Shown piece by piece: positions 1-64,000 of a stretch of 64,000 bases of DNA. Below the pieces are notes generated by a model. It was not told the DNA's origin. It was given only the letters and a program-made list of their open reading frames with translations, and did no database searches. A program made the position numbers and the translations under genes. This stretch comes from Corallium rubrum. Its lineage: Eukaryota > Cnidaria > Anthozoa > Scleralcyonacea > Coralliidae. Location: positions 32,128,128-32,192,127 of the forward strand of contig OZ035998.1 in assembly GCA_964035015.1 (NCBI GenBank), in the 5' to 3' direction. Numbering within the stretch: position 1 is the first letter of the stretch; the number at the start of each line of letters is the position of its first letter.

Positions 1-2
1 TT

Positions 3-1052
3 TTATTAGCGTATGGAAATAATGTAATCAACACTGAAGAGTTTCTTCTCTTGTTTGAGGCTTTCCAATCTAGACGCGTAGAAATACCTTATTGGAATTA
101 CGAACGATTCAATCTCGATCGCCTTACAACAGATGAATGTAAAGCAGAGTTTCGCTTCCATAAGACAGACTTACTGAAACTTTTAGAAGTTTTACGTTTA
201 CCGGATCCAATTGTTTGTTATAACGGTCTGAATGTTTCTGCAGTGGAAGGCTTATGCATTTTGTTGAAATATTTTGCATATCCATGTCGGCATTTGGATA
301 TGGTTTCCCGATTTGGCCGACATCCTTCTCAGATATGCATTATCAAAAATCAAGTGCTCGACATAGTCTATGCTTTATGGCATCACCTTCTGACTACGCT
401 AAATCAACCATGGTTGTCTCCAGCTAATTTGAAAATCTTTGCAGATTCTATTCATGCAAAAGGTGGAGCTTTACAAAACTGCTGGGGTTTTATTGACGGA
501 ACAGTCCGAGGTGTTTGTCGTCCCGGGGTCCATCAGCGAACGTTGTACAGTGGCCACAAAAAAATACATTCACTTAAATTTCAAGCTATTGCTGCACCAA
601 ATGGCCTTGTTGCTAATCTTTTTGGGCCAGTAGAAGGACGAAGGCACGACAGTGGGATGCTAGCTGACTCGGGCCTTCTTGAGAAACTTCAACAGCACTC
701 ATTTGCACCTGATGGTACCTTGCTGTGTGTTTATGGTGATCCGGCGTATCCCTTACGTCCTCATTTACAAGCCCCGTTTAAAAGAGCAGTACTAGTGTTG
801 ACTCCCCAACAAGAAGCTTGGAACAAATCAATGAGCAAAGTTCGAGTTTCAGTCGAGTGGCTTTTTGGGGATATTACAAATTATTTTAAATTTCTTGACT
901 TTAAGAGAAACTTAAAAGTTGGCCTTAGCTCTGTAGGTAAAATGTATATTGTTTGTGTTTTACTCAGAAACGCACATTCTTGTATATATGGATCGAATAC
1001 GTCTGAGTATTTTAATTTACCCCCACCAGATCTGGAAGAGTATTTTGTTTGA
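3..1052 (+). CDS. PIF/Harbinger transposase (DDE_Tnp_4 type), 5' end outside window
   Basis: The frame is open to the left window edge, so the N-terminus is missing; the codon at 51 is TTG within an open frame, not a convincing start. The protein has the Harbinger nuclease layout. A helix-turn-helix-like N-terminal part ending in FGRHPSQICIIKN is followed by the catalytic residues: Asp in GFIDGT (residue 149 counted from base 51), Asp in YGDPAYP (230) and Glu in VRVSVEWLFG (269). GPVEGRRHDSGML is also typical. All three catalytic positions are intact and there is no internal stop, so this copy may be young. Members of this family cut and paste DNA with a 3-bp TWA target duplication and need a Myb-like partner; a convergent gene of that kind lies 165 bp downstream. 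The missing 5' part prevents judging whether the element is complete. Confidence 0.93.
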   Translation, partial: LLAYGNNVINTEEFLLLFEAFQSRRVEIPYWNYERFNLDRLTTDECKAEFRFHKTDLLKLLEVLRLPDPIVCYNGLNVSAVEGLCILLKYFAYPCRHLDMVSRFGRHPSQICIIKNQVLDIVYALWHHLLTTLNQPWLSPANLKIFADSIHAKGGALQNCWGFIDGTVRGVCRPGVHQRTLYSGHKKIHSLKFQAIAAPNGLVANLFGPVEGRRHDSGMLADSGLLEKLQQHSFAPDGTLLCVYGDPAYPLRPHLQAPFKRAVLVLTPQQEAWNKSMSKVRVSVEWLFGDITNYFKFLDFKRNLKVGLSSVGKMYIVCVLLRNAHSCIYGSNTSEYFNLPPPDLEEYFV

Positions 1053-1216
1053 AAGATTTTATTTGAAAGAATATAAACAACAACATAGCATAACAACAGT
1101 TTCTATATAACAGTTTATGAACTTTTTAAACAATTATGCATGAACACTTTAGCTTTACCTGACAATGACAAAAAGTTAATAAACAGTTTGACTAATTTGT
1201 GCTCATTGTATATAGT

Positions 1217-1969
1217 TTATTTCTTAATAGTTTTCTCAAGTAAAGCCATCAGAATAGCATTTTGTCGTTCTTGCTGGACAAATTGCTGTTGTTGTTGCCG
1301 CATCATCATCTCGTTCATTGTTCGAATCTGTTCCATTTGGCGATTTTGGCTTTCAAGCAGATGTTGAAACGACGACTGCTGTTGTTCGAATGTTCTATTT
1401 TGTTGTTTTTCTCGATTCTCGCTCTCGTTTTTTTTCAATTCTAGCTCGGTTTCTCGCAATTTTTCATCTCTAATTCCCTTTTCTTTTAAATATTCAAGAA
1501 CCTCGGATCCTGTGCTGCGTTTCTTCTTTTTTGGTGTAGTGTTTTCGTTTCGCTGCATTGTTTCCCTAAACGTCTCCAACGATCGTTTTCGCATTTCTTC
1601 GGCCTTACCACTGTCTTCTTCGACTTTTTTCTTCTTTTCGTTATTTGCTTTCTCGTGCTCAGCGTCCGCTTCACTAAATCGTTCAAGTATATCTCCCATA
1701 GCAATGTCGAGCTCCGTTTCATTAGGACTTATCCCACTTGCTTTTTCTTCTGCGGCGATTTTTTTTTTGTATTTTTTGGTAAGAAGAGAAAACCTGTCTC
1801 GAACGGACCTTTGGGTTACCCTAAACTTTGGAATTTCGAGCAGGCACAGAGACTCCGCCACATTTGTCCATATTTGTCCACGCTCCAACGAATTGTGTCT
1901 GAACTTCCATGGTTCAAAACAAAGGATTTCTCTAACAAAAACTTGATCGTGTTCGTCTGTCCATTGCAT
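1217..1969 (-). CDS. Myb/SANT-like partner protein of Harbinger element
   Basis: This 250-residue protein starts at the ATG giving MQWTDEHDQVFVREIL, chosen because the trihelix/SANT-like domain begins there; the open frame upstream to 2053 is AT-rich and looks non-coding. The first ~90 residues carry the conserved W, LERGQIW, FRVTQRSVRDRF and LTKKYKKK blocks of the Myb/SANT-like domain. These are followed by KASGISPNETELD, a frequent sequence in Harbinger-associated proteins. The C-terminal half is charged, Gln-rich and probably coiled-coil, with a KKKKR nuclear-localisation-like stretch. In known Harbinger elements this second protein helps nuclear import and end recognition by the transposase. 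It is convergent with the transposase, the usual arrangement, and has no stop or frameshift. Confidence 0.88.
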   Translation of the reverse strand: MQWTDEHDQVFVREILCFEPWKFRHNSLERGQIWTNVAESLCLLEIPKFRVTQRSVRDRFSLLTKKYKKKIAAEEKASGISPNETELDIAMGDILERFSEADAEHEKANNEKKKKVEEDSGKAEEMRKRSLETFRETMQRNENTTPKKKKRSTGSEVLEYLKEKGIRDEKLRETELELKKNESENREKQQNRTFEQQQSSFQHLLESQNRQMEQIRTMNEMMMRQQQQQFVQQERQNAILMALLEKTIKK

Positions 1970-3374
1970 ACACTGAGTGTTACTATTATTACGTGGTCTA
2001 AAATATTTAAAAAAAACCCAAATATATATGTTTGAAAAAAGGCCAATATGCATGAAAACATTTATGAAAAGTCAAATTTATATATGAATTCTAACGTAAA
2101 CAAAAACCAGCTTGATATAAGTTTTAGATTAATACTTATCGCTATAAACTTTAAGATGAAAGTAAAGAAAACCTTCGAGTTTCGAATCGATATAAACTGT
2201 GTTTTTAGCCCGATTATCTCAAAAATAAACTTATCGAAATTGGCTAAATAATCCAGTTTCTTGATACTCTTGAAGTTTTTAAATGTACATACGGTAGCAC
2301 AAATTGCATTTGCAAAATAATTGGTCAGGTTTATTAAGTCAAAGAACCATCGAGTCTCGAATAAATGTGCCAGACGACATCCACGGTAACTCGAAATTCA
2401 ACATAAAATCTACTTATCTAATTACCTATTTTGTTCGTTTGAAAAGGCTAAAGTGTAAACAAGAGTGTCCCACGTACCTTTTTGGATCGGAAATTTCACT
2501 TGCCTTGTCCATGCTGACAAAAACGTTTGTTAAAAAAGTGACGTCCCCGACAACGTCAAAACAGCGAAAATGAAGTCGGGGCCGCGACCACGAGAACGTA
2601 AACAGTACTGCTGTCATGCGCAGTAGACTACGTAAAAGTTGGAAGCTTCCGGTTGACGTCGCGTCGACGTTCGCGTTGTCGTTTCGTAACCTCCCTAGTC
2701 TCTCCCCTAGGACGGGCGAAGCTCAAATTATTCACGTGACCAAATACTCAGGCGCGCAGGCTTCCCCTTGGCAATGACTCAAGAACTTGGAGTATTTTAA
2801 AATCACGTGACCAGCCTTTGAAGGTTGGGCAAGTCGCTGGCGGTCGTATTTAGAGTCGCTGGGATATAGGATTATCCCAGTGACCGCGAATGACCGCCAG
2901 TGACTCACCAAAGACCAACTGAAATCAGGCTTAAGTCTTAAATCTCTAGCTAAAGTTTAATTGTTTGGAATTGCTCTTAGCTTCTGTGAAGTCCATTATC
3001 TAATTATTTAACGGAATTTTAATTAATTAATGCTTTTTAATAGACGTTTAGTCTTTATAGACACACAAAATTGGATTTGGTAGGGGGCCGGCCCGTCCTT
3101 CCCTCCTTTCTTTTTTATGCTCAATAATATCATTACAGTGGGTACTGGAGGTTGATTTTGAAAATCTGAAAATTCGCTTTTAAATATGGATTTAGCAAGA
3201 TTATGTGCTGTATAAGTTGTAAAAAATACTAAAAAATGTTTTTGAGACCAGGGGGTGTGGGGAAATGACATTTGATCTCCATATTAACAATTTTAAATGG
3301 TCGACTGTAGCTTTCACTTTGAATTTTATGAACTGAAACTAAGAGGAATAACTTTTCATACCAACACGAAGATT
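1970..3374. other. Non-coding right flank of Harbinger element
   Basis: No convincing coding region. It holds the upstream region of the Myb-like gene, a GC-richer block at about 2560-2930 and the hairpin listed separately. The right terminal inverted repeat of the Harbinger element cannot be fixed because its left partner is outside the window. Confidence 0.5.
2833..2904. repeat. Nested hairpin / cruciform
   Basis: GTCGCTGGCGGTC at 2833-2845 pairs with GACCGCCAGTGAC at 2892-2904 with a single mismatch or wobble. Inside it, GTCGCTGGGATA pairs with TATCCCAGTGAC. The two nested stems share the GTCGCTGG core, so a strong cruciform is possible. Its role is unknown; it may be the end of a transposon. 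Confidence 0.6.
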
Positions 3375-3674
3375 TAATCTCGGAGTCCGCAATTTTTCGA
3401 TTAATTGTCGTTGACCTGAAAAGATCAAACTACCCGTAAGGAAACCGACGAATCTGTTGTAATACTTGGCGATTCTGCACCAAGATATGTCAAGCCAACA
3501 CAACGGTTTCGTCAATATGGAAACCCAGCAAGGAGATCAACACCGTCCTACCGAAAGGTTATGCATCAACAACGAAGACAAGCCATAAGCATTACATTAT
3601 TTGGCACGATAACAGATATTCAAACACTTCCCAACCAAAATATTTAAGGCGGACAACGGCGGACTCCGAGATTA
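3375..3674. mobile_element. Short MITE with 16-bp perfect inverted ends
   Basis: TAATCTCGGAGTCCGC at 3375-3390 is repeated as an exact reverse complement at 3659-3674, enclosing 268 bp without an open frame. The flanking TTA-like bases would fit a TWA-type duplication, but the copy number is not verifiable here. Confidence 0.6.
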
Positions 3675-4971
3675 TGTTTTTATTATAGCCTTATGCACAA
3701 TCAGGCCAAATTTTGAGCAAATAGACTGAAAAGAGAGAAAGATATAGATGTTTAGGTCATTACAGTGATGAAAATTTATCGAATTTTGGCAATATTACCT
3801 CAAATTTCAGCTTTTTGGCCCAAAAATATTGTCTATTTTGAGCTGTCACACGACTCTTCCATGTTCTGTTGAGCCGTCAGTAAAATATCGGTGGTCAATA
3901 GTTATAATTTACTCCCAAATAAGGACAAAAAAGCACTGTAACCTCTGTTTTTAGTGTAGAAAGATTGCGCGGGAAACGCGATTACCAAGTTAGCTTAGCA
4001 ACGACACATAAGTTGGGGCGATGACATGTATTTGACCACATTAGACGTCACCGCATCACGCCGACATCGTGCTGATTGCGGTGATTGCTAATTGGTGCTC
4101 TTTTCAAAATAATATTCAAGCGAGATGGCTGCGAATATGGACTCAAATGCTGGAAGTGAGTTAAATTGAATTTGAAACGAAGCATCACAAGACGCAGTAG
4201 CATCACGAAATCAGTTTTCACATGAGAAGTTCTGTAAAAACACAGAGGCAATAATGAGTCAATGTTATCTTGGTTATTACTTAATACCATGCAGTCATAT
4301 TTTATCCAAACTTCAACTCAGGAGAGAAGACAAAAGGTCCTTTAATTTCACAGTCAGCGAAGTGATAGAAATAGCCAGTGTGAAAAAAGTGCAGAAAACC
4401 ACACGATTGCGGCATATAAAATTACAACGCCAATCTCAAGGTGTAAATTTTGCAAAACTCGCCGTAGGAGACCAAACACAAATTCATTGTCTTTCAGTCT
4501 TAATTAATCTTAATTAATATTTGCCCTTAGATACGAAAGTTTGATCGCCTAAATCTCGATAAGTATAGAAGCCAGGGATCTAAAAATTGGCATACAAACT
4601 TGTTGTTACTATATCTTTCAACTGACAAAAAACTGTTAAGATCGAACGAGTTGACTTCAGTTAATAAGCTCGAGTCTACAGCATGTCTACACTGTCGCCC
4701 TACATATCGGCTCTATATATAAGTCTAAAAACAAAGTCAACTCTATATCGCTTAAGGGAAACTATAAGTGTAATAACTTCTTGTCTACAGGAATTAATCT
4801 TTTGGACAATGTAGATAAGTTAAGCCTCTCCCACACTGCACGACATTGATCTCGGGATTGATCATTCACGACAGATTGATTATTAATATATAAGATTTGA
4901 CATTTTAATTAAGTATACATATATCTCGTGTCGTACCATCATTAAGGCTGTTCATTCATGATCAGATGCAT
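3675..4971. other. Intergenic, nothing recognised
   Basis: AT-rich sequence without a supported gene, RNA or repeat boundary. Short open frames at 4048-4517 show no domain and no codon bias that I can recognise. Confidence 0.5.
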
Positions 4972-4980
4972 GCTGTAATC

Positions 4981-5636
4981 GGCTAACACTAAAAAGCGAT
5001 ACACGATACAGCGATACAGCGATGCAGCGATACAACGATACAGCGATACAGCGATACAGCGATACAAAATCCGGGGGGGAATTACACATTTCCGTCAAAA
5101 AATCAGGGGGGCGTACACTTGTAAAAATTTTAAGCCGGGGGTAAACTAAGCTGTAACTTGTAAATGTTGTCGCGGATAAGAATTATAGGCACGATTGTTC
5201 GACATGCTTTGAATTATGAAATCTAAATCACAGCAATCTAAATCGCGCTCGCGAATTTTCAAAGCGCTAGCGTTGTATAAAGCAGTATAGCTCAAACAAA
5301 CGGCGAAATCGAGAGAAATGGTTATCGTTCGAAAGGCAACGATCTCATCTTGACAAATAACAAAGGAATAACACCCCGATTTCGGGATCTCCGCGCAATG
5401 ATTGCGTAAAGCGCAATACAAAACAAAATATAACTCGTGGCAATGGTGTTCTTTGATGCTAGGTTTATCTTCGTGTTCGCAAAGATCAACACTATATATA
5501 TAATGACTGCGTCGTGACGTTTCGTAAAGAACACGTGAAACGTCAAGAACACGTGTGCGGGTGATTCATCGCGACTGGAATGTTCACGATAGCGCTGTCG
5601 CTACGGCTTAATTGTTTCTAAATAGTTGTTTCCATC
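4981..5636 (+). repeat. Left terminal inverted repeat of MULE
   Basis: About 656 bp that reappear as reverse complement at 7740-8417. The outer part carries a tandem 8-mer GATACAGC with GATGCAGC and GATACAAC variants, then a G-tract near 5073-5080. The identical 91-codon open frame seen in both arms, running outward, is probably a by-product of the duplicated sequence. Confidence 0.85.
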
Positions 5637-6077
5637 ACACTTCGCCTCGTTTCTTCAACTCACTTCTAGGTGTTTTGAAATCGGAGGAAGAACGCTTACT
5701 CGTGTTTGAACTATTACTTAAAAACGAGTTTGGCAGTTTTACTTTCTAATTATTTGACTAATCTATCGAATTACCTTGCAAAAATAACGTCGTCATCCAT
5801 TCCAGAAAATGCGTCTATCAGATCTCTCTCAATTTAAAATGCAATTGAAAACTGTGTGCCAAAGGATGCCAACAACCTAACCATATGGGTCTTCAGTGTA
5901 GACTGTAGAATGTCATGCAATGACAGTGGCACAGTGCATTCGATTACGAATACGATCCTTCATTTATTAGGTGAGGGACGCCATGGGCGGCGTCAGGATA
6001 TACAAACTGCAATTCTGTAAAAGCGAAGCTAGAATATGGAATATGGATGACCCAGTCTTCTTCGAGACGGTTTTGAA

Positions 6078-6527
6078 ATGTCAAAATATTATTTTGACAC
6101 CAATTCTTCAATGTCTGCCGGTAGCTCTATCGGCATCACAGTTTCTCCACCACAAGATGGTAGGTTCCCGTTTCCAAACCCAACGGCCGGTTCCTACCAT
6201 TTGTACCTATTGGATTTCTGCCACGAGAAAACCCACATTTGTTACGGCTGTGGAGGGCATCTTCGTATACAGGGTCAAATTTTGCCTGCCCCTCACAATT
6301 TAGTAATCGTTTCTCGAATGAAACGACAATATATCGATTCAACGGGACAGACGAAATTGTCACACACGACGCAGCGTGTCTATTTCCACTGCAACAAACG
6401 ATGTGTTGCACTAAAGCAACCGTATTTTATTCCCAGACTCGTAACTGTCCCCGACTGCATCCGAGGAATTCTTACGAGCGCCCACAAGGCATATTTTTTT
6501 AATGAAATGGGTGTACATCTTTTATAG
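6078..6527 (+). CDS. Unassigned cysteine-rich C-terminal protein region inside MULE
   Basis: Up to 149 residues; the true 5' boundary may be a splice acceptor upstream rather than the ATG at 6078. Visible features are PNPTAGSYHLYLLDFC, a CYGCGG knuckle, PAPHNLVIVSRMKR, and FHCNKRCVALKQPYF near the end. The C-x2-C pair and the later H-x4-C-type pair could bind one zinc ion. I have the impression that proteins with this C-terminal arrangement recur in cnidarian genomes, but I cannot name a family. It sits between the long inverted ends of the MULE, so it is either an element protein or a captured host exon. It lacks any recognisable catalytic domain. Confidence 0.5.
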   Translation: MSKYYFDTNSSMSAGSSIGITVSPPQDGRFPFPNPTAGSYHLYLLDFCHEKTHICYGCGGHLRIQGQILPAPHNLVIVSRMKRQYIDSTGQTKLSHTTQRVYFHCNKRCVALKQPYFIPRLVTVPDCIRGILTSAHKAYFFNEMGVHLL

Positions 6528-6604
6528 TTTAATTTCAAATTAACTACTGAATTACAGTTATACTAATTCATTGTCTCCTTCCGAGTAACATTGGCATTGC
6601 AGAG

Positions 6605-6801
6605 TTACAGCGTGCCCAGTCTAACCGAGGTCACAAGGAGTTTCATAATGTCAATGAGCAGGAAAAATTGGGAGTGCCGTGTAGGAAATTATAACAGATG
6701 TCTTTCATCGTTTTAAAACTATTGTGTTGAAGTTGCTCTTTAGTAGTAGATAATGCATGGGCCTACAGTAACCTCGGTTAATTAGACTGGACGCGCTGTA
6801 A
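6605..6801. mobile_element. 197-bp MITE inside MULE
   Basis: TTACAGCGTGCCCAGTCTAA at the left pairs with TTAGACTGGACGCGCTGTAA at the right; the pairing continues into the ACCGAGGT block. No open frame. Confidence 0.65.
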
Positions 6802-7299
6802 TGATTATTGGATACTATTGTAAAGGAAATGTAAAAAACTCTGTAATTGACACTTGCACTAATACTAGACTTTACAGATCATGCAATTTTGATCACTTTT
6901 CATTCAGACCAGTTAAAAAGCATTAATTGTATGTTATTTTATTAACCATTCTCATTTGCCTAAGGTGTTATGTTGAATATTGGGGACTTGCGACCAATTA
7001 TCCTATTACTGTTTAAGAACGAAATTAAATGTGTAAAATAGGCTTTAACGACGTTACAAAAAGTCAATTAAACTTCGATATAAACACTCAGTTGTCCTTC
7101 AGCTAAATGACGTTGAGCCACTGCTGTTAAGTTGAGAAAAGTTATCTGATCACCCCAGCTGGCAATCGAACGCACTGAGGTCTCTTGCTTAACCGTAGCA
7201 CCACCCTTCACCTCCCCAACTATTGGGAGAGCTCGAGAGAGCATGCGCAGTTAGAATAATCCATATGTTCTAGTTCATCAAATCACCCTAATCACCCGC

Positions 7300-7650
7300 A
7301 GACATTGAACGCAAAATTAATGTTGACCTCGACAACGTTCATAAATGGCTTACAGCCAACAAACTAACTTTGAATAAAAAAACCCCAGAATACATGATTA
7401 TTGGATCTCGACAAAGATTAAATATATCCAAGAATCCTCATATTGTCATTGGCGACCAAACGATAAAACGGGGCCCAGACAAAAAGGTGTTAGGGGTCAT
7501 CACCGACGAGCAGAACACAATGTAAAAATATTTCGAAAAACATTTAAGAAGAGCAAAACAATTTGCGACACAAGACGCCTTAGTAACAATGTATAATTCA
7601 CTTGTCTTGCCACACTTCACTTATTGCGCGACTGTGTGTGCAGGAGCCTT
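7300..7650 (+). pseudogene. Non-LTR retrotransposon reverse transcriptase fragment
   Basis: Reading one frame gives the thumb-proximal part of a LINE reverse transcriptase: VHKWLTANKLTLNKK, EYMIIGSRQRL, KVLGVITDEQNT, then a stop, then the YNSLVLPHFTYC block. The order and spacing match CR1/RTE-like elements, with a shortened segment between the last two blocks and an in-frame stop near 7525. It is a dead fragment lying directly inside the right arm of the MULE, so the MULE carries or was hit by LINE sequence. Confidence 0.8.
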
Positions 7651-7739
7651 CTTTGACGTCGATGTGATTGACTTGCCTGTATAATCCTTATCCTGTTGTC
7701 AACTCAGCCTTGGAAACCGACCAATTTAGCTCGAAGATC

Positions 7740-8417
7740 TGATGGAAACAACTATCTAGAAACAATTAAGCCGTAGCGACAGCGCTATCGTGAACATTCC
7801 AGTCGCGATGAATCACCCGCACACGTGTTCTTTACGAAACGTCACGACGCAGTCATTATATATATAGTGTTGATCTTTGCGAATACGAAGATAAACCTAG
7901 CATCAAAGAACACCATTGCCACGAGTTATATTTTGTTTTGTATTGCGCTTTACGCAATCATTGCGCGGAGATCCCGAAATCGGGGTGTTATTCCTTTGTT
8001 ATTTGTCAAGATGAGATCGTTGCCTTTCGAACGATAACCATTTCTCTCGATTTCGCCGTTTGTTTGAGCTATACTGCTTTATACAACGCTAGCGCTTTGA
8101 AAATTCGCGAGCGCGATTTAGATTGCTGTGATTTAGATTTCATAATTCAAAGCATGTCGAACAATCGTGCCTATAATTCTTATCCGCGACAACATTTACA
8201 AGTTACAGCTTAGTTTACCCCCGGCTTAAATTTTTTACAAGTGTAAGCCCCCCTGATTTTTTGACGGAAATGTGTAATTCCCCCCCCCCCTCCGGATTTT
8301 GTATCGCTGTATCGCTGTATCGCTGTATCGCTGTATCGCTGTATCGCTGCATCGCTGTATCGTTGTATCGCTGCATCGCTGTATCGCTGTATCGTGTATC
8401 GCTTTTTAGTGTTAGCC
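7740..8417 (-). repeat. Right terminal inverted repeat of MULE
   Basis: Reverse complement of 4981-5636. It is slightly longer (678 bp) because the terminal GTATCGCT 8-mer array has more units (about 8290-8405) and the C-tract at 8280-8290 is longer. The tandem end array therefore varies between the two ends of one element. Confidence 0.85.
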
Positions 8418-8588
8418 GCTGTAATCTGCATATGTGAACTGGTAATATATCATATATCATGCACGAGAAGGAGGAGTGTTTGATCTGATATCAAACACCG
8501 TGGTAGTAATAGAAAATAAACATGCTTTGGAATTCGAAGCTCGACAAAAGTCATTGTTTTATGGTTTTTCCAGGTTGGCAGGTTTATA

Positions 8589-8767
8589 GACCTTATTCAA
8601 AAATGGCCGCCGAATTAAAATTCTGTTATATACATATAAATTAGCCTTTACGAACTCGTTTTCATGTGTGAAATTCAAAAGAATTTTTACTTTAAAACGA
8701 GGTCATAAGGGCTAATTTATATGCACATAAAAGAACTCTAATTCAGTGGCCATTTTTGAATAAGGTC
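8589..8767. mobile_element. TA-flanked foldback MITE, copy 1
   Basis: Starts GACCTTATTCAAAAATGGCC after TA and ends with its reverse complement. Internal halves also pair (ATAAATTAGCC with GGCTAATTTAT). A second, clearly homologous copy lies at 49676-49874 and decayed relatives near 47980-48130 and 50570-50760. A TA target and a long inverted structure fit a mariner-type MITE. Confidence 0.75.
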
Positions 8768-8930
8768 GATGGATGTGTATTTTTGTGTAGATTGTGTTTT
8801 ATGTATGTGCATTTCCACGGTAACTGAACATATTGTGTTTTCTGTACAATATGAAGCAATCATCCAATAGCAACATTTGGGTTCAGTCACTCAACCGTAG
8901 TCGTACTATTTAAATATCTATTAACTGAGT

Positions 8931-9087
8931 ACTGTACTGTACTGTACTGTACTGTACTGTACTGTACTGTACTGTACTGTACTGTACTGTACTGTACTGT
9001 ACTGTACTGTACTGTACTGTACTGTACTGTACTGTACTGTACTGTACTGTACTGTACTGTACTGTACTGTACTGTACTGTACTGTAC
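8931..9087. repeat. (ACTGT)n pentanucleotide microsatellite
   Basis: About 31 almost perfect repeats of ACTGT. The open frames it generates on both strands are artefacts of the repeat. Confidence 0.97.
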
Positions 9088-9114
9088 ATATATGTTATTG
9101 ACCGAGCGTGAGGT

Positions 9115-9410
9115 CCGTACAGAAGGATATTGGTCGAGTTCTTTTTTCGCTAAAAATATTATTGGTAGAAGGTCGATAATTCTAAAACACATTGGTTTCT
9201 TCATTGTCGTGATGTGTAAGAATGTTTAGACCGAATTTCCTGGTGGATCACAGTGTTAAAAGAACTTGGACGTACGTTTGTCGAACAGCGGCCGGAAAGA
9301 TCTTGCAGTTGCAGGCCTCTCAAAACTGGGATCAGTCCCCATTTTGTTTACGGTATCTGGCAGGCCCTCTCAAAAGTGTGACCTGTCCATATTATGTAAA
9401 TTTCTTCAAG
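9115..9410 (-). repeat. Fragment of MITE family found inverted at 44191-44974
   Basis: Shared blocks include CCTGGTGGATCACAGTGTTA, GTACGTTTGTCGAACAGC and GCAGGCCCTCTCAAAAGTG, all present in reverse complement at 44195-44505. Only one end of the family is kept here. Confidence 0.8.
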
Positions 9411-9548
9411 TAGCTGAGCTTTACGCACAGCTCTTGTATACAGAAGTCTTTAGAACAACTTTTGAAACTAAAAGAGGATTTAATTTCATATTAATTAATA
9501 TATAAAATTTAGGCACTTGTAACTTCCTGTAAAGACTTGAAAAGAACC

Positions 9549-9604
9549 AACCTCGTACCCAGGATCTTGGACGGCAAGCGGAGGTAAGACTGGTACGAGG
9601 TTGG
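9549..9604. repeat. Short hairpin
   Basis: CCAACCTCGTACC pairs with GGTACGAGGTTGG around a 30-base loop. Probably a very short foldback element. Confidence 0.6.
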
Positions 9605-9656
9605 AAAAGAACGGCAATGTTTAAATACGAACATTTCTGGTGACTGTCCTGAACGT

Positions 9657-9729
9657 GTCTCAGTAGCTCAGTTGTCAGAGCACTGATGCGTTGATTCAGA
9701 GACCTTGGGTTTGACTCCCGGTTGGGACA
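9657..9729 (+). tRNA. tRNA-like sequence (SINE head or tRNA pseudogene)
   Basis: 73 bases fold as a complete cloverleaf. The acceptor is GTCTCAG/TTGGGAC with G-U pairs, the D arm GCTC/GAGC, the anticodon arm CTGAT/TTCAG with one mismatch and the T arm TTGGG/CCCGG. The A and B boxes (TAGCTCAGTTG, GGTTTGACTCC) are recognisable. The anticodon position reads GTT (Asn), but base 33 is C instead of the near-invariant T and the stems are weak. A retroposed tRNA-derived sequence is therefore likelier than a working tRNA gene. Confidence 0.55.
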
Positions 9730-10384
9730 GTCGGATTTTTCATATATGTTATTACTAAAAACATAAAACCAAAACCTTAACGAACTTTTCAAAGGGGCAG
9801 GCTTATTTTTTGTTAACATGATATGCTTTCAACGTTGGAAGTAAACACCTTCAGCGTGGACTGATTATTCGGCGTGGCAATTGCAAAACAATGAAACTTT
9901 TTTCTGCGTTAAGAAAATGTAGTCGCGGAAAACTTGGCGATTATCTATGATAACTGTATTTATTTATTATCTTTGCCAGGAAGCTATGTTTGTCTGTTTG
10001 TTTTCCTGTTGATTTAATTGTCTGCCTGTCTGTCTGTCTCGCCAGGGTGTTTTCAATCATCGACCAAGCCACGGTTACCAAGCCAAGCGTGAAAACATTA
10101 AATTTTGATTGAATTTGCTTGAAAATTCGTCTTTTACTTTCGTCGTTACGGAAATCGTTAGTAGATCGTTTTCATCTGACAAAAATTAAACGGCGGCCAT
10201 ATTGGTGTACGTGTACCGAAACATTAAAATGGCGGGAATTTAATTAGCTCGTCCTTTTCAAAGATTTTGTATTGTTTCACCACTCTAATAGGGCTACGGT
10301 AAGTTGAACTTACAAATTTTAGTTAAGTAGCGTGCTGCGTAGGCACTAGGCAGTGTTGAAACAGCTATCGAAATACAGTAAGGT
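9730..10384. other. Intergenic, nothing recognised
   Basis: No gene seen. A block near 10320-10365 is repeated inverted at about 61615-61655 (GCTGCGTAGGC...CAGTGTTGA). Confidence 0.4.
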
Positions 10385-10480
10385 TAGATATACTGCCGAA
10401 ACAGAGAACGTAGTAGTCTAACGTTCCGAGCGAAGGCTCTTCGTTCAACTCTACGTTTTCTGTTTCGGCAGTATATCTTA
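10385..10480. repeat. 96-bp palindromic foldback
   Basis: AGATATACTGCCGAAACAGA at the left is mirrored by the TCTGTTTCGGCAGTATATCT-type sequence at the right, with a 35-base centre. Extruded as a hairpin it is close to perfect. Probably a minimal MITE. Confidence 0.7.
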
Positions 10481-11074
<594 letters not shown>

Positions 11075-11450
11075 GATAGACCACTGTACATCAATGTCAA
11101 ATCGAATCACCCACCATCGATCATCCGACACTTGCCTGCCGCCGAATTAACGACATATCATGCAATCAAGAAGCCTTTGACAAAGCCAAACCATGTTATG
11201 AGGAAGCCCTACAAGCTAGTGGTTACACTAACAAATTATCATACAGCAGCTCAAGCTGCCCAGAAACCGACAAAACAGAAACAGGAAAAGGAAGGTAATT
11301 TGGTACGTATAACCCACCGTTTAATAAACTTCCCGGAAAAAAATAAAACTTCACCAGATTTTTAACAAAAATAACATGAAGGTGAGCTACGGCTGCAACC
11401 AAAACATGGCCAGCATCGTAAGAAAGCACAACAACAAAGTCCTCAGTGCC
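11075..11450 (+). pseudogene. Penelope-like element, 3' part of reverse transcriptase ORF
   Basis: In successive frames the sequence gives [17 protein letters not shown], then [20 protein letters not shown], then NNMKVSYGCNQNMASIVRKH. These are the post-palm blocks that lie between the reverse transcriptase and the endonuclease in Penelope-like elements. Several small frameshifts (near 11150 and 11300-11370) make it a dead copy. Its frame is interrupted at 11452 by the TA-flanked element and resumes at 13204. Confidence 0.75.
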
Positions 11451-11452
11451 TA

Positions 11453-13203
11453 CACGCGTAAAAATCTCACAAGTTGTTACAGCATTGTTGCCTGAACAAT
11501 GCTGTAACAACTTGTTATCATATGTGAACAACATTGATAAATGAACAACATTGTTCATCATTGTTTCAACAAGTTGTTACAGCTTGATGAAACAACAACC
11601 GTTGTTCACGCATGTTGCAACAACCGAAGAACGTGTTGATACATCAACCATGTTCACCATTGTTGTAACAATGTTGTTCATCATTGTTATTTCATCATGT
11701 CATAACAACATGTTCCATCATGCATGAACAACGTTGTCGAATCAACAAGTTGTTTTTTCGTTGTTCCAACAGTCGTGAACAAGTTGTTCCTTCAACAACT
11801 TGTTACAGCATTGTCACTGTTCGTGAACAAACACGCGAGGAGACTATGGACCACGGTCACGTGAAGATCACGCGTAATCTCACGTGAGCATAGTTCATTT
11901 GAACTTTGCTCCTTGACGGAACAACAGCGGGCATCGTTGAAACGATGTGTTGAAACGGGTTTCCCACTGGTTTTTCCCTCGTTTTATTTTCCCTTTGCTG
12001 CACTGCCATTGGACTGAGGAATAGTCTTCTGTATGAACAAATCACTTGGTAAAACTTTGTCAAGATTAGACTGGCATACACTAAGTTTATCCATCTCAAA
12101 GAGGTAAGAATATAAATACATTATTAAATAACTTCAATGTTATTTTAGCTCGTTGGCATTGCTATAAATGCTATCATTAATTAATACATGTCCCTTCTCT
12201 CATTTTGTTTCCAGCTTAAAACCCAAGAGAAAGCAAAGAATTTTAGGTAAGTTTATTTGTTCGCACTGTTCAATACTGTCAGTAGAAATAGTAAATTTTT
12301 ATACGATACACAACTGCAAATTTAACTGTCAAAACGAGAAAAGACACTTTATACTTTGGAATATTAATGTTCTTCTGTCAAATATAGTTTATCGTTCCTC
12401 GTTTGTTTTTTTAGAAAGCACATGTGAACTGGAGTATATTAGCTTATTTACAAAAAGGTAAGATATGTTAAAAAGCCTCAAAAATGTTTACTAAAAATAT
12501 GTTTACGTTTTGTTTTCTTCCATCCGCGAAATTAGTCGGAATGCTGATCTTTTGGCTTTATTGAGGCAAAGGTGAAAGAATTTTTGTTTACACTATTTCA
12601 AAGCAGAAAGTTATTAACCTAAACCTTTGTTTTTCTTCTTAAATTTTTTATGTATAAACTATAGTTGTGGGAGTTAAATAATATCAATGAAAATGGAAAT
12701 GGAGAAGAACTGAAAGCGCCGCCAGAGAACCGGGGAAAACTGGAGGATACGTGAGACTTTGTATTCAAATTATAACTTCAATAAACGTTTTTTAAAAATT
12801 CATGGATGTGTTTGCGTGATATCTTCGTCTTCAATAATAGTGATATTAATATTTTTTGTGATTTTATAAGAAAATTAATAAGCGAGACAACCGGGGGGTG
12901 CACAAAAAAACAAGAATTTAACGGATAGATATCATATTGTAACATGTTGTTTTAACAACTTGTTCACAAATGTTAATTTATCATGCTGGAACAATGTTGT
13001 TGTATCATGCATGTAACATCATGTTGGAACAACTTGTTCACGTCTGTTGGTTCATCAGGCGTGAACAAGCATGTTGGAACATATGGTAAACAACTTGTTG
13101 ACAACATGTTCACGGCGAGCAGCACAACATTGTTCACGGCTGTCGAGAACAACTTGTTCACGTCTGTCAACAACCGTGAACAAGTTGTGCGTTTTTACGC
13201 GTG
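11453..13203. mobile_element. 1751-bp TA-flanked element, copy 1, with spliced mini-gene
   Basis: Inverted ends CACGCGTAAAAA/TTTTTACGCGTG are bounded by TA on both sides (11451-11452 and 13204-13205). Removing the element with one TA joins the Penelope reading frame (VLSA|YLDNT), which confirms the boundaries and the 2-bp duplication. Both subterminal zones (11465-11830 and 12945-13190) are packed with TTGTTC/GAACAA and AACAAGTTGTT palindromic motifs. The middle holds a five-exon ORF. A second copy lies at 36893-40941 in the opposite orientation. TA duplication suggests a Tc1/mariner-like or similar mechanism, but the end sequence does not match a family I know and no transposase is present. 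Confidence 0.85.
12033..12677 (+). CDS. Predicted spliced ORF (5 exons, 64 codons) in TA-flanked element
   Basis: Five short exons join in one frame: 12033-12103, 12215-12246, 12415-12457, 12536-12571 and 12665-12677. Every intron starts GT (GTAAGAAT, GTAAGTTT, GTAAGATA, GTGAAAGA) and ends AG after a T-rich tract. The phases are compatible throughout and a TAA ends the last exon, with AATAAA at 12780-12785. The product begins MNKSLGKTLSRL, has a basic PKRKQR patch and ends LLALLRQSCGS. An in-frame TGA lies 18 bases upstream of the ATG, although an earlier exon is possible. In the second copy all splice sites are kept but the ATG reads GTG. I do not recognise the protein; it could be a captured host gene fragment or an element protein. 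Confidence 0.5.
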
Positions 13204-13674
13204 TACTTGGATAACACACAAAACAACACATGCAACTGCAAGAAGAAAGAGCGATGTCCACTGGAAAATATCTGCCTATCATCAAGTCTTGTCTACAATG
13301 CACGCATCACTATAGATGAAAACACCCAAGGGAAGAATTACATAGGATTAACAGAAGGTACGTTTAAACAAAGATACACCCAGCCCAAGCATTCATTCAA
13401 ACACGAAAAACACGCTAACAACACCGAGCTTTCAAAGCACATATGGAAACTAAAGAACGGCAGAAAACAGCACAACATCAAGTGGTCAACAATCACCAAA
13501 GCTAAACCCTACAACAACATGAGATCCAAACGATGCAACCTATGTCTAGCAGAGAAGCTTTGTATCGTAAAAGCCAAAAGCGACAGCCTTCTAAACAAAA
13601 GAGACGAATTGATTTCTAAATGCCGACGCGAGAACAAATTCTACACTATGAACTACAAGAACGAAGTCACTTAA
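13204..13674 (+). CDS. Penelope-like element endonuclease region (GIY-YIG), C-terminal part
   Basis: The open frame contains the cysteine-rich linker CNCKKKERCPLENIC and then a GIY-YIG-type nuclease region. Visible blocks are the core NYIGLTEGTFKQRY, the conserved TELSKHIWKLK, NLCLAEKLCI and the terminal LLNKRDELISKCRRENKF. These are typical of endonuclease-positive Penelope-like retroelements, which use the domain to nick the target. The reading frame itself is intact to a TAA at 13672-13674. It is cut off from its reverse transcriptase by the TA-flanked element just upstream, and the upstream part is frameshifted, so it is not an active element. Confidence 0.88.
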   Translation, partial: YLDNTQNNTCNCKKKERCPLENICLSSSLVYNARITIDENTQGKNYIGLTEGTFKQRYTQPKHSFKHEKHANNTELSKHIWKLKNGRKQHNIKWSTITKAKPYNNMRSKRCNLCLAEKLCIVKAKSDSLLNKRDELISKCRRENKFYTMNYKNEVT

Positions 13675-14040
13675 GTTTATGAATACTGACATAAGAGGGC
13701 TAACCTATATCAGAAGGCTGGCAATATTTTTTATCCTGTATACATATATTTTTATCCTGTACATACCTTATATTTTATTTTATTTTATCTGCATATTTAT
13801 GCCAGTCAACATTTTACCCGTATTTTATCTGCATATTTTAACCTGTATATTATACAAACAATAGTAATTTGCATAACCATTATCTATATAACAAACTTTT
13901 AAAGCATCCTATATTTACTGTCTGAAGATCCTCCGAGTAACAGCAATTAAAGCTTTATGATTTTGAATATGTCTCACCTTTGATTTACTATATTACTTAT
14001 TATGGGATGGCTTAAGCTTTATTAGAACACTAGGAAGAAA
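13675..14040 (+). other. Probable 3' untranslated part of Penelope-like copy
   Basis: AT-rich tail with a degenerate TTTTATCCTGTATA direct repeat (13725-13860) and TCTGAAGATCCTCCGAG at about 13920. No gene. Confidence 0.45.
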
Positions 14041-14890
14041 AGTTTATATAGATATATGACTGATATAGTTATATCCAGATTTCATTATTTTTTTTTTGAA
14101 AAGGGAGAAAGAAGATAGCTGAAACGAAGGAAGAAAACACAAGAAAAAGAAGTAATTTAGAAAACTTAATAACAATGTTTTCTATCGGAAAATACTTCGA
14201 TAGGAACTGATTTTCAAAGCCAGGAAAGGATTTGGCAGTAGCTAAGAGTGGATTTAAAACTTGGTAAAGGATTATAAAGGAAAGGATTTTAGAAAAAAAG
14301 GAATTTAGAGAGGAACATGCATGCAGTTAAAAAGGAAAAAAAGGGCGTTGGAAGATAAGAATAGATTTGGGAAACTAGGAAGGGATTTTGGAAGAAAGGG
14401 GTTTATGAAGTAAAAAATTTAAGAAGGAAGGGAACACTTTCGAGAGGTGGAAGGAATTTGAATATCTAAGAAAAGGGGAAAGAAATTTGTAAGAAAGGAA
14501 TTTGGGGAGAAGCAATCTAAAAAGGAAAGAAGGGCGTTGAAAAGTAGGTATAGATCTGGTAAACCAGGCAGGGATTTCGGAACAAAGGGATTTATAAGAA
14601 GAAAATAATTTAAGAATGAAGGACTCTCGTAAGGTAGGAAGGGATTTGAGCGTCTAAGAAGGGATTTACAAGGGTAGGAACGATTAAAAATAAAAGAATT
14701 TCGGAAGAAAATATCTTAGGGTGGAACGAATTTAAAGAATAATTTAGGAACGTAGGAAGCTATACACGTAGAAAGAAATTTGAGAACCTGGGGAGGGATT
14801 AATTCAGTGTACCTAGCTAGGGAAAATCATTGAAAGAAAAGGGTTTTAAGAAGCTTGGAAACGATTGAAGAACCTATAGGAAGGCCGATC
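14041..14890 (+). repeat. Purine-rich degenerate tandem repeat
   Basis: About 850 bases with strong A+G bias on the plus strand, made of loosely repeated GGAAGGGATTTGGGAAG-like and AGGATTTTAGAAG-like words. Such asymmetry can form triplex DNA. No coding frame. Confidence 0.7.
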
Positions 14891-14907
14891 CTATTTAAAA
14901 TTGTATA

Positions 14908-16063
14908 CTAGAAATACATAAATGCAATAACCCCTCGCCCGCTTTTACAGCAACCCCCCTTGCGCTCTTTTTTATTGGAGGCCTGGAAATAGCTACTGTC
15001 GGAACGATGAAAATATAGTTTTAATTATGTCAGAATATTTGAAATAAAAAAAAACACTCTATTATTTTTTTGAAGAAAAATGCCACAAAGAACAAAGAAA
15101 AATTTAAGGATGATATTTTGTAAAATATATTGAGATGAAGAAAATTGCACGTTGCATCCAGGGTTTGAACTCGATCTCGTTCGCGTGCAAACCGATGATC
15201 GGTTACCACCACACTGCGGAAGCAGCTAAAATATTAGGGTTATTCTTTACAGTTCTTTCTTCCCATGTTTACAAAGAACATTGCTTGGTATCTAAAAATA
15301 TTTCCATTTTGAAAACTACTCAAACTGCCTGGCTGGCTGTCACGGCTATTTTAATTTATGGCATTTTAAATTTATTTAAACTAATATAACAAAAACAATT
15401 TTTCATTTCGAAATCTGAATTGCTGAAAATGTTTTCACATACATGTTAATAAATATTTTAACAGCATTTGTACGTTTTACAAAAGAAAAAATTCTCCATT
15501 TTTTATGCTAAATTATAAACAACCGCTAAGTCATATGTAGTTTTACAATAAGAAAACTATTTAAAAGGAAATAAGACGGCAGCCACAGGTAAAAAAAATA
15601 CAACGTAACGGGCATTGGCAAGAAAAAACATGCAATGGATATGATACGTACTTCAAGGACACAAAATATAAAACAAAATTAACAGTGATAGATGTAAACA
15701 GGGAAACTCGAACAGTTTTGCTACTAAGTGTTCGTGATTACTGAGAGCGACTGCTCTATATTTCTACCGTAGCTTAATCTTTTCGGCCTATATCTTCGTT
15801 GGTTTTCTATTTTGACTATAATTTCTTTTTCCTTCTTTCGTGTTTTGGTTTGACGGGTTTCCTTTAGTCAAGACTTTATATACGTAAACGTTGATTTGTT
15901 TCTGTTCTTTTCAATTTTTTGAAAAGCATGTACGTATCCCAAAAACTCCTTTCTCAAGTCTTTTTGTCAAGAATAATATTAGTTCAAATCTTTTTCAAAT
16001 CTTTTTTGTCAAGAACTATATTGTTTCCAGTGCCCAACAATCTTCACCGCGCGTGGTCCGCCC

Positions 16064-16125
<62 letters not shown>

Positions 16126-16160
16126 CACCCTCACCGGGCTCCGGGCCTTCGGCCCTTTTA
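14908..16160 (-). mobile_element. Helitron-like relative, third copy, truncated at one end
   Basis: The left boundary CTAGAAATACATAAATGC and the following CCCCTCGCCCGC block match the ends at 37147 and 38475. The right side ends in CACCCTCACCGGGCTCCGGG and GGCCTTCGGCCC, as in those copies, but stops short of their terminal CTCGGGGA. The interior differs. A tRNA-like B box (GAGTTCAAACCCTGG, minus strand, near 15165) and a (TA)n run at 16073-16121 are inside. It is read in the minus direction so that it ends in CTAG. Confidence 0.5.
16073..16121. repeat. (TA)n microsatellite
   Basis: About 24 TA units. Confidence 0.95.
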
Positions 16161-17130
16161 ATAAGAAAAGACAGCGATAAAGGTTTACGAGTAAAATTAC
16201 TAAAAAAATATCCTAGTTTTATATATACAATGTTGATGCAAATAGAAGTCATGAATTAAATTATATGGACAACAAGTATGGAATAAAAATTCATGCGAGT
16301 AGTTCAATAACAAGTTAATTATTAGAAGCTACAAGTTATAATTTTAAAAATATATTTACATAAAAATTTGAACTTAATCGAGTCCGACTGGGAGTTCAAA
16401 GACGCTTTTTTAAGTCTCTAATAAAATGCATTTCACTGTGCTAGACAGTCAAATTTTACTTTATAAACTGTTTTAACAACAATGACCCTTTTGTTGACAA
16501 CAACAATGATGTTTTGTTTTTATTAAGTCTATGACATTATAAGTTCTCCTCAACTCATTTTTCTCAAACACGACCAATTAATGGCGGCGCTCCAAAATAC
16601 AAACTTCGCACGTAAAATACAACTTTGTTTGGGGGAATTTCGAAATGAAACTTTGCACAATTATCAAGTAGCATAATATCTTTAGGATTATGCAGAAACA
16701 TTACCAACAAGATTTTCATCAGAGAACTACTTTAAAAAATAACAAATAACTTCAGCACATAACTTTTTAAAGTAAAATGTTAATAGTTAGAACATTTTAA
16801 AATCTCATGCACGAACATATTTGCTGAGTGTAATATTGTCTTTGTTTTACTTTATTTCTTATATTTTACTCACTGTATTGCATGTATCGTGTTTAATAGT
16901 TCTATATATTCTATTTCTTTCAATTAATCTATTTAATTTAATTCCTTTTTGTACTAATCTTAATTTAAAGAAACTCAATAATTCATGAGGAAAACACAAA
17001 GCAAATCAGTATTATGTCGGTGGTTTTATGAGCCTATATCAACTATCAAGCAGAAATTAAATCTTTTTAAAATTTATTTGAAAGAACACTTAAATGACAG
17101 AGTAACATCTTTTGCAGTTTTTCTGCTTCG

Positions 17131-17131
<1 letters not shown>
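16161..17131. other. Intergenic, nothing recognised
   Basis: AT-rich without a supported gene. Confidence 0.5.

Positions 17132-17197
<66 letters not shown>
17132..17197. repeat. (TA)n microsatellite
   Basis: About 32 TA units. Confidence 0.95.
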
Positions 17198-17202
<5 letters not shown>

Positions 17203-17592
17203 ATGTATGTATATAGTATACATATTGAGTTTGTAATACGCAAGTTTTAATTTGTTTAATAACATTTTGACGTTACACGTGTATAACGACTTATCGCAGA
17301 ATTGAAAAAATTACTACATGTTTGGTGTTATGGGAAAAACACCCACATGCTTCCTTCAAATTAGTTTGGTTTACTTTATTTATTCTTTTTTTATTAACAG
17401 AAATGCATGTAACCTCCGATAACTCATTATCAGCACATGTGAAGTCAAGATGTTTAATTTGGTTTATATCAAATTACAAACTGAAATATCTCAACAATGA
17501 AGCAAGGAAACAAAAAACTGCAAAAGATTACTTTATCATAAAAGATTACTTTGTCAATTCTTTCAAATAAGACCTAATTTTCGCTCCATATA
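17198..17592. other. Intergenic, nothing recognised
   Basis: One open frame (17322-17567) lacks a domain or codon bias; I do not call it a gene. Confidence 0.4.
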
Positions 17593-18236
17593 TTAAGGTT
17601 TACAGGGTCACTTCGGTAAAGCGCTCTCAATTCGTCAGAATTTATGCCACAAAAATAAAATAGATAAATGCATATGGTTAGAAATTAATTTGTAGAATAC
17701 AATGTTATATTTGATTTTGCGATAAACACAAACCAATAATATAGTTGTGAATTTTTTAAGTAAAACTATAGAGGGCTTCACTAGGGACTTTCAGTCAAGT
17801 ACAAAGCGTTCTATTTTGTTCAAATTTCTTTTTTGCAGTTCGATTCCGAGATAAATTTCCAGCAAAACGGTGTCAGCGGGTTTTATATGTCGAGTTTTGC
17901 TGATTTTATTGACGACCGAAGTTGAAAATGCTGTTCTTGACCAACATTTGAACAAAATAAGTCATAAAATCGAAACCAGGCAATAAAAAAACACGCTGAC
18001 ACGCCAACCATTTTGCTGGAAATTTATCTAGAAATCAAGCTGCGAAGAAAATTTTCGAACAATAAATTAAACGCTTTGTACTAATTGAGTCGCCCCGAGT
18101 AAACCCCTCTGATTTATTTAAAAAATTCGCAACCATTAGTGACTTGTATTTATCGCAAAATCAAATACAACGTATTCTACAAATTATTTTCGATATCTAT
18201 TTTATTTTTGTGGCATAAATTCTGACGAATCGAGTA
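17593..18236. mobile_element. TTAA-type foldback MITE, copy 1 (right end lost)
   Basis: Starts TTAAGGTTTACAGGGTCA. The two halves pair over about 250 bases: TATGCCACAAAAATAAAATA with the matching TATTTTATTTTTGTGGCATA, TTTGATTTTGCGATAAAC with its mirror, and the ACGGTGTCAGCG core. The right terminal motif has been lost near 18236. The complete copy is at 22270-22702. Confidence 0.75.
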
Positions 18237-18529
18237 GGGGCCAGTATGTAAAGTATCGGGTCATAGAAATAGATGTAAAACCTTGGGAAGAGTCGGTTTA
18301 AGGAAGGAGCTGAGAAGAGTTAGAAAGGAAGGTATTTAGGTTAGAAAGGTATTTAGGTTAGAAAGGAAGAGTGTTCCAAAATGAATAAAAAAATTATAAT
18401 GAAAAGAATTTTGGAATGATAAAGGAACACTTTTTTTTTGGATTATCGCGTGTTGATCAGCACGGAAACGCATTGAAGTTTGCTAGTCTATATTTTGGCA
18501 TAGCGTAAAACATGGACTGGACTATTTCT

Positions 18530-19060
18530 TGAACTATTATTTAAACAATTTTTGAACTATTTCTTGGATTATTTTTTGAACTAGTATTTAGCCTATTGTT
18601 GGATTATTTTTTGGTTTTGGACTATATTTGAACTATTTTTTAAACTATTATTTAGGCTTCTTTTGAACTATTTTGGATTATATAAATAAGTTTTGTGGAA
18701 ACACCACGTAAAATATTTATTTGCCGAAGCTTTCGGCCTGTTGACGCAGGCCTTCATCAGAGCAATAACCATATGAAGGCCTGAGTAAATAGGCCGAAGG
18801 CTGAGTAAATAAAAATTTTACGTGGTGTTTCCACAAAACTTATTTATATTACATTATCGCCATGAAAACTTTCAAAGAATTAAACTATTATTGAACTATT
18901 ATTTGGACTATTTTTAAATTATTTTTTGGGTTATTTTTGGACTATTTTGTGGCTATTTTTCGACTATTATTGAACTATTATTATTTTCGACTATGTTGGA
19001 TTATTTTTTTGATTATTTTTATTATTTTTGGACTATTTTAGACTACTTTGTGGACTATTT
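18530..19060. repeat. Degenerate GAACTATTTTTGGACTATT minisatellite
   Basis: Short units of 11-13 bases (GAACTATTATT, GGACTATTTTT, GGATTATTTTT) repeated many times, interrupted by the palindrome at 18681-18849. Confidence 0.8.
18681..18849. mobile_element. 169-bp palindromic MITE within minisatellite
   Basis: TATAAATAAGTTTTGTGG and ACACCACGTAAAAT at the left are mirrored by the right end. The centre holds smaller stems around CGAAGCTTTCGGCC and AGGCCTTCAT. The insertion splits the minisatellite. Confidence 0.75.
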
Positions 19061-20439
19061 TTTTACCAATTATTTGGTCTAAAAATAGGACAAAGCTCTA
19101 TGGATTCGGGCGACAAATCTACAGGCTCTACAAGCGGTCATGCATGGCTATTAGCCTATGTAAGTGCTGTACCCGGGTTAAATAATCTGATCCGAAAAAG
19201 ACAAACGTCTCCGCGGCTTGAACATTATTTTAAATATTTCCTTCTCTATTCAGTGGATTATTCCAGTCTATGTTTCACGCTGATCTTGCTTTGCACTTGA
19301 CGTCATGGCGGCTATGTTAGAGGAATATTAACAAAAAAATCTCATTACTGCAGCTATTATATTTGAAGTATGTTTTCCTCCAACATGACCGCCGTATCTT
19401 TGTCTCCTAAATCTCAAGGGGTTGATTGCAAATCGTCAATACCCTATATTGTTGTAGGGCAATAGCTGGTCTACTATCTGTGTAATAAACAGAGTAATCC
19501 ATGCATTGTGGAAATATGAAATTGACTTATAATAATCTCAAGTTGAACGGGATATTTGCTCATGCACGAGTGACCAAAGGTCCACACTCGAAATAAATTT
19601 CACATTTATTCTCACATCCCGATGATTCATGTATGTTACCTCTACCAGGTTTATGTTTTACCATTGTTTGTCTATTTGTCTGTCACCAGCATATCTAAAA
19701 AAGTATTCAACCGATTTTGATGTAACTTTGTGGAAAAGTTGGCCACAGACCAAAGATCATCCCATTACGTTTTGGTTGCACTTGGCCAAAAACGGGATGA
19801 TAATCTTGTAAAAATATGACCGCAGATTCTCCGTGTAGAATCACTTATTCTACACTTGATTGCCCTCATAATAGACATGTTTCATATAAGCCAAATCCAT
19901 ATAATGAGCCACTAAATATAGAGCGGAAAACACCGCCAGTCTATGCTAATATCCAAAATAGCCACCGCCACACGCAATCGTTTCGCTTCATTTAATCCAT
20001 TGTACTGATGGAATAAAATTTTATACAGTATATGTCCCTGACATATCACTAAAACATAACAACCGGTTGGAACCATCGAGGGTGGCGCCAAATGCTGCCA
20101 ACTGCTTGATATATTTACTAAAATAAATTGCAGTTGATGCGCAAACACTCTGCACGTGCGTCGTGCCCTCTTACCTCTTGGAGATAAGCCTCTCATGCAA
20201 CATACGTAACTCACGTTCTCTGACCAAAATAATTTTTTATCATGACTCACAAAAACTGTGGTAGATCACACTCACAAGTTTACTATAAGTCACGTTAAAA
20301 ATACTTACCAGTTTATCAGCAATATCCCCTGTCTCCGAAATGTTTTAGTGCAAAACTTTGTCGGAAATATAGAATTTAACGGCTATTAAACTGCAGGAAG
20401 ATATATCCCAATGGCCAATAATACGGCGGTTGAGCCGGA
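19061..20439. other. Intergenic; repeat fragments
   Basis: A block at 19640-19770 is an inverted relative of 49300-49405 and 51030-51140 (GTCTGTCAC, ACTTTGTGG, TTGGCCAC words). No gene supported; a possible exon at 19091-19159 is discussed among the rejected items. Confidence 0.4.
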
Positions 20440-21690
20440 TACCGCGGGTCTAAATACCCCTGAATAGTCTGTAGGTTTGTGCCATTTTGGAAACTTATAC
20501 CGTTAGATAGAGCGTTAAACTCTGTTCAACAAATGTGCATTAAAAAAATCGTAGAATAGCAACGGAGAAAAATCTTTTTGAACTGAGATGAGCGCCAAAT
20601 ATCAAATATCAAATGGCAATTATCAGGTCAAACCGTGACGCAATCATATTTAAACAGGTATCCGCCAGCTGATTCCCTGAATCGTCTGTAGGTTTGTGCC
20701 ATTCACGAAACTTGTACAGTTAGATAGAGCGTTAAATATTCTACCACATCTGTGAATTAGAAAAAATCGTATAGAATATAACCCTGAAAAATCGTAGTGT
20801 TTTAGTCAAATTCATTGCAGTTGAGCCACCGGATACCGCGTGTTTAAAGTATACCCCTGAATCGTCTGTAGGTTTGTGCCATTCACGAAACTTCTACAGT
20901 TCGATAGAACGTTAAATTCTGTATAACATATGTGATTAGAGAACATTGTATAGAATAACAACGGAGAAAAGGCTATTTGAACTGACATGAGCGCAAATAT
21001 CAAATTGCATTATTTACGCTATGTATTGGCCTACGGTCAAACGCGGTCATATTTAAAGTAAATCAATCGTCTGTAGGTTTGTGCCATTTGGGAAACTTGC
21101 ACGGTTAGATAGAGCGTTAAATTCTGTACAACATATGTGAATTAGTGAACATTGTATAGAATAACAACGGAGAAAAGGCTATTTGAACTGACATGAGCGC
21201 AAGTATCAAATTGCATTATTACGCTATTTACTTGGCGTGCGGTCAAACGCTGTCATATTTAAAGTAAATCTACCGTCTGTAGGTTTGTGCCATTTGGGAA
21301 ACTTGCACGGTTAGATAGAGCGTTAAATTCTGTACAACAGATGTGAATTAAAACTCAAATCGTTTAGCAAGGGAGAAAAATATATTTGAACTGAGATGAG
21401 CGCAAATATCAAATTGCATTATTACGCTATTTACTTGGCGTACGGTCGGACGCAGTCATATTTAAAGAAAATCAATCGTCTGTAGGTTTGTGCCATTTGG
21501 GAAACTTGTACGGTTAGATAGAGCGTTAAATTCTGTACAACATATGTGAATTAGAACAAATCGCATAGAATAGCAACGGGGAAAAATCTATTTGAACTGA
21601 AATGAGCGCAAATATCAAATTGCATTATTATGCTATCACTTGGCGTACGGTCAAACGCAATCATTTTAAAGTATCCCTGAATCGTACTAC
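20440..21690 (+). repeat. Satellite array, about six units of ~200 bp
   Basis: The anchor GTCTGTAGGTTTGTGCCATT recurs at 20467, 20684, 20864, 21069, 21275 and 21478, giving spacings of 217, 180, 205, 206 and 203 bases. Each unit also holds GGTTAGATAGAGCGTTAAAT and GAACTGA(G/C)ATGAGCGCAAAT. The right-hand units are the most alike, so they are likely the youngest. No coding role is visible. Confidence 0.92.
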
Positions 21691-22269
21691 TCCAATCATA
21701 CAGCATTGCAATTGACTTTCTTCGAAAATAATGTTGTTCTACGTCTCGCTCCGTAGTTCATACAACATGGCGAGGAAATATAAACAGTCACAAGTTTCTT
21801 CCCTTAGATTGTGATTGTTCTGCTAGGGCGGTGTTCTGATAGATTATACATAGAAATAAGTCTATTATTTCTATGGCCCAATATTGCCACCACAGGCCCA
21901 ACTTTCCGCAGGTAACACTTGCTTATATACTGTAATATATTTGTTTTAAAATCTCTTACCTTGGTACATTTGGTTCAGATGATTATATAATATAGAGTCA
22001 TACAGTTATTACAGTGTGCCTGAGTGCCTCTGAAAGTCTTATCATTAAAATTTTTAAAACATATGCTTCGAAGGCTAAAGAAACGATAGAAAATATCGCT
22101 ACATCAAAAGTAAACATACTCCACTCCTTCGCCGACGCCATCTTGCTTTTGCTCGCCTAAGCATTACGTCATTCATTGTTAACAAACCTAACAAACTTTC
22201 ACGCACGATAGCAATATATCTGCTGCGCAGATACAAAAATGGAAAGAATGCAAGATAAGTACGAGAGAG
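21691..22269. other. Intergenic, nothing firm
   Basis: On the minus strand CAAGATGGCGTCG near 22142 resembles a gene start followed by a GTATGT donor, but nothing downstream supports a gene. Confidence 0.35.
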
Positions 22270-22702
22270 TTAAGGTTTGCAGGGTCATTTCGGTAAAGCG
22301 CTCTCAATTCGCCAGAATTTATGCCACAAAATAAAATAGATATCGTTAGAAAGCTATTAATTTGTAGAATACAATGTTGTATTTGATTTTGCGATAACAC
22401 AAGCCAATAATAGTTGCAAATTTTTCAAGTAAAACCAGAGGGCTTCACGCATTTTTTTTGCCTGGTTTCGATTTCATATTATGACTTATTTTGACCAAAT
22501 GTTGGTGATGAGTCGAAGTGAAGCCATCTGGTTTTAATTAAAAAATTCACAACTATTATTGATTTGTGTTTATCGCAAAATTAAAGACAACATCGTAGTC
22601 TGCAAATTAATAGCTTTCTAACGATATCTATTTTATTTTTGTGGCATTAATTCTGACGACTTGAGAGCGCCTTACCGAAATGACCCTGCATGCAAACCTT
22701 AA
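22270..22702. mobile_element. TTAA-flanked foldback MITE, complete copy (piggyBac-type target)
   Basis: TTAA stands at both ends (22270-22273 and 22699-22702), with inverted ends GGTTTGCAGGGTCATTTCGG. The right end carries a 3-base change, and arms of about 180 bases pair around a short centre at 22446-22514. A TTAA duplication points to the piggyBac mechanism. No transposase. Confidence 0.82.
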
Positions 22703-22937
22703 CGAAGATTTCGTAAACAGCGATGTACCGAAAAGTCTTCCGAAATCCAAGTATCCTCAGGTCATGACCAAGAAACAGCCGATGGGAAAATGTTATTGCA
22801 AGCACTATACAACTTCTGTATCAGCTACAGATTACCTTCTCAAACCCTTTATTTTACGCAGCGTTGAATGCATTCAATATGAGCCTGGTATCTGCTTTTT
22901 CGTGGGTACATGGAAAAATGCTGGAGAGGCTTTCTCT
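22703..22937 (+). other. Uncharacterised open frame
   Basis: About 78 codons (NEDFVNSDVPKSLPKSKY onwards, with GKCYCKHYTT) from the end of the TTAA element to a TGA. No domain recognised and no splice evidence; it could be an exon remnant or chance. Confidence 0.2.
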
Positions 22938-23230
22938 TGAATTGCACTGCAAAACAAATTTTTCACAACAGGGTCGACATAATCTGTATAGGTACTAGAT
23001 GTTGTCATTTACTCTATAAGAAATGAAGTCGATTCAACGGGAAGTTTTCCGTCAGACTTGAGCTATACTACTTATCTTAGTAAAGAAACTAGTGAGTGTC
23101 AAGCTCTCTGTTGGGTTTTTTTCACTTATTCACACAATACGACCAAACGTCAGCTTTTGCTGGTAGCCTGAATAAAAAGCGTGGCTTGGGCCACTTGGTT
23201 AGCATACAGAGAAGTCGCGACAGTATTCAG

Positions 23231-24213
23231 CTGCTTCGGCAAAACTACTTCAGAAGAATATATAATATTAAGACCAAACCGGGACCAGTTGCGAAAAATG
23301 CAACTACACAGGCCTTCCGGCAGGAATTGAACCCACGACCTTGCGATTCTAGTGCAATGCTCTGACCACTGAGCCACGGAGGCCGTTCTCGGCAACGGCC
23401 TCTGTGCCTCAGTGGTTAGAGCATTGCACTAGAATCGCAAGGTCGTGCATTTTTCGCAACTGGTCCCGGTTTGGTCTTGAAATGTATATATTCTACACTC
23501 GAACTTTCCTTCACCAAAAATCCCTAGAACATGCTATGTAATCGAGTGAAATGCCCAATATTACTTCAGAAGAATGTGTTTTGGACTGGGGGTGTAAAAC
23601 ATCAGAATCCCATTCATTTCAGTTATGATATTGTAATTAAATGTGAGGTTAGATACTGTTAAGAACTGTTTATTTTTAACTATTTTCAAAATTTTGTTTA
23701 TCTTTCGTATTTCTATTTATCTAGTGACGTCATTGTCGTGAAGTGACGTAAACGTCAGACCACAGTTAATAACACTTGCAACAAATATAGTTATATCTAT
23801 TACTTGTACACAAAATGTGTTTTAATTTTCTATTAAACCTAACATTTTAGGCAAAAATCGGAGAAAATCTTAATATTTGCGGGGGATCTGGGTGACATAA
23901 AATTGCTAAAGAAATTGAAGTGGGTCCATATCAGAAATTTATCACTGCAGGTGAAATACTATCACTGTTCAAAATTTGGTGCTTTTATCCAAAAAAGCAC
24001 AATGTTTTCACCATATTGCCAGATTATATGCTGTAGGTATATTCCTGAATTTGATGAAAAGTTGTTTCGTTAGTTTAGACAGCTATTCTGGATCGTATTT
24101 TTGGCATATTTATCTATTTTACTGTAAAATTTCTTTGAATGTATCAACGTCAACGTATTGATTTAATAAGATAAGCCTGTTGTGATACCACTGTTAACTC
24201 ACAAGATGAAAAT
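23231..24213 (+). repeat. Left arm of a ~670-bp inverted repeat pair
   Basis: After removing the SINE insertion at 23260-23575, this segment matches 34890-35576 in reverse complement. Shared blocks include TGCTTCGGCAAAACTACTTC, GGGGGTGTAAAACATCAGAA, TAGTGACGTCATTGTCGTGA and CACTGTTAACTCACAAGATG. The pair encloses about 11 kb. Confidence 0.85.
23260..23561. mobile_element. Inverted-dimer tRNA-derived SINE with 14-bp target duplication
   Basis: TACTTCAGAAGAAT flanks it on both sides (23246-23259 and 23562-23575). The empty site is seen in the opposite arm near 35545-35560, where these bases occur once. It contains two head-to-head copies of a tRNA-like SINE (GGCCTCYGTGSCTCAGTGGT... with anticodon-loop CTAGAAT). 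The minus copy keeps the B box (GTGGGTTCAATTCC), whereas the plus copy has lost about 38 bases across it. The two heads meet around 23383-23397 (CGTTCTCGGCAACGG), forming a ~230-bp palindrome. The 14-bp duplication indicates LINE-type integration in one event. Confidence 0.85.
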
Positions 24214-24216
24214 TAA

Positions 24217-25638
24217 GGGGCGGACCATTAGAAAAGTGATGGGGGGGGGGGGGGGGGGGGCCAATTCGTGCAAGGAAATTAATTTTAAAAAAAATTCCTG
24301 CATGATCAAATTCGAGGGGGAAAAATTCCTGCAGAGCGCAATGAAAAATAGTATTAAATTATTCTTTGGAAAACAGGGCCAAGCTTTACAGATATTCTTG
24401 ACTTGCAATCGGCCATCGGTTGGTCCCATTTCAACAAAAGAATCTCATTATCTTCTATAGAACGGCGACCATGCATGTTGGTACCCCAACATCAATTGTC
24501 ATTTAATTCTCAAGGGAATGTCGCAAGTCAAGAATAGGGCAAGGAATATTTAAATATGTATTTAAGTCTGGTATTGGGGCTTGGCTTTGGGTTAGGCCAA
24601 GGTCAGAGGAAAATCAGAGATCTTTGCCTTTTGACTGCTTTGCCAATATATAATAGTTTTTCTAACAACTTTTCAAAAGTAATTGTACAAGGAATTTAAT
24701 TACTTAAAGAACAGAAAATATGTTGTCTGTTGGTCTTTTTCTTCATATCAATATGAGATGAGAACAATCAAACTATAAAACTATATATAGAGAGCCTTTA
24801 CAATATGATTATCAACAAAAATATTTGAAACTATATATTCATGTATGTAATTATAAATTTTACAAAATATCCATAGAAACATCCTCAATATCTGACTGAG
24901 ACACTGCCTCCTCCTCCTGACTTCCCCATTCATCGATCTGCACTGTGTTCATCTGAGCTACTATCATACTGTACTAGTACTATGGTACTAGGTAATAGTA
25001 TTAGGCTAGTACTATTTTCAGTTTGCGGTTGTTGCCTATAAGGCTAGATCAGTGGGCTAGATCTACTCGGTGTTTCTATTTTTATTTCCCCAGCGACTTT
25101 ACGCTCAACAGAGCGTCTTCTTTGTATAGATGCCGGATTCAGACTTTTCGAGAAATTGCCAACATCTCAGTTGTATTTAAACAATTGTTCACATACAAGG
25201 TATTATAAATTGCAGCAACAAAGCTGATCGGTTGTGTTATCTCTATAAAACAACAGATTTCACTGAGGTAATAAATAGCTACATGTGGAAATTGTATTAT
25301 ACAAAGAAACTCTCGCCTCGAACAACTGTAAACACGTGTTTATAGTCGTCTGTAGCGTAGGCTGTTTTTGTATTTTCTTTTTTTTGAATTTTTTTAATAA
25401 ATTCAAATTTTTATATTCATATTTGAATTTTTCGCATTAAGATTTAAGTTGATATATTTATACTTGTGCTTTGTATTAAGAAAACTTGGCAAAAATGGAA
25501 AATGGAAAAAAAATTCGTGCACATAATTTGCTGGCAAAAAAAAATTCCTGCAACGCCAAATTAGCAGTCGAAAAAAATATCGTGCACGCGAGAAAAGTCC
25601 CCCCCCCCCCCCCCCATCACTTTTCTAATGGTCCGCCC
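24217..25638. mobile_element. 1422-bp element with TAA duplication and G/C tracts at ends
   Basis: GGGGCGGACCATTAGAAAAG follows TAA at the left; the reverse complement precedes TAA at the right (25639-25641). Long G (24240-24260) and C (about 25600-25615) tracts sit just inside the ends, followed by repeated TTCCTGCA/TTCGTGCA words. A 3-bp TWA target fits PIF/Harbinger. No transposase frame inside; a rather CT-rich stretch lies at 24880-24960. Confidence 0.8.
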
Positions 25639-25687
25639 TAATATAATAGCACGAGCACGATCTCGGCAAAATATAAACAACCTCTTA

Positions 25688-26214
25688 GGGGCTGTTTGCA
25701 TGCATACAAGCCGGGCTAGCCCGGTTAGCCGGCTCACGCGAGTAGGATCTTACTGTGGTTTTAAAACTCGCATTAAATAACTCATAGTCAATCGGGATAT
25801 GGTCTGGAAACTCGGCAAATTTCAAAGCGCAAAAATGAGCTGGGATTTTATGTTGAACCGTACCTTGCACCGTGTACATCCTTTGTTTTAGGTTTATTAA
25901 TCTTTAAATAGCACGGTTGAGTGATTGAACTGAAACGTTGCTATTGGACAATTCGTTCATTATACTAAACTACAATGTGTTCAGTGACCACGCACAAAAA
26001 TGCATAAAGGCGAACAAAAAGATAGACCAAAAACTTTAGCTGAGTTTCCATACCATATCTCGATTGACTATGATTAACTACATGTACAAAGAAGAATTGG
26101 TTTAGTTTAGATGTAAAATAATCTTAACGTTGATTAAAATCTCTTTTTGTGGCCAAGGAAAGAATTTCGTGACACGAGTCAGCCCAGCTAGCCCGGCTCA
26201 TGAAAAACAGCCCC
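25688..26214. mobile_element. 527-bp Harbinger-like MITE with TTA duplication
   Basis: Begins GGGGCTGTTTGCATG and ends CATGAAAAACAGCCCC, with TTA immediately outside both ends (25685-25687 and 26215-26217). AGCCGGGCTAGCCCGG follows inside the left end. The GGG..TGTTT start and TWA duplication are typical of PIF/Harbinger. Confidence 0.8.
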
Positions 26215-26217
26215 TTA

Positions 26218-29074
26218 TAGGTCCTGTTTACATGAGTCGTGCTAGCTCACGCGATTGATTAGGATCTCACTGCGGCGCTTCAAAGCCGACAAGTTAGATA
26301 TTTCTGCCCAGTTCAGGAAGAGTTAACACGCGGTCAAAAGACGCAAAATTGCATGATATGTTTCCTGGGAACTACAAGGAATGGTCACAAAGTTTTCCTT
26401 CGAGTTCGAAGTCAAAGCGCGAAATGGAGCCGACTTCGAAGGAAGACGAGCAAACTTTCATTGTGTTTATTCTTGTCTGGTGGGCGATTTTGCACGCGGT
26501 ATCACATTTCAGACGCTGAATTACACGCAAATTGAACAAAAATTACATCGCCATACCGTACTGGATATAGGTTGTGGATGTTTGGTGTAAATTGTCCCTG
26601 AAAACGCAATGTCTTGGTAAGCCAAGGCATTGCAGGGGCGGATCTAGGAATTTTGATACCTTAGTCAAAGTTGCTGTGGGCCCATATTTCTAGGGGGTCT
26701 GGGGGCATGCCCCCCGGAAAATTTTTGAAATTTCGATCTCTGAAATGGCATTTCCTGCATTCTGACAGCACATTTGAGCAAAATTTTAAATGTTTTAAAA
26801 CATGTTTTTAATGGACATTTTATCATTTTCAAGAAACATTTTATCTAAATTGACTTTGATATTTTCTTGTCTTAGAAACCTTGTGATAGTTTGCAAGTGT
26901 GTAAGGCTAGGTTTTTCCAGGAATGAGGGTGGGGAAATCCAATAAACAGTAGAGAGATATGTGGTCACATTCTAATATAAAAAGTTGGCTGTTTCGCTCT
27001 ATGTCAAAGTTCATCAGCATGCCTAGGAAACACCAATTACATTGTTTCCGCAGTCAGTGAATCCAACATGGACAGCTTGACCAACACACAAGTGAAGGTC
27101 TAGCTGAATTTAACGTTCTGCATAACCCAGAGCAAGGTGGGCTACCTTCCATGGCTGTTGAGCCCCACCTACCCAGAGCTGTCTGGCTTTCAAATGCTGA
27201 TACTTACCTTTTAAACCTCAGCCCAAGCAGACAATGTCTGGTTAGAGGAGTCAGGAGAAGCTTTTGTTAATGACCATAATGGACATTACATGGACATAGA
27301 CATAAAGGAGCTCAACTCTCTACATCATCCCAATCATTCTAACCCCCATCTAATATGCCACTACCCATCCCCCTACTATCCCATGTTACTATGAGCTGTC
27401 TGGTTTTCAGGCACCAGCAACCCAAGTTCAATTCCTGTCCAGTGCAATTATCAGATTAAAATTTCATAATAGCCACATGTGAGAAGAATGCTTACTTGAT
27501 GTATTACGATAATACATGGAAATTTGTAGAAATGTCATGTAGATATTTATTGCTTAGCTTTTGATCAGTTTCCCCGGGCCCAAACCTTATTACTTATATG
27601 TTTAAAAGTTATATGTTATTACTTATAATACTGTATGTTATATATTAGACAATTAACTGACTTGTAATATGAACTGAAGACGAATGTATTATGTAAACTA
27701 CTGTGGAAAGGCAATCTGACTCTGCATCATGATTATGACATACTAGTGAGTATCTAGAATTGAAACACTATCTAAGTAGTGTTTATAGTATTACATGAAG
27801 CATTTAATCGCATTGGTTTATACCAGTGTGTGCTCAAGTGCTCAACGCAGATTATGCTAATATGGAACGGTTATCAACAAAGATGACAATTAACAGAATA
27901 ACATCGATATTGAATCCATATTGATGAACTACTGTACCTATAAGCTTACCTTAGAGCGACATATGGCTTACTCTAGCTTGTCCGCCTTCATGTGTTGGGT
28001 CTTCTTTCCATCCTTGTATAAGGATTTTACACTAAACTTCGCATGAAGCTTCCGATCCGGGAGGATAGCACAGGCTTGGATTTTTGAAGACAAATCGCAA
28101 TAGATTTGTCACAATAACTCATCGTTATTCTCTTCAAAGCGCTCTGCACACGTTCTAAGACGTTTGTCGAAGCCATGACAGCAAAGCCCGCGTGTAATCT
28201 CTGTGCAATGCTGCAAGATGCTGCAAGATGCAGCTTCGTGCGGCGGATTGCGGCCAAGATTTAGTTTCTAGCCAATCAAAATCTAGCCTGCGTTAAAAAA
28301 TTTACTTCCGACGTAATTGCATTTACTTCCGACGTAATGCCATTGGCTTTGACCAATCAGCGGTCATGATTCCGACGTATTTCGGCCATTTTGACGTGGA
28401 TAAACGTGCCGGTCGGTGACCACTTCCGCCATAGTTACCTCTTATACGGTTCTAGTACCAAGCTAAGCCTGCTTTGCAGGCTACGGGGCCGATAGCGGCC
28501 ACAGGTCGCCACAGAATAACTTGCGCGGCGTCTGACGAGGGCTCTAGAAATTATGAAATTATTCTCAAGCAAAGAATAAACCGAATCTTGCCAAATACGT
28601 TAAAAATTGGAAAATCAGAAGAAAATAAACCCTTAAATTTTCGCATCTCAGATTTTTTACCTTAGTCCCTTGACGTGTTTGACGTATATTAAATCCGCCC
28701 CTGCATTGGATATGTCGCGGATTTTGTCTGAAAATGAAATTTATTCAGCTTCACTTGAGGTATTTGAGCGATTCTAAATTTTGTCTTCGATCTTAGGTAT
28801 TAACGAGTATTAACTAGATCAGATTGAACATCTTGCATTTTAGCGAGAGGTTAAGAGCTACGACGATTTTTCTTGCTAACTGCTATGAAAATCACTTAGT
28901 GGCGGCGGCTATAGTGTTTAATATTTTTTTTGTCCAAACTCTAAACACCTACTACGCATGCTTGTCCATAATTTCTCGCCATGTAAAATATCTTAATTTT
29001 GCGGCCGCGGAAAGATTCCAATCAATCGCGTGAGCCCGGTTGGCCGGCCTAGCCCGGCTCATGTAAACAGCCCC
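26218..29074. mobile_element. Second Harbinger-like element, abutting the first at a shared TTA
   Basis: Left end TAGGTCCTGTTTACATGAG, right end CTCATGTAAACAGCCCC followed by TTA (29075-29077). The TTA at 26215-26217 serves as its left duplication as well as the right one of the neighbouring MITE. Without the nested 2071-bp insertion it would be about 780 bp. Confidence 0.65.
26633..28703. mobile_element. 2071-bp hAT-like element with 5-bp duplication
   Basis: Ends CAGGGGCGGAT.../...ATCCGCCCCTG (the right end reads AAATCCGCCCCTG) with CATTG on both sides (26628-26632 and 28704-28708). CAGGGG ends and 5-6 bp duplications are described for the hAT5/hAT6 groups. Inside I see no transposase. A repeated ATTTACTTCCGACGTAAT pair lies at 28300-28345. 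Confidence 0.65.
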
Positions 29075-29106
29075 TTAGTAGAAAATATAACCCGACTTGC
29101 ATGCAT

Positions 29107-29805
29107 GTAAACAGCCCTAAGAGGCTGTTTATATTTTGCCGAGATCGTCCTTGTGCTATTATTTCTTGTTACTCGGGCTACCGCAGGTAGCCGAGTCTAG
29201 GTTTCGGTCGTGTTTTTTTTGTTTTGGGGGGTCGCGATATTGCCCCAACAGGCTTTGCGAAACTGCAGGCATGACGTCACAGCTCAAATGCTGATGTTTC
29301 ATCATGGCGGATTTTCATGCAGGAGTAGCGAGTTGTTTCTTCTGACGCCTTTGGTTGTGTTGTTCGAAGTGAATTTGTTTTTTAATGATAAACACGCTCA
29401 CAATGCTTACAGTAGATTATAGTAGACCTGGGTTGGTCGGCGATCTCGATAACCGTACGCTGAAACGGTGTAGTACTCGATCAACTCTCGATCAAAGAAT
29501 GTTGCTCAAGTGCTGTAAATCAAAGAACAAAGAAAGTTGATAAAGCCAACTTGCAAGTGAAAGGTAAACATGCTATGTTTTACATCTTCATCGATTCGAG
29601 GTTGACATTTAGCCGAACTGACTTGTGTCTGTGAATGCTGTATGTAACTTAAATGTATTGAGGTTTAAACTGTATTAATATTTGTGGTTTGCTTCATTTT
29701 TGCTTGTATTGTTTATTATTGATTTATTGTACTGATGTCTTGCAAATAAAAGTCGATGTTATTCAACAGTTTATACATTACTTTCATCAAGTGTGTATTA
29801 TTGTT
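29107..29805 (+). repeat. Unique flank of minisatellite-bearing repeat, copy 1
   Basis: Matches 41700-42720 in reverse complement: GATCTCGATAACCGTACGC, TTTGCGAAACTGCAGGCATG and AAAAGTCGATGTTATTCAAC words. The other copy contains an inserted MITE. A short palindrome ACTCGGGCTACC-GCA-GGTAGCCGAGT is at 29171-29197. Confidence 0.8.
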
Positions 29806-30597
29806 TGGGTACACCAATATAGCCACCATTTCAATGTTTAATAAGTACACCAGTATGGTTGCCATTTCGTTGTTGTGGTACACCAATATGGCCACCATTT
29901 TATTGTTTTGGTACACCAATATGGCCACTATTTCATTGTTTTGTACACCAATATGGCCACTATTTCAATGTTTAAGTACACCAGTATGGCTGCCATTTCG
30001 TTGTTGTGGTACACCAATATGGCCACCATTTTATTGTTTTGGTACACCAATATGGCCACTATTTCATTGTTTTGTACACCAATATGGCCACTATTTCATT
30101 GTTTTGGTACACCAGTATGGCCACTATTTCATTGTTTTGGTACACCAATATGGCCACCATTTCATTGTTTTGGTGCACCAATATAGCCACCATTTCATTG
30201 TTTTGGTGCACCAATATGGCCACTATTTCATTGTTTTGGTACACCAGTATGGCCACTATTTCATTGTTTTGGTAGACCAGTATGCCCACACTATTTCATT
30301 GTTTTGGTACACAAATATGGCCACTATTTCATTGTTTTGGTACACCAATATGGCCACCATTTAATTGTTTTGGTACACCAATATGGCCACCATTTAATTG
30401 TTTTGGTACACCGGTATGGCCACACTATTTCATTGTTTTGATACACCATTATGGCCACCATTTAGATGTTTTGGTACACCAGTATTGCCACTATTTCATT
30501 GTTTTGGTACACCAATATGGCTGATTGGCCACCATTTCAATGTTTTGGCAGACCGGTATGGCTGCCAAATCAATGTTTTGGTACACCAGTATACTCA
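29806..30597 (+). repeat. 33-bp minisatellite, about 24 units, copy 1
   Basis: Unit GGTACACCAATATGGCCAC + YATTTCATTGTTTT. As 33 is divisible by three, long open frames (FWYTNMATISL repeats) arise in several frames on both strands, so these are not genes. The same array occurs inverted at 41212-41675. Confidence 0.95.
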
Positions 30598-30686
30598 CAG
30601 TCAATTGACAGTCAATGGACCTTTCCCCTTTTAGCAAAAAGCGCAATGCATCATGGTAGAGTGGTAACGCTCATCTGGCAAGCAAA

Positions 30687-32203
30687 ATGGCGGGAGAGGA
30701 GCGGGCGTTTTGTGTGGCAGAGGACTTTTGCTTTTTAAACGAATGTCATCAAATAAAAAGCAAAAAAAAACTTATCTTTACGGTTAAGGAGGTTTTTACT
30801 CGGACTCTAAACTAGATATAAGGCAATCGCGGCGGTTTCTGTTGGAAATATTGACTCGGGTTGACTGGACAAACAATGGCAGTTCGAAGATAAACATTCT
30901 AGAAGAAGCGTCTTAATGTACAATTGTAGGTGAGTAGACTTGGCTGTTTAATCTCATAAGAATCTTTTGTTATAGGACTAAGCGGCGACGCCTAGTTTAC
31001 TTAGACCGCAAATATTTTGTGCATCGGAATGCATGTTGAGGACTTCTTCGTCTCTGCAATCTCGAGCAAGTTTTCCTTAATTACCACCAGTCGTTCGATA
31101 AACATTTAAGTAAAAGAAAGACCTTTGAATTTGTTTTGGCGCCAGTAAACCCGGTTTCCTTGTCAACGGCAAAGCTCAGGTCTTTTGCAAAAGCGTTAAC
31201 TTGAACAGAAACTGTAATTTGGTATTCTTGCTGTATTTTGTTTCTGAATTTCTTTGTAAGCGTGGAAGAAGCTTCTTGACAGCATTAATTGCTGTAGGTT
31301 TTAAATATAGGTTAGTTGTGTGTTTTTTAAATATAAACATTTAGCTAAAAAGTTGATTTTGCAAGCTGACAAGGCAGTTGGCACAATTTAAAATTATTAT
31401 TGTTGTTTGATAATTGTTTATAAAGGCTTTTTATAAATTTGATAAAAAGATCATTAATTTAATTTGTATTATAGAATTGTAAATAATTCAGTTTAACTAT
31501 TAGCAAGATTTAGTTAGGTTAAAATTCAAATAATAATTGTCTACAAATTTATATAAATAGTTAGGATAGTTAGATATAATGTTAAATAAGTAAATAAGTT
31601 AATATTAAATAAATAAACAGAAGCCAAACCACAAACAATGAATGAAGAAAACAACAATTTACCCCAGCTACAGGACACAAAGTCATGGGCAAGAGATTTA
31701 AAGTCACTTCCACCATTTTCACATCATCTGCTGCAAAAACATTTTATAACTGAAACCCAAGCAGATGACAGTGCAACCGGTGCTTATGAACACAAGAAGT
31801 TAGGTTTACTTACCAGCTTTTCAAAGATGCAGTAGGTATGTGAAACAAGTTCAAGTGAAACCAAAAGTAAAAATAGATGGTGACCAAGTACAGTATGTTA
31901 TTCAAAAAGAACAGTCCATGCATCAATGAAGAGTAAAAGTTAGTTATCTATGTGCACTTAAATCAGTCAACAGGAGTGTTGTTTGTGCAAATTGTTTGTG
32001 CAAAAAGAATTGGAAAAAGTGGATGCAGCAAACATGTCAGTGATGTTGCTGCACTATTGTTTTAATTCTTGTTTATTATTACAGTTGGCATTAACAGAAG
32101 TTCCCGATGATATCCAACCTGCACACAGCTTCTTTAACAATGGCACGTGCCAAGAAATTACATAACATATGAAGCAATGCTTTTGAGGATTTAAGATTTA
32201 AGT
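30687..32203 (+). pseudogene. SWIM zinc-finger/YqaJ-type gene remnant, left arm
   Basis: ATGGCGGGAGAGGAG at 30687 opens a 42-codon frame (AEDFCFLNECHQIK) in a CpG-richer, promoter-like zone, and TTGTAG|GTGAGT near 30929 resembles a donor. At 31638 begins a second part: KSWARDLKSLPPFSHHLL. After a frameshift (~31806) come YQLFKDA, VYVHLN-like codons, CSKHVSDVAALL and LALTEVPDD / TCTQLL*QWHVPRN in shifting frames. This order matches invertebrate proteins with a SWIM zinc finger followed by a YqaJ nuclease domain. Stops and frameshifts make it non-functional. The family call rests on recognised blocks only. Confidence 0.6.
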
Positions 32204-32204
32204 T

Positions 32205-34173
32205 TGAGGCAGTCAGTTTCAGCTTTTGTTACTCATGCCATTTTTTACAATCAGATTGGCTCCTGGTGTTCCTTTCAATTTCCATCAATTTTCAATGTTG
32301 TGTCATGTGTTGTACCTAAATTTTCTTCCACAAATCCCATATTATTTTCATCTATACAGACTTGCAAATTTTCTAGCATTTGTTCCTGAATACGAGTGTC
32401 ATGTAGATGGCAGGTTATATCCTGCAATTCTGTAGTTTCTCAAATGAAATAATTTTATATACTGTAGTCATTTGATACCAACAATTTACTGAGGTAACTA
32501 GCTTTCCCTGCCTGTTCTAACCCATGAGTCAATTCCTCTATTCTGGCATGGCTGCAATTCTCTTGCAAAATGTGGGGTAGGATTGTAGTTGACTGCATCT
32601 CTGTTTGGTAATTCATGTTTTCTTCCTTTGTCACCCTTTTCATAAGAGGCATTACCACATCTTAAATCCTCAAAAGCATTGCTTCATATGTTATGTAATT
32701 TCTTGGCACGTGCCATTGTTAAAGAAGCTGTGTGCAGGTTGGATATCATCGGGAACTTCTGTTAATGCCAAGTGTAATAATAAACAAGAATTAAAACAAT
32801 AGTGCAGCAACATCACTGACATGTTTGCTGCATCCACTTTTTCCAATTCTTTTTGCACAAACAATTTGCACAAACAACACTCCTGTTGACTGATTTAAGT
32901 GCACATAGATAACTAACTTTTACTCTTCATTGATGCATGGACTGTTCTTTTTGAATAACATACTGTACTTGGTCACCATCTATTTTTACTTTTGGTTTCA
33001 CTTGAACTTGTTTCACATACCTACTGCATCTTTGAAAAGCTGGTAAGTAAACCTAATTTCTTGTGTTCATAAGCACCGGTTGCACTGTCATCTGCTTGGG
33101 TTGCAGTTATAAAATGTTTTTGCAGCAGATATGTGAAAATAGTGGAAGTGACTTTAAATCTCTTGTCCATGACTTTGTGTCCTGTAGCTGGAGTAATTTG
33201 TTGTTTTCTTCATTCACTGTTTGTGGTTTGGCTTCTGTTTATTTATTTAATATTAATTTATTTACTTATTTAACATTATATCTAGCTATCCTAACTATTT
33301 ATATGAATTTGTAGACAATTATTATTTGAATTTTAACCTAACTAAATCTTGCTAATAGTTAAACTGAATTATTTACAATTCTATAATACAAATTAAATTA
33401 ATGATCTTTTTATCAAACTTATAAAAAAGCCTTTAGAAACAATTATCAAACAACAATAATAATTTTAAATTGTGCCAACTGCCTTGTCAGCTTGGAAAAT
33501 CAACTTTTTAGCTAAGTGTTTATATTTAAAAAACACACAACTAACCTATATTTAAAACTTACAGCAATTAATGGTGTCAAGAAGCTTCTTCCACGGTTAC
33601 AAAGAAATTCAGAAACAAAATACAGCAAGAATACCAAATTACAGTTTCTGTTCAAGTTAACGCTTTTGCAAAAGACCTGAGCTTTGCCGTTGACAAGGAA
33701 ACCGGGTTTACTGGCGCCAAAACAAATTTAAAGGTCTTTCTCTTACTTAAATGTTTATCGAACGACTGGTGGTAATTAAGGAAAACTTGCTTGAGATTGC
33801 AGAGACGAAAAAGTCCTCAACATGCATTCCGATGCACAGAATATTTGCGGTCTACGTAAACTAGGCGTCGCCGCTTAGTCCTATAACAAAAGATTCTTAT
33901 GAGATTAAATAGCCAAGTCTACTCACCTACAATTGTACATTAAGACGCTTCTTCTAGAATGTTTATCTTCGAACTGCCATTGTTTGTCCAGTCAACCCGA
34001 GTCAATATTTCCAACAGAAACCGCCGCGATTGCCTTATATCTAGTTTAGAGTCCGAGTAAAAACCTCCTTAACCGTAAAGATAAGTTTTTTTGCTATTTT
34101 ATTTGATGACATTCGTTTAAAAAGCAAAAGTCCTCTGCCACACAAAACGCCCGCTTCTCTCCCGCCATTTTGC
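32205..34173 (-). pseudogene. SWIM/YqaJ-type gene remnant, right arm plus palindrome centre
   Basis: Second inverted copy of the same gene, extending further 3' than the left arm. After the QWHVPRN region the minus strand continues through the centre with HARIEELTHGLEQAGKASY and LSKLLVSND (32455-32658). It then gives HDTRIQEQMLENLQVC and VTKAETDCLK toward 32205, all broken by stops. The frameshift between HKKLG and YQLFKD is the same as in the left arm, so the gene was dead before duplication. The first exon has an additional stop here (HQIK*). Confidence 0.55.
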
Positions 34174-34189
34174 TTGCCAGATGAGCGTT

Positions 34190-34714
34190 CAGTGTTGCCA
34201 AGTCAAGTTTCGTAAAAATCCCAGTAAAGGTCTGAAAAAATCCCAAGATTCCCTATTTTTTACCAAAAAATCCCAAGGTTCAACAGCTTCATTTACTGAC
34301 TATTTCCCAGGTCTCTATCGCCGTTTGATATGCATGTTCCAAATTTTTTTCGTTGGCATCGACATCATGTTTCACATGTGTTTCACACATATAGCAATCT
34401 GAGCCCACTGTATCAGTGATACTTCATTTGAATAGAGTACTTCATCTTGTCTAAATCAAACGCATACATAAAGAACGCAGGGGCTGGCTAAGGCTAGTGG
34501 AGTATGATCACTGAGTATGATCTAATGATCAAGTAAATTTAAAAAAAATACGATTAACATTGAAATCAGCTTTTTAAAACCGAAACTGTTTGCTCTGGAA
34601 AAATCCCAAGAAAAATCCCAAGGTTGAATCCCTGAGAAAAAAATCCCAAAAAAATCCCAACTCCTTCAAAAAATCCCAAGATCTTGGGATAAAATCCCAA
34701 GGTTGGCAACACTG
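34190..34714. mobile_element. 525-bp hAT MITE with perfect 8-bp duplication
   Basis: Ends CAGTGTTGCCAA/TTGGCAACACTG. TGAGCGTT is duplicated on both sides (34182-34189 and 34715-34722). The unoccupied site is preserved in the left palindrome arm at about 30666-30675, which proves the insertion boundaries. AAAATCCCAAG-type words are repeated near both ends (at least 3 left, 6 right), a plausible set of subterminal transposase sites. No coding capacity for a full transposase. Confidence 0.93.
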
Positions 34715-34889
34715 TGAGCGTTACCACTCTACCATGATGCATTGCGGTTTTTGCTAAAAGGGGAAAGGTCCATTGACTGAAAGTTGCATCAAATTCAACC
34801 ATTAACTCCAAACAGCACTGCTGTTGTTATATTATTTTGCAAGGCGCCAGCCCACAGTAGCCCGAGTTCACGCCTAGCGGGCGTCTTGT

Positions 34890-35576
34890 TAATTTTCATC
34901 TTGTGTGAGTTAACAGTGGTATCACACCAGACTTATCTCATTAAATCAATACGTTGACGTTGATACATCCAAAGAAATTTTACAGTAAAATAGATAAATA
35001 TGCCAAAAACGATTCAGAATAGCTGTCTAAACTAACGAAGCAACTTTTCATCAAATTCAGGAATATACTTACAGCATATAGTCTGGCAATATGGTGAAAA
35101 CATTGTGCGTTTTTGGATAAAAGCATCAAATTAATTTTGAACAATATTTCACCTGCAGTGATAAATTTCTGATATGGACCCACTTCAATTTCTTCACATA
35201 TCGGCTGTCTTAGAGATAGCAATTTTATGTCACCCAGATCCCCCGCAAATATAAAGATTTACTTCGATTTTTGCCTAAAATGTTAGGTTTAATAGAAAAT
35301 TAAAACACATTTTGTGTACAAGTGTTAGATATAACTATATTTGTTGCAAGCGTCTGACGTTTACGTCACTTTCACGACAATGACGTCACTAGATAAACAG
35401 AAATACGAAAGATAAACAAAAATTTTGAAAATAGTTAAAAATAAAGAGTTCTTAACAGTATCTAACCTCACATTTAATTACAATATCATAACTGAAATTA
35501 ATAGGATTCTGATGTTTTACACCCCCACTCCAAAACACATTCTTCTGAAGTAGTTTTGCCGAAGCACACATATGGT
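34890..35576 (-). repeat. Right arm of the ~670-bp inverted repeat pair
   Basis: Reverse complement of 23231-24213 without the SINE. It shows the empty SINE target and allows the insertion history of the left arm to be read. Confidence 0.85.
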
Positions 35577-35792
35577 TGTTTGGAAAGCCGGCGAATTATT
35601 AACAACAATCATACTAAGATTTATGTTGAAAGGTACCTGATGGTGCGCAAATCCTTTGTTATTTAAATGGTACGGTTGAGTGATTGAACCCAAATGTAGC
35701 TATACACCAAATCGTAGTTTCATTTAGGCCCACATGCAAATTAGTTTCCTATTCAATTTGGGCCCCTATGCATGCAAATTACATCGTGTCTA

Positions 35793-36004
35793 TTAACTCT
35801 TTCTTGTCCGAATTGGTCTTTGGTATTTTATTCTGGCTAACGCCAGACGATTTTATTCACCTCTGGGGAAGCCCCCGGACAGGAATGAGTTATAAACTAT
35901 CTCTTTAACTCTTTCTTGTCCGAATTGGTCTTTGGTATTTTATTCTGGCTAACGCCAGACGATTTTATTCACCTCTGGGGAAGCCCCCGGACAGGAATGA
36001 GTTA
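35793..36004. mobile_element. Two identical 100-bp MITEs 12 bases apart
   Basis: TTAACTCTTTCTTGTCCG ... CGGACAGGAATGAGTTA at 35793-35892 and again, base for base as far as I can see, at 35905-36004. Each copy has imperfect inverted ends and the GGCTAACGCCAGACG core. Either a tandem duplication or two insertions. Confidence 0.85.
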
Positions 36005-36890
36005 AAGCATAACGGGAAGATAACATAGGCTGGGACTGTTTTTTCATGTTTTGAGTTCATTATGTTTAGACACTACGTTTAGGATTATTGTCAAGGATAA
36101 TCGATAAGCAAAGTTTATCCTTATAGAATACCTAAACATTAAAAAGTTTCTGAAATCAGAAATGTTATGTTTATTACGGCTGTTTCAGCCTCATGTTATA
36201 AATGAACTACGTTTTATCCCGACTGGCTCATTTCCCTCTCTGATAACCTATGGAGGTATTCAGTCTCCGAGTGCCCTCTAGCTAGTTGCTGTTGATCTAT
36301 TTGAAAAATAGGGAAAACAAAATACTTCAAATATTTTATAAAAAATATAACTATACTAAATATTCTGTATATGACTACAAACGATGACTTGATGTCAAAA
36401 TTAACCTCTTGACCTGATTTTGAAAACAAGAACAGGAGGAAATAACACTTGATACGTTTGTTGACGCAGGTTGACGTTATTTTAATTTGGCAAGCATAAA
36501 AATTGGAGAGTCGCACAGGTGCGTCATTACATGCATGGTGTCAATGTTATTAAATAACAAAATATTTTGTTTGCCTCAGAATTTAAAGTGTCTGTTAAGT
36601 GAAAAATTCCAATAAAAATTAAATTAAACTAGAATTAAATATAGAAAACGTGATAATTGAGTGATGACTGAGCTGGCAGAAGATCAACGGCCTTTTTATT
36701 ATTTTACTCTAACACCAGACTATCAGTATCTAACACAAAGGTATCTAACACCAGACTATCAGTATACCCTGTTTTAGGACCGAAGAGAAACTAGAAGCAG
36801 GGTAATTTTTTTAGTTACCTCAAAATGGTTTAAGATATTTTTTACCCAACCCACTTCTTAAATATTAACAAGACACCCGCTACACGCGTA
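36005..36890. other. Intergenic, nothing recognised
   Basis: AT-rich. A TCTAACACCAGACTATCAGTAT direct repeat is at 36707-36767. No gene. Confidence 0.4.
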
Positions 36891-37146
36891 AAAACGCACA
36901 ACTTGTTCACGGTTGTTGACAGACGTGAACAAGTTGTTCTCGACAGCCGTGAACAATGTTGTGCTGCTCGCCGTGAACATGTTGTCAACAAGTTGTTCAC
37001 CATATGTTCCAACATGCTTGTTCACGCCTGATGAACCAACAGACGTGAACAAGTTGTTCCAACATGATGTTACATGCATGGTACAACAGCATTGTTCCAG
37101 CATGATAAATTAACATTTGTGAGCAAGTTGTTAAATCAACATGTTA

Positions 37147-38308
37147 CTAGAAATACATGAACGCAACAACCCCTCGCCCGCTTTATATGCATTTTTTAAC
37201 CCCCCTACCCCCCCCCCCCCCCCCCCTAATTTCTGTTTTATGTTGTATTATTAAAATGACACACAGATCAGAAAACATCCCAGAAAATTAGTTAGCAAGG
37301 TTCATCTGTAGTCATGTATTGACACACCGAAAGAACATGCAAAGTCAATATTAAAAAAAACAAACAACGAGATGAAGCAAATGACAAATTTTCATTCAAA
37401 AATATATAATATATAAACAATGGCCAAGAAAAGACACAATGTCAACGTCCTAGCGTTCAAAGACAATTCTAGACAAAATATTATTTATATTAATTTTCAT
37501 TTTCAAGATTTCTTCCGATTTAACTCAGCTAAACTGGTAAATTGTAATACGAATCTCCTACCGTTAAACTTTCTTCTGCTTTTGTCTCCACAAACACTGG
37601 CAATTCAGTCGTCTTTTCGGATTGTTTTTCTCGTTCGCGGTTTCTTACTTTTTTTCGTTGTTGACACATAACTTAAATTAAATATGACAAGGCATCATTT
37701 AGTTCTCTTCATGATCTAAAAAGCCGTTTGTTTCAAAATTTCTTCATTGTTCCCTCTCGAGTTATGTAGAATACACCAGAGCAAAATTCTTTACCGGCTT
37801 TGAACTGATTCAGGACACATCCTTCTTCTTTCAGTTTTACATTTCGGTTGGCATCGTTTTCGGTCTTTTTCGTATTAATTTTTAGGCTTTTTCTAGTGGT
37901 ATTGTTGTCTTTTTCTCGCTGCCACATCTCTTGTTAGTCTTCCTTCTTTGGTCTTTTTCCATAGTAATTTAATGTACATTTTAGCATTTTAGCTGAAACC
38001 ATATTTTCTGGCAAAGATATCTTTCGTCTTGATCGTTGAAAAACTATTTCGTAATCCAACCGAACTTATAAATTATATATTTGCTGACGTAAATTTAAAT
38101 AATTTGAATAATTTAACAGGTTAGTTACCAGTACCCTGCTATTCGAACTGCGCAAGTTGTGGATTTGATAACATATATATATATATACAAACAGGTTTCA
38201 GAATTGCTTTCGGCTTTTCATCTCGCGTGTAAAGTGGACTCCACGCACGTCGAGATTAGCACCCTCACCCGGGCTCCGGGCCTTCGGCCCTACGCCCGGG
38301 CTCGGGGA
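37147..38308 (-). mobile_element. Helitron-like insertion 1 (1162 bp)
   Basis: Comparison with copy 1 of the TA-flanked element gives exact boundaries and no target duplication. Read on the minus strand it starts TCCCCGAGC and ends CTAG followed by T, as Helitrons do (5' TC, 3' CTRR, no duplication). The 5' end has strong GC stems (GGGCCGAAGGCCC); a clear hairpin just before CTAG is missing. A poly-C tract is at 37207-37227. A short minus-strand frame at 37733-37927 has no recognised domain. No helicase. Confidence 0.72.
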
Positions 38309-38474
38309 CAATATGATATCTATCCGTTAAATTCTCGTTTTTTTGTGCACCCCCCGGTTGTCTCGCTTATTAATTTTCTTATGAAATCACAAAAAATATT
38401 AATATCACTATTATTGAAGACGAAGATATCACGCAAACACATCCATGAATTTTTAAAAACGTTTATTGAAGTTA

Positions 38475-39610
38475 CTAGAAATACATGAACGCAACAACCC
38501 CTCGCCCGCTTTATATCCATTTTTACACCCCCCACCCCCACCCCTAATTTCTGCTTTTTGTTGTTGTATTAATCACACATCAGACAACATCCAGAAAATT
38601 AGTTAGCAAGGTTCATCTGTAGTCATGTATTGACACACCGAAAGAACATGCAATGTCAATATTAAAAGAAAACAAGAGATGAACCAAATGACAAATTTTC
38701 ATTCAAAAAATTATATTAATAGTGGCCAAGAAGAGACCCAAATCACACAATGTCAACGTCCTAGCGTTGAAAGCCAATTCTAGACAATATATTATTTATA
38801 TTAATTTTCATTTTCAAGATTTCTTCCGTTTTAACTCAGCTAAACTGTTAAATACGAATCTCCTACCGTTAAACTTTCTTCTACTTTTGTGACCACGAAC
38901 ACTGCCAATTCAGTCTACTCTTTTCGGATTGTTTTTCTCGTTCGCGGTTTCTTACTTTTTTCGTTGTTGACAAATAAATATGACAAGGCATCATTCAGTT
39001 CTCTTCATGATCTAAAAAGCCGTTTGTTTCAAAATTTCTTCATCGTTCCCTCTCGAGTTATGTAGAATACACCAGAGCAAAATTCTTTACCGGCTTTGAA
39101 CAGTTTCAGGACACATCCTTCTTCTTTCAGTTACACTTCGGTCGGCATCGTTTTCGGTCTTTATCGCATAAATTTTTAGGCTTTTTCCAGTGGTTTTAAG
39201 TCGTATTTATTGTTGTCTTTTTCTCGCTGCCACATCTCTTCTTAGTCTTCTTTCTTTGGTCTTTTTCCATAGTAATATTAATGTACATTTTAGTTGAAAC
39301 CATTTTTTCTGGCAAAGATTTTTTTCGTCTTGATCTTTGAAAAACTATTTCGTATTAATCCAACGAACTTATAAATTATAATTTGCTGACGTAAATTTAA
39401 ATAATTTGAATAATTTAACAGGTTAGTTACCAGTACCCTGCTATTCGAACTGCGCAAGTTGTGGATTTGATAACATATATATAGATATATAAACAGGTTT
39501 CAGAATTGCTTTCAGCTTTTTATCTCGCGTGTAAAGTGGACTCCACGCACGTCGAGATTAGCACCCTCACCCGGGCACTGGGCCTTCGGCCCTCCGCCCG
39601 AGCTCGGGGA
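38475..39610 (-). mobile_element. Helitron-like insertion 2 (1136 bp)
   Basis: Closely similar to the insertion at 37147-38308 along its whole length, with the same TC...CTAG ends and again no target duplication. On the minus strand it is inserted between A and T. Only 166 bases of the host element separate the two copies. It falls between the last exon and the AATAAA of the mini-gene in this copy. Confidence 0.75.
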
Positions 39611-39704
39611 TAATTTTAATACAAAGTCTCACGTATCCTCCAGTTTTCCCCGGTTCTCTGGCGGCGCTTTCAGTTCTTCCCATTTCCATTTTCATTGATA
39701 TTAT

Positions 39705-40352
39705 TTAACTCCCACAACTATAGTTTATGCATAAAAAAATTTAAGAAGAAAAACAAAGGTTTAGGTTAATAACTTTCTGCTTTGAAATAGTGTAAACAAA
39801 AATTCTTTCACCTTTGCCTCAACAAAGCCAAGAGATCAGCATTCCGACTAATTTCGCGGATGGAAGAAAACAAAACGTAAACATATTTTTAGTAAACATT
39901 TTTGAGGCTTTTTAACACATCTTACCTTTTTGTAAATAAGCTAATATACTCCAGTTCACATGTACTTTCTAAAAAAAATAACGAGGAACGATAAACTATA
40001 TTTGACAGAAGAACATTAATATTCCAAAGTATAAAGTGTCTTTTCTCGTTTTGACAGTTAAATTTGCAGTTGTGTATCGTATAAAAATTTACTGTTTCTA
40101 CTGACAGTATTGAACAGCGCGAACAAATAAACTTACCTAAAATTCTTTGCTTTCTCTTGGGTTTTAAGCTGGAAACAAAATGAGAGAAGGGACATGTATT
40201 AATTAATGATAGCATTTATAGCAATGCCAACGAGCTAAAATAACATTGAAGTTATTTAATATAATGTATTTATATTCTTACCTCTTTGAGATGGATAAAT
40301 TTAGTGTATGCCAGTCTAATCTTGACAAAGTTTTACCAAGTGATTTGTTCAC
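39705..40352 (-). pseudogene. Second copy of the spliced 64-codon ORF, start codon lost
   Basis: All five exons and all GT/AG sites of the 12033-12677 ORF are present on the minus strand, ending with the same TAA (39705-39707). In about 195 coding bases I count five differences. Three are synonymous (AGC/AGT, CTT/CTC, TTA/TTG), one changes Ser to Asn, and the ATG is GTG (40350-40352). The 3' side is separated from its AATAAA by a Helitron-like insertion. Confidence 0.5.
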
Positions 40353-40943
40353 ACAGAAGACTATTCCTCAGTCCATTGGCAGTGCAGCAAAGGGAAAATA
40401 AAACGAGGGAAAAACCAGTGGGAAAACCCGTTTCAACACATGAAAACATCGTTTCAACGATGCCCGCTGTTGTTCCGTCAAGGAGCAAAGTTCAAATGAA
40501 CTATGCTCACGTGAGATTACGCGTGATCTTCACGTGACCGTGGTCCATAGTCTCCTCGCGTGTTTGTTCACGAACAGTGACAATGCTGTAACAAGTTGTT
40601 GAAGGAACAACTTGTTCACGCCTGTTGGAACAACGAAAAAACAACTTGTTGATTCGACAACGTTGTTCATGCATGATGGAACATGTTGTTATGGCATGAT
40701 GAAATAACAGCGATGAACAACATTGTTACAACAATGGTGAACATGGTTGATGTATCAACACGTTCTTCGGTTGTTGCAACATGCGTGAACAACGGTTGTT
40801 GTTTCATCAAGCTGTAACAACTTGTTGAAACAATGATGAACAATGTTGTTCATGTATCAATGTTGTTCACATATGATAACAAGTTGTTACAGCATTGTTC
40901 AGGCAACAATGCTGTAACAACTTGTGAGATTTTTACGCGTGTA

Positions 40944-41211
40944 GGCGTTACCTAACCTGTTGTGCTAACAAATGCTATTAGGATAGGTGTCAAGAAAACT
41001 TTGAATTTGTTCAACATAATGGTGGGAATTCTGTGAACACGAAAAATTTATCAATCATTTCCTGTAAACATTATGCAACTATTAACCCTTTACCAGGCAA
41101 GATTACCAGGAGGTCTCCACTTGACAAACAAAATCATCTGCCAAGTAAGAAGTTGCTAAATGGCAACCATGCCAAGAACAAATCTAACATTAGTACAAGT
41201 GTACAATTAAA
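40944..41211. other. Short spacer, nothing recognised
   Basis: No gene or repeat seen between the TA-flanked element and the minisatellite. Confidence 0.4.
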
Positions 41212-41675
41212 TGGTGGCCGTACTGGTGTACCAAAACAATGAAATGGTGGCCATATTGGTGTACCAAAACAATGAAATGGTGGCGATACTGGTGTACCAA
41301 AACAATGAAATAGTGGCCAATCGGTGTACCAAAACAATGTGGAAATGGTGGCCATACTGGTGTACCTGGCAAAACATTGAAATAGTAGCCATAGAACCAA
41401 AACAATGAAATGGTGGCCATACTGGTGTACCAAAACATTGAAATGGTGGCCATACTGGTGTACCAAAACAGTGAAATAGTGGCCAATCGGCCATACTGGT
41501 GTACCAAAACAAAGAAATGGTGGCCATATACTGGTGTACCAAAACAATGAAATGGTGGCCATACTGGTGAACTAAAACAATGAAATGGCGGCCATACTGG
41601 TGTACTAAAACATTGAAATGGTGGCCATACTGGTGTACCAAAACATTGAAATGGTCGAGCCAAATTGATGTACCC
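41212..41675 (-). repeat. 33-bp minisatellite, copy 2
   Basis: Reverse complement of the array at 29806-30597 with fewer (about 13) and more irregular units, including expanded units with extra GGCCAATCGG. Open frames here are repeat artefacts. Confidence 0.93.
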
Positions 41676-42720
41676 AAACAATAATGACACACTTAATGAA
41701 AGTACAGTAATGTATAAACTGTTTAATAACATCGACTTTTAGTGCAAGACATCAGTACAATAATAAACAATAAAAGCAAAAGTAAAGCAAACCACAAATA
41801 TTAATAACAGACACAAGTCAGTTCAGCTAAATGACAACTTCGATGAAGATGTAAAACACAGCATGTTTTCCTTTCACTTGCAAGTTGGCTTTACCAACTT
41901 GCAACTTGGCTTTACCAACTTGCAAGTTGGCTTTATTAACTTTCTTTGTTCTTTGATTTACAGCACTTGAGCAACATTTTTCAGTACCGTTTAATTAAAT
42001 AACACATGTAAATTGATCGAGAATTTTCGTAAAAGTTTGATATCGAGTACTACACATTTTCAGCGTACGGTTATCGAGATCGCGGACCAACCCAGGTCTA
42101 TTATAGAAGCATTGCGAGCGTGTTTATCATTAAAACACAAATTCACTTAATTCGGACAACATAACCAAAGGTGCAACATCGGCATTTGAGCTGTGACGTC
42201 AGAAGTATCGCATAGATATAGTCACATGCCCGCAGTTTCGCAAAGCCTCTTGGGGCAATATCGCGACCCCAAAAAACCCCAACATGTCCTCCTACCTAGA
42301 ATTACCAATAAGGCAATAATCAGTAAGTGTGAAACGGCCTTGAATTACCAATAATTGGTAATTGTAGGTAATTCTCTGTCCTACATGCGGGATGTTAAAC
42401 TAAATTGCATATAACTAAAAAAACAGTAGGGGTGCTGTGGTAGGCGGCTGAGAGGTGGGATTTTTTCCCCGGAGGGTTGGGGTTAGGTTTAGGGCTGCCG
42501 GGGGTTGTAGGTTAGGGTTAGGGTTGCCGGGGGGTTGTGGTTAGGTTTAGAGGTTAGGGTTGGGGTGTGGGGGTTGGGAATTAGTTTTTAAAATGAACGA
42601 TTATTGGTAATTCTAGGCATTTCGCACTTACTGATTATTGGTAATTCTGGGTAGGAGGATATGCTGAAAAAAAACACTAACAACAACCTGACCGAAACCT
42701 AGACTCGGCTACCACAGTAA
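41676..42720 (-). repeat. Unique flank of minisatellite-bearing repeat, copy 2
   Basis: Matches 29165-29805 in reverse complement; interrupted by the MITE at 42283-42664. A local triplication of CAAGTTGGCTTTACCAACTTG words occurs at 41879-41940. Confidence 0.75.
42283..42664. mobile_element. MITE with telomere-like G-rich interior
   Basis: TCCTCCTACCTAGAATTACC at the left pairs with GGTAATTCTGGGTAGGAGGA at the right. The boundaries are confirmed by its absence at 29215-29230. The interior 42465-42585 is built of GGTTAGGGTTAGGGTTGCC-like and GGGGGTTG words with G-quadruplex potential. It is not a telomere because it sits inside a MITE. Confidence 0.75.
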
Positions 42721-42932
42721 CCCAAGTAATTAATAGGATTAAGAATTGTAGGTTTCAGTCCCCCACAAAATGTTTTTACACGGCCGCCCGTCTTGAGCGA
42801 ACTGCGAAGGTCGAAAAAAGGTTTGAAAAAAATATCAAATTATTTTGTCTGACTCAACGTGCATTTAATGGTTTCCCATTGTTGTGCAGTGCTGTTGTTG
42901 TTTTATTTACTGTATATCAGTCTATATAAAGC
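42721..42932. other. Short spacer, nothing recognised
   Basis: No feature seen. Confidence 0.35.
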
Positions 42933-43219
42933 CCTGTTTACACAGCCAAAATTTAAGCAGGATCTGAGCCACATCTGACTTTAAGCGGGCTTAAAATGTC
43001 CGTGTAAACAGATCGGCGTAAATTAATCGCGATTAGTTTGCACCACCTCAAGGAGGTGGATTAAATTGAGCACGATCAGTTAATATAATCGCGCTTAACT
43101 TGGCCGTGTAAACGCAACGGGATTGAAGAACGCTTGCTATTAATACGCTGTTATTAATACGATAAAACGCTCTTTTTTTTGCCCTGCTGTAGAAGCTTCC
43201 ATCTCGCTACTCTTTGTAC

Positions 43220-43294
<75 letters not shown>

Positions 43295-43487
43295 TTAGCT
43301 ATTAGTCTTTCTCGTGTACCGATGACTTCCGTTGTTTCCAAAACCAAAAATATAGCTCGTCCGCCATGTTGAATAATGGTGTGCGTGTTTTATTAAAGGA
43401 TTATTAAATGACCGTGTGAACGCACCAAGGTGGCGAATTTTAAGCACGCTTAACTTAAGCGTGCTTAAATTTTGGCCGTGTAAACTA
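42933..43487. mobile_element. Harbinger-like MITE with (CTTT)n
   Basis: CCTGTTTACACAGCCAAAAT and TTTAAGC at the left pair with GCTTAAATTTTGGCCGTG and TAAAC at the right. Internal TTAAGC words are repeated in both directions. A (CTTT)n tract is at 43220-43294. Confidence 0.65.
43220..43294. repeat. (CTTT)n microsatellite
   Basis: About 18 tetranucleotide units inside the MITE. Confidence 0.95.
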
Positions 43488-44190
43488 TACAGTAAATTAA
43501 GCTAGGGATGAAAATAGGCTGGCTAGGACGAAAACAGCCAGCTGAAAAGGTGAGAACAAGAGTGAGAAAGCTATTCTTGTACGAGTCTGAAGACGTATTG
43601 ATACTTGATATTTCACAATATACATGTAATGTCATTTTCTTATTTCTGCTCCTTTAATTTTTTGTTCGAATGTGTTAAACGGTCTTTTGTAACTGATGTT
43701 TTAAGAAATAACTGACAACTAGATTGTTTATTTCCCACGTTTACTCATGGCTAGTTGTTGTTTTCGGTACGAATGCGGAATGCTTTTTAAACAAAACGAA
43801 ACATGAAACTGGTACTAACGGCATATTCTATACTAAGTTTGTGTTGATTTTTTGTATCCTCTTCGGAGTAACGAAACTCTAATATATGGTTTATATTATA
43901 ACGAAAGGTTTGACTTAATTTCTTGACTGACAAATTAAACTTCGTGCACGTTTTGTAAAGACAATGACTTTTACTATAGTAACAAATAAATCATTAATAC
44001 ATTATTAGATCGGCGGCATAGCACAACCAATCAAAATTTAAAATGCACGTTTAGCAAAGCGTGATAAAGTGATTCAATAAATAATTTTTCAAAACTTTTC
44101 GAGCCTTCGCGGTTCGCTCAAGACCGGTGACCGTGTAAAAAAATATTTTTGGGGAGACTGAAATCTACCTGCAAACCGCGCAGGGGCCTC
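43488..44190. other. Intergenic, nothing recognised
   Basis: No supported gene. The CGGTTCGCTCAAGACCGG block at about 44110 mirrors CTTGAGCGAACTGCG near 42792. Confidence 0.4.
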
Positions 44191-44974
44191 GCAGGCCCTC
44201 ATTGCATCATGGACAGGTCACACTTTTGAGAGGGCCTGCTGCCAGATCCTGTAAACAAAATGGTGACCGATCCCATTATGCACAGTGAGACTAGGCCCTA
44301 GGGCGATAGTTTTGAGAAGGCCTGCAATTGTTTTCCAGCCGCTGTTCGACAAACGTACGTCCACGTTCTTTTAACACTGTGATCCACCAGGAAATTCGGT
44401 CTAAACTTTCTTACAGCTCATGACAATAAAGAAACCAATATGTTTTAGAATTATACCGACTTTCTGCCAATAATATTTTTAGCGCCAAAAAGGAATTGAA
44501 GGAAAAAATATCTGCCAAACCAAAGCAAATTCGACGGTCAGGAAAGTACAGGTTTTTCTTATTGTTTTTTGGTTTATCTAGCTATCAAAGACTGTCAACT
44601 GAGTGATAAGAGTTAATGAGATTTAATTTTGTTAAATTGTGTAATTCAAGTTTCAGTTGTTGTGCAAACTGAAAAAGTATAAAACCCAAGAGTCTCCGGG
44701 TAGACTAAAGTGCATTTTCGTTGATTATTCTGGCCGAAAGTTGACAAAGTTCAACCGTAATTGCTTTTTTCAACAATTCCTTCATTTTTAAGCTAGGATT
44801 CGTATGTAACAAGTCTTCAATGGCCTTCAAAATCTTTGGAAATAGCCATGGCTGTTAACAATGGTAGTTAATTATGCAAATTTATTCCGTGCCAAGCCTT
44901 TGCCAAATGTTTTACAGGATCTTGCAGGCCCTAAATTCGGTGTGTGACCTGTCCATGATGCAACGAGGGCCTGC
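44191..44974. mobile_element. 784-bp MITE with ~35-bp inverted ends
   Basis: GCAGGCCCTCATTGCATCAT and GGACAGGTCACAC at the left pair with GTGTGACCTGTCC and ATGATGCAACGAGGGCCTGC at the right. A partial inverted relative is at 9115-9410. Confidence 0.75.
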
Positions 44975-45414
44975 GGAGGAGGCAGCACTTTTTGCCGCAC
45001 GAATGACTGGACGTCGTTAGCGTTCCAGGTATCACATTTTAACTTACATCGAGTTCACTGGGTGCACTTCAGTGGATATAGAATTTTAGATAAGGAGGTG
45101 GACGGGGACATCTATGGGGATGAGAAATTCTACGGTCATGAACTGTATTACAAAAGATGAATGAGTTAGATCACAAGAAATAACGGTGCTTACCGAGGCA
45201 GCTGTGCATAGGCCAAATCACGTGTCTGGGGGGGGGGTGTTATCGGGGTTTTTAAATCCGCTTCGAATGAGGATGATATACTGGAAAGTTTTATTTATCA
45301 TTGAAGTGACACTGAACTGACGTCGAATAGAAAAGTGTATTCAAACACTTACTTAAAAGAAATATGCTTTATTGAAGCCCCTATTGTCCAAGTTTCATTT
45401 TCATCCGCCAAAGT
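44975..45414. other. Intergenic, nothing recognised
   Basis: Contains a short G-tract near 45229. No gene. Confidence 0.4.
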
Positions 45415-45860
45415 GTCATTCACTACCAGCACCACTGGTGATACGACTACCATTAGCATCACCAACACTACCACCCCAAGCACCACGGTCAACGCCATCA
45501 CAACTACAAACACCACCAACACCGCCACTATGACAAACTCGAACGACACAAGCAACACCCAACCAACCAACGACCGGCCATCAACTGCAATGCCACCACT
45601 ATCACATTGACCACTGCGACTAATTTTCAAGCTTATATAACTAAGGCCCTGTTTCCATGAAGAGGACTGAGTGTTCAAGTACCACCAACCCAAACGACAC
45701 CACCAGCACCCAACCAACGACACCACCCACCACCGAAACCACCAAGCCATAATCACCCCATCACCAACAACACACACCACCAACCACCCGTAACGCCACG
45801 ACTACCAACGCCACAACCACCAATGACAACATTGACGCCAATAGTCAGACTGCATGACTC
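45415..45860 (+). repeat. ACC/CAACAC-rich low-complexity repeat
   Basis: Degenerate ACCACC and CAACAC units encode a Thr-rich frame (TTTISITNTTTPSTTV) and Val-rich frames on the other strand. There is no signal peptide, no splice signal and no anchoring domain, so I treat it as repeat rather than a mucin-like gene. A second, related block follows a short unique gap at 45610-45675. Confidence 0.7.
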
Positions 45861-46770
45861 TTTTTTGCAACCTAACCGTGACCTGGACCATCAATCTCTA
45901 CAGACATACAGTAACGCATTTATTAATAGATCTATATTTACAGTTGAAGCCAGGAGGAAAGCGTGAAGGGACTAATTTTGAACAATACATGAAAGCCAAG
46001 TAAGGTCTGTCCAGGAATTCATATACTTACAATAAATTCATTTAATATCTCAAGCCGGTATGACAAAAAATGTTAAAAGAATAGTTAAAGCCTTTCTACA
46101 CGATAATGTGATTCACCAATTGTGTAAAACCACCACAAAATTGCATACGCCAGAATGAATGACAACCGTATCGTGTGGATAGACCTTTAGGTTTCATGTA
46201 AAATGTAGACCTTATTAAGATACGGTGGACTGACTAATGAGTTTTAGTACGAGATTGGTGGTCTATTACAAATCCGGCTTTCTGATTGGCTGAGCTACTA
46301 GTGGTCTATTGGTGATAGACCATGGTAACGTTATCCAATGATAAACCTTCTTATACCTCGAATACTCTTATTCTGACCAATCAAAATCCACGGCATATTC
46401 ACGCTGCGAGCAAAACCTGGAAACTAGTCCAAACATGGTGTCCGCTAAAATTAATATACGAGTGATGAAATCATGACAACATTGGCCCGAAACTGGGCCG
46501 AAAGTAATGAAAAATTGTTCAGTTTGACATGTTCGAATAAGAAAATGAATTCGCTTATGTCTATGGGGTATATCAACACCAAATTTAAAGCAAAGTAATT
46601 ACCATCTCGTTTTTGGTGAGCGATTGTTTATCATGCGCCATCGAACTACTCTACATTTTGAATGGGGAGACTACTGCAAACAAAAAGGTAAAACTATCTG
46701 AAAATTTGGAATAATGTTTGATAAGACTTATTTACGTTAAAGAAAAGTTGTTTAAGGTTGATACTAAAAT
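45861..46770. other. Intergenic; repeat fragments
   Basis: GTGGTCTATTACAAATCC and the partly mirrored GATAGACCATGG at about 46258-46325 suggest another small foldback. No gene. Confidence 0.35.
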
Positions 46771-46847
46771 AATTAGACAACTCGCCCTCGTTTTCTACGA
46801 GAAGATAACAGCTCATAGAAAACTCAGTCTCGTTGTCTAATTGTTAA
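46771..46847. repeat. 77-bp hairpin
   Basis: ATTAGACAACTCGCCCTCG pairs with CTCAGTCTCGTTGTCTAAT, and GTTTTCTACGAG with CTCATAGAAAAC, around a short loop. Confidence 0.65.
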
Positions 46848-46935
46848 ATATACCTATAAGATTTTTCTTTAACTCGGAAGCTCCAGTCTTCTTCAGTTAG
46901 AATGGTTCAAACACCGATCAGGAGTAAACAATGTA

Positions 46936-47097
46936 CAGTGGAACCTCGTTAATACGACCACCGTTGGGCCAAAGAAATGTCGTCGTATTAACGGGGGTGT
47001 ATTACACTACTTAGAATGTATTCAGGCCAGAAAAAAGTGGTCGTAATAACGAGGTGGTCGTATTAACGGGGTGGTCGTATGGCGGGGTTCCACCGTG
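46936..47097. mobile_element. Tigger-type MITE
   Basis: Starts CAGTGGAACCTCGTTAATACG and ends in its imperfect mirror (CGGGGTTCCACCGTG), with TA on both sides. These ends are the classical Tigger/pogo (Tc1/mariner superfamily) type. Internal GGTCGTATTAACGGGG words are repeated three times. Confidence 0.85.
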
Positions 47098-48627
47098 TAT
47101 ATCCAAACGTAATTCATGGCGAAAATAAATTTTTCAAAGCCTTGCTGATTTTATCGCTATAGCTCAAAAACAGAAAATAAACATTGACCTTTTAAAACCG
47201 TATTGTTAATGCTGATTTTTACACCAATATTTTATACTCATGCCAATGTTTTTCTTTATCTTCTTTATCTTGTAATCATATCATTACGGTATATCACATT
47301 CAATGGTTTACTGGATCAGTCTCTCTACTCTCTCAATCATTTTAACTGAAGAAAACAAGAGCTCCCTATTAAACTTTACGTATAATCCTAGTCAAACATA
47401 TTCTTAACGGGCTACTGGTATCCAAGTTACCGTTTGTAGTGAACACGCTTGGGAAAGAATACTGAAGTTTTAGATGCAAGTGAAACATTAAGGCAGTATA
47501 ACTTGCATGTATACTGAAATCTAAAGACGTTTGTCATGAGACAAAAATCAAAACACATGCACTGAATCCCCAATAGACAAACACAATTCTCAGCTAGTAT
47601 ACACAAGAAACATAATTGCTTGGGTTTACGAAACTATAGAGAACCAGAAATAATATATTCAATGAAAGATGAAAACAACTTTATAATATGTCCAGGGGCT
47701 GGTGGAACCACTCTTCGTATTATCTGTGGTGGATGGAATTTATTCAATGGATATTTTTTCGGATAAGTTATCTACCTTTCAGACTCTAGGGTCGAAGAAC
47801 AATTTGACCAAGGGCAAAGTGCAAAGCCAAACCGGAAGCATGGGTAGTACTGGAAGTAAATCGTGAAAAATATGCCAGTTCCGACGCTGAAAAACAAAAT
47901 AGAAACGTAGAAACGTGCGTGCAGCCTTTATACGAACTGCACGCAGGTAGCGGGAATTAATAATACATCACTTTATAATAGCGATTAATTTCAATAATTT
48001 AAATATTCTTTTGTGTGCATCTTAAAAAGCCTTTCTAGCCTCGTTTATGTGTCTTCAATTTACGAAGAATGTTTGCTTCATAACGAGGCCAAAAGGCTCA
48101 TTTAGACGCACATAGAAGAATATTAGCGAGGTTCAGATCACACTTCCACTACCGGTACCGCTACCGTAAATGTGGTTAAGCTGATGTAATTTTCGTTTTT
48201 TCGTTCTGTAGTCGTAGTTGGTTTTAATCCTGGTATCGTAAAACGCTTTCTTTTTGCACTAGGTTTCAGACCTATGACCATTACTGAACGTATAAACAAT
48301 ATTTGACATGCTTAATTATATTTGCGGTAGCGGTATAGTGCCTCGGCTCGCTATTCAAAGCGGTGGGCCTTTATGAAGATTAAGTGCATGGTCTATTATA
48401 CAATCTACAGATATCGAGTAGTACATGTATTATGTATCGTCGGAAACCGTAATGTTAATCCGGAATATTTCCAAATAAAGATTTGAAAACTTGACTAATT
48501 TTATTTCCAATAATACAGTATCAGGTAAATTCCATGCAATCCTTATTCCAGTATTCCTTCAACGATAAATGGATAACAAAATATTAGAGAAATATATAAC
48601 AAAATGTCACAGAAGCACAAAACAGGA
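47098..48627. other. Downstream flank of POLE4; repeats
   Basis: No gene seen. A decayed foldback is at 47980-48130, and imperfectly mirrored GGTACCGCTACCGTAAAT / TTTGCGGTAGCGGTATAG words at 48155-48340 may bound a further MITE. On the minus strand AATAAA at about 48500-48505 could serve POLE4. Confidence 0.4.
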
Positions 48628-51600
48628 CTACATAAACGGTATATGTTTCGCACCTTGCAGAAACGCCAGTTCATCATTCTCATTCACGGCATTATCTAAA
48701 TGAATATTAAATATAAACATCTGTATAAATATATCACCAACCTTCTCCTCCCCATAAGTTAGACGTTAAAAAGTGCGTGTCCCCAAATGTTGGAAATTTA
48801 ATAGAAGTTTTTATAAAAGAAATTTGTGATCTACCGTATATATGTATACATGTACATACATACTGTATTCGGTCCGTCTTTTTCCGTATCAGGACAGCCG
48901 CCTGTCCTGAATATTGATTTTACTGACGTAAATTCCAGGTTTTCAGAGCCCAATATATTAAATCGATAATGCCCACCTCTGTTCACTTGAATAATTTGGT
49001 AGAGTGTAATGAAACGCTAGCAAGACATACTAAACTAGTAGAGGGTAATTAAAAATGTGCATAATTATACGGATATTGTACCCTCTCCAACAGGTTATTA
49101 AGGGAGGTTTATGGGGCCGGAAATGAGATATCCCACTAACCAGGCCAGCTCACCGGACCAACTTTGCACTCATATCACACTGCCATTACAAAAAACAACA
49201 ACTGTGAATGTCCCTTAATCTATTGTTATTTCTTTATTCATTTCTTCTACATGGAGAATCTTGTGGTATGAAATGCGCATCCATTCTCGACTAAATTCAA
49301 CCAAAATTGATTGGATTTGTCATTGGTTTGTGGCCAACCTTTCCACAATGTTACATCATCAAAATCGGCTCAATATTTTTCAGATATCCTAGTGACAGAC
49401 CAACAGACAAACAAACAAACAAACAAACAAACAAACAAACAAACAAACAAACAAACAAACAAACAAACAAACAAACAAACAAACAAACAAACAAACAAAC
49501 AAACAAACAAACAAACAAACAAACAAACAAACAAACAAACAAACAAACAAACAAACAAACAGAAGTAAAAATATATAACCTCCTGGCGAAGGTAACTAGT
49601 TTTATACAGGGGCAACAAAATTGCACCAGCTGACCATTACAATAAACATCCAAATAAGTTGATCTGTACAATATAGACCTTATTCAACAATGGCCGCCGA
49701 ATGAAAATTCTTTAACATATACATCTATAAATTAGCCCTAGCCCTTATGAACTTTTTAAAGGTTTTCATGTAAGAAATTCAAAAGAATTTTACTTTAAAA
49801 CGAGGTTATAAGGGCCAATTTATATGCACATATTAAAAAGAATTTTAATTTGGTGGCTATTTTTGAGTAAGGTCTATTACTGTCGTAGCAATAGAAGCGT
49901 TCCAAAAATATCGTTGCAATATATTTCGTTGCAATCATTTGATGAAAATTATTGCTAAGTTCCTGTTTTGAATTTGATTGGTTTCTGGTTTTTAAGCAAC
50001 CAATAAGAAACAGGATTATTTGCCAAACAGGAAGTTGTCGATGAATTTCATCATATGAATAGCGAACCGCACATTTGCTATTTATAGCACAAAATGCGGA
50101 CAAGCAAACCGAAATCGACTCTCGGGGGATTCAAAATGAACGTTTTTCTATTGTTGGCAACTCAGAATTAATGAAAAATGCGGACAAACATGTTGAAATT
50201 GACAACACTGACGTCATCTGTGCGGGGCGCTATTGTTCAACTTGAGAAATATATTGCAACAATATTTTACGGAACGCTTCGATTGACTATTGCCACGACA
50301 GTAAAAGTGTAAAAGTTTAAAAAGTCTAAAAATAGTAAAATCTTAAAAAAATATTTAAAAATCTTATATACCAAGATCCTTCTTCTGAACGGTCTTTCTC
50401 TTTCCTAGTGCCGTTCTTTTGTAAGCTTCTTTAGCCAGATGTTCAACAAATAGTTCCTATGTATTAAAGTACAGTATATTGCAGATAAGAATTGTAGTTG
50501 TAGTGCGCATAGAAGCAGCTGTATCCTTTCAAAGGTTGTGAACTGTATCTCTGCCAGTGGGTTATTGGGAGATATTTATACATGTACACCACCAATTTAT
50601 GTTTTTTATGTGCATTTAAATTAGACTTTCAACCCTCAATCTCATTCTTGTGTTTATAATTGCAAAGAAACTTTACACAAGAAATAGGCCGGAAAGGTTA
50701 ATTTAAATGCAAATAGAGGAGTATAAATTGGTGGTCATCTTTATGAATATGGTGTTTTGAGAAACAAGCAATCCCACTAACAAAGCTAGCTTGGATTAAA
50801 CATGTATAAATAAACTGATATTTCACTGCATTCATAATTATGCAAAATACTGCAAAAAAGATTACAATGATGTCTATTGGTCCATGAGTGCTTTATATTC
50901 TATAAAAAATGGAACTGTCAAGTTCATTGCTATTTTAGCAATTCAGCTAAATATTTAGTGTAAGGTTTGCATAATATAAGCGTAATGAGTGAAGTTAAGC
51001 ATTCATAAAATTCTTCTGCAGTTTTCAATCAAGTTATTAGTGGTTGGTCCTTGGTCTGTCCAACCCCTCCACAAAGTTATGGTATATAATATGGTTCAAT
51101 GCTTTCTGAGATATTGTAGTGACAGACAAACCAACCATACACATCAGCCTTATTTTTCACCAGATAGAAGCCCTAACTCAAATTAATTAAATATATTAAA
51201 TTTATTTATTATAAAATATGTAAATAAATTCATATAAAAAAGTAAATAAATAAATTCATATAAAAAAGTAAATATAAATTTATTTATTGCCAAAATAAAG
51301 CTGTTAAAACATTAATAATAAATTTAAATATATTTATTAATATTAAGTTTATTCATTATACATATTTTAAACAAATCTTCTTTGCGGCCTGAAGAACTTT
51401 AATATTAAATTGACAAAGTTTAAGGTACAGTATAAATACCTGGTCAATGAAAACTAGGGGTACTGTAGCCCAGTACTACATGTACAGGTGTAGCCACAAG
51501 GTACATAGTCTGTAGCCCGTATCCACATACTGTACTGTATACATAGCTAGAGTATCAACATACAGTACTTAGCTTCTACGTACAGTAACAGTAATTTTTG

Positions 51601-53102
51601 ATGTATTGACGCAATGGACCTTCCCCCCTGTGGGGCATTTGAAGAGCCTTGGTCCTTTTGCTCAGCACTAAAAGGTGATTGAGGGGGGGGGGGGGGGGAG
51701 GCAATTAAATTGCACCCTCACCCACTAGTATTTTTATCAATGGATGCATCATGTGATTTGGACTGTCTGTTGGATTCAATTATGGAAGAGGTTAAACTAC
51801 AGTAGCAAAAGATATGGAGTTTGTTGCATCTTGGTTGAAAAGCAAACACTTACACCTACAGAGTTTAATAGAGGTGTTTGAAATAAGTTCTCATGATAAA
51901 ATGCTGATTTTTGTGTTGTGAATCATTCAGCAATGTCAGCAACGTTCAGATAAAAGTACTAAGAGTACAACTTTCCCTTGAGGTGAAATTTGCTACAGAG
52001 ATTTGGCCCCACCACAGGGCATTTTCACCTGATTTTCAGCCCCATCGCAGGGAATTACAAATAGTACTCACCATTTTTCGAAAAATTGTCAAATACCTAG
52101 GGGTTGGCCAGTGGTGGTGGTGGTGGTGGGGGGGGGGGGGGGGTTAGGCACACTTGGACTTGACTGGTACATAACCTACTAAATCATAGCCAGTAAACCA
52201 CATAGAGATTTACTCAAGTGGTTTGGTATTCTAAAGTATACATTGATTGAAATATATAATTCCTATTTACAAATTCAAGGCTGACAAGGGCAAGGCAAGT
52301 TGATCTAAATTTGATAAATACAATTTGATAAAAGTTGATAAATACAATTTATAGACAAAGATTAGGACTTTAGAAGACTAAGAATAAAACTAGAATAACT
52401 TAGACAAGAAACATTTAGAAAATATTATGTAAATCACGTTTGTCCATACTCAAGTTAAAAGTATTTATATACAGGGGGGAAGTACAGTATTAAGTATTTA
52501 ACTCACCAAGGCCTTGCAGACAATAAATACTGATTCTTGGCTAGCCAGATGAAGATCGGGATCCATTTTCATCATATTTCGAACCCTGGTACATAACCTA
52601 CTAAATCATAGCCAGAAAACCACATAGAGATTTACTCAAGTGGTTTGGTATTCTAAAGTATACATTGATTGAAATATATAATTCCTATTTACAAATTCAA
52701 GGCTGACAAGGGCAAGGCAAGTTGATCTAAATTTGATAAATACAATTTGATAAAAGTTGATAAATACAATTTATAGACAAAGATTAGGACTTTAGAAGAC
52801 TAAGAATAAAACTAGAATAACTTAGACAAGAAACATTTAGAAAATATTATGTAAATCACATTTGTCCATACTCAAGTTAAAAGTATTTATATACAGGGGG
52901 GAAGTACAGTATTAAGTATTTAACTCACCAAGGCCTTGCAGACAATAAATACTGATTCTTGGCTAGCCAGATGAAGATCGGGATCCATTTTCATCATATT
53001 TCGAACCCTGGTATGGGGAAACTTTGTACTTTTAACACTAACTCGCTCTTCAGTCGTCTCCACTGGTCGAATACTTTCTATCGCTTCTTCTTCGCCCTCC
53101 AT
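48628..53102 (-). CDS. POLE4: DNA polymerase epsilon subunit 4 (histone-fold), three coding exons
   Basis: Exons on the minus strand are 53102-52929, 50456-50372 and 48695-48628 (TAG stop). They join in phases 0 and 1 at GTGAGT/TAG and GTATAT/TAG sites into 108 residues; human POLE4 has 117. The NF-Y-like histone fold runs from KFPHTRVRNMMKMDPD (28-42) through LASQESVFIVCKALELFVEH and GKRKTVQKKDLDNAV to DELAFLQG (~95-102). The last two blocks align with GKRKTLQRRDLDNAI and EFAFLEG of POLE4. With POLE3 it forms a histone-fold dimer that anchors polymerase epsilon to DNA and handles parental H3-H4. The start is the first in-frame ATG, because a TAG lies upstream. The N-terminal tail is acidic. 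Intron 1 carries a tandem duplication that copies part of exon 1; intron 2 holds a MITE and an (AAAC)n tract. Confidence 0.92.
49406..49561. repeat. (AAAC)n microsatellite in POLE4 intron 2
   Basis: About 39 near-perfect CAAA units. It follows a repeat segment (49300-49405) ending GTGACAGACCAACAGACA, which is related to 51030-51140 and, inverted, to 19640-19770. The repeat family seems to end in this tetranucleotide tail. Confidence 0.96.
49676..49874. mobile_element. TA-flanked foldback MITE, copy 2, in POLE4 intron 2
   Basis: GACCTTATTCAACAATGGCC at the left and its mirror ending GAGTAAGGTC at the right, TA at both sides (49674-49675 and 49875-49876). Same family as 8589-8767. Confidence 0.8.
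50457..52163. other. POLE4 intron 1, left part
   Basis: AT-rich. A decayed foldback is at 50570-50760, AATAAATTTATT-type low complexity at 51180-51360, a G-tract at 51684-51698 and (TGG)n plus G-tract at 52110-52143. Confidence 0.5.
52164..53009. repeat. 422-bp tandem duplication covering exon 1 / intron 1 of POLE4
   Basis: 52164-52585 and 52586-53009 are nearly identical (I see CAGTAAACC/CAGAAAACC and CACGTTTG/CACATTTG). The second copy includes the 3' part of exon 1 with its GTGAGT donor; the first gives a duplicate partial exon (about 52507-52587) inside intron 1. At the junction the minus strand reads GTTATGTACCAG before GGTTCG, a chance acceptor-like AG. Confidence 0.95.
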
Positions 53103-53819
53103 CCAAATTCTAAACACACTTTCTCGGTTTCTCCCGCGTTTTGCCGCCGAATCATTCTCGTCCCCAGATTCCCCAGATGCGCATCTTGCTTGGACCCACT
53201 CCACCTCCGCTGCCTCGCGGTTCTAGAGAAATTTTCCGGGTATATATATAAGCGAGCGTTTGATAAAGATTTTATTTTTTAGTCTTTCCTTCGTTTTCTT
53301 CTAGCTAGCTCTATAAGCTTTTATTTTATTTTTTTTGCTTCTTAGTTCTTATTTTATTTTAATAATAATATTTAATACTTATCCTTAATTCCTTTCCTCC
53401 AATTCATAATCATTATCTGCAATTATAATAGTTGATTGCTTTTCTCAAACATTCCTCGCGAAACATATTTATGCGTAGTTTTGTGCCAGTTGTGATCAAA
53501 TAGCTTCAACGGGACCGCCAACGACGGGACAAATAGGACCGCCATTACAATGAACTTCTCCCACGGGGCTGCCATTACTCAAAATGATTTGGCATACTAA
53601 ACTAAATTGCTAATTTATTACGCCCAGTATTTTTGGGTACTGTGACCAGCCGATGCCAGGGCTTTTTCCCACCATATAAATTTCAAAAACGCCTAGAGAA
53701 CGAGGTTGGACATAGCTAACCCAAGGCAAAATTAGTTTGCTGCCCCCGCGCTGTAAGGGCAGGGGGGGGGGGGGGGGCAGCTGCCCCCGTGGCTCCGGCG
53801 CCCCTGCACCATGGCACCT
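53103..53819. other. POLE4 5' flank
   Basis: On the minus strand TATATATATA at 53241-53250 lies about 140 bases upstream of the POLE4 start and could be a TATA element. The DNA near the start is GC-richer. A G-tract is at 53762-53778. No other gene. Confidence 0.4.
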
Positions 53820-54920
53820 ATAGACCTTTTCACCAATATAGCGACGCCATCTTGAAATTCGTGTTTGGTGCTATGTACTGGTCTATCCAGGGTAAGCGCT
53901 TCACTTGCAGGCAGGCGAAATGCCCGCCACGACGTGAGCACGAGACGGTAAATGCAGTATTTGCTCGGACTCTGATTGGCTGCTCCGAAACACATCATAT
54001 GCCCACGATACACTAGTTCTGCGCTTGTAAATATTAAAACATTCTCTCATTGCTTGATAGAAATATAATTGAATTTTCGTAATATTTTGAGAACGTAAGT
54101 GGATAAACTGCGGCATGTGCAGATAACCACACACTTTTTATACAAATTAGCCCGCGTGCAGACTTCACCCGTTTCTGGTCCCAGAGGATAAAGTCAAAAT
54201 CAGGGGGTAAAGCCTGCGTGCAGACTTTACCCTCTGGGGACCAGAAACGCGTGAAGTCTGCACGCAGGCTATATACAAATAAGTATACACTTTCTTTATA
54301 AGTATTATAAGTAGAGTGCTTGGCCGGTGGCGAATGATTCTCCGAAACCGGCCTTGATGACATAGCTTTTTCAGACGTTTCTCCCAGAAACTATATTGCT
54401 CAAATGAACTACTGATCAGTACTATTGAATACTCCCCAAAGGCTACTCGTGATTTGATCACAGCGAAATTATGAGCATTGAATTCAGTGTTTATAAAGTC
54501 ACAGCGATCAAGTCACCGAAGCGGCTAGCTGATTGCATGGAACATTACATGACATCCTAGTGCGCTCGAAAATTTCATCATGAACAACCCAAACATTTAT
54601 AAAGATAGATCATCAAAAAGAGTCGATATTGATTAAGATAAACATGGATAATAATCTTGAGAACGAACAATAAAACCACAGAATAGAGACCTATTCTGTG
54701 GTTGTAACTTTGCCTTGCATATAGTTTTACTTTTACCAGTGTTACCGGGGGCGCATCAATTATCACCCAATCAGAGCTCGGAACAAATGCTGCATTTACC
54801 GTCTCGTTCCACTCCTATGTGCGCGGTCCTAGCAAGATGCCCGCCGCTGCTCACTTCCGGCATCAAAAGCAATAGATGCTCTATCCAGTCCTTTTATAGA
54901 GATCAGTGAAAAGGACCCAT
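53820..54920. mobile_element. ~1.1-kb inverted-repeat element between POLE4 and RBM45
   Basis: CGAGACGGTAAATGCAG and the following CTCKGA...CTCTGATTGG at 53940-53980 recur inverted at 54765-54815. The outer parts AGACCTTTTCACC and GGTCCTTTTCACTG correspond at 53822 and about 54905. A separate foldback (54149-54270) is inside. It lies in the divergent intergenic region. Confidence 0.6.
54149..54270. mobile_element. 122-bp near-perfect palindrome
   Basis: AGCCCGCGTGCAGACTTCAC and CCGTTTCTGGTCCCAGAG are mirrored by CTCTGGGGACCAGAAACG and CGTGAAGTCTGCACGCAGGCT. The centre also pairs with itself (GGGTAAAGCCTGCG). Confidence 0.85.
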
Positions 54921-55013
54921 AAATGCCGCCATTTTGACAACGATTTGGGGGACACTTTTCCTAACTCAAACTTAAAGGTAATAGGAGCACGCAGTCCAGT
55001 TATAACTGCACTG

Positions 55014-55190
55014 ATCCTCTCTCCTCCTCAGAGGTTCTTTCGGAGATCGGCTATGTCAGGGATCGTCGGAGATGCGTCGAAATCGTCAGCTGGACATACG
55101 CCTCCGAGCATCTCCGACGACCCGAAACCTCAAATCCTCCGAAACCTCCAATCTCCGAAATTTAGCCTCTGCGGAGGAGAGAGGCACGAA
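55014..55190. mobile_element. Palindromic MITE directly upstream of RBM45
   Basis: CCTCTCTCCTCCTCAGAGGTT pairs imperfectly with the CCTCTGCGGAGGAGAGAGG end. Inner CGTCGGAGATGC and GCATCTCCGACG also pair. It ends about 190 bases before the RBM45 start and may lie in the promoter or 5' UTR. Confidence 0.7.
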
Positions 55191-55382
55191 TTTATTGGTT
55201 AGGATTAGGGCTCTGGGATTAGGGTGTGTGTTGGAGTCAGGCTTTCATGAAGTACCTGGGTTATTTAGGACATAGTTTCTCTATCCTGCAATCAGGTGTT
55301 AGTCAGCCTGCAAGGTTGTGGCACGTGTTACCCAGAATACCTCACGATGCGAAGTTCTTCGAAGCAGCTGGTAGTATCAAAG

Positions 55383-55679
55383 ATGGCGTTTGACATGAGT
55401 TCGGCAACTTCGGGGGGCTCCATGTCGAGTAAAGTAGACGCAGATAATCCTCCGTTTTCACGTGTTTTTATCGTCTGTGGTCGTTCCACAACAGCTGAAG
55501 AAGTAAGGGAGACCTTCTCGGCTTATGGAACCGTCGAGGATGTGTGGATGGTGAAGGACAAACTGACGAAAGAAAATAAAGGAATTTGCTTTGTGAAGTA
55601 TTCGAAAGCTTCTTCTGCCGCCTTGGCGATTGAATACTTGGATGGAAAAATTATTGGTAATGACACAAAACCTATTAAG
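55383..55679 (+). CDS. RBM45: RNA-binding protein 45, first coding exon (RRM1)
   Basis: The exon has 99 codons from ATGGCGTTTGAC (AAAG before ATG, a fair context) to AAG|GTAATT at 55680, phase 0. After a Ser-rich start the first RRM begins at about residue 25. RNP2 is VFIVCG (28-33) and RNP1 is KGICFVKY (66-73), followed by LAIEYLDGKI and NDTKPIK. RBM45 proteins have the same opening, including TKES/NKGI and NDTKPIKV just before an intron. Upstream in-frame codons reach 55296 but lack RBM45 similarity. The later RRMs are not found in the remaining 8 kb, so intron 1 is long or the rest lies outside. RBM45 is an RNA-binding protein linked to splicing and stress granules. The gene is divergent to POLE4, 2.3 kb apart. 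Confidence 0.9.
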
Positions 55680-57128
55680 GTAATTTCCACTTTTATGTAA
55701 TATATTTGCTCGGTCTTTCTTTCTTTAATGTAGCTTTCTTCCAGTCGTTTTATAATTAATACCATGTACCTGCCAAAGAAGCTTATGGACATGGAAGCTT
55801 ATTGAGAAATAGATAGATTTTGTCCCTGATAGCGGGCTTGGGACTGGGGGTGAGCGTTGAACCACGATAACTAGCAAAATTCTTTTTATGAAGAAGATTT
55901 TGCCCAGTACTTTTAATACGTTGCATTTGAAAAGCTTTTTCTCACCACATATCAGTGATATCACATACTGTGTAAATGAATCAGTCAGGAAGAATACGGT
56001 ATACATAGACTAGTGGCGTGCTGGCCTCTGTTCATCAGAGGAGGCCAGCAGTAAATTATGTGAATTTGGCATCCCATTGTTCTGAAAATTTGTGTGTCTA
56101 GGTACTAGAGATCGCATGGAGCAGCCTGTGCTTTAGGCTCGATTTCCAGCCTTATCTCGACTTGCAGGACTTTGCCTGCCCTCTACAAATGGCTGGATGC
56201 ATGAGCGGCTTGTTATGTCTGTGATGTAATGCATAATTTACACACGGCAAAGATATTTTTGTTATTCATCCAACCAACACTATAAACAGAGTCAATGAAC
56301 GATAAATCGCACATGTTTGAAATGGCAGAAATGCAGCTAAGACACAACTTATAATTCAGTGAGCTTTGTGAACTGAAGCAATGTGCAATCTTTTCTTATG
56401 GACATCTTTAATCAACAATTAGGCCCACCATTTCACGAAGACACAAACTGTATTAATGTAAATAAACAATCTGACATTCACCAGGTTTAATTCACTTTTT
56501 AGCATCTTCGTCATTCTATAAATCATTGCTGAACTCTGCCGTGATTAAACTGACTTGAGAAACCGCATCTGATCATCTTCCATGAAAGAAATCAAAGACA
56601 AAATTGCAGTTGTGATTGATTTTGAGTTAGGTTTTACAATATCAACAAACTATTAACACTGACTGAAATATCAGTGATATTCCTGACCCACTAATGGTCA
56701 CATTGAAAATCTTTTAAAAAAATAATCTTCAAAAGTTTCAAAAATTCGGTCGTACACCTCACTTATTAGCTTTCCATTTACAAATGTTCAATAATATATG
56801 CCTGCTGAAAATATGCAGGTGCATTTGTGATTGGTGGAAATTGACAATGACAAGCTCATGAGCTGAGCTGTGATTTTGGGGGTGGGTTGCAGCCCGAAAT
56901 AAGGCTGGAAACTGAGCCTACCCGTGATTTTGAGCGCCAGTTACTGTGATGACTTATTTCTAGGGAGATTCAGGGGTATGCCCACCCCAAGTTGTAAATA
57001 TGATGGCTGACACTAACGGATGGTTGATGGACATCAAATTTGTACCATCTCACCCATTTCTGGTGGTAATGATAGCTGTAAAAAACAAGAAAAGCATCTT
57101 GTTTTCAATTTTTTTCTTTTACTTAAAA
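55680..57128 (+). other. RBM45 intron 1, first part
   Basis: No exon seen. CCTGCCCTCTACAAATGG and TGGCATCCCATTG words look like decayed repeats. Confidence 0.5.
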
Positions 57129-57680
57129 TAGAGCTGCTCCCAATAATTAAACGATTAATCGTTTTTTTCCCACCATCGATTATACTTAGCAATAATCGGA
57201 TCATCTATAACAACCCTGCACAGCATGATTCGGGAATGATTTAATCTTGTTTTGTTAAACAGATAAGTAATGACTGATTAGGAACACGCCTTAGTTAAAC
57301 CAATTATTCATAAACCGATTAGCCAATAGTATCCCAGTATCATTTAGGAGTGTCAAGTGTAAACTAAACATCCTCTCTGTCTTGTCATGTCTCTGTGAAC
57401 TGTGAGAGTGCGAGAACATGCACAATCTACAACCGTGATTAAACAGTGATTTAAAACGTGAATAGTGACTGAATTGTTGGGCGACAACAAGGGAGGCAAT
57501 CCCCAAGAAATTTAGTAAAAAGTTTACAAAAGTACCCCCTTCCTTTGAATGGACAAACTACCATGGACATGTTGTATTTAATTCATGACATATTTAATCA
57601 ATTATACGATTAATCACTATTAATCGGTTGTTTACAAGGATTAATCAATTACGAAAATGAACTGATGGGAGCAGCTCTAA
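57129..57680. mobile_element. ~550-bp MITE with AGAGCTGCTCCCA ends
   Basis: AGAGCTGCTCCCAATAATTA at the left pairs with TGATGGGAGCAGCTCT at the right. ATTAATCG/CGATTAAT words are repeated near both ends. The right 230 bases recur directly at 62485-62712. Confidence 0.75.
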
Positions 57681-58192
57681 TTTGAAAGATGTTCAGCCAA
57701 ATAATAGTCTCAGAAAGTTTGGCGTAATTCTGATGAATATTTTTCGAGTTACAACGCATTGAAGTTGCCAATTTTGCCATATTTTTGAATAAAAAGTACG
57801 AAAAGTCTGGGACCGAGTTCAGGCCGCGATGACGTAGGCATGTGGACTCATCGTAAATTTCACTGTGGTGATACAGGTAAATACAGCAAGATAGGGCTTT
57901 GGAAAACGAGTCAGAAAACGAATATTTTGTTTCACCAGCTACTATAGAAGACGAAGAATCGAATGATATGATTAAGCAGCAGTTTCTGGTTGATGCTGAT
58001 AGTGATGAACCATCAGATCATGATGCAGTCGAGAGGCAATCGTCGATGAGGTTCGTCGATGTTACATTCCTTTGGGAAATATTGTCCAAAGATTTGGCAG
58101 TCTTACAGTTAATAATAGTAAATTATTCTGAATATTGCTGAGTATTAACAAAACGAATAGAACTAAAACAACAATGTTTTCTATTCTATATG
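57681..58192 (+). other. Acidic open frame, possible exon remnant
   Basis: 57899-58050 encodes an acidic stretch (NESENEYFVSPATIEDEES, DADSDEPSDHDAVERQSS). It resembles the N-terminal tails of transposase-like or chromatin proteins but has no ATG and no good donor. It lies outside the hAT element that follows. Confidence 0.25.
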
Positions 58193-59374
58193 CAGGGTTC
58201 GAGATTTGCGGTATCCTAGTATCCTGACGATACCAGATTTCAGTTTTGGATACCACATGTTATAACCTTGGTATCCTAGCTGGATACCAAGTAAATTGTT
58301 GATGAAATACCAAAATTATGGGTATTAGTTAAAGAATACAAAATATAAGAGTAAAGGTTTGTATATACCAAAAGAAACTGAGAACATTCGAGCATTTTCG
58401 AGCATGGGTTTATCATAATTTACGAATTTCGAAATGGTGAAAATTAAATGTAGGATTGCAGGTTGTATAGTATACACAGGCACGTGCCTGCAAATGGTGG
58501 GTGTGTCAGGCTATAATTGTTAGCATCCGGAAATCCTTACATGGTCATCTCATTATTTACAAATTGTGCGGCCTCGTGTTTCACTGTTCGTGGCTTTTTT
58601 ACCTGGAGGTTTTATAGTTTTTCAAAATGTATTACAAGTAAATTAAATGATGTGGAAATTTGTTGTTCAGAATCCGACCGACAATCCTTCAGCTTCTGAG
58701 GAAGTTCAAGAGTTTACCGGGTCAATTACATCATCGATACTGCCTACGGATCAAGGCAATCAAGGAAATGATGCTATTAATATCGATCAAAGCGAAAGGT
58801 CAAATGCGAAACAAAAGCGCAAGTTTAACCCATTGTGGCAAAAAGCATTTCCATGGGTGAGGTTAGTCAACAAAAAAATGTTTTGCGATGTTTGCACGAA
58901 GAATAAGCATGCAGATAAATCAAGTGCGTTTGTTAAAGGATGTGATAATTTCCACATCAAATCACTTCGAAAGCACAACACGAGTAGCGGGCATGTTAAA
59001 TGTGCTGCAAATGTTAAAGCTCTTAGTGCTGAACAGGGCACAAATCCTGCTGAAAGAGCATTACGAGTACTGCACGAAAAGGAGTTCGAGAAAATGCGTG
59101 TGATGTTTCGAGTTTCACATTCTTTAGCAAAGAAGGGAAGACTGTATTCGGACTACGAGTGGGCCCTAGATCTTCATGAAACAACGCACAACATTAAACT
59201 TCGTGAGACTTACAGAAATGATCGGGCTGGGCGAAAGTTTACAACTTTTATAGCCGAGGCATATAGTGTATATACAGTGTCAAAGTTGGATACCACATGT
59301 TGACTTTGGGTACCAACTTAGAAATGCTGGTATCCATGATGGATACCTACAAAAAATTCTAATCTCGAACCCTG
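58193..59374 (+). mobile_element. 1182-bp hAT element with perfect 8-bp duplication
   Basis: Ends CAGGGTTCGAGATT/AATCTCGAACCCTG, with TCTATATG on both sides (58185-58192 and 59375-59382). GGTATCC/GGATACC words occur repeatedly in both subterminal zones (58215-58300 and 59283-59348), a likely transposase-binding set. It encodes a zinc-finger exon but no catalytic hAT domain. Confidence 0.93.
58671..59303 (+). CDS. TTF/ZNF862-like zinc-finger protein fragment encoded by hAT element
   Basis: The reading frame is open from 58647; a likely acceptor TTGTTGTTCAG ends at 58670, so the exon proper starts AATCCGACC. About 210 residues: an acidic/Ser-rich lead, a basic NAKQKRKFNPLWQKAF stretch, and a zinc finger. 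The finger comprises MFCDVCTKNKHADKSS (C-x2-C), GCDNFHIKSLRKH and SSGHVKC (His pair). The next part, RVSHSLAKKGRLYSDYEW and YRNDRAGRKFTTFIAE, is the region that follows the finger in ZNF862-like and hAT proteins. The frame stops at TGA 59301-59303, inside the subterminal repeats, before any DDE/hAT dimerisation domain. A DNA-binding-only product could compete with full transposase; that is inference. Confidence 0.7.
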   Translation, partial: NPTDNPSASEEVQEFTGSITSSILPTDQGNQGNDAINIDQSERSNAKQKRKFNPLWQKAFPWVRLVNKKMFCDVCTKNKHADKSSAFVKGCDNFHIKSLRKHNTSSGHVKCAANVKALSAEQGTNPAERALRVLHEKEFEKMRVMFRVSHSLAKKGRLYSDYEWALDLHETTHNIKLRETYRNDRAGRKFTTFIAEAYSVYTVSKLDTTC

Positions 59375-60915
59375 TCTATATGTTTCTATTATATATAATA
59401 TACAATATATTCACACATCTCAAGCGAGTATTCACATGTGTGCCGACTGCCGAAATACTCCAAACAATAGTGTTCGCTTCTGGGTACAGATAAATTACGT
59501 TGGGTCTTAATAATATTATAAAGTAAATAGTACTGCGGATAACACAAAGTCTTTAAAATGCAAGCAAAGATGTGACGTGCGTCCAAAGTTGGGACGGACG
59601 ATGCCTAGGCAAATGATTTTTGTACATCATACATAATTTCCGTGCCGTTCTTCTGCTCTCGTTTTCTCAGTGAAACCTGTCCAAAATTGCTCTGGTGCAT
59701 GCAAATCATTTTTCGGCTGATCCATACCACAATAGCGGCCTTTCGAAGGCTGGGTTTGGGGCATAGTCCATAATCATAGCGGTGAAACATAATCTTATAT
59801 ATTTTATTGGCCATTCCCTAAAATATACTATTCCACCTGATTGCTGTGATATACGAAACGTCGATCAGTACGACATAGTTCGAGTCGTCTAGCGTTACAA
59901 TATTTCCGCTCTGGTTCTTGGTCCTATTATTATGACTAATTTGCTCAGCTGAGTTACTGTTTATATATCCCACATTTCAGCGACTCATGCAATTTCAGCT
60001 AGTTTGATCAATCACGACATAATTTGCGCAGGCGACAAAACTGTGTTGGTCATGCATTCGCGTGCCAGACCTTTGTTAACCAAATACTTAATATTACTGA
60101 CTGATAATATGTAAAGAAACTCGCGCTAGAGATTAAGTTGAACATATATGCATGTATCGAATGCGGACAACTGTACAGTAAATAGTGTATACATTCAAGA
60201 CCAACATTAACATTACTATAAAGACATCTTATTTATAGTGAAAACCAATTCTCTGTAACATGACTGCTAAACTGATATCTAAGTGATTATTGTTATAGTA
60301 ATATAGTATAACATACTAACTTTAGCAAATCCCATGACCAGACCGACAATAAAATTGCACAAAGATTGCACGCAAAACAACGTAATTCTTAGACCAACAT
60401 TCTACCCTTTATAATGGTCTGTTCACGACGTTGCTGCGATCACTTCAACATTTTTACGGCGACGACGTTTATTCAAACGCTGATCAAAAAGTAAACAAAA
60501 CGTTTTTGCTTGACCTAACTTCACTCTTACTAGTAGTGTTTATACTCGCGCTTCAATGGAAAAATGAATATCCAGAGGTCATCAAAACATCGGTAATATA
60601 GAATTTCACTGTAACGCTAAAATAAAGTGGTTTTATTCAGAATCATAGCCATCCCAATTTGCTCAAAAACGGCTAATAATACCTGTTATTTGTTTAGTCA
60701 ACTTGAGATGTGTCCACACGCCTACGTCATTAGCCGGTCTGACCGCGCGATGGAATTTCGCACTCTTCGAGTCGTTTCAGGTGAACTTCGAAGAGTCGTA
60801 GTTCGAAAAATATGCGACAAAATGATGCCAAATTTCGTGAGATTACCTTTCACAGGTATATCTTTCACTTAATACAAAAAAATCGTATACCATTTTTTCA
60901 TGTCATAGGCACTTT
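59375..60915 (+). other. Intronic/intergenic, nothing recognised
   Basis: No supported gene, RNA or complete repeat. Open frames at 59605-59814 (minus) and 60627-60869 (plus) lack recognisable domains. Confidence 0.45.
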
Positions 60916-61393
60916 AAAATCTGAAGACACTGTTTTTTCAAGGGTGGATATAAACAGTATTTTCACTTAGTTTATCTATTTTTTTCTCTTATTTAACACT
61001 TCTGAAGTCACGACCCTCATTACTTTTGGAATTAGCAGCATTTAGGGATTGCTACTTCTTTTTTTCTTTTCTTTTTTTTTTTTTTTTGGGGGGGGGGGGG
61101 GGCACTTTTGGGGGATTGTTACTTTAGGGGTGCTAAAATCATCTTTTACACCAGTACATGCTCTACCTCCTATATAAAAGATGCAAATTACTATCAACAA
61201 TTGTTGCTAAAACAGGATTTATTTGTGTGTATTACTACTTTCAGGGGATTGCTACTTTCAGGGGGTCACTATTATTGGGATTTACATGTACTAAGAACCG
61301 TCCAATTTTACTGTTACTTTTGGGGGGCACTACTTTTGGCGAGTCATTACTTTTGGAACTGTAAGATATTTTGCTCTGATTGGCCCATTTTTT
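60916..61393 (+). repeat. Direct repeat, copy 1 (~475 bp)
   Basis: AAATCTGAAGACACTGTTTT to GCTCTGATTGGCCCATTTTT, repeated at 62714-63180 with few changes. The inner part 61020-61370 is made of GGGATTGCTACTTTCAGGGG-like and TTACTTTTGGAATTAGCAG words around a T-tract plus G-tract (61068-61102). Confidence 0.92.
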
Positions 61394-62270
61394 TCATCTC
61401 ATTAATTGTTATTTCATCTCGTTATTGTTATTTTTATCTGATTGGCTAATTTTTGGTCACATGTATGATTATCTTTCTTATATAAGCTCATTGTTTGTTT
61501 ACACTATTTACGTTTCTCTCTGATGAAGGGTCTTCACTCAAAATGTTCTAAACTCCATTCAATAATTTCAGCCGTACTCAAGCCTTACCATATTTCGATT
61601 TGTATTTCAAGTTTTCAACACTGCCTAGTCTGCCTACGCAGCACACTACTTTATTTCACTGTTTAAATTAAAACAAACCTAAGTGGTGTGGTTTGTCACT
61701 ACACTTGATGTATTAATGTAGAATAATTTAGAAATTGGCATCATGAATTGATAGTTTACCTTCAGTTTCAAGAACCTTCATCAGTTCATGTCAAGTGCCA
61801 CAACCAGCTGTGTAAGTCTCTTTCCAACAATTTTAACGTGCATTTGATCTGCATTTTATGCAGGGTTCTCAGAAATTAATATAGTATTCTCATTGCGATT
61901 TCCAATGAAATTGAGAAACAAATTCATGAAGCACTACACATTCTGCAAAGCAAGGAAAATTATATTCCAAACAACTGTCGATGATCTCGTGTCCAACTCC
62001 CAAACTACGAACTTAAACGCATGCTCTTTAGAAAGAACACCAAAGAATCTTGGTGTTCCGGTTTTGGATTCATTCCCCCGAGCCTTTTCAGCGCGCCAGC
62101 ACGGGAGGCCTTCTGGGGACGACTCACGAGAATGAGGTCAGCCACGAGGCAATGCGATTATTCAGATTATTTAAATGAAGATACAACTTACAACTACAAG
62201 TGTTGAATTGTATGATTATTATACTATAATAGTATAACAATGTAATTCAGAATCATCCTCAGAGACGTGA
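61394..62270 (+). other. Intergenic/intronic, nothing recognised
   Basis: 61430-61600 carries CTGATGAAGGGTCTTCACTC, a common retroelement 3'-tail word. 61615-61655 is an inverted relative of 10320-10365. The frame 61893-62135 has no recognised domain. Confidence 0.4.
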
Positions 62271-62367
62271 GAAAAATTTTCATGATGTCTTACACTGCTA
62301 AAGTCCACCGACTCAAGTCAGCCGGATCGGTTGACTTTAGCAATGTAAGACATCATGAAAAATTTTC
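62271..62367. mobile_element. 97-bp palindromic MITE
   Basis: GAAAAATTTTCATGATGTC and TTACACTGCTAAAGTC pair with GACTTTAGCAATGTAAG and ACATCATGAAAAATTTTC, leaving a ~25-base loop. Confidence 0.85.
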
Positions 62368-62484
62368 TTATAACAATGTAACATGTCTAAGTTTACTAGT
62401 TTAGCCATAAGCCATGTGATTTAAAAATTACTGTAGTCTGTATGACCTTTTTTGTGTACCAGTCTACCGTGACTACCACTACTA

Positions 62485-62712
62485 TTTTTAATAGTGACTG
62501 AATTGTTGGGCGGCAACAAGGGAGGCAATCCCCAAGAAATTTAGTAAAAAGTTTACAAAAGTACCCCCTTCCTTTGAATGGACAAACTACCATGGACATG
62601 TTGTATTTAATTCATGACATATTTAATCAATTATACGATTAATCAATATTAATCGGTTGTTTACAAGGATTAATCAATTACGAAAATGAACTGATGGGAG
62701 CAGCTCTAATTT
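62485..62712 (+). repeat. Direct partial copy of the MITE at 57129-57680
   Basis: AATAGTGACTGAATTGTTGGGC through GGGAGCAGCTCTAATTT matches 57460-57683, including the right end. It directly precedes copy 2 of the direct repeat. Confidence 0.9.
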
Positions 62713-62713
62713 A

Positions 62714-63180
62714 AAATCTGAAGACACTGTTTTTTCAAAGGTGGATATAAACAGTATTTTCACTTAGTTTATCTATTTTTTTCTCTTATTTAACACTTCT
62801 GAAGTCACGACCCTCATTACTTTTGGAATTAGCAGCATTTAGGGATTGCTACTTCTTTTTTCTTTTTTTTTTTTTGGGGGGGAGGGGGGGCACTTTTGGG
62901 GGATTGTTACTTTAGGGGTGCTAAAATCATCTTTTACACCAGTACATGCTCTACCTCCTATATAAAAGGTGCAAATTACTATCAACAATTGTTGCTAAAA
63001 CAGGATTATTTGTGTGTATTACTACTTTCAGGGGATTGCTACTTTCAGGGGGTCACTATTATTGGGATTTACATGTACTAAGAACCGTCCAATTTTACTG
63101 TTACTTTTGGGGGGCACTACTTTTGGCGAGTCATTACTTTTGGAACTGTAAGATATTTTGCTCTGATTGGCCCATTTTTT
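62714..63180 (+). repeat. Direct repeat, copy 2
   Basis: Second copy of 60916-61393; its T/G tracts differ in length (62862-62891). Confidence 0.92.
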
Positions 63181-64000
63181 ATTTTTGTCTGTTTTCACAA
63201 AAAAATAATTTGCTGCATATTTCATCAAATTGCTAATCAATTTTGGTCTTTGATTAGCAAATTGCTACACATTTGAAAAAAATCTATCTTGTGCCTTGAA
63301 CGTAGGCCCTCGCACCAAAACATGAAGTGGGTCTCAATGTAATGTAAAGCCTCACAACCTAAAGTCCCACAATGTAATTCTAAGGACTCACAAGTCACAA
63401 CACAGTGACGACTCACAACGTAATGTAAGGCCTCTTACTGCTTAAGCAGGGTGTTCGATAATCGCAAATTGCAAAACATTTTTTGAAAATTTATAAAAAC
63501 CGGGAAGCAGTTCTTCTAAAAATTGCGAAGCTCGTTTTTGAAAAAGTAATTAGTGTAACATCGCGTAACTTCCCAAAATATAGCGCAATGTCTCCGAACA
63601 TAAAGTAACTACTCAGCTCAGAACGTAGCGTGACTTCTTATGGTGTAATTAATTTAAATAGCAAAAACTGTTTAGAACGTAGCATAACTTTTATAACCTA
63701 AGATAATTTTTTGTGTCTGCGTGATAAGGCAGGCATTATGTCATCGTGCAGGGATCTATCTATCTAACAACTATCTAACTATGTGTGTCCACGACCAAAT
63801 TTCGATTTTCCACCGTCCTATCGGATCATGTGTATGATCCGCCAATCTTCGGCCAATGTTCGGCAACGGTCGTAGCTCCGACGCATGAGCCGCTCGCTTC
63901 CACTTGTATGTGTTTTAAGACTACTGTGTGTTATGTCGCGTGAAGAATTCCAGACTTCATTGTTTATGGCGTTTTATATCGAATGAGCGAAAGTATTAAT
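63181..64000 (+). other. Right end of window, degenerate repeats
   Basis: 63340-63440 repeats CTCACAACNTAATGTAAGGC words; 63540-63700 repeats AACGTAGCGTAACTTC-like words. A GC-richer block is at 63830-63900. No exon of RBM45 or another gene recognised. Confidence 0.45.

Follow-up and report, generated by a model that had tools for sequence, protein, structure and literature searches.

A long non-autonomous DNA transposon with a predicted spliced transcription unit in Corallium rubrum

The window analyzed here, a stretch of 64,000 nucleotides from Corallium rubrum, contains an insertion of 1751 bp at positions 11453-13203 (Table 1). The left border of this element reads TA/CACGCGTAAAAA at 11451-11464 and the right border TTTTTACGCGTG/TA at 13192-13205; the terminal inverted repeats (TIRs) are identical at 12 of 12 bases, and the outermost bases are CAC...GTG. 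The inverted ends and the TA duplication had been described in an earlier note on this DNA, and both are confirmed by the copies considered below. When the element is excised in silico, a single open frame runs through the joint (...MKVSYGCNQNMASIVRKHNNKVLSAYLDNTQNNTCNCKKKERC...YIGLTEGTFKQR...), and an empty paralogous site at C1:89177020-89177291 spans this joint with 84% identity (query positions 6-300 of 300). The restored reading frame, likewise proposed earlier, thus stands; we take the interrupted sequence to be the C-terminus of a Penelope-like gene with a GIY-YIG-type motif. The downstream ORF at 13201-13674 matched no Pfam family at E≤1.

Table 1. Positions in the window of the element, its predicted transcription unit and a second copy.
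Feature	Position	Strand	Basis or remark
Left target TA	11451..11452	.	TA on both sides in 52/55 full copies
Left terminal inverted repeat CACGCGTAAAAA	11453..11464	+	End word enriched genome-wide
Near-perfect 47-bp palindrome adjoining the left end	11469..11515	.	Self-match of element positions 17-63 to own complement, 89%
Left subterminal region, rich in AACAAC/GTTGTT and TGAACA/TGTTCA repeats	11469..11839	.	Sequence; end similarity to L039/L040
Two TCACGTGA E-box palindromes, possible promoter (putative role)	11857..11887	+	Element positions 405 and 428
Exon 1 (start codon ATG; donor GAG/GTAAGA)	12033..12103	+	Splice scoring, copy alignment
Intron 1	12104..12214	+	Donor 10.1 bits, acceptor 9.3 bits
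Exon 2	12215..12246	+	79 genome places, ≤3 mismatches
Intron 2	12247..12414	+	Donor 10.15 bits, acceptor 7.2 bits
Exon 3	12415..12457	+	Copy alignment
Intron 3	12458..12535	+	Donor 10.3 bits; acceptor weak (-2.1 bits)
Exon 4	12536..12571	+	Copy alignment; extra G in 26/55 copies
Intron 4, weakest of the four	12572..12664	+	Donor GTGAAA 6.6 bits, acceptor -0.4 bits
Exon 5, containing AATAAA and the stop codon of either frame	12665..12800	+	Stop TAA (64-codon) or TGA (90-codon)
Right subterminal repeat region	12931..13191	.	End similarity to L039/L040
Right terminal inverted repeat	13192..13203	-	Sequence inspection
Right target TA	13204..13205	.	Sequence inspection
Second copy, GTG instead of ATG, two internal inserts of ~1.1-1.2 kb	36883..40941	-	Three pieces, 97.7-98.2% identical

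Several other features surround the element. A long TA microsatellite lies upstream of the Penelope-like gene (10900-11070), and a minus-strand ORF of VQYST repeats is located at 8887-9204. A fold-back element with long inverted arms occupies positions 5000-8400, with repeats resembling CGATACAG strung together at its ends. The stretch 5116-8243 was considered as a relative of our element on account of a TIR-like word, CACTTGTAAAAA, but was assigned to the fold-back element because the inverted arms, as judged by eye, extend beyond this word on both sides. The two inserts in the second copy (~37148-38307 and 38475-39609) resemble each other on visual comparison, and GC-rich words similar to CCCGAGCTCGGG are found close to where they start or stop.

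The earlier note had suggested a search for further copies, and the genome (474 Mb, 312 contigs) proved to be rich in them. When the complete element was used as a DNA query, scoring of the best 40 of 1819 candidates recovered 43 places with a full or nearly full match (96-100% identity), including the element in the window. Exon 2 was found at 79 places with at most three mismatches, and exactly at 66 of these. The end-word pattern TACACGCGTAAAAA had 2061 exact matches genome-wide (1023+1038), compared with seven (6+1) for the reversed control. The abundance of near-identical copies is beyond chance. Reading 63 of the 79 exon 2 places yielded 61 close copies and two diverged relatives, L099 and L100. 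The counts given here refer to the 55 close copies whose best match starts at or before position 20 and ends at or after position 1740; the other six are partial and include the second copy in the window, which is in three pieces. Both ends are complete and flanked by TA in 52 of the 55, the exceptions being two copies that begin at position 17 and one that runs into N at its right end. Only 160 of the 1751 sites are variable, and the mean heterozygosity per site is 0.5-2.1%, depending on the region, for which reason we consider the family to be young.

The 52 copies with complete ends define a palindromic target consensus, CNNS-TA-SNNG. G or C is present on both sides of the TA in 43 of these, as compared to 12.4% of the 5237 TA sites in the window, with C at -4 in 35 (16.2% in the window) and G at +4 in 37 (15.1%); the 52 sites are partly non-independent, in that six copies abut the end of another copy with a shared TA, and a few flanks look alike. 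Where two ends meet, the resulting sequence, CGTG-TA-CACG, conforms to the target consensus; this could account for the formation of arrays. Copies that directly adjoin each other with one TA in common, forming small arrays, were seen for L086/L087 (C15), L090/L091 (C22) and L092/L093 (C23). Furthermore, L047 and L077 (C8:40596708-40600604) each lack positions 1-16 and seem to lie head to head over the 47-bp palindrome as an inverted dimer.

Elements of other lengths carry the same ends. Pairing of TIRs was based on 100 listed places of the 2061, all on C1 below 55.3 Mb, and among these there were 21 facing pairs less than 15 kb apart. Fourteen of the pairs delimit miniature elements (MITEs) of 411-502 bp; the remaining lengths are 787, 1751-1767 (four pairs), 3835 and 12302 bp. 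The 12.3-kb pair does not represent a single element since its start belongs to a separate short element, L045. Of the short elements, three (L041, L042 and L045) were examined, and they match both ends of our element.

The interior of the element contains sequence signals expected of a gene. The five-exon, in-frame model proposed in the earlier note holds as a prediction: the joined exons would encode 64 codons followed by TAA, an AATAAA signal is found at element position 1328 (12780 in the window), and the chain of splice signals exceeds chance, as judged from scoring matrices. In a 760-base sense segment, three donors score above 10 bits, a threshold set after the scores had been seen, and none does so on the antisense strand; three such donors were found in none of 188 other window segments, which cover both strands and overlap slightly, and in none of 400 dinucleotide shuffles. 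The best four-intron chain score was reached by one of the 188 segments, which scored higher, and by 3 of the 400 shuffles; the matrices were taken from general knowledge, untrained on this genome, and the acceptor threshold was loosened, the stricter setting having missed the earlier reader's model. The best chain is identical to that model except for the last acceptor, ending at 12725. Donors above 9 bits are distributed 3:0 between the sense and antisense strands of the element, with a background of 0.23 per kb and strand.

The GT-AG dinucleotides of all four introns are kept in 55 of 55 copies. This retention alone is not significant because the variation is low, and invariance of the eight dinucleotides would be expected by chance about once in five. 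The diverged relative L100 (C25:2075500-2076320) also keeps all four GT-AG introns and the three strong donors, along with the ATG and an open 64-codon frame. In L099 (C15:3250700-3252700), the first two donors are kept while exons 3 and 4 are lost; this relative has three CACGTG boxes, as compared to two in the element, and an AATAAA signal. L099 also contains an inserted stretch (positions 121-270) with a GGTTCGAGTCC word, which we presume to be like a tRNA-derived SINE. The predicted splice and poly(A) signals exceed chance and are retained both in the copies examined and in the diverged relative. A search for the exon 2-3 joint as a processed retrocopy gave no genome place with at most three mismatches, which is uninformative about splicing. 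Between 11300 and 13350, all Rfam matches fell short of the respective gathering score and were dismissed; the highest were to miRNA models on the terminal palindrome and to SNORD111 (27.4 of 46 bits).

The claim that the family carries an expressed micro-gene was not supported. The 64-codon ORF with its ATG is intact in 18 of the 55 copies, and in 22 copies, which form the largest subfamily, it is replaced by a 90-codon ORF with a different C-terminal end. The latter results from an extra G that makes exon 4 one base longer in 26 copies and opens the 90-codon frame in 22 of them. The frame is intact, in one form or the other, in 40 of the 55 copies, and the remaining 15 have a GTG start (5), a deleted start (4) or a frameshift (6), ATG being present in 46. 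A tree of the gene region built with FastTree appears to bring together the copies with the extra G, with two copies without it among them, and to place the GTG copies in a separate subgroup that also includes the second copy in the window. L099 also starts with GTG. The length of the 64-codon ORF weakly exceeds chance: in 2000 shuffles of the 491-base spliced message, an ORF of at least 64 codons arose in 5.0% and one of at least 90 codons in 0.5%.

The substitution patterns in the exons, which the earlier note had proposed to compare, point in two directions. Between the element and L100, seven codons differ, with seven nonsynonymous and no synonymous changes, whereas the changes segregating in codons 1-60 among the 55 copies are synonymous in eight cases and nonsynonymous in seven, where about 25-33% synonymous changes are expected. 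The probability of this excess is 0.018-0.084 for a transition bias of 2-8 and 0.005-0.13 for a bias of 1-20. For the 90-codon frame, there are 11 synonymous and 13 nonsynonymous changes, with about 25% synonymous expected. Exons and introns have diverged to a similar extent from L100 or L099 (Fisher P 0.21-0.33). Gaps in exon 5 between aligned relatives are 6, 9 and 21 bases long, all multiples of three, of which the 6- and 9-base gaps are located in a repeat resembling GAAAATGGA; individual copies or subgroups also have exon gaps of other lengths. Searches for a homolog retrieved seven candidates from the protein collection, none at E≤1, and no Pfam or NCBIfam match at E≤10. A similarity of the 90-residue product to designed armadillo proteins (best E 2.9e-4, or 1.4e-8 with a 37-residue piece) was rejected because the E value is produced by the sum over near-identical repeats; single armadillo repeats in two designed chains scored -2.8 to 6.8 bits, corresponding to independent E values of about 100 or more. 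Taken together, we read these data as indicating that consistent protein constraint is probably lacking, with one weak result, the synonymous excess in codons 1-60, in favor of coding.

Longer relatives with the same ends are represented by L039 (C1:48066326-48070164, 3.8 kb) and by L040, a single locus of about 4.7 kb with a degenerate left TIR. The left end of our element is approximately 73-75% identical to the left ends of these two relatives, and the right end 71-77% identical to their right ends. L039 and L040 have in common a 5' stretch, a poly(A) region and a short region around an ATG, 34 bases long with 85% identity, and their donors above 9 bits are also biased toward one strand (sense:antisense 5:0 in L039 and 3:1 in L040). 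The 5' and 3' parts of L039 have 90 and 85 candidate places, respectively, of which the best 40 were scored in each case. No match between L039 and the interior of our element rises above shuffles, 74 of 300 of which reach it. A weak match to L040 covers the end of intron 4 and the start of exon 5 (element 1174-1264 against L040 2865-2948, 66%). In two rounds of 300 shuffles each, one and two shuffles, respectively, did as well as this match; it may be a weak sign of common descent.

The earlier note had reported that the element contains no transposase, and we agree: neither the predicted spliced products nor three unspliced ORFs matched any Pfam family over its cut-off, a FLYWCH match to the ORF at 11684-11884 in the left arm being below it (13.9 of 23.6 bits). 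A longer relative with a transposase, for which a search had also been suggested, was not found, either in the ORFs of L039 and L040 or near the 100 listed TIR places on C1. L039 and L040 were rejected as transposase carriers, with no Pfam family over cut-off in six of their longer ORFs; a DUF1440 match in an L039 ORF is below the cut-off. We also used the transposase families PF02992, PF13358 and PF13359 to search for an autonomous partner close to these listed TIRs; a partner from these families would place the element with CACTA/EnSpm, Tc1/mariner or the PIF/Harbinger-ISL2EU-Spy elements with TA duplications, respectively. Of the 71 genome matches to PF02992, three could be compared with the TIRs and none is near one. 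Among the best 150 of 748 candidates for PF13358 (DDE_3), none of 25 comparable matches on C1 is inside a TIR, and one is 2.9 kb outside; among the best 150 of 1078 candidates for PF13359 (DDE_Tnp_4), one of 19 comparable matches is within 12 kb of a TIR, 7.1 kb inside a lone end. As a separate observation, 22 of the 71 EnSpm-type PF02992 matches fall within uninterrupted frames 805-978 codons long, and several score equally; these loci are perhaps recently active CACTA-like elements.

We consider it likely that the element is a long, gene-bearing non-autonomous DNA transposon, the interior of which is a Pol II unit with a message that probably does not serve to make a conserved protein. A transposase made elsewhere would move the element by recognizing the TIRs and the subterminal arrays of 260-390 bp, which are common to the 411-502 bp MITEs and the longer relatives. 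The interior would be transcribed, spliced and polyadenylated wherever the insertion site permits. The predicted spliced unit is more likely to be a transcribed passenger than a working micro-gene because the encoded protein is not kept intact between copies.

The alternative that a protein of 64 or 90 residues aids the element, for example by binding to the subterminal repeats, an accessory role likened to that of TnpA, could draw on the 40 copies with an intact frame, the rarity of ORFs of at least 90 codons in shuffles, the synonymous changes in both frames (8 of 15 and 11 of 24), the open frame of the diverged L100 and the triplet lengths of the three exon 5 gaps. However, all seven codon differences from L100 are nonsynonymous, the start is GTG or deleted in nine copies as well as being GTG in L099 and the second copy in the window, six further copies are frameshifted, the two C-termini are incompatible, no homolog emerged from the protein searches, two of the gaps fall in a repeat, and gaps of other lengths exist. 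We therefore regard a functional micro-gene as improbable. About as little credit is given to the view that the splice pattern is a chance product of an AT-rich non-coding interior. Donor 4 and the last two acceptors are weak, and one window segment scores higher. Against this view stand the three donors above 10 bits on one strand with none on the other; L100 retains all three of them, and L099 the first two.

The origin of the passenger unit is a separate question, and here the data lean both ways: toward acquisition because the interior has little in common with those of same-end relatives, and toward common descent because of the weak L040 match at the border of intron 4 and exon 5. If the exons were left from a multi-exon transposase gene after internal deletion in the autonomous partner, the ends shared with the longer relatives, the ATG-bearing stretch and poly(A) region common to L039 and L040, and the L040 match would all be accommodated. 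Yet the interior of our element has no match to L039 above shuffles, its first exons likewise have none, and no Pfam transposase match was obtained for it; of the comparable matches on C1 to the three transposase families, one is 2.9 kb outside a listed TIR and one 7.1 kb inside a lone end. We find this origin possible, albeit doubtful. That the exons stem from a cellular gene, parts of which were captured as in an animal version of Pack-type elements, is in our opinion also doubtful, and a little more so. Host-like splice, poly(A) and E-box signals, an interior with little in common with those of same-end relatives, and the lack of transposase similarity in Pfam are consistent with capture, but no source locus was seen among the best 150 of 222 and the best 40 of 89 candidates, so that one could have been missed. 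Of the 150 scored protein places, 147 have an element exon 2 no more than 1.3 kb away; for two others this distance is 1.4 and 2.1 kb, and the last, C39:2433982, is a match to exon 1 alone.

A broader and rather speculative idea, which we hold to be unlikely, is that one transposase system mobilizes long families with the same ends and different spliced Pol II units, one of the type in our element and the other of the L039/L040 type. If so, these families would be an animal counterpart of the plant Pack-type elements, and ready-made cassettes of promoter, exons and poly(A) signal would be spread to CNNS-TA-SNNG sites. In general, non-autonomous DNA elements with a spliced unit of their own could supply new exons, promoters and non-coding RNAs. 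The young age of the family, with exon 2 at 79 places, and the existence of a sister type with a different interior (L039, with 85-90 candidates) make both the transcription of the cassette and the origin of the interior testable. Should the unit be silent, this would be an ordinary family of non-autonomous transposons. In our literature search, no publication was recognized as describing the family, which does not imply that it is absent from print.

The element has the characteristics of a non-autonomous TIR DNA transposon, with TIRs, a TA duplication, an empty paralogous site and dispersed copies without a transposase. The TA duplication, short TIR, lack of transposase and sharing of the end word with members of 411-502 bp are reminiscent of Stowaway-like and Tc1-mariner MITEs, from which it differs by having a long member with a spliced-looking unit and a GC-flanked target, CNNS-TA-SNNG. 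Subterminal repeat arrays are a feature of En/Spm elements. Our element has such arrays too, together with CA..TG ends and a 2-bp duplication, and CACTA/EnSpm elements are described as having CA..TG ends and duplications of 2-5 bp, with ESTA being EnSpm-like with TA duplications (PMC12730594). No such transposase could be linked to the ends of our element, none of the three comparable PF02992 matches of 71 being near a listed TIR. The plant Pack-TYPE elements (PMC8903248) are non-autonomous TIR elements with a gene-like interior, but the donor host gene of our element was not found among the best candidates. MITEs, which are non-coding, are usually under 500 bp long (PMC2872659), whereas our element is 1751 bp long, with the same end word on elements of 411-502 bp. 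The same source describes the CMITE elements of corals as non-autonomous, arranged in tandem arrays and linked to piggyBac-like transposons (PMC2872659). The element in C. rubrum differs from these piggyBac-linked elements in its TA target, and resembles them in being non-autonomous and in forming arrays, a likeness of description with the sequences uncompared.
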